A program made the position numbers and the translations under genes. The notes beneath the pieces were generated by a model. It saw only the letters and a program-made list of their open reading frames with translations. It did no database searches and was not told the DNA's origin. From Lachnospiraceae bacterium (GTDB lineage: Bacteria > Bacillota > Clostridia > Lachnospirales > Lachnospiraceae), in the NCBI GenBank assembly GCA_030526195.1, contig JAUNDG010000022.1, forward strand, positions 1 through 41,560: a DNA stretch of 41,560 nt, in the 5' to 3' direction. Shown here in pieces: positions 1 to 41,560 of the stretch (positions are counted from its first letter, which is position 1; each line of letters begins with the position of its first letter).

Positions 1-373
1 GGGCGGGAACAAGATGATGGTGGGCAGAGATGTAGTCCTTGACGATGGTTTTACCACCAGTGAATCCACCCTTGCGAAGTTTATCAAGGCACACAACAGA
101 GTTTACAATGCCTGCTTTGAGTAGGCCGTCCAAAATGCCGGTGTAGCCACTCAGGAGAGTGGTTGTGGCCTTGCGGCCCTTCAATGCGTGTTGGACATCC
201 TCAAAGTCATGTTCTTTCATGCGGCGCAGTTTGGCGCGGGAAATGCCTGTACGACGTCCAAGGTCTGCGAGGTTGATTTCTTCCAGAGAGAACTTGTCTC
301 CCTGTTCAGCCATTATCTGCTGTATAGCTTCTGCTACTACTGGATTCATGGCTGCAAAGTTAGGTTTCTTCAT
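1..373 (-). CDS. IS21-like transposase, N-terminal part (cut by window edge)
   Basis: This reading frame starts at ATG 373-371 and runs open to base 1, giving about 124 residues with no stop. It begins MKKPNFAAMN. A helix-turn-helix-like stretch (LADLGRRTGISRAKLRRMKE) follows, then LSGYTGILDGLL and GFTGGKTIVKDYI. The last motif matches the 'GYTG..T.VKDY' segment that follows the DNA-binding part of IS21-family IstA transposases. A GGAG-type ribosome site lies just upstream (376-381). The DDE catalytic core and any IstB helper ATPase would lie left of base 1 and cannot be seen. Assignment to IS21 is from recalled family pattern, not alignment; another HTH-containing transposase is possible. 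Confidence 0.65.
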   Translation of the reverse strand, partial: MKKPNFAAMNPVVAEAIQQIMAEQGDKFSLEEINLADLGRRTGISRAKLRRMKEHDFEDVQHALKGRKATTTLLSGYTGILDGLLKAGIVNSVVCLDKLRKGGFTGGKTIVKDYISAHHHLVPA

Positions 374-435
374 GATTCCTCCTTTCACCGAGGGCTGGCT
401 ACCCTCTAAGTGTAAAGGATTTCATGAAATCATGA

Positions 436-503
436 TTGGCTATTTTCATCCGGCCAAAATTGGCGATTTTCGCCCGGCCCGGAATGGCTAATTCCGCCCG
501 GCG
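436..503. repeat. Three 20-bp direct repeats at 24-bp spacing
   Basis: Copies start at 436 (TTGGCTATTTTCATCCGGCC), 460 (TTGGCGATTTTCGCCCGGCC) and 484 (ATGGCTAATTCCGCCCGGCG). The exact 24-bp period and the position just upstream of the transposase gene fit transposase-binding repeats at an IS21-family end. A partial match (CATTCCGCCCGAG) follows near 575. Confidence 0.7.
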
Positions 504-746
504 CTAACAAAGGTTGCCATTCTTTTCAAACATTCACTAAGAAAAGCCATCCTACTCTATGTCAGCAAAAAAAACATTCCGCCCGAGGAGCCCGAAGACC
601 TGTCACATAGGAAGCTTGCTTGAGGAGACCATGTGACGGTTAGAGTTGAGGGGGATGAAGCGTGTGCTTAAGCAACAAAGAGCAAGGATGGCTTAGCTAA
701 TAATCTGCCAAGTTCGCATTTCCAAAAGACAGCATACATTTATATT
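504..746. other. Gene-free stretch between IS end and pnp terminator
   Basis: No convincing coding frame was seen. A 7-bp inverted repeat, GTCACAT (602-608) and ATGTGAC (631-637), is present. It could mark part of the element's outer boundary or be chance. Nothing else could be assigned. Confidence 0.4.
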
Positions 747-783
747 AAGAAAACCGCCACCTATCATGCGATAAGCAGCGGTT
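747..783 (-). terminator. Rho-independent terminator after pnp
   Basis: On the minus strand an outer stem AACCGC/GCGGTT and an inner stem CTTATC/GATAGG (one G-T pair) enclose a GCAT loop. The stem is followed by TTTTCTT. It lies about 30 bp past the pnp stop and closes the large minus-strand cluster. Confidence 0.85.
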
Positions 784-812
784 ATGTTATGCATTATATA
801 ATAATATGAGAA

Positions 813-2963
813 TTATTCGCAATCTTCCGGATCAGCGCAGGCGACCAGGTTGCCGAGGGCTTCCTGACCTTCCTTCGGGCAATCCTTGATGGAGAAGCTA
901 ATGCGACCCATCTTGTCCTTGCCAAGGCAGATAGCGCGGACAACATCACCCAGCTGAAGGACATCTTCAACCTTGTTGATGCGTGTGTTAGCGATCTTGG
1001 AGATGTGAACCATGCTCTCCTTGCCGGGAGCGAACTCAAGGAAGGCACCGAATTCCTTAATGGACACGACCTTACCTGTGAGAATCATACCCTTTTCGAA
1101 TTCTGTTACGATGATGCGGATAGCCTGAGCAGCCTGTTCCATCTTTTCGGCATCATCACCGCAGATAGAAACCTTGCCGTCATCGTCGATGTCGATCTGG
1201 ACACCGTACATATCGATAAGAGCGTTGATGGTCTTACCTCTCTGGCCGACAACCTCACCGATCTTTTCCGGATCGATGGTGATGGACATGATCTTCGGCG
1301 CATACTTGGACAGTTCCTTACGCGGCTCGGCGATGCACTTTTCCATAACCTCTGTGAGGATATATTCACGAGCTTCCTTTGTGCGACGGATAGCTTCTTC
1401 AACGATCGGACGTGTCAGACCGTGAATCTTGATATCCATCTGGATAGCTGTGATACCGTCATGAGTACCGGCAACCTTGAAGTCCATGTCGCCAAAGAAG
1501 TCTTCGAGACCCTGGATATCAGTCAGCACGATGTAGTCATCATCTGTTTCGCCTGTGACCAGACCGCAGGAGATACCGGCAACAGCCTTCTTGATCGGAA
1601 CACCGGCAGCCATCAGAGCCATAGAGGAAGCACAGATGGAAGCCTGTGATGTGGAACCGTTGGACTCGAATGTTTCAGAGACCGCACGGATAGCATACGG
1701 GAATTCTTCTTCGCTCGGCAGAACCGGAATCAGAGCCTTTTCAGCCAGGGCACCATGACCGATTTCACGACGACCCGGACCACGTGACGGCTTTGTTTCA
1801 CCGACAGAGTATGACGGGAAGTTGTACTGATGCATGTAGCGGGCCTTTGTGATGAACGGGTTCAGACCTTCGATCTTCTGAGCTTCGGAAAGCGGAGCCA
1901 GAGTGACGCAGTCGCAGATCTGTGTCTGACCACGTGTGAACATGGCAGAACCGTGAGCACGCGGGATAAGATCAATCTCAGCGGCCAGCGGACGGATCTG
2001 GTTGATGGCACGGCCATCCGGTCTCTTCTGATCCTTCAGGATCATCTTACGAACGGTCTTCTTCTGATACTGATACAGGCAGTCGTCGATAAGACCCATC
2101 CATTCATCATTGTCGCCATATTTTTCCACGAACTGATCGCGGATAGCGGCGATGTTGTTTTCTCTTGTCTGCTTATCATCGGAGAAGACGGCCACTTCCA
2201 TCTGTTCCGGCGGGCAGATTTCCTTAACGGCAGCAAACAGATCTTCCGGGATCTCATAATGAGCGTAGTCATGTTTAGCCTTGCCGCATTCAGCGATGAT
2301 CTGATCGAAGAACTTGATGATCTCCTTGTTGACTTCATCGCACTTGTAGATAGCTTCGATCATGACATCTTCCGGCAGTTCGTTAGCGCCAGCTTCGATC
2401 ATGATGACCTTTTCACGTGTGGAAGCCACTGTCAGAGAAAGATCGGAATGCATTCTCTGTTCATAGCCCGGGTTGATCACGAATTCACCATCGATACGAC
2501 CCATCTGTGTCATAGCGCAGGGACCGTCGAACGGGATATCGGAAATTGATGTTGCCAGAGAAGAACCCAGCATAGCGACAACTTCCGGATCACAGGCCGG
2601 GTCAACAGACATGACCAGGTTGTTCAGGGTAACGTCGTTACGATAGTCCTTCGGGAACAGCGGACGCATCGGTCTGTCGATAACGCGGCTTGTCAGAACG
2701 GCATGTGTGCTGGCTTTGCCTTCACGCTTATTGAAGCCGCCCGGGAATTTACCGACGGCATACATCTTTTCTTCGAATTCCACTGAAAGCGGGAAGAAAT
2801 CGATGCCTTCACGCGGTGCACGGGAAGCTGTAGCTGTTGATAAAACAACAGTTTCACCGTAATGCATGAAACAGCAACCGTTTGCCTGCTTGCCTACGCG
2901 GCCGATATCGACTGATAATGTTCTGCCGCCGAGTTCCATAGAAAATGTTTTGTAATCTGCCAT
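813..2963 (-). CDS. pnp: Polynucleotide phosphorylase (PNPase)
   Basis: This 716-residue protein has the family's normal length. PNPase degrades RNA 3' to 5' using phosphate and is a core RNA-turnover enzyme in the cytoplasm. The two RNase PH-like halves are visible: an N-terminal one with FFPLSVEFEEKMYAVGKFPGGF, and a second one with RGQTQ and the FGDMDFKVAGT catalytic region. They are followed by a KH domain (IGEVVGQRGKTINAL) and a C-terminal S1 domain (GKVVSIKEFGAFLEF). The start is ATG with AGAAGGTGGAG upstream. It follows rpsO across a strong hairpin at 3040-3065, the classic rpsO-pnp arrangement. In other bacteria such an intercistronic hairpin is a termination or processing site, so reduced read-through into pnp is likely here. 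Confidence 0.97.
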   Translation of the reverse strand: MADYKTFSMELGGRTLSVDIGRVGKQANGCCFMHYGETVVLSTATASRAPREGIDFFPLSVEFEEKMYAVGKFPGGFNKREGKASTHAVLTSRVIDRPMRPLFPKDYRNDVTLNNLVMSVDPACDPEVVAMLGSSLATSISDIPFDGPCAMTQMGRIDGEFVINPGYEQRMHSDLSLTVASTREKVIMIEAGANELPEDVMIEAIYKCDEVNKEIIKFFDQIIAECGKAKHDYAHYEIPEDLFAAVKEICPPEQMEVAVFSDDKQTRENNIAAIRDQFVEKYGDNDEWMGLIDDCLYQYQKKTVRKMILKDQKRPDGRAINQIRPLAAEIDLIPRAHGSAMFTRGQTQICDCVTLAPLSEAQKIEGLNPFITKARYMHQYNFPSYSVGETKPSRGPGRREIGHGALAEKALIPVLPSEEEFPYAIRAVSETFESNGSTSQASICASSMALMAAGVPIKKAVAGISCGLVTGETDDDYIVLTDIQGLEDFFGDMDFKVAGTHDGITAIQMDIKIHGLTRPIVEEAIRRTKEAREYILTEVMEKCIAEPRKELSKYAPKIMSITIDPEKIGEVVGQRGKTINALIDMYGVQIDIDDDGKVSICGDDAEKMEQAAQAIRIIVTEFEKGMILTGKVVSIKEFGAFLEFAPGKESMVHISKIANTRINKVEDVLQLGDVVRAICLGKDKMGRISFSIKDCPKEGQEALGNLVACADPEDCE

Positions 2964-3035
2964 TTCTCCACCTTCTGCCCGAATGGGCGATAAAAAATTG
3001 TCGAATTCCGATCAAATATCGAAATCTGAAATACT

Positions 3036-3071
3036 AAAAGATGGGACAGAGCAATCTGTCCCATCCTTTTT
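3036..3071 (-). terminator. rpsO-pnp intercistronic hairpin / terminator
   Basis: An 11-bp perfect stem (GATGGGACAGA and TCTGTCCCATC, loop TTGC) is followed by TTTT on the minus strand. It could terminate most rpsO transcripts or be a processing site that leaves pnp with its own 5' end. The A-rich flank on the other side makes it roughly bidirectional. Confidence 0.8.
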
Positions 3072-3074
3072 TCA

Positions 3075-3341
3075 TTATTTACGAAGACCAAGTCTTTCGA
3101 TAAGAGCACGATATCTGTTGATATCTTTTTTCTTCAGATAACCAAGAAGGCTTCTTCTCTGGCCAACCATCTTAAGAAGACCTCTTCTTGAATGATGGTC
3201 TTTCTTGTGTGTTTTCAGATGCTCTGTCAGTTCGTTGATTCTGGCTGTCAGAACAGCAACCTGAACTTCCGGTGAACCTGTGTCGCCTTCAGTTCTGGCA
3301 TAAGCCTGCATGATTTCCTGTTTCTTTTCTTTTGCGATCAT
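3075..3341 (-). CDS. rpsO: 30S ribosomal protein S15
   Basis: This 88-residue protein begins [13 protein letters not shown]15 binds the central domain of 16S rRNA early in assembly of the small subunit. The [17 protein letters not shown] and HHSRRGLL motifs are diagnostic. The start at 3341 was chosen because GGAGG lies 7 bases upstream and all S15 proteins start near here; a longer frame to 3380 adds 13 unrelated residues. It has its own consensus promoter (3436-3464) and a leader of roughly 90 nt. In other bacteria S15 represses its own translation through leader RNA structure; that is possible here but not shown. Confidence 0.97.
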
Positions 3342-3435
3342 AATGATTCCTCCAAATAAATCTTTAAATCTATGAGCCAATCACTAAGAAGCAGCCGGAG
3401 CAGCCAACATCTGAGTGGTGGTCGCGTACTTTAAT

Positions 3436-3464
3436 ACTATATCATGTACCCCACACTGTGTCAA
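3436..3464 (-). promoter_or_regulatory. Sigma-A promoter of rpsO-pnp
   Basis: On the minus strand there is TTGACA (3459-3464), a 17-bp spacer and TATAGT (3436-3441), nearly perfect consensus. Transcription would start about 90 nt before the S15 ATG. The region 3465-3579 between this promoter and ribF holds no other clear signal. Confidence 0.85.
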
Positions 3465-3579
3465 CGAGAACCTGACAATCTTCGGACAGAACCCACCCTG
3501 CGTTTTTGGGAAAGCATCTGAAAGACTGACGGCATCGTCAACACCATCGGTATCCGGATCCTGACAGAATCCTCGCTCC

Positions 3580-4554
3580 TTACCGCTTCCGGTGGAACTG
3601 CATATCCTGCACGGTACCGCGGATCAGCTTGCGGGGATCCCCCTGGTTGAGGATGATATCGTTTACCTTGAAGAATGTCTCCGTCTCCGCCTTGTCCAGC
3701 ACCAGACGCTGGGCCAGCTCGGTCACGGACTTAAACTTTCGTTCGGGCCGTGTGTAATGATAGAAGTACACACGCATCTCCTTACCATAGATATCGCCTT
3801 TGAAGTTGTGGATGTGCGTCTCCACCATCAAAGCCTTCCCGTCAACGGTGGGCTTATTGCCGATATTGGTCATACCGGTGTAGCGCTTGTTGTCGATCTT
3901 CACCATGGTGGCATAAACACCATTGGGCGGCAGATACTTATTAGCCGGCGGCACGATGTTCGCCGTGGGTGTTGAAATCTGACGGCCCAGCTGATTGCCG
4001 GTTATGACCTTGCCCTCCAGGCTGTAAAAATAACCCAGACGGTCATTCACCATTTCCATGGCCCCGATCTCAAGGCACTGACGGATAGATGAGCTGCTGA
4101 CCCGATCGCCCTCTTCTGCCAGAATAATGGGCATGACGTGACAGGCCACCCCCACCTTTTCAAGCTCAGCTTTCAGGTAAGCCGCATCGCCCTTCCGGGC
4201 CCGGCCGAAGCGATAGTTTTCACCCACCACCACAGCTTTGGCATTGACCCTTTTGATCAGTACCTCATGGATGAAGTCATCCGGTTCAATGGACTTAAAC
4301 TCATCCGTCAAGGGCAACTCCATGGTGATCTTGATGCCATACTTATCAAGCCAGAAGAGGCGTTCCTCCCGGGTCAGCAGCATTTTTTCGCTGTTATCGA
4401 AAATAAAGGCTGCCGGTACCAGGTCATCCCCTGCCAGCTTAACCGTCTTGCGCAGCAATGTCTGATGGCCGCGATGAAGACCGTCAAACTTGCCGAGCAT
4501 CACCACCGTGGGCACGGTATTATGGATATCTTCAAGTTTATTAAGAAAGATCAT
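3580..4554 (-). CDS. ribF: Bifunctional riboflavin kinase / FAD synthetase
   Basis: This 324-residue protein phosphorylates riboflavin to FMN and adenylates FMN to FAD. The N-terminal nucleotidyltransferase half shows LGKFDGLHRGHQTLL and the downstream SSSSIRQCLEIG segment. The C-terminal flavokinase half shows GRQISTPTANI (family pattern G...G.PTAN) and GVYATMVKI. It overlaps the start of truB's frame by 14 bp, the usual truB-ribF coupling in Firmicutes. No FMN riboswitch-like structure was recognised upstream. Length and order of domains are normal. Confidence 0.95.
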   Translation of the reverse strand: MIFLNKLEDIHNTVPTVVMLGKFDGLHRGHQTLLRKTVKLAGDDLVPAAFIFDNSEKMLLTREERLFWLDKYGIKITMELPLTDEFKSIEPDDFIHEVLIKRVNAKAVVVGENYRFGRARKGDAAYLKAELEKVGVACHVMPIILAEEGDRVSSSSIRQCLEIGAMEMVNDRLGYFYSLEGKVITGNQLGRQISTPTANIVPPANKYLPPNGVYATMVKIDNKRYTGMTNIGNKPTVDGKALMVETHIHNFKGDIYGKEMRVYFYHYTRPERKFKSVTELAQRLVLDKAETETFFKVNDIILNQGDPRKLIRGTVQDMQFHRKR

Positions 4555-5434
4555 AGAAAAATTTTACCAGTTTGATTTTCTGTTCGGCGGCTTCATAGCG
4601 GTAGATGCCGATGAAGTCACCGGTAGACGTATATACCCTGAATTCAACCCCGTCATTATCTTTGCTGAGGGGATGACGGATTCCCCGGCCGTTTAAGAGG
4701 AGTTTATCCTCTGCGGCATGGGCGGCATTAAGCCGCGGCATTTTTGAAAAGACACTGTCCACCGGCATAAGGCGCGCTTCCCGCTCTTCCGGCGTCATCT
4801 CACGCAGTTCGTCAAGAGACACCGCATTTTCGAGGGAAAAACTGCCCACACGGGTTCTGGTGAGGTGGGCCATAGCCGCGCCGCACCCAAGCGCCTCTCC
4901 GGCGTCATGGCACAACGTGCGAATATAAGCCCCCTTACTGCAGGTGACCTCAAAGGTCACCTCCGGCAGGTCGATGCTGTGGATCTTAAGCTCGGAAAAA
5001 TGCACTTTTCGGGGCTTCCGTTCCACTTCGATGCCCTTCCGGGCCAGGTCCACCAGCTTCTGACCGTTGATCTTGATGGCGGAATACATGGGCGGCAACT
5101 GCATCTGATCCCCCATAAGGGCCTCCAGCGCCGATCGCACCTGCTCTTCCGTCACATTAACCGGTCGTTTCGTCAGGATGGTCCCGGATGTGTCCTGTGT
5201 ATCGGTGGTGATCCCGAGCCGCATCACGGCCCGGTAGGTCTTGGTTTCATTGGTGAGAAGGTCCACCACCTTGGTGCCCTTGCCCAGGCAAATGGGGAGC
5301 ACCCCCACGGCGTCCGGATCCAGAGTCCCGGTGTGGCCCACCTTCTTCATATTATAAAGCTTCCGGATGTGGTAGACGACGTCAAAAGATGTCATGCCGG
5401 GGGCTTTATTGACGATAATAATTCCGTTTGGCAC
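4541..5434 (-). CDS. truB: tRNA pseudouridine(55) synthase
   Basis: This 297-residue TruB makes the pseudouridine in the T-loop of tRNAs. The catalytic Asp39 sits in the GHTGTLDPDAVGVLP motif. NKAPGMTSFDVV at the N-terminus and SKGAYIRTLCHDAG further on are family signatures; a PUA-like C-terminus follows. The start is GTG at 5434, directly after the nrnA stop (TAAGTG), with AAAGGAG about ten bases upstream, so translation is probably coupled to nrnA. The 14-bp overlap with ribF downstream shows the same tight packing. Confidence 0.96.
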   Translation of the reverse strand: MPNGIIIVNKAPGMTSFDVVYHIRKLYNMKKVGHTGTLDPDAVGVLPICLGKGTKVVDLLTNETKTYRAVMRLGITTDTQDTSGTILTKRPVNVTEEQVRSALEALMGDQMQLPPMYSAIKINGQKLVDLARKGIEVERKPRKVHFSELKIHSIDLPEVTFEVTCSKGAYIRTLCHDAGEALGCGAAMAHLTRTRVGSFSLENAVSLDELREMTPEEREARLMPVDSVFSKMPRLNAAHAAEDKLLLNGRGIRHPLSKDNDGVEFRVYTSTGDFIGIYRYEAAEQKIKLVKFFYDLS

Positions 5435-6382
5435 TTACTGAAGCTCCTTTTCCACTGCTTTCATAAGGGTCTCCCGGACGGTGTCCGCTGTGCCCTCCAG
5501 GCTGGCACCTGCGGCCCGGATATGGCCGCCGCCGCCAAACTGATTGGCCAGGGCATTCACATCAAGGTAACGCGCGCTGCGGAAGGACACTTTGAACACG
5601 CCGTCCTTCAGCGGGTAGGCGAACACGGATACCTCAATGCCTTTGATAAGACGCATAGCCGAAACCACCTCACCAAGGTCCGGTCGCCGGGCCTCGTAGG
5701 CTGCCATGGTGGCCTCATCGAGCACCATGATGACCGCCTTGTCATGGGCGAACCGGATGCAGTGATCCAGGCAATAGCCCAGGATTTTCGACTGCTTGAA
5801 GGTCCGGGATGTAAAGGAATCGTAGACGATGGTGGCGGTATCGATGCCGTAGGTCATAAGATCCGCAGCGATCCGCAGCGTCTCCGGCCGGGCGTTTGAA
5901 TACTGGAACACACCGGTATCCTGAATAATGGCCAGATACAGCGCCTCGGCAATGGCCTTATCCAGATAAGCCGGATCCAGCAGCTCATAGAGCACCTCTG
6001 CACAGGAGCCGTAGGTTGATTTGATGACGGCCTGCTCCGCACTGGTGCCGTGATCCACATGGTGATCAATGCACAGGCTGTGCCTGGCTCTCTTAAATGT
6101 CTCAGCGGCAAAGCCGATCCGTTCGCTGTCAGCGCAGTCCAGCAGGATAAAGAGGTCCGGTTCAAGGCCGGTATCCTCGGAAATGATGCTGTCGACGCCC
6201 TCAAGGAAGGCGATTTCCTCCCGGGGCTTTTCCAGGAGTACCTGCACATCCAGCCCGGGGCATGCCTTCTTCAGATATAAACGAAGAGCCATGCAGCTCC
6301 CCAGGCAGTCGCCGTCGGGATTTACATGGCCGCTGATGACGACGGAATGAACTTCAGTTGTCAGAAAGTCCTGAATGGTCAT
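5435..6382 (-). CDS. nrnA: DHH-family phosphoesterase (nanoRNase/pAp phosphatase)
   Basis: This 315-residue protein degrades very short RNAs (nanoRNA), dephosphorylates 3',5'-pAp and in some species cleaves pGpG. Metal-binding motifs are visible: SGHVNPDGDCLGS near the N-terminus, LLDCADSERIG, CIDHHVDHG (the DHH motif), and the C-terminal DHHA1 substrate loop FGGGGHIRAAGAS. The ATG at 6382 is preferred: it is preceded by GAGGTGG at suitable spacing and fits the family's N-terminus. A TTG at 6400 would add six residues but has no ribosome site. The gene overlaps rbfA's 3' end and abuts truB, the standard rbfA-nrnA-truB order. Confidence 0.93.
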   Translation of the reverse strand: MTIQDFLTTEVHSVVISGHVNPDGDCLGSCMALRLYLKKACPGLDVQVLLEKPREEIAFLEGVDSIISEDTGLEPDLFILLDCADSERIGFAAETFKRARHSLCIDHHVDHGTSAEQAVIKSTYGSCAEVLYELLDPAYLDKAIAEALYLAIIQDTGVFQYSNARPETLRIAADLMTYGIDTATIVYDSFTSRTFKQSKILGYCLDHCIRFAHDKAVIMVLDEATMAAYEARRPDLGEVVSAMRLIKGIEVSVFAYPLKDGVFKVSFRSARYLDVNALANQFGGGGHIRAAGASLEGTADTVRETLMKAVEKELQ

Positions 6383-6731
6383 CTCCTGCCACCTCTTCAA
6401 TCATTTTTGTCATTTTGACACCGTATTCGATGGAATGGTCCGGCAGGAAAATGAGCTGCGGCGTGTGCCGCAGGTTCATATTCTTAGCCAGAGTGCTGCG
6501 GATGAAGCCCTCAGCACTCTTAAGACCCGCCATGGTGTCTTTTTCCATTTTCTCATCACCCAGAACGCTGATGTAGACCTTGCAGGTCTTCAGGTCTGTG
6601 GCAACGATGGCGTCTGTGACGGTTGTCATCATGGCAACGCGGGGATCCTTCAGATCATTTCTGATAATGGAGGACAGTTCGCGCTGCACTTCCTGATTCA
6701 ACCGGGTATTTTTTATACTGTTCTTTTTCAA
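6354..6731 (-). CDS. rbfA: Ribosome-binding factor A
   Basis: This 125-residue RbfA is a KH-fold factor that binds 16S rRNA and helps mature the 30S subunit. Family signatures are [20 protein letters not shown] and the stretch [29 protein letters not shown] near the end is also diagnostic. The start is TTG at 6731, overlapping the infB stop by four bases; no ATG lies upstream in frame, and GAGGTTG about ten bases before it serves as the ribosome site. It is translationally coupled to infB. Confidence 0.95.
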
Positions 6732-9610
6732 TCCTGTTCAACCTCAACCATCTTGTAGCATTCAACGATGTCTTCTTCGTGGAAGTCGTTGAAGTCCTCA
6801 AAGACGAGACCGCACTCGAAGCCTTCTCTGACTTCCTTGACGTCGTCCTTGAAACGTTTCAGTGATTTCAACTTGCCTTCATAGATCTTTTCGCCCTCAT
6901 GGAAGATACGGCACTGTGTGCCTCTTTCCACGACACCGTCACGCACAAGGGAACCGGCGATGTTGCCGATAACGGAAGCCTTGAAGATCTGACGGATTTC
7001 CACATGGGCTGTGACCTTTTCTTCGTAGACAGCGGCACGCATACCTTTGATGGCGCGTTCCACGTCTTCGATGGCCTGGTAAATGACGTTGTAAAGCTTA
7101 ACCTCAACATTTTCACGATCGGCACTGGCCTTGGCCTGAGCATCCAGACGGACATTAAAGCCGATGATGATGGCGTTGGAGGCAGAAGCCAGCGTAACGT
7201 CGGATTCGGTGATGGCACCAACGGCACCGTGGATCACCTTGACCACGATCTCGTCGTTGGACAGCTTAAGCAGAGACTGCTTGACAGCTTCCACAGAACC
7301 CTGAACGTCGGCCTTGACGATAAGCGGCAGTTCCTTGAGTGTACCCTCCTGGATCTGTTCGAAGAGATCGTTGAGTGACATCTGATGACGTGTTTCCTCA
7401 AGCAGTGTCTTCTTGCCTTCGTTGATGAAGGTAGCGGCGAATTCCTTGGCTTCCTTATCTGTGTTGAGGGAAACCAGAACCTCACCGGCTGACGGTACGG
7501 CGTTCAGACCGATGATCTCAACCGGCATAGACGGTGTGGCCTTCTTCAGTGTGCGGCCCTTTTCGTCTGTCATGGCACGGACCTTACCGGAAGCGGCACC
7601 GCAGGCGATGAAGTCGCCCTGCTTCAGGGTACCCTTCTGGACCAGGATGGTGGCTACCGGACCGCGGCCCTTATCCAGCTTGGCTTCCAGAACCAGACCT
7701 CTGGCCTTACGGTTCGGGTTAGCCTTCAGTTCAAGCACTTCGGCAGTCAGCAGGATCATATCCAGCAGGTCGTCGATGCCTTCGTGTGTCTTGGCGGAAA
7801 CCGGAACCACGATGGTGGAACCGCCCCAGTCTTCAGCGATGAGTTCGTATTCTGTCAGCTCCTGCTTGACACGGTTGATGTCAGCGGCCGGCTTATCGAT
7901 CTTGTTGACAGCGACAATGATCTCAACGCCGGCAGCCTTGGCATGGTTGATGGCCTCGACTGTCTGCGGCATGATACCGTCATCGGCAGCCACAACAAGA
8001 ACAGCGATATCTGTGGAGTTGGCACCACGCATACGCATGGCGGTGAAAGCTTCGTGACCCGGTGTATCCAGGAAGGTGATCTTCTGGTCTTTTGCTGTGA
8101 CCATGTAGGCACCGATGTGCTGGGTGATACCGCCGGCTTCACGGTCTGTGACATGAGTATCACGGATGGCATCAAGCAGAGATGTTTTACCGTGGTCAAC
8201 GTGACCCATGACGCAGACAACGGGCGGACGATGCTTCATGCTGTCTTCGCTTTCTTCTTCCTCAGCCAGCAGAGCGCCGATCACATCTTCCTTTTCCTCT
8301 TCTTCGGCAATGATGTCGAATTCCATGGCGATTTCCTGAGCTTTTTCGAACAGGACCTCATGGTTCACGGTGACCATTTCACCCTTCATGAAGAGGTTCT
8401 TGATGATCAGAGAGGCATTGATGCCCATCTTTTCAGCCAGATCGCGGATGGTGATACGATCCGGAATGGTGATTTCTGTAATCTTTTCAACCTTCTTGGC
8501 TTCCTGTTCCTTCGGCTTCTGAGTCTGCAGAGCCTTCGGGATGCGGTTGAACTGACGACCGCCGCGGTTGAAACGAGAATCCTGGTTGTTACGACGTTCA
8601 TCACGTTCCTTATCGCGATGCTTATCGCGGTAATCACGTGTTGTCTTGGAGGCTAAAGCTTCGCCTTCCACCGGAGCGGCCGGTCTCATGCCGCCACGGT
8701 TGCCGCCGAAGTTGCGGTTGCCGCCGTCACGACCCGGGGCACCGTCTCTGTTGAAGGGACGGTTGCCGCCCTGACCATTTCTGCCCTGGCCGTCACGACC
8801 CTGACCCGGTCTGCCATTGTTATTGAAGGGACGATTGCCGCCACGCTGACCGTCACGGCCGCCCTGGCCCTGGCCCGGTCTGCCATCACGATTCTGCGGA
8901 CCTCTGCCGCCCTGACGATTACCGTCGTTGGGGCGATTGTTGTTGCGCGGGCCCTGATTTCTGTCGCGGTTATCATTTCTGTCACGATTGTCGCGGGGAC
9001 CGCGGCCTTCGTTCTTTCTCCCCTGCTGGGGTCTTCCGGCATTTCTGTCCTGTGCAGGTCTTTCCTGTGCGGGTGTGCTCATTTTCTCTTCTTTCACTTC
9101 GGATTTGTTTTCTGTGCGGGCTGCGGCTTCTTTAGCCGGTGCAGCCGGCTGAGCATTAACGGGTGCGGCGGCTGCCGGTGCTTCGCTCTTCTTAGCGGGT
9201 GCCGGTGCGGCCTGAGTTTCTTTTACGGGTTCTGCGGGAGCGGCGGCTACCGGTGCCTCTTCAGCCTTCGGGGCTGCGGCCGGCTTCGGAGCCGGTTTAC
9301 GGGGCCGTCTGTTTAACTCCGTTGAAGCGTTCTGTGAACGGAGAACCCGGATAATGGTCTTTTTCTTCGGCTTGCCGTCGTCTGCTGCCTGATCGGCCGG
9401 TGCAGCCTTGGCTTCAGCCGGTGCTTCTGCCGGAGCCTTGGGGGCTGCCGGTGCTTTTCCGTATTTTTCACGCAGAATTTCCACTTCGTGATCGGGCACG
9501 TTGCTGACAGCGGTGATGGACTTATGACCCTTTTCGATCAGGTAATCCGCAATCTCACGCTTGTCACATCCCAATTCCTTTGCTAACTCGTGGACTCTGA
9601 TTTTTGGCAT
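6728..9610 (-). CDS. infB: Translation initiation factor IF-2
   Basis: IF-2 is the GTPase that brings fMet-tRNA to the 30S subunit. This copy is 960 residues. Order: IF2_N helix domain ([14 protein letters not shown], 1-45); an Ala/Pro/Lys-rich linker (50-175); an Arg/Gly/Asn/Asp-rich segment (about 183-355) with repeated RGG-, NRPFN- and GRPGQG-like units; a second IF2_N domain ([20 protein letters not shown]); the G domain with GHVDHGKT (469-476), DTPGH (515-519) and NKID (569-572); then the beta-barrel and C-terminal domains. ATG at 9610 has GGAGG eight bases upstream. It lies between ylxQ and rbfA. The long disordered segment is the one unusual part; the core is ordinary. Confidence 0.97.
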
Positions 9611-9711
9611 TCACTATTCCTCCGATGCTTTATTACTCTCTATCTTCACTTACTTGTTCTATACGTCATATCGGACACACGCATCATACGCTTTCCCGGG
9701 CATTGCCAGGG

Positions 9712-10038
9712 TCAGCTCTTGTTTGCCTGCTGTCGGTCATATTGCTTCAGGATCAGGGTTGTCAGATTCTCATCCGTACAAGCCGCTGAAGCCCGATACT
9801 CTTTCCCGATCAGCCGGCCCAATGTCTCCTTATCCGGGAGCTCAATGAGCGGCACCTCATAATAGGCACAATGATCTTTGAATGTTTTGCGTGTGGCTTC
9901 CGATGCGTCGGCGGCGATCATCACCAGACAGGCACCGCCCGCCCGGATGGTTTTCTCCGTCATCATCTCACCGCTGACGATCTTACCGGCCTTAGCCGCC
10001 AGGGAGATGCCCATATAGTGATCAGGTTGTCTGGCCAT
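9712..10038 (-). CDS. ylxQ: L7Ae-family ribosomal-like protein (YlxQ)
   Basis: This small L7Ae/L30e/S12e-family protein of 108 residues probably binds kink-turn RNA. It is encoded between ylxR and infB in most Firmicutes. The visible fold signature is GISLAAKAGKIVSGEM..., GACLVMIAADASE, and CAYYEVPLIEL before the C-terminal helix. The ATG at 10038 is favoured over the ATG at 10044 because GGGAGG lies nine bases before the former but only three before the latter. It overlaps the end of ylxR by 17 bp. Its exact cellular job is not settled in the family. Confidence 0.88.
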   Translation of the reverse strand: MARQPDHYMGISLAAKAGKIVSGEMMTEKTIRAGGACLVMIAADASEATRKTFKDHCAYYEVPLIELPDKETLGRLIGKEYRASAACTDENLTTLILKQYDRQQANKS

Positions 10039-10303
10039 GGTCATATGCCTCCCTTAATCTCAAAAATACCTCTTCGCTCACCGGCACCTTCAGGGCCCGT
10101 TCCAGAGCTTTCTTTTTCTGAGCCGTCACCAGACAGGCGGCATCATCGGCACACAGATACGCGCCGCGGCCGTTCTTCCGGCCAGAAAAATCAAGCACTG
10201 CTTCCCCCTCGGGTGTGCGGATCACACGGATCAGTTCCGCCTTGGGACGGATCCGGCGGCAGCCGATACACTGCCTGGTGGTTTCACGCTTATTATTTTC
10301 CAA
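10022..10303 (-). CDS. ylxR: YlxR/RnpM family RNA-binding protein
   Basis: This 93-residue DUF448 protein carries the family marks RQCIGCRR at the N-terminus and GRKNGRGAYLCAD in the middle. Members bind RNA, and the Bacillus protein has been described as a modulator of RNase P (RnpM). The start appears to be TTG at 10303, with AAAGG upstream and a stop codon just before it in frame, so no longer form is possible. It sits between nusA and ylxQ and overlaps ylxQ, consistent with co-translation. Confidence 0.9.
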   Translation of the reverse strand: MENNKRETTRQCIGCRRIRPKAELIRVIRTPEGEAVLDFSGRKNGRGAYLCADDAACLVTAQKKKALERALKVPVSEEVFLRLREAYDHGQTT

Positions 10304-10342
10304 AAGTCACGCCTTTATATCTTTTATATCCTGTCGGATCGA

Positions 10343-11551
10343 TCACGCTTCTTCTTCGATCTTATCCTCGTCTTCGGCCTCAACCTCAACGATCTCATCG
10401 TCAGCCTCAGTCACTTCTTCAACTTCGGCAGCGTCATCATCTTCTTCGTAGGTTTCTTCGTAATATTCGCCGTTTTCGTCGTAGTCATCGACATACATAT
10501 CATCGAAATCACCGGATTCCTGAGCCTGTGTTTCGGACTTGATATCGATCTTGTACCCTGTCAGACGGGCAGCCAGACGGGCGTTCTGGCCTTCCTTGCC
10601 GATGGCCAGTGACAGCTGGTAATCCGGCACGATGACGATGGCTTCTTTTTCGTCCGGATCGGCGCTGACGGAAATGACTTTCGCCGGGCTGAGGGCATTC
10701 TCAATGAGAACGGCCGGGTTTTCATCCCAGGCGATGATGTCGATCTTTTCACCGTGGAGTTCGTTGACCACCATGTTAACACGGCTGCCGTTCATACCGA
10801 CGCAGGCGCCTACCGGATCGACGTCCGGATCATTTGACCAGACGGCCATCTTGGTACGGGAACCGGCTTCACGGGACACACCCTTGATCTCAACAATGCC
10901 TTCCTTCACTTCGGTGACTTCTTCTTCGAAGAGGCCCTTCACCAGTTCCGGATGAGTACGGGAGGCCAGGATGCGCGGACCCTTGGAGGAGTTACGGACC
11001 TCAAGGATGTAAACGCGGACACGGTCACGGATGTTAAAGGTTTCATTCTTAACCTGTTCGACCTCGTTCAGCAGAGCATCTGTCTTGCCCAGGTTGATGA
11101 TGTAATTCTTACCCTGGATACGGGAAACGGTACCGGTCATGATGGTTTTGGCCTTCTCGGCATACTGATTGTAAACAGCGTTCCGTTCCTCTTCACGCAG
11201 TTTCTGCAGGATGACGTTCTTGGCGTTCTGAGCCGCGATACGGCTGAAAGCCTTGGAATCCAGGTCGATGGTGACGATATCACCGATTTCGGCCTTCGGA
11301 TCGATCTTCAGGGCCTCGGCCAGAGTCATTTCCATGTTGGCGTTGGTCACATGTTCCACAACTTCCTTCTCAGCCACGACGCTGTATTCGAAGGTTTCCG
11401 GATCGATGGACACGTTGATGTTGTCGTTCTTGGTGAACTGAGCCTTGCTGGCCTGTAAGAGAGAATTTTCAATGGCCTCTAACAGAGTGGCCTGGGAGAT
11501 ACCCTTTTCTTCTTCAAGCATTTTAATAGCGGCCTTAAGTTCGGCATTCAT
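10343..11551 (-). CDS. nusA: Transcription termination/antitermination factor NusA
   Basis: This 402-residue NusA binds RNA polymerase and nascent RNA to modulate pausing and termination. The N-terminal polymerase-binding domain, an S1 domain (TGTVSRIQGKNYIINLGKTDALL) and two KH domains (PVGACVGMNGSRVNMVVNEL and LAIGKEGQNARLAARLTGY) are in the usual order. After the KH domains it ends in a very acidic tail of about 60 residues rich in Glu and Asp, rather than the acidic repeats known from proteobacteria. Acidic NusA tails occur in other Clostridia, but I know no assigned role. It starts at ATG 11551 with AGGAGG upstream, second gene of the rimP operon. Confidence 0.96.
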   Translation of the reverse strand: MNAELKAAIKMLEEEKGISQATLLEAIENSLLQASKAQFTKNDNINVSIDPETFEYSVVAEKEVVEHVTNANMEMTLAEALKIDPKAEIGDIVTIDLDSKAFSRIAAQNAKNVILQKLREEERNAVYNQYAEKAKTIMTGTVSRIQGKNYIINLGKTDALLNEVEQVKNETFNIRDRVRVYILEVRNSSKGPRILASRTHPELVKGLFEEEVTEVKEGIVEIKGVSREAGSRTKMAVWSNDPDVDPVGACVGMNGSRVNMVVNELHGEKIDIIAWDENPAVLIENALSPAKVISVSADPDEKEAIVIVPDYQLSLAIGKEGQNARLAARLTGYKIDIKSETQAQESGDFDDMYVDDYDENGEYYEETYEEDDDAAEVEEVTEADDEIVEVEAEDEDKIEEEA

Positions 11552-11628
11552 GGTATTCTTTTCCTCCTGTATGACTGCATGATTGCGGGAAAACCGTCTT
11601 CTGACGGTCGTGTTCGGTTTCTAATATC

Positions 11629-12093
11629 TTAAAAATCAAAAGCCAGACGGATCTTTGAGATGTCTGATTTCAGGAAATGCTTCAGCTCGCCTTCAATTTC
11701 CACGTCGACGCTTTCCTTATCGGATGCGCGCAGGATACCGCGCCATTCCTTCTGACCATCGATGGCCTTATAGCTGTGGAGCTCCACTTCCTTGCCTTCG
11801 CCGAAAATGAAATCCCGGGGGCGACGCAGCGGACGGCCCAGGCCCGGTGAGGTCACTTCCATGGTGTAGATATCGGGGATGTAATCCTTCTCATCCAGCA
11901 TGGGGTCGATCATGCGGCTCAGGGCTTCACAGTCGTTAATGCCCACACCGCCTTCCTTGTCGATGGTGATGCGCAGCACGTAATCGCTGCCTTCTTTGAG
12001 ATACTCAGCGTCAACGGGAATGAGCCCCAGACCCTTGGCCGGTTCGGCGATCAGTTCCCATGTGGTCTCTTCGATCCGTTCTTTCTTTGTCAA
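11629..12093 (-). CDS. rimP: Ribosome maturation factor RimP
   Basis: RimP assists 30S maturation around S12. The 154-residue form starting at TTG 12093 is preferred: TAAGAGGTG lies at good spacing and the N-terminus then matches the family (RIEETTWELIAEPAKGLG). An ATG at 12144 would add 17 residues and has a weaker AAGGA site, so the start is open. Visible signatures are GVGINDCEALSRMIDPMLDE and YTMEVTSPGLGRPLRRPRDF, the core of RimP_N. It is the first gene of the nusA-infB operon, behind the promoter at 12277-12306. Confidence 0.92.
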   Translation of the reverse strand: MTKKERIEETTWELIAEPAKGLGLIPVDAEYLKEGSDYVLRITIDKEGGVGINDCEALSRMIDPMLDEKDYIPDIYTMEVTSPGLGRPLRRPRDFIFGEGKEVELHSYKAIDGQKEWRGILRASDKESVDVEIEGELKHFLKSDISKIRLAFDF

Positions 12094-12227
12094 AATACAC
12101 CTCTTAGCTGTTTTATCTGTTGTTTGTTCCTTCAGATGAGGCATGCTTCCTTTTATCCGATGAAAATGGATCTGTCTCAGACCCTCTCTTTATCATCTTT
12201 CCGCCTTATCTGACGGATAACAATGAA

Positions 12228-12253
12228 TTGAGCGGACCTTTCGGTCCGCTCAA
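12228..12253 (-). other. GNRA-capped hairpin in the rimP operon leader
   Basis: An 11-bp perfect stem (TTGAGCGGACC and GGTCCGCTCAA) is closed by a GAAA tetraloop on the minus strand. It lies shortly after the predicted start of the rimP transcript. There is no following T-tract, so it is not a standard terminator. A 5' stabilising or regulatory hairpin is more likely. Confidence 0.6.
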
Positions 12254-12276
12254 CATAACACATCTGAAGCATATCG

Positions 12277-12306
12277 AGTATAACACATGCATCTTATGTA
12301 AAACAA
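12277..12306 (-). promoter_or_regulatory. Putative promoter of the rimP-nusA-infB operon
   Basis: On the minus strand there is TTGTTT (12301-12306), an 18-bp spacer and TATACT (12277-12282). The -10 is good and the -35 moderate. It is the only plausible promoter in the 376-bp gap between parC and rimP. The rest of that gap holds the hairpin at 12228-12253 and the tandem repeat at 12398-12470. Confidence 0.55.
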
Positions 12307-12397
12307 GATGTAAATAAGAAGAAATGCCAATTATTTTGCCGATTTTTCGGCGAAAATGTCGCATTCTTCCCTTTTGCCATCCCCCGCACGTCGCCCC

Positions 12398-12470
12398 GCG
12401 TTGATTGTCACCGGCGGGTGCAGACGGCTGCGTTTTGATGCGTCGCCGGCGGGTGCAAACGGCTGTGTGT
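12398..12470. repeat. 35-bp imperfect tandem duplication after parC
   Basis: Two copies of CCGGCGGGTGCANACGGCTG start at 12411 and 12446, each within a longer similar block (GCGTTGATTGTCA... and GCGTTTTGATGCG...). The array lies immediately beyond the parC stop. It may be a duplicated 3' UTR element; no clear terminator was seen with it. Confidence 0.6.
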
Positions 12471-14746
12471 TATCCCCGTGTTCTGGTGCCCTTGCCGGCC
12501 CGCTTGGCCAGCTTCAGCCGGTTGATGGACACCGTCTTGTCCTTATAGACAGCGTTGTACTCTGTGCCCATGCCCAGAAGGTATGCCTGCTCCACCCGGT
12601 CATCACCGGTGAGGGTGATACCCCGGACGCCCTTGGCTGTCTTCTTAAGCAATGAAGCTTCCGCCTGCAGGAAACGGATGAAGAAGCCATCCCGTGTCTG
12701 CAGCACGGCAAATTCCATGTCATCGCAGCCACCCACAAAGATCAGATCATCCTGATCGTCCAGCTTGATGGCAGCGATGGTCTTATTGGCTGACTGGAGC
12801 TCGGCCCCGTCGGTCCTCTTCACAAGACCTAAGGCTGTGGCAAAGAAAAGCTCGGAGGTGGTGATCACGGATACCGGCATCACCTGAATAATGCGCTCTT
12901 CTTCGCTGTTGTATTTACACAGGTTATCAAGGGGCACACCCTTATCCCGCAGCTTGCCGCACTTGATATGCGTCACCTTGATCATATGGAGACGGCCCCG
13001 GGAGGTGAAGACACCCACCCGGTCTGTGTTCAGGATCTTGAAGCCGTAGGTAAAGTCAGAAGCCACGGCCTCGGCATTTTTGTCAAATGCGGTTTCGTCG
13101 ATGGTCTTGAAGTACCCGAAACGATCCACCAGAAGACCCATGGTCTCCTCCTTGAGCACCGGAGCCTCAATGACCACCTCAGCCGCATTTTCTAAAGATG
13201 TGCGACGATCGCGGCCAAAGGCTTTGGCTGTGGCATCAAGGTCAGCGGTGACTACCCGCGCCATGGAATCGTAATTATTGAGGATGTCCTCATAGGTGGT
13301 GATGTTCTTCAGGGTCTGCTCATGGGCCTCCATCAGCGCCTTGATTTCAAGACCGATGAGTTTGGCCAGACGCATGTCAAGAATGGCGGATGCCTGCTTA
13401 TCCGTGAAGCACAGCTTCGCGGCAGCCCGGCGGCTCTTCTCTGTCTTGAAGCGAATGCCCTTCACATCACCCTTGGTGAGGCAGGCTTTGGCCATGGCCT
13501 GATCCTTGGAGCCCCGCAGAATCTCGATGATGAGGTCGATGACATCGCAGGCCTTGATGAGACCTTCCTGGATCTCACATTTTTCCTGTTCTTTTGCCAG
13601 AAGGTTGGTGTACTTCCGGTTGCAGACCTCGAACTGGAAATCCACATGAGCTTCGATGATGCGCTTTAAGCTCATGGTTTCCGGCCGGCCGTCATAGACC
13701 GCCAGCATGTTGACACCGAAGGTGTCCTCCAGCTTGGTCTTCTTATAGAGGAGGTTCAGAAGCTTTTCGGGATCAGCACCCTTCTTCAGTTCGATGACGA
13801 TGCGGATACCTTCCTTTGAAGACTGGTTAGAAATGTCCGCGATGTCCTGGGTAGCCCGGGACTCGGCCAGATTGGCCACATCATTTAAGAACTTGCCGAT
13901 ACCGGCCCCGATCATGGTGTAGGGGATCTCGGTGATCACCAGGGCTTCCTTGCCGCCCTTCATTTTCTCGATCTCCACACGGCCGCGGATACGGATACGA
14001 CCGGCACCGGATTCATAGATAGCCGGCAGATCGGCCGCATTGGCCACGATGCCGCCGGTGGGGAAATCCGGGCCCTTGATGTAAGTCATGAGCTCCGCTG
14101 TGGTGATGTCATTGTTTTTGATATAGGCTTTCACGGCCTCCACGATTTCCCGCAGGTTGTGGGTGGGAATCGAAGTGGCCATGCCGACGGCGATACCCTC
14201 GGCGCCGTTTAACAGAATATTGGGGATACGGACCGGCAGAACCTCCGGTTCCTTCTCTGTCTCATCAAAGTTTGGCAGATAATCCACCACATCCTTGTCA
14301 AGATCCGCCAGGAATACCTCCTGAGCAATGCGGCTCAGACGGGCTTCGGTGTAACGGTGGGCGGCGGCGCCGTCCCCTTCGATGGAACCGAAGTTGCCGT
14401 GGCCGTCCACCAGGATCTGACCCTTCTTGAAATCCTGGGCCATGACGACAAGAGCTTCATAGATGGAGCTGTCGCCGTGGGGGTGATACTTACCCATGGT
14501 GTCACCCACGATACGGGCGCATTTTCGGTAGGGCTGGTCGTAGCGGATGCCCAGCTGCAGCATATCAAACAGGATACGGCGCTGAACCGGCTTCAGACCG
14601 TCACGCACATCCGGCAGGGCCCGGGACACGATGACGCTCATGGCGTAGTCGATATAATTTTTCTGCATCAGCTCGGAATAATCCGTGCGGATGATCCGCT
14701 CCTCCGGTGTGCCCGGCATCACGGTGGTTGTCTTCTTTCCGGCCAT
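12470..14746 (-). CDS. parC: Type IIA DNA topoisomerase subunit A (ParC/GyrA-like)
   Basis: This 758-residue breakage-reunion subunit cuts and rejoins both DNA strands. The catalytic Tyr132 lies in AAAHRYTEARLS, and the quinolone region reads HPHGDSSIYEA, with Ser93 and Glu97 at the usual resistance positions. The length suits ParC rather than a full GyrA. No canonical GyrA box (QRRGGKG-like) was found in the C-terminal beta-pinwheel; the nearest stretches are KCGKLRDKGV and KTAKGVRG. This suggests a decatenase-type enzyme rather than a wrapping gyrase. That is inference, and a second A subunit elsewhere in the genome would support it. ATG 14746 has AGGAGG upstream, 15 bp after parE. Confidence 0.88.
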   Translation of the reverse strand: MAGKKTTTVMPGTPEERIIRTDYSELMQKNYIDYAMSVIVSRALPDVRDGLKPVQRRILFDMLQLGIRYDQPYRKCARIVGDTMGKYHPHGDSSIYEALVVMAQDFKKGQILVDGHGNFGSIEGDGAAAHRYTEARLSRIAQEVFLADLDKDVVDYLPNFDETEKEPEVLPVRIPNILLNGAEGIAVGMATSIPTHNLREIVEAVKAYIKNNDITTAELMTYIKGPDFPTGGIVANAADLPAIYESGAGRIRIRGRVEIEKMKGGKEALVITEIPYTMIGAGIGKFLNDVANLAESRATQDIADISNQSSKEGIRIVIELKKGADPEKLLNLLYKKTKLEDTFGVNMLAVYDGRPETMSLKRIIEAHVDFQFEVCNRKYTNLLAKEQEKCEIQEGLIKACDVIDLIIEILRGSKDQAMAKACLTKGDVKGIRFKTEKSRRAAAKLCFTDKQASAILDMRLAKLIGLEIKALMEAHEQTLKNITTYEDILNNYDSMARVVTADLDATAKAFGRDRRTSLENAAEVVIEAPVLKEETMGLLVDRFGYFKTIDETAFDKNAEAVASDFTYGFKILNTDRVGVFTSRGRLHMIKVTHIKCGKLRDKGVPLDNLCKYNSEEERIIQVMPVSVITTSELFFATALGLVKRTDGAELQSANKTIAAIKLDDQDDLIFVGGCDDMEFAVLQTRDGFFIRFLQAEASLLKKTAKGVRGITLTGDDRVEQAYLLGMGTEYNAVYKDKTVSINRLKLAKRAGKGTRTRG

Positions 14747-14761
14747 AATTACCTCCTGCCC

Positions 14762-16714
14762 TTACACATCAAGTGACGCATCCTGCGCATGCTCGTAAAT
14801 GAATGCGCGGCGCGGTGCTACGTCATTACCCATCAGGATCTCCGTGACATCGGAGGCCAGACGGGCATCGCCGATCCGAATACGGCGCAGGCGACGGGTC
14901 TCGGGATTCAGCGTGGTTTCCCAGAGCTGATCCGGATCCATTTCACCAAGACCTTTGTAGCGCTGCAGGGTGAACTTCTGGTTGCGGTGAGCCTTCCGGT
15001 ATTCCCGGAGAGCTTTATCATCATACAGATATTCGCCTTCCCCGCGGGATGGGATCACCTTGTAAAGCGGCGGCATGGCCACATACACATGCCCCTCCCG
15101 GATAAGCTCCGGCATAAACCGATAAAACAGGGTCAGCAGCAGGGTGCCGATATGAGCACCGTCCACGTCGGCATCGGCCATGATAATGATCTTGTCATAA
15201 CGCAGCTTTGAAATATCAAAGTCGTTGCCGTAGCCTTCGGAGAAGCCACAGCCGAAGCTGTTGATCATGGTCTTGATCTCTTCGTTGGCCAACACCTTGT
15301 CGATGGAGGCTTTCTCCACGTTAAGGATCTTACCGCGGATGGGCAGGATGGCCTGGAACTCACGGTTCCGGGCTGTCTTGGCGCTGCCGCCGGCGGAATC
15401 ACCCTCAACGATGAAGATCTCGCACTTTGAGGCATCACGGCTGCCGCAGTTGGCCAGCTTGCCGTTGCTGTCAAAGGAGTATTTCGGTTTGGCCAGGAGG
15501 TTTGTCTTGACCCTCTCCTCCTGCTTGCGGATCTTGGCGGATTTTTCGGCACAGCTTAAAACGGCCTTCAGGACCTCTACATTTCTGTCAAAGAAAAGCG
15601 GGATCTTGTCGGCTGTGATCTTGGCCACCACCTTGGCCGCGTCCGGATTGTCCAGTTTGGTCTTGGTCTGACCTTCGAATCGGGGATCCGGGTGCTTGAT
15701 GGAAATGATGGCGGTCATGCCGTTTCGGATATCGGTACCGGTGAAGTTGGCATCCTTCTCTTTCAGAATGCCCAGCTCCTTGGCGTAGTTATTCATGACG
15801 GTGGTAAAGGCCGTCTTGAAACCGGTCAGATGGGTGCCGCCGTCCGCATTGTAAATGTTGTTGCAGTAGCCGATGACATCTTCACGAAAAGCATTGATGT
15901 ACTGGAAGGCCACCTCCACGGTGATGCCATCCTCCATGCCGCTGAAGTAAATGGGTTCTGTGACCTGTTCATCGGATTTATTGAGTTCACGCAGGTACCC
16001 CACGATGCCTTCGGTCTCATGGAAAACCACATGGAAGGGTTCCTTTGTCTTGTCGTTATTGTAATCCTCTGTGCAGCGATTATCGGTGTAATCGATGGTG
16101 AGGCCCGGGTTCAGATAGGCTGTGTCATGAAGACGACGCACCACTTCTTTCCCCGCATAATTGGTGGTATCGAAAATGTCCGGATCCGGCAAAAATGTGA
16201 CCTGTGTGCCGGTTTCCTTCGTTTTTCCCAGTGTGGGCAGATGGCCGTTCACCAGGGCAATGGTGGGCTCGCCCTTTTCAAAATGGTCATGATGGATGGC
16301 GCCGTCACGTTTGATGACCACGTCCATATAAACAGACAGGGCATTCACAACAGAGGAACCCACACCATGAAGACCACCTGAGGTTTTGTAGGCGTTGTTG
16401 TCAAATTTACCGCCGGCATGAAGTGTGGTATACACCAGACGCTCCGCCGGGACACCCTTTTCGTGGATACCGACAGGCACACCACGGCCGTTATCCCGTA
16501 CCAGGCAGGAGCCGTCCTTCTCCAGCACGACTTCGATATGATCGCAGTAACCCGCCAGATGTTCGTCAACGGCGTTATCAACGATCTCATAGATCAGATG
16601 GTTAAGACCCTTGCGGGACGTTGAGCCGATATACATACCCGGTCTCATTCTGACCGCTTCAAGCCCCTCCAGTACGTGAATACTGCTTTCATCGTATTTT
16701 TGCGTTTTTGCCAT
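14762..16714 (-). CDS. parE: Type IIA DNA topoisomerase subunit B (ParE/GyrB-like)
   Basis: This 650-residue ATPase subunit partners the A subunit encoded just downstream. The GHKL ATP site is seen as YEIVDNAVDEHLAG, DNGRGVPVGIHEKG and TSGGLHGVGSSVVNALS. The transducer carries TKTKLDN. The TOPRIM metal site is EGDSAGG and DADVDGAH. IYEHAQ closes the protein. The ATG at 16714 has CGGGAGG seven bases upstream; a frame extending to 16756 would overlap the -10 box and is rejected. The sequence closely resembles the topoisomerase B paralogue I recall from Lachnospiraceae, annotated variously as GyrB or ParE. Its promoter contains a LexA-like box. Confidence 0.88.
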   Translation of the reverse strand: MAKTQKYDESSIHVLEGLEAVRMRPGMYIGSTSRKGLNHLIYEIVDNAVDEHLAGYCDHIEVVLEKDGSCLVRDNGRGVPVGIHEKGVPAERLVYTTLHAGGKFDNNAYKTSGGLHGVGSSVVNALSVYMDVVIKRDGAIHHDHFEKGEPTIALVNGHLPTLGKTKETGTQVTFLPDPDIFDTTNYAGKEVVRRLHDTAYLNPGLTIDYTDNRCTEDYNNDKTKEPFHVVFHETEGIVGYLRELNKSDEQVTEPIYFSGMEDGITVEVAFQYINAFREDVIGYCNNIYNADGGTHLTGFKTAFTTVMNNYAKELGILKEKDANFTGTDIRNGMTAIISIKHPDPRFEGQTKTKLDNPDAAKVVAKITADKIPLFFDRNVEVLKAVLSCAEKSAKIRKQEERVKTNLLAKPKYSFDSNGKLANCGSRDASKCEIFIVEGDSAGGSAKTARNREFQAILPIRGKILNVEKASIDKVLANEEIKTMINSFGCGFSEGYGNDFDISKLRYDKIIIMADADVDGAHIGTLLLTLFYRFMPELIREGHVYVAMPPLYKVIPSRGEGEYLYDDKALREYRKAHRNQKFTLQRYKGLGEMDPDQLWETTLNPETRRLRRIRIGDARLASDVTEILMGNDVAPRRAFIYEHAQDASLDV

Positions 16715-16738
16715 AAAAACCTCCCGAAAATCGCACTG

Positions 16739-16767
16739 ATTATAGCATACGAACATATGTTTTGCAA
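16739..16767 (-). promoter_or_regulatory. parE-parC promoter with LexA-like box
   Basis: On the minus strand TTGCAA (16762-16767), a 17-bp spacer and TATAAT (16739-16744, preceded by TGC) form an excellent promoter. The spacer contains CGAACATATGTTTT on the plus strand (16750-16763), close to the Firmicutes LexA box CGAAC-N4-GTTCG (two mismatches at one edge). LexA binding there would block the promoter. Confidence 0.75.
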
Positions 16768-16814
16768 CGAAAACGCAAGGAAATAAGCCAAATCACGCGA
16801 TCACCATATACAAG

Positions 16815-16848
16815 AAAATCCGAGGAACCTTTCGATTCCTCGGATTTT
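16815..16848 (-). terminator. Rho-independent terminator after tRNA-Glu
   Basis: A 13-bp perfect stem (AAAATCCGAGGAA and TTCCTCGGATTTT) encloses an 8-nt loop. The A/T ends make it work in both directions. It ends the tRNA transcript and insulates the parE promoter. Confidence 0.85.
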
Positions 16849-16852
16849 TGGA

Positions 16853-16924
16853 TAGCCAGTACGGGATTCGAACCCGTGTTTCCGCCGTGAGAGGGCGGCG
16901 TCTTAACCCCTTGACCAACTGGCC
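16853..16924 (-). tRNA. tRNA-Glu (anticodon CTC)
   Basis: The 72-nt cloverleaf starts GGCCAGT, pairs with ACTGGCT at the 3' end (one G-T pair), and ends with discriminator A. The anticodon stem CCGCC/GGCGG encloses CTCTCAC, so the anticodon is CTC, reading GAG. The T arm has GGGTTCGAATCCC. The 3' CCA is not encoded; TCCA follows the discriminator. Its own promoter and terminator flank it, so it is a single-gene unit. Confidence 0.95.
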
Positions 16925-16934
16925 GGACTCCAAT

Positions 16935-16963
16935 ACTATACACAATACTGAGGGGATTTGCAA
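16935..16963 (-). promoter_or_regulatory. Promoter of tRNA-Glu
   Basis: On the minus strand there is TTGCAA (16958-16963), a 17-bp spacer and TATAGT (16935-16940). It ends about ten bases before the tRNA 5' end. Confidence 0.8.
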
Positions 16964-16980
16964 GTCCTTTTTAATATTTT

Positions 16981-18054
16981 TTATTCCATACCGGATTTGC
17001 CGGATTTGAGGTCATCCATGACGGCCTTGACTGTACTGATCTTAGTGATGCGTTCCACCTGTGAGCCAGCAAAGATCAGGCCATTATCCACATCACCCTT
17101 GACGGCGTTGATCAGAGCCTCGGTGATGCAATACGGAATACTCTTGGGATCACACTTGGCCAGACACCCAAAGCACCGACTCACGCGGCACTCACCCCGG
17201 CCCACCTTGTCAAGAAAAGCATTATGCAGCGCCCGGCCCGGCATGCCAACCGGACTTTTGATGATCCGCACATCTTCTTTTCCGGCTGCCACATAGGCGG
17301 CCTTATAAGCCGGCGCAGCATCGCACTCTTCTGTGGCCACAAAACGGGTAGCAGCCTGAACGCCGTCAGCTCCCAGGGCCATCACACGAGCCACATCCTT
17401 GCCGTCAAAGATACCGCCGGCCACGATCACCGGAATTTTGCGGCCATAAGCCATTTCCTGTTGTCTCACCCGGGCAATGATCTTCACAATCTCATCGTCG
17501 AAGGCAGCAGACCCATTTTCAAAAGTTGCCACCTGATCCGCCGAGAAGCCCAGGTGACCGCCGGCCTGGGGACCCTCGATCACCACGAAATCAGCGGTGG
17601 TGTTGTAAGTCTTGTCCCATTTTCGGAATAGCAGGTTGATGGCCTTTTCAGAAGACACGATGGGCGCAAACTTGGTATCACTCCCGGCCACCAGCTCGGG
17701 CAGTTCCAGGGGCAGACCGGCACCGCTGATGACCACATCAGCCCCGGCAGCCACCGCAGCCTTCACATGAGCCTCATAATCCTTCAGCGCCCGCATGACA
17801 TTGACGCCCACAAGACCGCCCCGGGCCCTGGCCTTTGCCGCGGCGATATGCTTGCCGATGGCTCTGATGTTGGCAGCCTGATGATCCGTTGCAAAATCAG
17901 GCTCGTCATAACCGATCTGGGCTGTGGAGATGATACCCACACCACCCTCAGCAGCCACAGCCCCCGCCAGGCCGCTTAAACTCACGCCAACACCCATACC
18001 GCCCTGGATCACGGCCACTTCTGCTCTCTTATTTCCGATCTGAAGACCTCTCAT
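16981..18054 (-). CDS. Nitronate monooxygenase / FabK-like flavoprotein
   Basis: This 357-residue FMN-binding TIM-barrel protein belongs to the 2-nitropropane dioxygenase family. Family marks are IQGGMGVGVS at the N-terminus, EGPQAGGHLGF (160-170, with the His typical of the catalytic position) and IVAGGIFDGKDVARVMALGADGVQ. Near the C-terminus five cysteines (289, 294, 297, 301, 309) form a C-x4-C-x2-C-x3-C-x7-C cluster, suggesting a bound metal or iron-sulfur centre. Members are annotated as nitronate monooxygenase; some relatives are enoyl-ACP reductase FabK. No fatty-acid genes are adjacent, so FabK is less likely. ATG 18054 follows GGGGGAG. The promoter carries a dense set of operator half-sites. 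Confidence 0.82.
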   Translation of the reverse strand: MRGLQIGNKRAEVAVIQGGMGVGVSLSGLAGAVAAEGGVGIISTAQIGYDEPDFATDHQAANIRAIGKHIAAAKARARGGLVGVNVMRALKDYEAHVKAAVAAGADVVISGAGLPLELPELVAGSDTKFAPIVSSEKAINLLFRKWDKTYNTTADFVVIEGPQAGGHLGFSADQVATFENGSAAFDDEIVKIIARVRQQEMAYGRKIPVIVAGGIFDGKDVARVMALGADGVQAATRFVATEECDAAPAYKAAYVAAGKEDVRIIKSPVGMPGRALHNAFLDKVGRGECRVSRCFGCLAKCDPKSIPYCITEALINAVKGDVDNGLIFAGSQVERITKISTVKAVMDDLKSGKSGME

Positions 18055-18122
18055 TGATACTCCCCCATAGTCATTTGTTGGTCAAATCATTATTGTTGAA
18101 TTCTCATCGATTACCATAGGGA

Positions 18123-18177
18123 AGTTTAACGCACATAGTATTCTATGTCAATACTATGTAGTATCAAATACTATGTG
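18123..18177 (-). promoter_or_regulatory. Promoter and clustered operator of the NMO-like gene
   Basis: On the minus strand TTGACA (18146-18151), 17 bp and TAAACT (18123-18128) form the promoter. The palindrome ACATAG-TATT-CTATGT (18133-18148) fills the spacer. The half-site AATACTATGT recurs at 18150-18159 and 18167-18176, 17 bp apart, and ATACTA-TG-TAGTAT (18151-18164) is a second dyad. This looks like a multi-site repressor operator, for example of a MarR or TetR protein; no candidate regulator is adjacent. Confidence 0.75.
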
Positions 18178-18277
18178 GAGAGGTAATCTTTTCCCGTTTT
18201 CTATCTTCATTATGGGACATTTTAGTCATTTTCTAAATGTGTTGTCTATCCCATTATCAAACGATCGATGGCATATA

Positions 18278-18316
18278 AAAAGGATCGTGGCTCTTTTCGT
18301 GAACCACGATCCTTTT
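18278..18316 (-). terminator. Terminator downstream of the PAP2-like gene
   Basis: The stem AAAAGGATCGTGG / CCACGATCCTTTT with a 13-nt loop is followed by TTATATG on the minus strand. It lies about 140 bp beyond the PAP2-like stop; a second 7-bp inverted repeat TGCCTGA/TCAGGCA occurs at 18343-18372. Confidence 0.8.
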
Positions 18317-18393
18317 ACATATACATTTTGTGATATATTTGCTGCCTGATGAAGTCTTTCTGATGTCAGGCATGACGGCGATTTCGGGTTTCA

Positions 18394-18446
18394 CTGATCA
18401 CCGACTGTTTCGTATGATCAGATTTTCCTGATCACCGTCTGTTCCG
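18394..18446. repeat. 34-bp-spaced direct repeat after the PAP2-like gene
   Basis: CTGATCACCGACTGTTTCG (18394-18412) recurs as CTGATCACCGTCTGTTCCG (18428-18446), two mismatches in 19 and a period of 34. It sits just past the stop codon, like the 35-bp duplication after parC. Confidence 0.7.
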
Positions 18447-18452
18447 GCGTAT

Positions 18453-19139
18453 TTACGCTTTCTTAGCGGCCAGCTTGGCACCCGGATTCAGCTTTTCAAC
18501 GATGACGTAGCAGATGATGGCAATACCGACACCACCCACCATATCAAGGAAGAAGTGCTGTTTTGTGAACTGTGTGGACAGACAGATCAGCACAGCCATG
18601 ATGAAGCTGTAAATCTTGAAGCCCTTGGAGATCTCCGGCTGCTTTCTGATACCCAGATAGCAGTAAACACTGATGAGGCAGTGATAAGACGGGAACAGAT
18701 TGAAGGCTTTTTCTGAACCGTCAGCGGAATATACCCACTGAAGGATGCCATCGAAGACGCTGCCCGTGCCCTGAACATTCATAAGACCTTCTGCCACACG
18801 ATCCATATAAGTCGGGGCAAAGGTGAAGATCAGGAAGCCCACCAGATAAGCGGCCAGGATACCAATGAGGAAGTTGTAGAAGTTAGACTTCTTTGTCAGA
18901 GATACCGCCACCGGGCCAAATACCCAGAATACATAAGAAAAGACGTAGATGGTGGCAAAGATAGCGACCACACCCACCAGATCGTCAATAGCTGCGATCT
19001 TCGGGCTCCAGGCATTGGCTTTTGTCCCGATGACACCGCTCAGGAAATCACCGAGACGATACAGGCCAAACTGTAAAACAAAAAGGCCGATACCGGCGAT
19101 CCAGCCATAGGCCGGGACCTGTTTTAATTTTTTCAGCAT
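18453..19139 (-). CDS. PAP2-superfamily membrane phosphatase/transferase
   Basis: This 228-residue integral membrane protein has about six hydrophobic segments. It carries the PAP2 active-site pattern in the form PSYHC (150-154) and STQFTKQHFFLD (188-199, with His195 and Asp199). The middle motif has Thr where classic phosphatases have Arg (SRxxxxxHxxxD). That is a pattern I associate with the inositolphosphotransferase (AUR1/IPC-synthase-like) branch rather than simple phosphatidate phosphatases. The substrate is probably a lipid phosphate or lipid headgroup at the outer membrane face; the specific reaction is unknown. ATG 19139 follows AGGGGGA. A moderate promoter (TTGAAT-17-TATCGT) lies upstream, so it is probably monocistronic. 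Confidence 0.78.
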   Translation of the reverse strand: MLKKLKQVPAYGWIAGIGLFVLQFGLYRLGDFLSGVIGTKANAWSPKIAAIDDLVGVVAIFATIYVFSYVFWVFGPVAVSLTKKSNFYNFLIGILAAYLVGFLIFTFAPTYMDRVAEGLMNVQGTGSVFDGILQWVYSADGSEKAFNLFPSYHCLISVYCYLGIRKQPEISKGFKIYSFIMAVLICLSTQFTKQHFFLDMVGGVGIAIICYVIVEKLNPGAKLAAKKA

Positions 19140-19389
19140 GAATAAATCCCCCTATAGAAATTTTCAATATCCTGTATACGATACTACAAATGGCCTGATA
19201 ATTCAAATTCTTTATGCTTCGCAGCACCGTTTTATTCCCCTTTTATTCCCCTATTTCCATAATATCTCACGTTTTCCTGACGAGGACCGAATCCACTCTC
19301 CTGCCAACAATGGTGCAAAGTAACTTTAATCAACGGTCATACAATACGATAGACAGTGCATCCTGCAACACAGAGCTGTCAGCAAGAAA
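19140..19389. other. Upstream region of the PAP2-like gene
   Basis: No coding frame is convincing here. A duplicated TTTTATTCCCC lies around 19229-19250. Apart from the moderate minus-strand promoter near the gene, no further site can be named. Confidence 0.4.
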
Positions 19390-19425
19390 ACCGGGGACAC
19401 CGCTCACAGGAGCGGTATCCCCGGT
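19390..19425 (-). terminator. Terminator of the deacetylase pair
   Basis: A 16-bp stem with one mismatch (ACCGGGGA.ACCGCTC against GAGCGGT.TCCCCGGT) and a 4-nt loop is followed by TTTTC on the minus strand. It lies 77 bp past the stop of the second deacetylase. Confidence 0.88.
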
Positions 19426-19502
19426 CTCAATTACTGTATTCGTTTTGATAACATGGATCACCCACATCCGACACATTTGATGCTGAGTCAATGCCAAGTC
19501 AT

Positions 19503-21098
19503 TTACTCGCTTTCGATCGGTGTTGTGCGGTCCGGATCGAACCAGGCGGCGATGTCATGGATACCCAGTGCTTCATAGTTGCTTGAGCAGCGGGCATGTG
19601 AGTGAGCATCCGGTGTCATAGCCTGATACAGGGTAAAACCATCGATGGCGAAACGACCGGTCCGGACAAAGTTCGGGTTGATCTGGCACCAGCCCAGTGT
19701 GCCGTCACAGTTGCAGAAGAACTTGAAGCCCTGGTCTGCAAAGTAGGCATACTTGGGATTGTCACGGGTGTACTCGGAAGCACCGCCGATATCGGCACCA
19801 AAGGCAAAGATGATCTTGTCGGTGGGGCCGATAATCTTTTCAACGGCGATCTTCCACCGTTCATGGTCTCTCTGAAGTGTTTCCAGCGGCTGAGCATTGG
19901 CATCCAGATGACCATAGGTGTGGCTGGCGAAGGTCCAGCCGGCAGCCTTCAGAGCATCGGCGATCTTAGTGGCCTCAGCACAGGCTGTGTCGTAGTCATA
20001 CTCCGGATGATTCTGAAGATAGGCGATCTGAGCGGTGCCCAGGTTTTCCATATCCCCGCCGTTGGCATAATAGTCATTGGTCACATAACCGAACACACCG
20101 TTGTAACCTGTCAGGGCAATGGTGGGACGGGCATTGTGATAGGCAAAATCCGGATGATTCTTGATGAAGGTCTCAAGACGCGGCACCATATCGTAGTCGC
20201 CGATATGTTCAACGCCGTCCTTGTCGACAAAGCGGCATTTCACCTCACCATTTTCGTCCAGCACCAGTCTGTCGGCATAGCCCTGAACGCCATTTTCACC
20301 ATAAGAATGGTAATAGCTCAAGTCATCCTCTGACATGATGAAGGGCTTCTTGCCCGGCGGCAGCATCAGGTTGGTGTTCTTACTGAAGGTGCCGTCTGCG
20401 TTGACGGTGACCATATCGTCCAGGGAAATGAGGACGAAACCGGCATCGTACATGTACTGCAGCACATGGTCAAATTCGTCAACGGTGGCCATAGCCGCAT
20501 TGTTGGCGGTGACACGGCCTTCGGTGACCTGATCGGTCACAATAAAGGCACGGTTATCATTGATCAGAGAATGGAAGAAAATGTGGGGGGCAGCGGCTAC
20601 ATCCACAGCCACGCAGCTGTCCCGGCGAGCGGTATAATCCGCTGCGGCAGCCTGCACATCACCGTCATTCTGATCGGTGTAGCTGGCCAGTGTGGCCAGA
20701 GCGCCGTCATAATCGTAGGTCTGAGCCTGGGCCAGCGCTGTCTGGAGCACGTAACCCTTATCGCCTGTGGCATTAAGAGCGGCTTCCTCCTGAGCATCGG
20801 CTTCCGGAGCCGGAGCGGGCTCTTCTGCCACCTGTTCAGATTCAGGCAACGGCGTGTCGATGGGGGCTGTCTGCTCGGTCAGAATATCCTGAACCGGTGC
20901 TTCGGCCTTATCTTTTTTCAGGGTTTTCATCAGGATCACCACACAGACGATCAATACGACCACCAGTACGGCAAAAAGAATAGCCCGTTTGATGAGACGC
21001 TGGCGTCGCTTTTTCGCCTGGCGACGACGCTTGGCCTCGCGGCGGCGACGACGTTCCAGCTCGATCTCTTCGGGACTTCTGTTATCATTTTCGGGCAT
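19503..21098 (-). CDS. Membrane-anchored polysaccharide deacetylase paralogue (second of pair)
   Basis: This 531-residue type II membrane protein has a strongly basic cytoplasmic N-terminus (about 16-37, mostly Arg and Lys). One membrane helix follows (about 38-57), then an Ala/Pro/Glu-rich linker and an extracellular NodB-like (CE4) domain from about 170. The usual TFDDG metal motif is replaced by MSEDDLSYY (255 on), while SHTYGH (392-397) supplies the paired histidines. These enzymes usually remove acetyl groups from peptidoglycan or surface glycans; the substrate here is unknown. ATG 21098 with AAGGAG is preferred over the frame's first ATG at 21131. It shares long stretches with its upstream neighbour, so the pair arose by duplication. 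Confidence 0.8.
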   Translation of the reverse strand: MPENDNRSPEEIELERRRRREAKRRRQAKKRRQRLIKRAILFAVLVVVLIVCVVILMKTLKKDKAEAPVQDILTEQTAPIDTPLPESEQVAEEPAPAPEADAQEEAALNATGDKGYVLQTALAQAQTYDYDGALATLASYTDQNDGDVQAAAADYTARRDSCVAVDVAAAPHIFFHSLINDNRAFIVTDQVTEGRVTANNAAMATVDEFDHVLQYMYDAGFVLISLDDMVTVNADGTFSKNTNLMLPPGKKPFIMSEDDLSYYHSYGENGVQGYADRLVLDENGEVKCRFVDKDGVEHIGDYDMVPRLETFIKNHPDFAYHNARPTIALTGYNGVFGYVTNDYYANGGDMENLGTAQIAYLQNHPEYDYDTACAEATKIADALKAAGWTFASHTYGHLDANAQPLETLQRDHERWKIAVEKIIGPTDKIIFAFGADIGGASEYTRDNPKYAYFADQGFKFFCNCDGTLGWCQINPNFVRTGRFAIDGFTLYQAMTPDAHSHARCSSNYEALGIHDIAAWFDPDRTTPIESE

Positions 21099-21144
21099 GT
21101 CATCTCTCCTTTCTTTATTGTGCGGATGCACACATCATCGCGTC

Positions 21145-21172
21145 TCCCGGATCCGGTACACAGAGTCCGGGA
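21145..21172 (-). other. Hairpin between the two deacetylase genes
   Basis: TCCCGGA (21145-21151) pairs with TCCGGGA (21166-21172). There is no T-tract, so it looks like an intercistronic processing or stability hairpin within one operon rather than a full terminator. Confidence 0.5.
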
Positions 21173-21200
21173 CTTATGGAAAAACGAACGTGACGATTAT

Positions 21201-22844
21201 TTACTCCGGAATGGCTACCGGGATCACGCGGGCATAATCGAAGAAGCTTTCGATGTCGTGGATACCGAGGTAGTTCATCACGTTGATGGAATTTTCATTA
21301 CCGCTCATGGTCTGGTACAGACGATAGCCGTCCAGATTGATGCGGCCGGACCGCACATTGGTATCGTTGATCTGCATCCAGACCGGTGTGGACCCGTCCA
21401 CGTTGCAGAAATAACGATAGCCGCTGTTGTAGAAGTAAGCATACTTCTCATTGTCCATGGTGTAGGGCTGAATATCGCCGATATCGCTGCCATGGGCGAA
21501 AATGATGGTATCGACGGGGCCGGTAATGGGCTGAACGGTATCCACCCACTTGTTGTTGTCCTCCATGAGAGACTCAACAGAGGCTGTATCCGCATGACGA
21601 TGGCCCCAGGTATGGGAGGCAAACTCATAGCCTTCGGCTTTTAAGGCATCAGCCACCACCTTTGCCTGCGCCACTTCATTTTCATAATTAAAGTCCGGTG
21701 TCTGCTGCAGATAAACGATCTGATTGTCATCCAGACGTTCCGGATCACGGGTCAGGTAAACGGAGTCGGTGCGATAACCGAAGACACCGTTGTAACCTGT
21801 GAGGGCAATGATGGCATGGGCATTCCGATACGAGAAATCCGGATGCTCATCGATAAACTTTGACAGAAGCGGCACCATATCGTAGTCGCCCACGGAGGTG
21901 TTGCCGGCTTCGTCTGTATAGACACATTTCACACGGCCCTGATCATCCAGCACCAGCTTCTCGGCGATGCCCTGACCGCCGTAGGCATGGTAATAACTGA
22001 GGTCATCCTCAGACATGATGAGGGGCTTTTTGCCCGCCGGGAGCATCAGATTCGTGTTAGGCTGATAGTGGGACACGCCATTTTCATCAACCGTCTCCAC
22101 CACCAGATCACGGAGACGCACCAGCACATAGCCGGAGTCGTACATCTGCTGGATCATCACATTAAACTCGTTGACGGAGCACATCCAGCAGCCGTTGTCC
22201 CGGGCCACGAAATCACCGCACATTTCGGGGATAAAGCCCCGGTCATCGTTGAGCAGCGAATGGAAGAAAACATGGGGTGTGCTGAACACATCCGCCGGCA
22301 CGCAGGCCATCTTCTGCTCATTGAAAATGTTGATGGCTTCCGTAAATGCGGGCAGATTTTCATACCCGGCATAGCTACTCAGAGTGGCGATGGCGGCATC
22401 ATAATCGTACATGGCCGCCTGTCGGGCCGCTGTATAGAAGACATCCTGCCCTTCCGTCACCGGTGAGGACACCGCCGGCAGCCAGTAGGCAGAGCCGTCT
22501 GTCGACACGGCGGGTGTCTGCGTGTTGGCCGGATCCGGGTTTTCAGCGCCGGCAGCCTCGCCGGTCCCGTCACCTTCGCCGGTCACACCAATCGCATTCG
22601 GATCTGTCACCATGGCCTCCGTGGTCTCCTGGGGCTGTTTATCCGCCTTCTTGCCTTTCACGGCACCGACCACGGCACGCACGCCGAAAATGATGATGAG
22701 GAGCACCGCCAGACAGGCCACTCCGAAAATGGCCCGTTTGATCATCAGCTGGCGTCTTCTTCGCCGCCGCAGTTCCTCTCTTCTCTTTTTTCTCAGCAGT
22801 GCTTTTCTTCTTTCGATCAGCTCACGTCTTCTCTCGTCATCCAT
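21201..22844 (-). CDS. Membrane-anchored polysaccharide deacetylase paralogue (first of pair)
   Basis: This 547-residue protein has the same plan as its downstream neighbour. A 36-residue cytoplasmic tail contains a run of Arg and Lys including RRRRRR. One membrane helix (about 37-58) and a Glu/Thr/Pro-rich linker follow, then an extracellular CE4-like domain. Shared motifs are FFHSLLNDDRGF, MSEDDLSYYHAYGG, LTGYNGVFGY and SHTWGH. The Asp pair and His pair needed for a CE4 metal site are present, but the first motif is not TFDDG. ATG 22844 with AAGGGAG was chosen over the frame's first ATG at 22895. A TATAAT-like sequence upstream (GTATAATAAAAG) may be its promoter. Likely acts on the cell wall. 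Confidence 0.8.
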   Translation of the reverse strand: MDDERRRELIERRKALLRKKRREELRRRRRRQLMIKRAIFGVACLAVLLIIIFGVRAVVGAVKGKKADKQPQETTEAMVTDPNAIGVTGEGDGTGEAAGAENPDPANTQTPAVSTDGSAYWLPAVSSPVTEGQDVFYTAARQAAMYDYDAAIATLSSYAGYENLPAFTEAINIFNEQKMACVPADVFSTPHVFFHSLLNDDRGFIPEMCGDFVARDNGCWMCSVNEFNVMIQQMYDSGYVLVRLRDLVVETVDENGVSHYQPNTNLMLPAGKKPLIMSEDDLSYYHAYGGQGIAEKLVLDDQGRVKCVYTDEAGNTSVGDYDMVPLLSKFIDEHPDFSYRNAHAIIALTGYNGVFGYRTDSVYLTRDPERLDDNQIVYLQQTPDFNYENEVAQAKVVADALKAEGYEFASHTWGHRHADTASVESLMEDNNKWVDTVQPITGPVDTIIFAHGSDIGDIQPYTMDNEKYAYFYNSGYRYFCNVDGSTPVWMQINDTNVRSGRINLDGYRLYQTMSGNENSINVMNYLGIHDIESFFDYARVIPVAIPE

Positions 22845-22949
22845 GAGTATTCTCCCTTGGGTGATTTTTTTCGACATGGCATCTACTGACACCATGGTAG
22901 CTTTGTTTTGTGAAAATATAGTGTCCTTTTATTATACTAAAAAAATATC

Positions 22950-23486
22950 CTAATGTTCAACATAGAGATCGTGGCCTTCGGCATCAATAATGACGATCAG
23001 AGGCATATCCACCACCTCAAACCGACGCAGAGCTTCCGGGCCCAGTTCCGGCCAGGCAATAATTTCCTGTTCTTTAATACAGCCGGCCAGCAGCGCACCG
23101 GCACCGCCGACGGCCCCGAAGTAGATGCATTTATTCCGCACCATGGCATCCACCACATCTTTGGAACGAGCACCTTTACCGATCATGCCGCGAAGACCCA
23201 GGTCGAGAAGTGTGGGCGCAAAGGCATCCATACGGCCTGAGGTGGTGGGACCGGCGGAACCGATCACATCACCGGGCTTGGCCGGGGCGGGCCCCACATA
23301 GTAAATGGTGGCATCCTTGATGTCGATGGGCAGCGGTTTGCCCTCCTCAAGAAGGGCGATCATATTTTCATGAGCCTCATCGCGGGCGGCGTAAATGGTA
23401 CCGGTCAGGCTGACACGGTCACCCATTTTCAGACTCTCTGCCATTTCCTTTGTGAGGGGCAGGGTAATTTTCTTCACATCATCCAT
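22950..23486 (-). CDS. fumB: Class I fumarate hydratase, beta (C-terminal) subunit
   Basis: This 178-residue protein is the C-terminal half of an iron-sulfur fumarase. With the alpha subunit it interconverts fumarate and L-malate. Signatures are GDRVSLTGTIYAARDEAH, YYVGPAPAKPGDVIGSAGPTTSGRMD and MIGKGARS, typical of the beta subunit of the two-chain class I enzyme. Its ATG overlaps the alpha stop by one base (ATGA), so the chains are translationally coupled. Closely related two-chain tartrate dehydratases cannot be fully excluded, but the central-metabolism neighbourhood favours fumarase. Confidence 0.9.
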   Translation of the reverse strand: MDDVKKITLPLTKEMAESLKMGDRVSLTGTIYAARDEAHENMIALLEEGKPLPIDIKDATIYYVGPAPAKPGDVIGSAGPTTSGRMDAFAPTLLDLGLRGMIGKGARSKDVVDAMVRNKCIYFGAVGGAGALLAGCIKEQEIIAWPELGPEALRRFEVVDMPLIVIIDAEGHDLYVEH

Positions 23487-24328
23487 CAGATCACCTCCGA
23501 TTTATGGCGGGTCACATGGCAGTTGATATTAACCGCCACCGGAAGCCCTGCGATATGGGTGGGCAGTGTCTCGATGTTCAGCCCCAGTGCGGTAGTCTTG
23601 CCGCCGAAACCCTGAGGGCCGATATTCAGATCGTTGATGGCCTCGAGAAGCTCATTTTCAAGAGCCGCATAATAGGGATCCGGATGAGAGCTGTCCACGG
23701 GGCGCAGCAGCGCCTGTTTGGCCAGCATGGCGCATTTATCAAAGGTGCCGCCGATGCCCACACCCACCACGATGGGCGGACAGGGATTGGGGCCGGCCTT
23801 TTTCACGGTCTCGATGATGAAATCCTTGACGCCCTTGAGACCCTGAGCGGGTTTGAGCATCTTGATGGCGGACATATTTTCGGAACCGAAGCCTTTGGGG
23901 GCGATGGTGATCTTCACCTGATCGCCGGGCACAATGGTCTGATAGATCATGGCCGGCGTGTTGTCACCGGTGTTGCCCCGGCGAATGGGATCGATGACCA
24001 CGGACTTGCGCAGGTACCCTTCGGTGTACCCCTGACGGACACCTTCGTTAACGGCATCGGTAAGATTACCGTCTGTGAAATGGACATCCTGGCCGATCTC
24101 CATAAAGATGCAGGCCATACCGGTGTCCTGGCAGATGGGCATCTGCTTTTCTTCCGCAATCTGATAATTTTCCTTAATGGTGGATAAAACGGAGGCCGCC
24201 ACCGGATTTTTTTCGGTTTCAAGGGCCCCATCAATGGCTTTTCGCACGTCAAAAGGAAGCTCTGTACAGGCTTCTATACAGAGCTTCCGAATGACTGTCG
24301 TAATTGTACTGACAGATATATTTCTCAT
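23486..24328 (-). CDS. fumA: Class I fumarate hydratase, alpha (N-terminal) subunit
   Basis: This 280-residue subunit carries the [4Fe-4S] cluster of class I fumarase. Probable cluster cysteines are Cys66 in CQDTG, Cys183 in NPCPP and Cys199 in GGTFDKC. It starts only six bases after the fba stop, so it belongs to the same transcript. The enzyme is oxygen-sensitive in known cases, which suits an anaerobe. In such organisms fumarase serves a partial reductive TCA branch; with pckA nearby it could link PEP, oxaloacetate, malate and fumarate. Confidence 0.92.
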   Translation of the reverse strand: MRNISVSTITTVIRKLCIEACTELPFDVRKAIDGALETEKNPVAASVLSTIKENYQIAEEKQMPICQDTGMACIFMEIGQDVHFTDGNLTDAVNEGVRQGYTEGYLRKSVVIDPIRRGNTGDNTPAMIYQTIVPGDQVKITIAPKGFGSENMSAIKMLKPAQGLKGVKDFIIETVKKAGPNPCPPIVVGVGIGGTFDKCAMLAKQALLRPVDSSHPDPYYAALENELLEAINDLNIGPQGFGGKTTALGLNIETLPTHIAGLPVAVNINCHVTRHKSEVI

Positions 24329-24334
24329 AGATAA

Positions 24335-25273
24335 TTATGCTTTACCTTCTGAACCAAGAACGTCTTTGATCTTGTGTGTGACAACGTCTTTGATGTTAGC
24401 ACGAGCCGGTTTCAGATATTCTCTCGGGTCGAACTTGGACGGTGTATCAGCCATTACGCTGCGAACGCCGGCTGTGAAGGCCAGACGAAGGTCAGAGTCG
24501 ATGTTGATCTTGCAGACAGCAGATCTGGCAGCCTGACGCAGCATGTCTTCCGGGATACCGATGGCATCAGCCAGGTTACCGCCCTTTTCGTTGATGATGC
24601 GGACATATTCCTGCGGAACAGAAGAAGCACCGTGAAGAACGATCGGGAAGTTCGGCAGTCTCTTGGAAACTTCATCCAGAATGTCGAAACGCAGCTGCGG
24701 ATTTGTGCCCGGTTTGAACTTGAAAGCGCCATGGCTTGTACCGATGGCGATGGCCAGAGAATCGCAGCCTGTGCTGTTGACGAATTCTTCAACTTCTTCC
24801 GGACGTGTGTAGCAGGAGTTTTCAGCGCTGACAACAACGTCATCTTCGACGCCGGCCAGAGCACCAAGCTCAGCTTCAACAGTAACGCCATACTTGTGAG
24901 CGTATTCAACAACGCGACGTGTTGTTTCGATATTTTCTTCAAACGGCAGTGAAGAAGCGTCGATCATAACAGATGTGAAACCGTTGTCGATGCAGGACAC
25001 ACATGTTTCGAAGTCCGGGCCGTGATCCAGATGCAGAGCGATCGGGATGTTCGGGCATTCGATAACAGCAGCTTCAACCATCTTACGCAGGTATGTCGGG
25101 TTGGCATAATTGCGGGCACCCTTGGAAGCCTGAAGGATGATCGGGGAATTCAGTTCAGCGGCAGCTTCTGTGATACCCTGAACGATTTCCATGTTGTTGA
25201 CGTTGAAAGCGCCGACAGCGTAGCCGCCTTCATAAGCCTTTTTGAACATTTCAATTGTGTTAACTAAAGCCAT
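24335..25273 (-). CDS. fba: Class II fructose-1,6-bisphosphate aldolase
   Basis: This 312-residue zinc-dependent aldolase splits fructose-1,6-bisphosphate to DHAP and glyceraldehyde-3-phosphate. Visible are GAFNVNNMEIVQ, the LHLDHG motif (His81, catalytic Asp83, zinc ligand His84), AELGALAGVEDD, AIGTSHGAFKF and VLHGASS with the second zinc-site histidines. Length is normal. ATG 25273 follows AAGGAGG. It sits 66 bp after the phosphohexomutase gene and 6 bp before fumA, forming a small glycolysis/fumarase operon on the minus strand. Confidence 0.95.
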   Translation of the reverse strand: MALVNTIEMFKKAYEGGYAVGAFNVNNMEIVQGITEAAAELNSPIILQASKGARNYANPTYLRKMVEAAVIECPNIPIALHLDHGPDFETCVSCIDNGFTSVMIDASSLPFEENIETTRRVVEYAHKYGVTVEAELGALAGVEDDVVVSAENSCYTRPEEVEEFVNSTGCDSLAIAIGTSHGAFKFKPGTNPQLRFDILDEVSKRLPNFPIVLHGASSVPQEYVRIINEKGGNLADAIGIPEDMLRQAARSAVCKINIDSDLRLAFTAGVRSVMADTPSKFDPREYLKPARANIKDVVTHKIKDVLGSEGKA

Positions 25274-25339
25274 TATGCAATCCTCCTTGATTGTGCATGT
25301 ATGTGAGTTGACTTATATAAATGATGTGTCCGAGGACAA

Positions 25340-26857
25340 TCAGTTAAGACCTGTCAGACGATCGTATCCGGCAAAGAAGGGACGGATGCGGTCGAGGATA
25401 ATCTTGGTGCCGCCCGGAGCCTTGGCTTCCAGGTTCATCGGCATCTTCGGTTCGTGCAGAGACATACGCAGGAGCACCCAGCCCTTGACCTCTTCATCGT
25501 CAAAAGCGATGCGGATACCTTCGTAGTTCGGCTCTACGATATGGAAACGGCTGTCTGCTTCGGCGAAAGCCTTGAAGCCTTCCAGCACACTAAGACCGTA
25601 TTCTTTAAAGTCATCGCCGGCGATCTTGAAACGGATTTCGGCGGCATCGGCGGGCTGTTCCAGATCAGCGATCAGTTCGCGGACATTGCGGCCCTCTTTG
25701 CGCATACGGGCCATTTCACAAATAATCTTAACAGCCAGATAAGCACCGTCATCAGAGAAATAGTTCTCTTTCAGAGCGCCGTGACCGGAGGTCTCGATGG
25801 CCAGCTGGCAATCCTGACCGGCGGCATTGAGTTCGATGCCCTTGTCGATGACATTCTTGTAACCACGTTTGAAACGCAGATGCTTAAGACCCAGACCTTT
25901 TTCAAGGAACACAGCCAGTTCGTCGGATGTGACGGAGTCTGTGACAATGGTGGTACCCGGATGCTGTCTGACTAAAATGGCGGATAATAAGGCGATCAGT
26001 GTGTTCCGGTTGGCTTCTTCGCCGTCTTCCAGAACAACAGCGCCTCTGTCACCATCACAGTCGAAAATGACGCCCAGGTCAGCCTTGGCATCCAGTGTAG
26101 CTTTCTTGACAGCCGCCATGGCTTCGCCATCTTCCGGATTCGGGATATGGTTCGGGAAATGGCCATCCGGATCCAGATAAACGGAGCCTTCTGTATCAGC
26201 GCCCAGCGGTTCCAGGATGCGGGAAGCAAAGAAACCGGCAGCACCGTTACCGGCATCCACCACGATATGAAGGCCCTTCAGCGGGTGATCGTAATCTTCC
26301 GCTTCCACTTCCTTCTTAATGATAGCCTGCTGATGCTCGCAGTACAGAGTCAGAAGGTCGAAGGGTTCAGCCTTCACATCAGCCTTCTCTGTCTGGATAT
26401 TGTCAGCAGCCGCTGTCAGGATATCGGTGATTTCATCATGTTCAAGACCGGAGGCCTTGGAGAAGAACTTCAGACCATTTCTGTCTGAGGGCATATGGCT
26501 GGCAGTGATCATAACCGCGCCGTCGAAATCGCTGCCCGGCAGAACCGTTGACAGGAACATGGACGGTGTGGACACAAGGCCACAGTCATAAGCCTTGGCT
26601 CCGGCTGTGATGAAGCCCTGAGCCGCGCCGGCAGCCAGCCAGTCGGCGGAAAGACGGCTGTCGTGACCGATACCGATCTTCAATTCCTCCGGCTTTTTGC
26701 CGCATTTATTGGCCAGGAAACCCACGAAAGCATGGGCGATAGTTCTGGCCTCTTCCTCATGCAGATTGGCTTCGCCATTCTCGGATGTGATGGCGATACC
26801 GCGGACATCGCTGCCGTTCTGCAGTTTCAAATAACGCTTAAGATTATCATTATTCAT
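25340..26857 (-). CDS. Phosphohexomutase (phosphomannomutase/phosphoglucomutase)
   Basis: This 505-residue alpha-D-phosphohexomutase moves phosphate between C1 and C6 of hexoses, supplying nucleotide sugars. Motifs in order are an early NGSDVRGIA, the phosphoserine loop TASHMP (118-123, Ser120; most homologues have TASHNP), the metal loop DCDGDRGAV and the sugar loop ETSGHGA. The C-terminal domain carries NYEGIRIAFDD, where the phosphate-binding loop is expected. ATG 26857 has AGGAGG upstream; the frame's first start at 26887 adds ten unlikely residues. It is the first gene of the fba-fumA-fumB group. Mannose versus glucose specificity cannot be told from sequence. Confidence 0.9.
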   Translation of the reverse strand: MNNDNLKRYLKLQNGSDVRGIAITSENGEANLHEEEARTIAHAFVGFLANKCGKKPEELKIGIGHDSRLSADWLAAGAAQGFITAGAKAYDCGLVSTPSMFLSTVLPGSDFDGAVMITASHMPSDRNGLKFFSKASGLEHDEITDILTAAADNIQTEKADVKAEPFDLLTLYCEHQQAIIKKEVEAEDYDHPLKGLHIVVDAGNGAAGFFASRILEPLGADTEGSVYLDPDGHFPNHIPNPEDGEAMAAVKKATLDAKADLGVIFDCDGDRGAVVLEDGEEANRNTLIALLSAILVRQHPGTTIVTDSVTSDELAVFLEKGLGLKHLRFKRGYKNVIDKGIELNAAGQDCQLAIETSGHGALKENYFSDDGAYLAVKIICEMARMRKEGRNVRELIADLEQPADAAEIRFKIAGDDFKEYGLSVLEGFKAFAEADSRFHIVEPNYEGIRIAFDDEEVKGWVLLRMSLHEPKMPMNLEAKAPGGTKIILDRIRPFFAGYDRLTGLN

Positions 26858-27041
26858 AGGACTATCCTCCTGTCGACATATTACCACAAACCATTATCGT
26901 ACAAAAGCGAATCGCAGAAAATTGAATGTTGAAAAATAACCGAGATTTTGGCTGTTTTTCGGCCGAAAACAGTCAATATGACAATTTTTTGACATTCTTG
27001 CAGGGCACGACTCCGCTTAGCCGATGACGCCTTATTTGATA

Positions 27042-30000
27042 TCAGCATTTCCGGATGACAACGGACGCCGCATCCACCGCTCCCAGATGGGTGGTGATGA
27101 TCTCATGTTCGGACATCCGGGAATAGAGTCCCATGAAATGCCCGTCTACCGCGTAAATGCCGGTGGTGTTGTAGAACGACCTGAGGCTTAAAACAGCCTC
27201 ATTTTCTACTGAGGACACATCCTCCGACTCAGCCTCGCGGGTCAGCGCCTCCGCCCCGCTCTTTTTAATAAGAAAATGGCCGCTTTCCATGGGACGGATT
27301 TTCTCCTGGCAGATATACCCGTGATCGGCATGCGCCTGCAGGGCCGCGGCCCACTCGTCCTCGGTGCAGAGGCTTCCCATGTAGACACCCTTTGAGCCAT
27401 AGGCGCTCACCGGCTTCAGCACCCAGCGGTCCTTGGCGTTTCGCACTGCCTCGCTGCCCGCCTCATCCTTCGTCAGATACATGGTTTTGGGCATATGGCC
27501 GGTCACCAGCCGACGCTCACTATCGGTCAGAGTGTTCAAAAATGCCTCGTCCTGCACGGCCATCATGAAGCCTTTGTCGTGGATCACCTGGGTTTCAAAG
27601 CCCCCAAGGAGGCACACGCGTCCGGCTCGATAAGCCGCCAGCAGTGCCGTCGCCTCACGGGGCATGGCCAGAATGTCCGAAGTCACAGCCCGGCGGTAAA
27701 TCGCCCCCACCATCCGGCCATCCGGCAGGCGCAGGGCCTCGCCGTCAAAATCAAGCTCCCGGATATCCGCCACCACGCAAGGTTCCCCGGCCCGCTCGAA
27801 AGCATCGCGATAAGCCTCAAATTCGTCGAGACTGCTGGCATTTTCGAGGTAGTCCACGATCGCGATAACGGGCTGATCGTCCAAATCCGATGCACCGGTT
27901 ATCTCATCCGGTCGCGGCGTATCTTCACAGTGACATTGTCTGTCAGCGCCATCATTTTCAATTGCCTGAGTCATCGGATTGATCGTGGCCAACGACATAA
28001 GCGAACGCCGCACCCGGCTCTCCCGCCAGATCCGCACATAGGCCTTCGCCAGGGTATCAAAAAGCTCAAAGCTCTCGACCTGCAAGTCCTCATCGCGGCA
28101 ACGCTCACACAGCGCCTCGTACAGCGGCGTCTGCTCAAAGGCCCGCACCAGCTCCCGATCCTCGATCATGCCGCTGGACCCGTCCGTGTTGAACTCACAG
28201 AACATGAAATCCCCGGTCTTATCATCATAGAAAATGTCCGACCGCAGCATGGGCAGATGAGCTCCGTACCCCGGGTCCTGCATAATAAGCTCATGCATCA
28301 GAGGCGAGAACTCATAGTACTTTCGGAAATGGGGCTCCTGCTTGTAATACGCCATGGCTTTCCGCCCGATGGAGGCCATATCCGTCGCGATCCGTTCGAA
28401 AATGGCGATGTCCCGCTCTCCGAAAATGCGGGGATTGTACACGCCCTTCACCGGCTGACCGCCCACGGTGACACCGTTTCCGGCCAGGTAATCTTGCATG
28501 GCCTGTACCCCTTTTACATGAACAAACGGATCGGGTGCCATCATGCGATGCTCAGCATGCTTGCCCGCCGCGCAGCCGTCATCAACGCCGTTACTCATCA
28601 GCTCCCTGTGATGGATACCAATCGCCGCGCAGCCGTCATCGCCGTCACTCATGGCGTCATATTCGTCCGCATCCATGTCGTCCGGACAGGCCATTAAGTT
28701 ACCAAGTGCGCCATCAAGCACAAGATCCATGGACAGGCGATTTAAGTCTGCCACTGTGGATAAGGGAGACGGATCAAGCGGACGGCTCATGACAAGATGA
28801 CCATTTTCGGCTAGACCTGCGCGATAAAGGGCGAGATACATCCGCTCCTTTTCCGGCAGTCCGGCCATTGCCAGATCCACCAGCTCGGCGATGGCCTGTC
28901 CCAAAGTTACAGAACCGTACATCTCATGGGCACAGAGATACCACCAATCGGGATGCGCCTCGTGGGCCGCCCGCAGGCGGTTGAATGTCTCGTAGAGATC
29001 AAAGATGCCGGCACTCATCTCACCACGCGCATCGCACACCCTATCATTGAGTTCCGCATCAGTTTCAGCCTGCGCCTGATTATCTGCTGATATCACAGCA
29101 AGGCTTTCAAACCACCGCTTCTCCAGCTGCTCCAGCTCATCCAGCTTAAGATACAGCCCCTTCACGATCATGGCATAAGCCATGGCCTCATTCAAGGGCA
29201 AGCTGTCCGCCACCCGCAGCTCCAGGAAACTCTTCAGCCGGATATACGGGAACAGCATACTCTGAAAATGGGTCAGCGCCTCATCACTCAGGTCCGCCTC
29301 ACCCATGATCGTGCCCATGGTTGCCTCGGAGTATACCTCCGAACACCCATCAGCATCCGATTCAGAAACCTCTTTTTCTCTGTTTGCCGATGCCACCCTC
29401 GCGCTCTTGCTGAAATCTTCCGACGCAGCGATCGGCTCAGCATCTATCGCCCCAGCTGCTTGCGCTTCCGTCGGCAGTGTCTCCGCCGGCCGCACGATCA
29501 CAGGGGCCGCCTCCAGAAAATGCGCATACCCTTCAAAGGTCATGGTCCCGTCATTTTCTAAAAATGACGCGGCGTTCACCCGATCCTCATCGGTGTACTG
29601 CCAGATTTTCATCCGCAGAAGGGCTTCTTTGGCAGCCTCATTTTCGAAAATGGAGGTGTTCTCGCCCAGCACAGCCAGAAGGGGCACGATACGGTAAAAA
29701 GCCCGGTAAAGACGACCCATGTGGGCCTCTGAATGATAATCCATGGAGATATGAACGGAGGCAGTGCCCTTCATCATGTGAGGGCCGAGGCCATAGAGGG
29801 ACTCAAAATAGCGGTACATGAAGGCGTACCGATCCTTCGGGATCATGGGCAGATCATCAATGGATACGGCAGGCTGATACCCCTCCCGCACAAGATGAGC
29901 ACCGCGCCGACGCAGGATAGGATAAAGTTCCTCTTCCGCCTTCTCGATAATGGCCCGGACAGCCATGAGATCCGACAGAGCCTTGGCGCTGAACTCAAGC

Positions 30001-30266
30001 TGGGCCGCCGGCTCAATGGTGATGGCCATATCGGGGCGGGTCAGACCGATGAGATGCCCGTGGGTGCGGGTCTCGTGTTCATAAAGCGGGGACAGTTCCG
30101 CAAGGATCTCCTCCACCTCATCATAAGGCAAAGTCTTGCCGGTTCTGTCGTCCACGATGAACTGCTCGATCTCCAGCCCGAAAATGTCCTCCCCGGAGGT
30201 TTTACAGGCTTTCTGCCAGCTTGCGATCAGTTTGTTGTGATTTATTTTGTACGTGTTCGTCATCAT
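27042..30266 (-). CDS. Putative glutamate-cysteine ligase (GCS2-like) fused to an ATP-grasp ligase
   Basis: This 1074-residue protein appears to join two ligases. Residues 1 to about 500 resemble the plant/EgtA-type glutamate-cysteine ligase: GLEIEQFIVD (30-39), ITIEPAAQLEFSA (82-94) and FLELRVADSLPL. Residues about 580-1074 resemble the ATP-grasp part of glutathionylspermidine synthase-like proteins: EFNTDGSSGMIEDREL (691-706) and WVLKPVSAYGSKGVYMG (948-964). This differs from GshF, which couples a proteobacterial-type GshA to a D-Ala-D-Ala-ligase-like domain. Low-complexity inserts occur near 265-320, 530-575 and 765-800. The product would be a gamma-glutamyl thiol or amide; its identity is unknown. 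The tandem ATG start has only a weak ribosome site. The gene stands alone. Confidence 0.65.
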   Translation of the reverse strand: MMTNTYKINHNKLIASWQKACKTSGEDIFGLEIEQFIVDDRTGKTLPYDEVEEILAELSPLYEHETRTHGHLIGLTRPDMAITIEPAAQLEFSAKALSDLMAVRAIIEKAEEELYPILRRRGAHLVREGYQPAVSIDDLPMIPKDRYAFMYRYFESLYGLGPHMMKGTASVHISMDYHSEAHMGRLYRAFYRIVPLLAVLGENTSIFENEAAKEALLRMKIWQYTDEDRVNAASFLENDGTMTFEGYAHFLEAAPVIVRPAETLPTEAQAAGAIDAEPIAASEDFSKSARVASANREKEVSESDADGCSEVYSEATMGTIMGEADLSDEALTHFQSMLFPYIRLKSFLELRVADSLPLNEAMAYAMIVKGLYLKLDELEQLEKRWFESLAVISADNQAQAETDAELNDRVCDARGEMSAGIFDLYETFNRLRAAHEAHPDWWYLCAHEMYGSVTLGQAIAELVDLAMAGLPEKERMYLALYRAGLAENGHLVMSRPLDPSPLSTVADLNRLSMDLVLDGALGNLMACPDDMDADEYDAMSDGDDGCAAIGIHHRELMSNGVDDGCAAGKHAEHRMMAPDPFVHVKGVQAMQDYLAGNGVTVGGQPVKGVYNPRIFGERDIAIFERIATDMASIGRKAMAYYKQEPHFRKYYEFSPLMHELIMQDPGYGAHLPMLRSDIFYDDKTGDFMFCEFNTDGSSGMIEDRELVRAFEQTPLYEALCERCRDEDLQVESFELFDTLAKAYVRIWRESRVRRSLMSLATINPMTQAIENDGADRQCHCEDTPRPDEITGASDLDDQPVIAIVDYLENASSLDEFEAYRDAFERAGEPCVVADIRELDFDGEALRLPDGRMVGAIYRRAVTSDILAMPREATALLAAYRAGRVCLLGGFETQVIHDKGFMMAVQDEAFLNTLTDSERRLVTGHMPKTMYLTKDEAGSEAVRNAKDRWVLKPVSAYGSKGVYMGSLCTEDEWAAALQAHADHGYICQEKIRPMESGHFLIKKSGAEALTREAESEDVSSVENEAVLSLRSFYNTTGIYAVDGHFMGLYSRMSEHEIITTHLGAVDAASVVIRKC
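28567..28652. repeat. Direct repeat inside the fused ligase gene
   Basis: GCCGCGCAGCCGTCATC, followed by GCCGTTACTCAT or GCCGTCACTCAT, occurs at 28567-28598 and 28624-28652, 57 bp apart. It encodes the duplicated motif SxGxDDGCAA in the interdomain insert (about residues 540-568). Confidence 0.75.
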
Positions 30267-30388
30267 TTTCTTTATCCGTTTGTCGGTTCATGTCATTAGG
30301 ATACAGGCTCAGAGAGCATTTCAACAGAGGACACACCTCTCTGCCACGACTCGAAGTCCGGAAAGGCGCCTCCTCCATTGAAAATAAA

Positions 30389-30422
30389 GACCCTGCATCG
30401 GCCTTTCGACTGACGCAGGGTC
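30389..30422 (-). terminator. Terminator after pckA
   Basis: GACCCTGC pairs with GCAGGGTC around an 18-nt loop region, followed by TTTATTTT on the minus strand. It lies 34 bp past the pckA stop and separates it from the fused ligase gene. Confidence 0.85.
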
Positions 30423-30455
30423 AAAATTTGAATCAATAGATTATTCTTCGTCGAA

Positions 30456-32069
30456 TCAGATCTGCGGACCAGCAGCAACCAGAGCCTTGCCGGCATCGTT
30501 TGTTGTGTACTTGACGAAGTTCTTGTTGAATCTGGAAGCCAGATCCTGAGCCTTTGTTTCCCATTCGGAAGCATCAGCGTATGTATCGCGCGGATCAAGG
30601 ATAGCCGGATCAACGCCCGGAAGTTCTGTCGGAACTTCGAAGTTGAAGTACGGGATTGTCTTTGTCGGAGCAGTCTTGATATCGCCGTTCAGGATAGCAT
30701 CGATGATACCACGTGTATCCTTGATGGAGATACGCTTGCCTGTGCCGTTCCAACCTGTGTTAACCAGGTAAGCCTTGGCGCCGGATTTTTCCATTCTCTT
30801 AACCAGCTCTTCAGCATATTTTGTCGGGTGCAGTTCCAGGAAGGCCTGACCGAAGCAAGCTGAGAATGTCGGTGTCGGTTCTGTGATACCACGTTCTGTA
30901 CCGGCCAGCTTAGCTGTGAAGCCGCTCAGGAAGTAGTACTGTGTCTGTTCCGGTGTCAGGATAGAAACCGGCGGCAGAACGCCGAAAGCATCAGCTGACA
31001 GGAAGATAACGTTGTCAGCAGCCGGGCCGGCAGACTTGCCGTTAACCTTCAGAGCGATCTTTTCGATGTGATCGATCGGATAGGAAACACGTGTGTTTTC
31101 TGTGACAGACTTGTCATCGAAGTCGATCTTGCCGTCTTCGGCAACAGTAACATTTTCAAGAAGAGCGTTTCTCTTGATGGCGTTGTAGATATCCGGTTCG
31201 GATTCTTTGTCAAGGCCGATAACCTTGGCATAGCAGCCGCCTTCGAAGTTGAAGACGCCGTCATCGTCCCAGCCGTGTTCGTCATCACCAATCAGGAGAC
31301 GCTTCGGATCTGTAGACAGAGTTGTCTTACCTGTACCGGACAGACCGAAGAAGATAGCTGTGTGTTCACCGTTCATATCTGTGTTGGCGGAGCAATGCAT
31401 AGAAGCGATGCCCTTCAGCGGCAGATAGTAGTTCATCATGGAGAACATACCCTTCTTCATTTCGCCGCCGTACCATGTGTTCAGGATAACCTGTTCACGG
31501 CTTGTGATGTTGAAGGCAGCGCATGTTTCAGAGTTCATGCCCAGTTCTTTGTAGTTTTCGACTTTAGCCTTGGAAGCGTTGTAAACAACGAAGTCCGGTT
31601 CGAATGTCTTCAGTTCTTCGTCAGTCGGGATGATGAACATGTTCTTGACGAAGTGAGCCTGCCAGGCAACTTCAACGATGAAACGGATAGCCATACGGGT
31701 ATCAGCGTTTGTACCGCAGAAAGCGTCAACAACGAACAGTCTCTTGTTGCAAAGTTCTTTAACAGCCAGATCTTTCACAACAGCCCATGTCTCTTCTGAC
31801 ATCGGATGGTTGTCGTTCTTGTATTCATCTGTTGTCCACCAAACTGTATCTTTGGAGTTTTCATCCATAACGATATATTTGTCTTTGGGTGAACGGCCTG
31901 TGTAGATACCTGTCATAACGTTAACAGTATCCAGCTCAGTAACCTTACCGATATCATAACCGGTCAGTTCCGGCTTTGTTTCCTCTTCGAACAGCTGCTC
32001 GAAAGACGGATTGTAAACGATTTCGGTTGTACCTGTGATGCCATACTTTGTTAAATCAATTGCTGCCAT
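30456..32069 (-). CDS. pckA: Phosphoenolpyruvate carboxykinase (ATP)
   Basis: This 537-residue enzyme interconverts oxaloacetate plus ATP with PEP, CO2 and ADP. In anaerobes it often runs toward oxaloacetate to capture CO2 energy. Visible are [11 protein letters not shown], the P-loop GLSGTGKTT (242-250), the metal site [11 protein letters not shown] and [11 protein letters not shown]. The ATG at 32069 gives the expected N-terminus and lies nine bases after GAGGT; an ATG at 32078 touches that site and is less likely. It has a strong promoter and its own terminator. A leader hairpin with CTGCAG arms (32108-32131) and an 11-bp inverted repeat above the promoter suggest regulation. Confidence 0.95.
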
Positions 32070-32155
32070 CTTTTTCATACCTCTTTCTTTAATAATTATG
32101 TTCACACTGCAGACATCTTTCTGACTGCAGAATCACAATAAACATATTCTCGTTT

Positions 32156-32184
32156 AATATACACTATTTCTTTTGGTTTGCCAA
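32156..32184 (-). promoter_or_regulatory. Promoter of pckA
   Basis: On the minus strand there is TTGGCA (32179-32184), a 17-bp spacer and TATATT (32156-32161). The leader to the ATG is about 80 nt and contains the CTGCAG hairpin. Confidence 0.78.
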
Positions 32185-32195
32185 CATCGAATCAT

Positions 32196-32241
32196 ATCAT
32201 TTTCGTATCTCACCTTCGGCCGGTTGATTCACGAAAATGAT
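32196..32241. promoter_or_regulatory. Inverted repeat upstream of the pckA promoter
   Basis: ATCATTTTCGT (32196-32206) and ACGAAAATGAT (32231-32241) form an 11-bp perfect inverted repeat with a 24-bp spacer, starting 12 bp above the -35 box. It could bind a regulator at two half-sites. The arms contain the GAAAATG word that is common throughout the window. Confidence 0.5.
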
Positions 32242-32289
32242 TCTGTCGGGGCACCGGAAATCCGCCTCTGCCCTTCAGAACATTTCCGA

Positions 32290-32336
32290 AAAAAATGAGT
32301 CAGCAACAACATAACGCTGCCGCTGACCCATTTTCT
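32290..32336 (-). terminator. Terminator after the MFS gene
   Basis: AATGGGTCAGC pairs with GCTGACTCATT (one G-T pair), extended by weaker pairing toward the loop and followed by TTTTTT on the minus strand, 20 bp past the MFS stop. Confidence 0.85.
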
Positions 32337-32355
32337 AAATAATTATATGTTAGGT

Positions 32356-33558
32356 TTAGCGCAGGCCCAGTTGCTTGCCGGTCTTGATGGTGGCAGCATA
32401 GGCGCTGTTCATAAGGCCCAGCACCGCCGACAGGATGAAGAGGGTCTCCACACCCAGGGTCTGCCAGATCCAGCCGCCAAACAGGGCGATGCCGATGGTG
32501 ATAAGGTGGTTGACGGAAATGCCGGTGGAAATGGTGGCTTTCACCTCTTCCTGGCTGTCCGCGATGTCCTGGACATAGACGTTGGAGGCCATACTGGCCA
32601 GAGAAATGACGGAATCCAGCACGTAGTTCACGCAGCAGATCACGAATGCCACAGGCATCGGGAAGAAATGGTGAGCGAAGCCGTAGAAGAAGCACACCAC
32701 CACGAGAATCAGGGTGTCGGCCACCATGATGACCTTATACCCCAGTTTGTCGATGAGGCGGCCCACCAGCGGCGCCAGGAAAAAGCCCGCAATGGCGGAC
32801 ACCGCAAAGAGCAGACTGATGACCGTGGCGGAGGCGCCGTAAAACAGGATCAGCACGTAGGGACCGAAGGTGAAAAAGACCTGTTTGCGCGCGCCATAGA
32901 AAACCTCAAGCATATAATACTTGGTGAATTTCTTTCGGAAATAGAACCGGTTTTTCGATTTATCCGTTTCACTCTTCCCTTTGATCTTAAAGCCGATGAG
33001 CATGGCCACTGCGGTGATCGCCGCGGACACAGCAAAAAACGGCTTGAAGGGCTTCACCTGAGCCAGCAGGAAAAAAGCCAGCATAACGATGGCGTAACCC
33101 ACCAGGGTGCCCACCTGCGTCAGGGCATTTAAGTAGCCGAGGCCCGTGCCGCCTTTGCCGGGCCGGGCATATTCCAGGGTCAGGGTGTTCTTCATCCCCA
33201 GCTGAATGTGTTCACCCAGGGAATGGATGCAGATGGCCAGGGTGACCAGGAGCTTCGTGGGCGTCACCACCGACAACATAGTGAGACCGATAACCATGAT
33301 CACCGCGCCCACTTTGTAGATTTTTTCTGCAGAAAATGTGTACATCACCGCCAAAAGCAAAATGAGCACAAGTCCCGGCAGCTCCCGGAAGAATTCTGCC
33401 AGGCCCCGGTCAAACTCGCCCATGACAACAATCTCCGCCAGGTAATTGTCGATCATGCCCTTGTAAAGGCCGTAACCGATACCGGTCAGCAGGATGGCCA
33501 GAAAGAAGATCCGCCAGCTGGAATCCGGTTTAAATGTCTGTTTTAATTTTTCAAGCAT
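32356..33558 (-). CDS. Major facilitator superfamily transporter
   Basis: This 400-residue membrane protein has about 12 hydrophobic segments in two halves around a short basic central loop (KIKGKSETDKSKNRFYFRKK). It is a typical MFS layout for a proton-coupled or facilitated transporter. The substrate is not evident. An acidic/basic motif GRLIDKLGYK in the second half matches the MFS loop signature. ATG 33558 has GGGGAGA upstream; the frame's earlier start at 33588 is rejected. It lies 40 bp after hflX on the same strand with no terminator between, so read-through from hflX is likely. Drug efflux and sugar transport are both possible. Confidence 0.82.
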   Translation of the reverse strand: MLEKLKQTFKPDSSWRIFFLAILLTGIGYGLYKGMIDNYLAEIVVMGEFDRGLAEFFRELPGLVLILLLAVMYTFSAEKIYKVGAVIMVIGLTMLSVVTPTKLLVTLAICIHSLGEHIQLGMKNTLTLEYARPGKGGTGLGYLNALTQVGTLVGYAIVMLAFFLLAQVKPFKPFFAVSAAITAVAMLIGFKIKGKSETDKSKNRFYFRKKFTKYYMLEVFYGARKQVFFTFGPYVLILFYGASATVISLLFAVSAIAGFFLAPLVGRLIDKLGYKVIMVADTLILVVVCFFYGFAHHFFPMPVAFVICCVNYVLDSVISLASMASNVYVQDIADSQEEVKATISTGISVNHLITIGIALFGGWIWQTLGVETLFILSAVLGLMNSAYAATIKTGKQLGLR

Positions 33559-33598
33559 ATCTCTCCCCTGCCGATGAATAATCGGCACAACAGACCGG

Positions 33599-34975
33599 CT
33601 ATGAAAGCCCGATCATCTTCTCGGCTTTGTCAGCCACAGCTACGTCGCACTTGGCGCGAACCAGAATGCCCTCCGCCGTATAGTCTGCCATTTCCACAAT
33701 GGCATTTTCCATAAGATAGGAATGCACGGCCCCCTTGTCATAGGGAATCAGGAAATCCCGCACCACGGCACCGCTTTCCAGCTTGCCCAGGATCACCTCC
33801 GTCAGAAGCTCGATGGATGAAGCTTCCCGCGCGGAAATGTAAATGTTCTCGTTGCGATCCCCGGCCACGCTGCTTTCCTTCAAACCGCGCCGCGGGTACT
33901 CAATGGCCGGCTCCACACGGTCGGATTTGTTAAAGACCGTGATCATGGGAATGTGACCGGCCCCCAGATCCGCAATGGTCTGCTTGGTTACCTCGATGTG
34001 ATCCCGGCAATGGGGATCGGAGCCGTCCACCACCTGCAGCAGGAGATCTGCCTCCTTCACTTCTTCCAGTGTGGACTTGAAGGCTTCCACCAGAGCCGTG
34101 GGCAGCTTATGAATAAAGCCGACGGTATCTGATAAGAGGAAATGGCGCCCTCTTTCCACTTCAATCTTTCTCACCGTGGTGTCCAGTGTGGCAAAGAGCA
34201 TATCCGCCTCGAACACCTTGCGGTCTTCACCGGCCGTGTCCGGCACGTACCGATTGATCATGGCATTCATGATGGTGGATTTGCCTGCATTGGTGTAGCC
34301 AACCAGTGCCACCAGGGGCAGACCGGAATGCTGACGCTTCTTGCGCTGGGTCTCCCGTTCACGGCTCACCACCTTCAGTTCCTTGCTCAGTTCTGACAGG
34401 CGGTGATCGATGGTCCGTCTGTCGATTTCAAGCTGGGTTTCACCTTCACCCTTGCTGGACATGGAACCGGAGGCACCACCCTGACGGTTCTGGGTTTCCC
34501 ACATACCGATAAGACGGGGCTTTAAGTAGCGGAGCTTCGCCAGTTCAACCTGAAGCTTGGCTTCCCGGGACCGGGCCCGGCGCTCGAAAATCTCAAGAAT
34601 AAGACCTGTCCGGTCCATGACCGGCAGGTTCAGAGTCTTCTGAAGGTTCCGCATCTGGGAGGGTGACAGGGTGTCATTGAAAACAATCCGGCTCGCCTCC
34701 ATGGCCTCGGCATTTTCGCGAATCTCCTCTGCCTTGCCGGTCCCCACATAAAGAGCGGCATTCACCTTGGGCAGCTGCTGGGTCACGATACCCACCGGGT
34801 GCATCATGCAAGCCTCGGCCAGCTCCGTCAGCTCATCCAGCGAATGTAAAAAATCTTCTTCAGACGCATAACCGTCACCGGAGGTCTCCCAGACCCCCAC
34901 CGCCAGCACGCGTTCCTTCTCACCGCCCTCTTCCCGGCGGCTCCAAATATCATCAGCACCAAAAAATGCAGCCAT
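33599..34975 (-). CDS. hflX: GTPase HflX
   Basis: This 458-residue ribosome-associated GTPase splits stalled 70S ribosomes under stress. Family features are YVGTGKAEEI, the FNDTLSPSQMRNLQ segment, RRTIDHRLSELSKEL in the helical linker, the G1 loop GYTNAGKST, G3 DTVGFI and G4 NKSD. RQGGASGSMSSKGEGETQLE is the conserved Gly-rich linker. Length is normal. ATG 34975 has only a weak ribosome site (AACGGATAG), which may imply low translation. Upstream lies a long AT-rich region with a phased inverted-repeat array, so transcription control of this gene may be unusual. Confidence 0.94.
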   Translation of the reverse strand: MAAFFGADDIWSRREEGGEKERVLAVGVWETSGDGYASEEDFLHSLDELTELAEACMMHPVGIVTQQLPKVNAALYVGTGKAEEIRENAEAMEASRIVFNDTLSPSQMRNLQKTLNLPVMDRTGLILEIFERRARSREAKLQVELAKLRYLKPRLIGMWETQNRQGGASGSMSSKGEGETQLEIDRRTIDHRLSELSKELKVVSRERETQRKKRQHSGLPLVALVGYTNAGKSTIMNAMINRYVPDTAGEDRKVFEADMLFATLDTTVRKIEVERGRHFLLSDTVGFIHKLPTALVEAFKSTLEEVKEADLLLQVVDGSDPHCRDHIEVTKQTIADLGAGHIPMITVFNKSDRVEPAIEYPRRGLKESSVAGDRNENIYISAREASSIELLTEVILGKLESGAVVRDFLIPYDKGAVHSYLMENAIVEMADYTAEGILVRAKCDVAVADKAEKMIGLS

Positions 34976-35051
34976 ATTTTCTATCCGTTTCTTTGTCTTC
35001 TATAATTAATGATGGTTCTATCTTAATTCAGTCTTTATACAACAGGCTCTA

Positions 35052-35078
35052 ATTGTAGCATACCCCGTTGATTACCAA
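35052..35078 (-). promoter_or_regulatory. Putative extended -10 promoter of hflX
   Basis: On the minus strand TGC precedes TACAAT (35052-35057), with TTGGTA or TGTTGG 15-16 bp upstream. The short spacer is offset by the extended -10. It lies directly beside the first (degenerate) unit of the inverted-repeat array. Confidence 0.5.
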
Positions 35079-35092
35079 CATCCCTAATTTGA

Positions 35093-35421
35093 TCAGTCCA
35101 TTTGTTCTCTGTTATTTGTTGTATGTTAGTTCATTCTGTCCAATCTTATCTCATACAATAGTGGACAGATAATATCGATTCATTATGTCAACTAACAGCT
35201 GTTTTTTCATTGTTTTATTCTGTCCATTATGAAAAAAGATTAATTTGGACAGACATGGTGATGACATTATGTCACCCAACATCAAATTCAAGCTATATTT
35301 TATCTGTCCAAAATCAAATTTCTGTCGAATGGACAGACTATCCAGGTTAACTTGCTTCCGTCAAACCATCTTGTTTCGTTATTTTGTCTGTCCAAAATCA
35401 AAATACTCTTGAATGGACAGA
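35093..35421. repeat. Array of phased inverted repeats TCTGTCCA-N19-TGGACAGA
   Basis: Four perfect copies start at 35135, 35219, 35303 and 35387. Each has 8-bp arms and exactly 19 bp between them. The start-to-start distance is exactly 84 bp each time. A degenerate copy (TCAGTCCA-N19-TGTATGTT) starts at 35093, 42 bp before the first. A second word, CATTATGTCA, also repeats at 84 bp (35181 and 35265) within the first two periods. Units three and four additionally share AAAATCAAA and GAA at the arm borders. The region 34976-35494 otherwise has no coding frame. The function is unknown: a multi-site operator or a transcribed hairpin array are both possible. Confidence 0.9.
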
Positions 35422-35494
35422 CTTGCCGTGCCCCAGGCTGAATCCGGACATGACCAGTTGACCAGGAAGAACCAAATATGGGGAAAGTTTAGGA

Positions 35495-36502
35495 TTAAGT
35501 CGAGAACCGCCGTGTCAGTGTGGGCAGGATTTCCACGTTCACCACATGATGATACTTGTTTTCGATCTGGCCGATCAGATTATCCGCCGCCACACTGCCG
35601 ATGAAATAACGGGGAACATCCATGGTGGTAAGAGCAGGCTCAATGATCCGGGCCTCGGAAATGTTATCGAACCCCATCACCGCCACATCTTCGGGGATCC
35701 GATACCCCCGGAGCTTCAGCGCCTTGATGGCCCCGATGGCAATGGCGTCATTATCCGAATAATAGCAGCGCGCCAGCTTCTCGCCGGAATCGATCACCTC
35801 CAGCATATCCGCCATGGCATATTCAATGGACGGTGCCAGCTGGTGCGTGATGGCGTGGGACCGGGACATGCCGTTGTCATTGAGTGCCTTGTGGAAGCCC
35901 CGGGTTCGTTCCTCAAAGTTGGCAATGGTATAGGCTGATTGTAAATAGCCCGGTGTTTCCCGATACTGAGCGATGAGATAATTGGTGGCAATGTAGGCCC
36001 CCTGGAAATTGTTGATGAGGACGCTGTTGCAGGGATATTCCCGGCTCTGGGAGTCCAGCAGCGTGATGGGCATCCCCAGACTCATAAAAGCCCGCAGCTT
36101 GTCAGGCTTCATTTCCGTACCGACCAGAATGATCCCCACGCAGTCAGATCCTCTGATCTCTTCGAAAATGAGGTCCAGGTTGTCCAGTTTTTCATACACC
36201 TGCAGCATCCGCACGGGATAATTCCGTTTCTGACAGGCATTCACAAGTCCCTCCCATAATTCATCGAAAATGGGGTTGTAGGACAAAATGACGTTACTGC
36301 TTCTATAGGAAATAAAGTAAATCGACCCTTTTTTCTGGCTCTTGGCATTAATCCGTTCAAAATCATAACCGGCCTGCTCTGCTGCCTCTATGACGCGCTT
36401 CCGCGTATTGGTGCTGACACCGGGTTTGTTGTTTAACGCCATAGAAACGGCGGTTTCGGATAATCCCAGTTTCTTCGCCAGTTCTTTTGCCGTGATGCTC
36501 AT
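35495..36502 (-). CDS. LacI-family transcriptional regulator
   Basis: This 335-residue LacI/GalR-type regulator has an N-terminal helix-turn-helix and hinge (ITAKELAKKLGLSETAVSMALNNKPGVSTNTRKRV...) and a periplasmic-binding-protein-like sensor domain ending VMGFDNISEARIIEPALTTMDVP. The ATG at 36502 lies nine bases after GGAG; the ATG at 36511 touches that site. It is divergent from the sugar operon starting at 36693 and almost certainly controls it. The effector is probably the sugar or a phosphorylated intermediate. A palindrome with the central CG typical of LacI operators overlaps its own start region, implying autorepression. Confidence 0.92.
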   Translation of the reverse strand: MSITAKELAKKLGLSETAVSMALNNKPGVSTNTRKRVIEAAEQAGYDFERINAKSQKKGSIYFISYRSSNVILSYNPIFDELWEGLVNACQKRNYPVRMLQVYEKLDNLDLIFEEIRGSDCVGIILVGTEMKPDKLRAFMSLGMPITLLDSQSREYPCNSVLINNFQGAYIATNYLIAQYRETPGYLQSAYTIANFEERTRGFHKALNDNGMSRSHAITHQLAPSIEYAMADMLEVIDSGEKLARCYYSDNDAIAIGAIKALKLRGYRIPEDVAVMGFDNISEARIIEPALTTMDVPRYFIGSVAADNLIGQIENKYHHVVNVEILPTLTRRFST

Positions 36503-36542
36503 GTCCCGCATCTCCTTCCTTATTATTCATATATTCCAACAG

Positions 36543-36563
36543 TACATTTCGAAGTGTATCATA
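36543..36563 (-). promoter_or_regulatory. lacI -10 box and LacI-type operator
   Basis: TACATTTCGAAGTGTA (36543-36558) is a 16-bp palindrome with one mismatched pair and a central CG, as in LacI/GalR operators. TATGAT (36558-36563, minus strand) is a probable -10 box for lacI. The overlap fits autorepression. No second copy was seen nearer the plus-strand operon, whose promoter was not confidently found. Confidence 0.6.
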
Positions 36564-36692
36564 GTTCATTTTTAAAATAAAGTAATAATTTAGTAAATGA
36601 CTCTTGATTTGAGATTGAAATAAAGTTGTCTTCTCATTATCCTATATGATGTAACAACCAATACTGTATTATTTTTTTGAGGATAAATATAT

Positions 36693-38102
36693 ATGAAGAA
36701 AATCACACTTGGTTTTGCGCCCACACGACGCAGCATTTTCTCAGCTCCTGCCGCTGTTGAATATGCCAACTACACACGTAAGAAACTGACTGAAATGGGT
36801 GTTGACTTCGTTGATATCGATGACATCTCCGAAGACGGCTTACTCCATGATGACAACGATCGCATCAAGATCGAAGAAAAATTCAGAGCCGCTAAAGTCG
36901 ATGGTCTGTTCTTCCCCCACGGCAACTTCGGTACTGAATTTGAAGTCGCTCGTTTAGCCAAGAGCTTAAATGTCCCCGTTTTACTGTGGGGTCCCCGCGA
37001 TGAATGTCCGGATGAAAATGGTATTCGTCTCCGCGACAGCCAGTGCGGTATCTTCGCCACAGGCAAGGTTCTGCGTCGTTTCCGCGTGCCCTTCACATAT
37101 CTGACAAACTGCAACCTGGAAGACAAAGCCTTCGAACAGGGCGTCCGTCGCTTCCTGGCCGTTTGTAATGTTGTTAAAGCTTTCCGCGGCATCCGCATTC
37201 TGCAGATCGGTCCGAGACCCATGGAATTCTGGTCCACCATGTGCAATGAAGGCGAACTGCTGGAGAAATTCAACATCCAGCTGAACCCGATCCCGATGCC
37301 GGAACTGACAGCTGCTATGAAGGAAGCCAAGGCTGAAGGCACTAAGGTGGCTGAGGTTATGGCTTACTGCCGTGAACGCTTTGACGTTAAGATCAAAGAC
37401 AACGAACTTGAAAATGTGGCTGCTCTCAAGGTTGCCATGAGAAACCTGGCCGATAAATACGGCTGCACTGCCGGTGCTATCCAGTGCTGGAACGCCCTTC
37501 AGGGTGAAATCGGCATCATGCCCTGCGCTGCCAACTCTCTTCTGAACGAAGAAGGCTTCCCGGTTGTCTGCGAAACAGACATCCATGGTGCCATCACCGC
37601 TCTTATGGTCGAAGCCGCCGGTATGGACGAAGCCAGAAGCTTCTTTGCTGACTGGACTGTCCGTCATCCGTTCAACGATAACGGCGAACTGCTGCAGCAC
37701 TGCGGTCCGTGGCCGCTCTCCTGCGCCGGCTGCAAACCGGCTATCGGTTATCCGCTGGCCTTCAGCCATCCGGGCGCTGTTGAAGCTGAAGCTAAGCATG
37801 GCGACATCACTCTGTGCCGTTTCGATGGCGACAATGGTGAATACTCTCTTCTGCTTGGTAATGCCAAGGGCATCGATGGCCCGTACACCAAGGGCACATA
37901 CCTCTGGATCGAAGTTGAAAACTGGCCGAGACTGGAAGCCAAGCTGGTGGAAGGTCCGTACATCCACCACTGCGTCGGTATTCACAAAGATATCGTGCCG
38001 GTACTTTATGAAGCTTGCAAGTATATCGGCGTGAAGGCTGACCTTTACGATGATATCGAACAGGAAGTCATCGACCGTATCCACGGTGTCATCGAAGAAT
38101 AA
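36693..38102 (+). CDS. L-fucose/L-arabinose isomerase-like protein
   Basis: This 469-residue protein resembles the FucI/AraA-type sugar isomerase superfamily, which interconverts aldoses and ketoses using a divalent metal. It is shorter than FucI (about 590). Likely active-site stretches are FPHGNFGTEFEVARL in the first domain, CETDIHGAITALM (Glu and Asp metal ligands) and PYIHHCVG near the end (His ligand). It begins the plus-strand operon followed by a split transketolase and a GlpK-like kinase, so its product ketose is probably phosphorylated and then cleaved. The sugar is unknown; D-apiose, D-arabinose or D-xylose are candidates. The ribosome site is GAGGA about ten bases before the ATG. 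Confidence 0.75.
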   Translation: MKKITLGFAPTRRSIFSAPAAVEYANYTRKKLTEMGVDFVDIDDISEDGLLHDDNDRIKIEEKFRAAKVDGLFFPHGNFGTEFEVARLAKSLNVPVLLWGPRDECPDENGIRLRDSQCGIFATGKVLRRFRVPFTYLTNCNLEDKAFEQGVRRFLAVCNVVKAFRGIRILQIGPRPMEFWSTMCNEGELLEKFNIQLNPIPMPELTAAMKEAKAEGTKVAEVMAYCRERFDVKIKDNELENVAALKVAMRNLADKYGCTAGAIQCWNALQGEIGIMPCAANSLLNEEGFPVVCETDIHGAITALMVEAAGMDEARSFFADWTVRHPFNDNGELLQHCGPWPLSCAGCKPAIGYPLAFSHPGAVEAEAKHGDITLCRFDGDNGEYSLLLGNAKGIDGPYTKGTYLWIEVENWPRLEAKLVEGPYIHHCVGIHKDIVPVLYEACKYIGVKADLYDDIEQEVIDRIHGVIEE

Positions 38103-38118
38103 TTCTCTCTAAATAAAA

Positions 38119-38211
38119 GCCTGCAGGCAGAGATTCTAACACCCTCCTGCAGGCATCAATCATAAACCAGCTGTTAACACCCTTTTTTGTCCATCAGACG
38201 ACACAAAAGGG
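38119..38211 (+). other. Two hairpins between isomerase and transketolase genes
   Basis: GCCTGCAGG (38119-38127) pairs with CCTGCAGGC (38146-38154). A second element pairs CCCTTTT (38180 on) with AAAAGGG (ending 38211). Neither has a clear downstream T-tract on the plus strand, so they look like processing, stability or partial attenuation signals within the operon. Confidence 0.55.
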
Positions 38212-38244
38212 CCGCACAGTCTCATTTTCTAAAAGAGGTTTAAC

Positions 38245-39084
38245 ATGAGTCAATTTGATGCTAAAGCTTTGGAGAAGCTTTCCTACGAACTCCGCCAGGT
38301 CGTGGTGGAAATGATCATGAAGTCCGGCGCCGGCCATATCGGCGGTGACTTTTCGGTTATCGATACTCTGATCACTCTTTATTTCGACCAGATGAACATT
38401 TCCGTCGAAAATGCCGATGATCCCAATCGTGACTATTTTGTCATGAGCAAGGGTCACGCTGTTGAAGCCTACTACGCTGTTCTGGCTAAGAAAGGCTTCT
38501 TCGATACAGAAACTCTGATCAACGAATTCTCTCAGTTCGGTTCCAAATTCATCGGTCATCCGAACAACGAGCTGCCGGGCATCGAAATGAATTCCGGTTC
38601 TCTTGGTCATGGTCTTCCGGTTTGCGTAGGTATGGCCCTGGCTAACCGCATGAACAACCGTCCGAGCCGCGTTTACACCGTCATGGGTGACGGCGAGCTG
38701 GCTGAAGGCTCCGTCTGGGAAGGCTTCATGGCTGCCGGTCATTACAAGCTGGGCAACCTGTGTGCTGTCGTTGACCGCAACCATCTGCAGATTTCCGGTA
38801 CAACAGAAGAAGTCATGACACATGACAACCTGCACGCTCAGGTTGAAAGCTTCGGCTGGAACGTCATCGAAGTTAACGGCAACGACATTCAGGCTCTGCA
38901 CGATGCCTTCGAAAGCGCCAAGACCGTGAACGATCGTCCCACCTGCATCATCGCCAACACCATCAAGGGCTTCGGCGGCGGTGAAACCATGGAAAATAAA
39001 GCCGCATGGCATCACCACGTACCGAACGAAGAAGAATACAAAGCCATCATGGCTGAAATTGAAAGAAGAAAGGAGAACGTCTGA
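38245..39084 (+). CDS. Transketolase, N-terminal (TPP-binding) subunit
   Basis: This 279-residue chain holds the thiamine-diphosphate-binding half of a two-subunit transketolase. Visible are GAGHIGGDFS with the catalytic His31, SKGHAVEAYY (His71) and the TPP motif GDGELAEG...VDRN (148-179). Transketolases move two-carbon units between ketose and aldose phosphates. Split forms in sugar operons are often specialised: apulose-4-phosphate transketolase (AptAB) and the sulfo-transketolase SqwGH are known examples. AGAGG lies seven bases before the ATG. The C-terminal subunit follows after two bases. With the isomerase and kinase it probably cleaves a ketopentose phosphate. Confidence 0.92.
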   Translation: MSQFDAKALEKLSYELRQVVVEMIMKSGAGHIGGDFSVIDTLITLYFDQMNISVENADDPNRDYFVMSKGHAVEAYYAVLAKKGFFDTETLINEFSQFGSKFIGHPNNELPGIEMNSGSLGHGLPVCVGMALANRMNNRPSRVYTVMGDGELAEGSVWEGFMAAGHYKLGNLCAVVDRNHLQISGTTEEVMTHDNLHAQVESFGWNVIEVNGNDIQALHDAFESAKTVNDRPTCIIANTIKGFGGGETMENKAAWHHHVPNEEEYKAIMAEIERRKENV

Positions 39085-39086
39085 TC

Positions 39087-40034
39087 ATGAATAAAATTCC
39101 TAACAGACAGGCAATCTGCGATACACTGATGGCCAATGCCAAGGATGACAAGGACATCGTCGCTCTTTGTTCAGATTCCAGAGGTTCTGCCTCTATGACA
39201 CCGTTCTTTAAAGAGTTCCCGGAACAGTCCATTGAAGTGGGTATTGCCGAACAGAACCTGGTATCCATCGCTGCCGGTTTAGCCAAATGCGGCAAAAAAC
39301 CCTACTGCTTCTCTCCGGCCTGCTTCATTTCCACAAGAAGCTACGAACAGGCTAAGGTTGACGTGGCTTACTCCAACACCAATGTTAAGCTGATCGGCAT
39401 CTCCGGTGGCATCAGCTACGGCGCCCTTGGTATGAGCCATCACAGCGCCCAGGATATCGCCGCCATGAGCGCCATCCCGAACATGCGTGTCTACCTGCCC
39501 AGCGATCGCTTCCAGACAGCCAAGCTCATCGAATGCCTGCTGGCCGATGAAAAACCGGCTTATGTCCGCGTCGGTCGTAATCCGGTTGAAGATATTTATT
39601 CTGAAAATGACTGTCCGTTTGAAATGGACAAGGCTGTGGTCAAGACCTTTGATCCGGCCGGTGAAGCTTCCAAGACTGTCACTATCGTGGCCTGTGGTGA
39701 AATGGTCCGTCCCGCTCTTGAAGCCGGCGCTCTGTTAGCCGCTCAGGGTATCCGCGCCATCGTGCTCGATATGTACTGCGTGAAACCCATGGACGCCACA
39801 AGCCTCATTTCCGCAGGAAAAGAATCTGATCTTGTGGTTTCTATCGAAGAACATGCCCCGTTCGGCGGCCTTGGCGCCAATGTGGCTTCTATCATCTCCG
39901 CTAACTGCCCGGTTAAGGTTGTCCAGATGGCTCTGCCGGATGATCATGTCATCACCGGCACAAGCCCGGAGGTCTTCAACCACTACGGCTTAAATGCTGC
40001 GGGTATTGTTAAGAAAGTTCAGGAAAACGTATGA
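39087..40034 (+). CDS. Transketolase, C-terminal (pyrimidine-binding) subunit
   Basis: This 315-residue chain completes the transketolase. The PYR domain has the catalytic glutamate in VGIAEQN (Glu55), which activates the thiamine ring, and the FSPACFISTRSYEQ segment. The C-terminal domain has VSIEEHAPFGGLGANVAS. Together with the N-terminal chain it has the length of a normal transketolase without extra domains. The start follows AAGGAG at slightly long spacing. The stop overlaps the kinase start by four bases, so the last two genes are translationally coupled. Confidence 0.92.
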   Translation: MNKIPNRQAICDTLMANAKDDKDIVALCSDSRGSASMTPFFKEFPEQSIEVGIAEQNLVSIAAGLAKCGKKPYCFSPACFISTRSYEQAKVDVAYSNTNVKLIGISGGISYGALGMSHHSAQDIAAMSAIPNMRVYLPSDRFQTAKLIECLLADEKPAYVRVGRNPVEDIYSENDCPFEMDKAVVKTFDPAGEASKTVTIVACGEMVRPALEAGALLAAQGIRAIVLDMYCVKPMDATSLISAGKESDLVVSIEEHAPFGGLGANVASIISANCPVKVVQMALPDDHVITGTSPEVFNHYGLNAAGIVKKVQENV

Positions 40035-41506
40035 GTGGTTATTTAATCAGTGTTGATCAAAGTACGCAGGGGACAAAGGCGCTTCTGTTTAATGACAAAG
40101 GTCAGCTGATGCAAAGAACCGACCTGCCCCATGAGCAGATCATCAATGAGGAAGGCTGGGTGTCTCACGACGCCGACGAGATTTATGCCAACACACTGGG
40201 TGTTATTCGCAATCTTGTCGAAGCAGCCGGCATCAACAAGGATGAGGTCAAGGGTCTTGCCATCAGCAATCAGCGCGAAACCTCTGTTATGTGGGATCGT
40301 TTAACGGGCCAGCCCCTGGCCAAGGCGATCGTCTGGCAGTGCGCCAGAGCGACAGCCATCACGGAACGTCCCGCTATCGTCAAAGAAACTGAGTATATTG
40401 AAAGCCGCACAGGCTTGAAACTCTCCCCTTACTTCTCTGCGGCAAAGATTTCCTGGCTTCTGGAAAATGTTCCGGGGGCCGGCGAAAAGGCTGCCCGTCA
40501 TGAGGTATGCCACGGCACCATCGACTCCTATCTGGTCTTCCGTCTGACAGACGGTCAGGCTTACCGGACCGATTATTCCAATGCCAGCCGCACCATGCTG
40601 TTTGACATTTTCGATCTGAAATGGAACGAAAAGATCTGTGATCTCTTCGGTATCGATGTGGCCAACATGCCGGAGGTTACCGATTCCAATGCCGTTTACG
40701 GTTACACCACCTGCGGCGGTTTCTTCAATACACCGATTCCGATCTGCGGTGTTCTGGGTGATTCCCACGCCGCTCTCTTCGGACAGAACTGCCGCCGTGT
40801 CGGTGAGACAAAAACCACCTACGGCACAGGCTCATCCATCATGATGAACATCGGTAAAACACCGGTTAAGAGCACTCACGGCGTGGTCACATCCCTTGCC
40901 TGGAGCTGCAACGGCACAGCTGAGTACGTGCTGGAGGGCAACCTCAATTATACCGGTGCCACCATCACCTGGCTGAAAACGGATATGGAGCTCATTCAGA
41001 GCGCTGCCGAAACCGAAGCTCTGGCTGAGGCGGCTCATCGTGATGATGATCTTTATCTTGTCCCGGCCTTCACTGGTCTTGGCGCTCCCTATTGGGACTC
41101 TCATGCCAAGGCTGCCGTTGTGGGCATGGACCGTACAACTCGCAAGGCTGAATTTGTCAGAGCGGCTCTGGAAAGCATCGCTTATCAGATCTCCGATGTC
41201 ATCTTCGCCATGACACAGGATGCTCACATCCGTCTGGGCCAGCTCAATGTTGACGGCGGTCCCACCCGGAACAAGTACCTGATGCAGTTCCAGAGCGACA
41301 TCATCGGCACCAAGGTTGTGGTACCGGATGCTGAAGAGCTCTCAGGCATCGGTGCCGCCTATATGGGCGGTATGGCCCTTGGCCTCTGGGGCGATGAAGT
41401 CTTTGACAACATCGGCCACACCACCTACGTACCCAAGATGCCCCCCGCCAGACGCGACAGCAAGCTCGCCGGCTGGAAAAAGGCTGTAGAACGGGTGCTG
41501 CAGTAA
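40031..41506 (+). CDS. FGGY-family carbohydrate kinase (GlpK-like)
   Basis: This 491-residue kinase of the FGGY family phosphorylates a sugar or polyol with ATP. DQSTQGTKALLF (9-20) is the first phosphate-binding loop, NQRETS (80-85) a substrate loop, GDSHAALFG contains the catalytic Asp244, and PAFTGLGAPYWD is the FGGY signature region. Overall it is closer in motif pattern to glycerol kinase than to typical xylulokinase. Operon context points away from glycerol to a ketose made by the upstream isomerase. ATG 40031 overlaps the transketolase stop. A kinase of this family acts on apulose in the described D-apiose pathway, which makes that sugar an attractive but unproven candidate. Confidence 0.85.
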   Translation: MSGYLISVDQSTQGTKALLFNDKGQLMQRTDLPHEQIINEEGWVSHDADEIYANTLGVIRNLVEAAGINKDEVKGLAISNQRETSVMWDRLTGQPLAKAIVWQCARATAITERPAIVKETEYIESRTGLKLSPYFSAAKISWLLENVPGAGEKAARHEVCHGTIDSYLVFRLTDGQAYRTDYSNASRTMLFDIFDLKWNEKICDLFGIDVANMPEVTDSNAVYGYTTCGGFFNTPIPICGVLGDSHAALFGQNCRRVGETKTTYGTGSSIMMNIGKTPVKSTHGVVTSLAWSCNGTAEYVLEGNLNYTGATITWLKTDMELIQSAAETEALAEAAHRDDDLYLVPAFTGLGAPYWDSHAKAAVVGMDRTTRKAEFVRAALESIAYQISDVIFAMTQDAHIRLGQLNVDGGPTRNKYLMQFQSDIIGTKVVVPDAEELSGIGAAYMGGMALGLWGDEVFDNIGHTTYVPKMPPARRDSKLAGWKKAVERVLQ

Positions 41507-41560
41507 AAGCCTTCCGGTCATCACCGGCAAGCGCACCTACATCGCGCCGTTTGTCAACGC
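41507..41560. other. Window end after the kinase gene
   Basis: Only 54 bases remain. They hold a short inverted repeat (CCGGT...ACCGG, 41514-41528) but no T-tract. GC content is coding-like, so the operon may continue, but no start codon with a ribosome site is visible. Confidence 0.3.

Follow-up and report, generated by a model that had tools for sequence, protein, structure and literature searches.

Inverted CTGTCC repeats upstream of hflX in a Lachnospiraceae bacterium belong to a genome-wide family of extragenic arrays and may be double-stranded sites for a dimeric protein

Introduction

The region between hflX and a LacI-family regulator gene in a Lachnospiraceae bacterium carries four inverted repeats spaced at exactly 84 bp. 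An array of this kind might control a neighbouring gene, might be transcribed as a string of hairpins or might be left over from an old tandem duplication. The question is which of these readings, if any, accounts for its regularity. We have followed it through the window (the whole stretch of 41,560 nucleotides that was analysed), the genome to which the window belongs (2.54 Mb in 43 contigs) and sequences from other organisms.

Results

An array of four perfect dyads

The features of the region are listed below.

33599..34975, minus strand: hflX, encoding a GTPase (TIGR03156, 423.8 bits); start about 160 bp from the array edge
35135..35169, plus strand: dyad unit 1, TCTGTCCA-N19-TGGACAGA, from the pattern search, 0 mismatches
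35181..35193, plus strand: linker motif copy 1, CATTATGTCAACT
35219..35253, plus strand: dyad unit 2, TCTGTCCA-N19-TGGACAGA, 0 mismatches, 84 bp from unit 1
35265..35277, plus strand: linker motif copy 2, CATTATGTCACCC
35303..35337, plus strand: dyad unit 3, TCTGTCCA-N19-TGGACAGA, 0 mismatches, 84 bp from unit 2
35387..35421, plus strand: dyad unit 4, TCTGTCCA-N19-TGGACAGA, 0 mismatches, 84 bp from unit 3
35495..36511, minus strand: LacI-family regulator gene; end about 73 bp from the array

A search allowing up to three mismatches (expectation 0.12 matches per shuffled window) finds exactly four units in the window, all of them perfect, and a scan for arrays with any arm shows that this is the only array there. 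The geometry given in the preliminary description is borne out: the start-to-start spacings are 84, 84 and 84 bp, the inner spacing is 19 in 4/4 units and CATTATGTCA recurs at 35181 and 35265, 84 bp apart. The location is also gene-free as described: no ORF reaches 100 aa between the start of hflX (34975) and the end of the LacI-family gene (35495), both of which lie on the minus strand. A further, degenerate unit had been placed 42 bp before the first. This has 5/14 core mismatches (CAGTCCA / TGTATGT, by eye), was missed by both three-mismatch searches and is excluded from our counts. Elsewhere in the window, positions 27042-30266 encode a 1074-aa protein that NCBIfam matches in its N-terminal part only (glutamate-cysteine ligase).

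A family of arrays across the genome

A search of the genome for the dyad, as the preliminary description had proposed, uncovers a family. There are 18 perfect units with an inner spacing of 19 or 20, and the core CTGTCC-N20..25-GGACAG occurs 73 times, compared with once for a reversed control. All 50 of the core matches listed lie in or beside an array, a further 22 coincide with array units and one was not placed. When up to 3/14 mismatches are allowed, 79 units of the form CTGTCC-N20..24-GGACAG are collected outside genes in at least 12 arrays of 3 to 13 units, located on contigs C4 (two), C9, C14, C19 (two), C21 (two), C25, C28, C31 (the window) and C39. Among these 79 units, that at C4:78672 is degenerate and that at C39:32305, which sits within a small minus-strand ORF, is doubtful. 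Badly decayed units were missed because of the mismatch limit, and a decayed remnant is visible by eye at C39:239.4 kb. Four arrays (C9, C19, C21:144k and C25) lie less than 300 bp from a contig end and another contains a run of N, so that 79 is a lower bound and the true number is probably higher.

At least 11 of the arrays other than that of the window adjoin unrelated genes. The idea of a regulatory array specific to hflX is therefore not supported, and a local hflX operator was dropped as the main reading once the genome-wide search had shown further units. We class the family as intergenic mosaic arrays set apart by linker classes of near whole turns and by conservation concentrated in the half-sites.

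Arms, loops and linkers

The arm core CTGTCC/GGACAG is perfect in 71/79 units, and its twelve positions are individually conserved in 77 to 79 of the 79 units on the left and in 76 to 79 on the right. The base just inside the core is A or G in 79/79 units on the left and T or C in 75/79 on the right. Loops between the 7-mers are 18-22 nt long, mostly 19 and 20, giving units of 32-36 bp in which the half-sites (inverted CTGTCC) are mostly 27-29 bp apart from centre to centre.

The 67 linkers fall into length classes. The short ones are 29 (4 linkers), 30 (40) and 31 bp (1), so that 40/45 are exactly 30 bp long, and the longer ones are 40 (10), 50 (4), 51 (6), 58 (1) and 61 bp (1), the 58-bp linker depending on the doubtful last unit inside a gene in C39. 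Unit centres are therefore mostly about 63.5, 74, 84 and 95 bp apart, near 6, 7, 8 and 9 helical turns. Counted from 30 bp, the three longer classes each deviate by no more than 0.6 bp from a whole number of 10.5-bp turns (P = 0.0008 under a uniform model that omits the 58-bp linker). The fit to helical pitch is not sharp, with a mean residual of 0.21 bp at a pitch of 10.0 versus 0.27 at 10.5. The length classes may have perhaps few independent origins, and the 40-bp linkers look homologous: a GC palindrome, GCGGCC-NNN-GGCCGC, is present in 8/10 and degenerate in the other two.

In 6/10 linkers of 50/51 bp there is a (C/G)ATTATGT at constant offset, followed by NAACC or similar. These six come from three arrays and two of them are window linkers. 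A (C/G)ATTATGTNAACC resembling the window linker motif is found at the same linker offset in the 84-bp arrays of C28 and C21:114k. The sequence TTATGTNAACY (window 35183-35193 and linkers in L030 and L026) resembles the XerD arm of dif, and the XerD-like pattern is slightly enriched (22 matches versus 14 in a control). A Xer/dif site was rejected as a reading, however, as the motif is without a XerC-like arm (by eye), and no sequence within three mismatches of a Firmicutes dif was found.

Taken together, the data lead us to favour, at slightly better than even odds (probability about 0.55), the reading that the window array belongs to a family of extragenic mosaic arrays specific to this species, with a layout like that of E. 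coli BIMEs and Neisseria NIMEs, whose unit is a double-stranded site for a putative dimeric protein.

Distribution outside this genome

In the own genome a strict unit pair matches 56 times on one strand and 59 times on the other. Among 391 other genomes of the order, four (G095, G214, G368 and G382) give one match each, as do four genomes in the control, and no array was found. This sample holds no other member of the genus, which was covered by a loose pattern only: 60 genus relatives give 0-11 matches (control 0-13) versus 53 in the own genome. One relative, G034, has 11 loose-pattern matches versus 2 in its control, and the 246,347 bases of it that were read (40 contigs, about 8%) contain one loose unit and no array. 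A separate scan looked for groups of at least three dyads that share an arm of any sequence; it detects 10/11 of the own loci, missing the short array in L069, and found no such group in 362,161 bases of G021, 385,890 of G015 and the same 246,347 of G034. The search of related genomes called for in the preliminary description turned up no array in the 391 genomes of the order, the genus being covered by the loose pattern. The regions upstream of hflX in eight relatives include none with the same neighbour (by eye).

GTDB r220 contigs contain three scattered matches to the exact pattern, which we estimate to be about chance level, and no array; the exact pattern would miss diverged arms. Viral contigs have no match to the exact patterns and the C14 array, the sole query, has none in plasmids or phages, and a phage or plasmid mobile element was rejected on these grounds. 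One of the three matching contigs, filed as Klebsiella (L036 2000-2290), contains many irregular copies of TGTCCA/TGGACA and is possibly foreign sequence. In a limited literature search we did not find a description of this array family.

Double-stranded site or hairpin

The arms could instead be stems. A REP/BIME-like or mobile family acting as RNA or single-stranded DNA hairpins, spread by a Y1 (RAYT-like) transposase or by plain duplication, might protect mRNA 3' ends or terminate transcription. The extragenic location fits, several arrays adjoin terminator-like hairpins (by eye) and the window array folds better than shuffles on both strands (z -3.8 and -4.1), but palindromes alone can yield such scores. 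Non-Watson-Crick arm pairs, in the assigned orientation, comprise 24 G-T, 5 A-C and 6 others, the excess of G-T over A-C being as a single-stranded hairpin predicts; 18/24 of the G-T pairs occur at the single innermost pair, largely in related units. Loop mirror complementarity is not clearly above the shuffled expectation at any of 9 positions, however, and the arms are conserved as sequence, beyond mere pairing. RNA does not need linker classes of near whole turns, and at least two arrays (C4 and C39) lie between convergent genes. The string of transcribed hairpins considered in the preliminary description is thus weakened by its loops while keeping the mismatch bias on its side. A known RNA family was set aside, there being no Rfam match at the gathering threshold over the window array and nine further array loci (L069 left out).

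REP/BIME elements are extragenic palindromes of 20-40 bp in regularly spaced mosaic arrays (PMC2817692, PMC3733652). The family is similar in having palindromic units of 32-36 bp in 12 arrays outside the flanking genes, and differs in its arms, which are held as sequence around a free interior. REP/BIME copy number is above 100 per genome, compared with our lower bound of 79 units. The end tags of REPs are rare here: GTAG/CTAC lies within 12 nt of 1/79 units on the right and 2/67 on the left, and CGTC/GACG of 2/79 and 3/67. The genome has two Y1_Tnp genes, as the hairpin reading would have it, but neither is flanked by repeats in the manner of a RAYT, since CTGTCC..GGACAG is absent from both loci (1.5 kb each side). 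Having failed both the tag and the transposase test, a REP/RAYT identity was rejected. Overall, the absence of extra pairing in the loops, together with the linker classes, points to double-stranded DNA, and we regard hairpins as an unlikely explanation.

Resolvase-type sites

A double-stranded site might also belong to a small serine recombinase, with each dyad as a candidate sub-site and the whole array as a multi-site, res-like platform. The TGTCC[A/G] of the arms fits the gamma-delta half-site TGTCYR. At C21:114k the array precedes, by 157 bp, a gene for a 200-aa resolvase with an HTH_7 domain. In the Tn3 family each res sub-site is a dyad made of two inverted half-sites of 12 bp, the centres of sites I and II are separated by 5 helical turns in general (range 4 to 7) and their phasing on the helix is important (PMC12217951). 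The likeness to our family lies in dyad sub-sites spaced by whole turns, whereas the arrays here have more sub-sites (3 to 13 units versus 3) and a recombinase gene stands beside only 1/12 of them (C21:114k). Of the three PF00239 matches in the genome (C21, C7 and C39:118 kb) only that in C21 adjoins an array, and there a terminator-like hairpin lies between array and gene. There is no CTGTCC dyad at the locus of the C7 paralogue (about 170 bp upstream covered) or in the 420 bp upstream of a 52%-identical relative. Additionally, the dyads have no conserved central dinucleotide (by eye) and a literature search for the half-site found nothing. Resolvase sites are, on this evidence, improbable.

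Genomic context of the arrays

The neighbours identified by profiles share no function: they are hflX, a YkoF-family gene, a response regulator, a homocysteine methyltransferase, DUF554, a beta-CASP protein, a permease and a biotin ligase, and two more neighbours have no Pfam match. A 264-aa gene without a Pfam match lies between the two arrays in C19 (L025 3476-4267). Five arrays (window, C14, C28, C21:114k and the first in C19) lie between codirectional genes, one C4 array and that of C39 between convergent genes (in C39 the upstream gene runs towards an 80-aa ORF on the minus strand) and the array at C4:78.6 kb between divergent genes. The C9, second C19 and C25 arrays reach a contig end, leaving one neighbour visible each. 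Unrelated neighbours in all three settings speak for a role in architecture and against a regulon.

This also bears on the possibility that the arrays are operators of a conventional repressor controlling the neighbouring genes, hflX included. The window array is indeed about 160 bp upstream of hflX and the C28 and C14 arrays are upstream of same-strand genes. However, neighbours such as hflX and the YkoF-family, biotin ligase, homocysteine methyltransferase and beta-CASP genes have no common theme, some arrays (C4, C39) lie between convergent genes and 3-13 sites per locus would be excessive, making a repressor a poor candidate.

Array orientation was assigned by the A-richness of the loops for most arrays, and by our own reading of linker landmarks for C21:144k, where it overrides the loop call, and for C39, where the loop call is near even. 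Array sense matches the GC-skew leading strand in 6/11 contexts, so there is no strand preference and a replication-strand bias was rejected.

Arms held, remainder drifting

All pairs of the 10 units of the 84-bp class were compared. Their arm cores differ at 0/144 positions within arrays and 0/396 between arrays (0/540 in total), whereas loops differ at 0.73 of positions within and 0.72 between, and linkers at 0.58 within and 0.59 between. Among 15 best-match pairs with 50-70% loop-plus-linker identity the arm core differs at 3/180 positions. Arms and linker length are held and the remaining sequence is freer. Fixed arms against about 72% loop and 58% linker divergence leave no room for an old duplication that simply decayed, short of selection on its arms. 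The drift of an 84-bp tandem duplication, which the preliminary description had offered as its alternative, therefore fails as it was put and was ruled out. Selection is not absolute, since some units decay (the C39:239.4 kb remnant, by eye).

Tandem growth is seen elsewhere, for example as 201-bp higher-order repeats in C21 and as a 50-bp direct repeat, 98% identical and with a terminator-like hairpin, on either side of the C4 array (L021 2932-2981 and 3463-3512). The 201-bp length is divisible by three, and two overlapping open frames on the minus strand, 300 and 327 codons long (L027 3217-4295), traverse the C21:144k array. We take both to be probably spurious because they overlap out of frame with each other and the longer one continues across a tRNA gene. 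A coding repeat was rejected because linkers of 29 to 61 bp with loops of 18-22 bp generally break frame.

The genome is generally repeat-rich. C25 has two more tandem arrays at about 11.1-11.7 kb with a 73-bp period and unrelated sequences (L175 10802-11019 and 11237-11402), the first containing the hairpin AGCAGGGCCCAATGGCCCTGCT. Other tandem repeats have periods of 72-73 bp (L167:16916 and L171:7231) or of 43, 46, 48, 66 and 130 bp. The way in which repeats form in this genome may thus account in part for periods near whole turns.

A neutral account, in which a repeat-prone genome makes tandem duplications and gene conversion or chance preserves the arms, would fit these other repeats and the 201-bp copies in C21. 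The absence of arm differences against 58-73% divergence elsewhere in the 84-bp class is unlike neutral drift, however, and gene conversion would require implausibly short tracts of 6-8 bp, so that we consider this account very improbable.

Discussion

We suggest that the conserved unit is a double-stranded DNA site made of two inverted CTGTCC half-sites. Units follow one another head to tail, and with linkers of 30 bp, or of 30 bp plus about one, two or three turns, every unit would present about the same face of the helix. A putative sequence-specific dimeric protein could occupy each dyad, with adjacent dimers touching across the linker, and the resulting regular nucleoprotein stretch might bend, stiffen or insulate the DNA between genes. 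Its role would be architectural or topological, not the control of a single gene. The arrays would grow by tandem duplication and then drift at nearly all positions outside the arms, with linker length also kept. Cooperative binding on one face had been proposed in the preliminary description for the window array alone; the invariant arms, the free inner bases and the near whole-turn phasing, also found at other loci, support this part, and a specific link to hflX is not supported.

Two further systems have a comparable layout. The neisserial intergenic mosaic element (NIME) arrays with dRS3 have 6-bp arms, a variable interior and an intergenic location (PMC3898611), and the family here likewise consists of short dyads with conserved 6-bp arms in intergenic arrays. 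It differs in sequence and inner spacing (CTGTCC arms with N20-24 here, ATTCCC-N8-GGGAAT in dRS3), in copy number (79 seen here, about 700 there), in having linkers in near whole-turn length classes and in that no integrating phage was found in the searches of viral contigs and phages. In sopC (parS_F) of the F plasmid, twelve 43-bp repeats each contain a 16-bp inverted repeat bound by a dimer (PMC9178275). Here too the array is tandem and the repeat unit contains an inverted repeat, dimer binding being known for sopC and proposed by us for this family, whereas the arrays occupy at least 12 chromosomal loci and the dyad is longer.

A more specific version of our reading is possible, although we put it forward tentatively: the arrays may be a dedicated, previously undescribed chromosome-organising system restricted to this lineage, in which the putative dimeric protein forms regular one-faced filaments at the 12 or more intergenic arrays and selection maintains their geometry, with invariant half-sites set 30 bp plus whole turns apart.

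What identifies REPs and other known intergenic repeats is a unit or hairpin conserved as a whole. In the present family it is mainly two 6-bp arms and their spacing that are kept, and the sequence thus seems to read out the geometry of a protein. If this binding protein exists, one unit should suffice to fish it out, and the natural linkers of 30, 40, 51 and 61 bp are a ready-made phasing experiment. Finally, the family offers a case of one species gaining its own chromosomal landmark.
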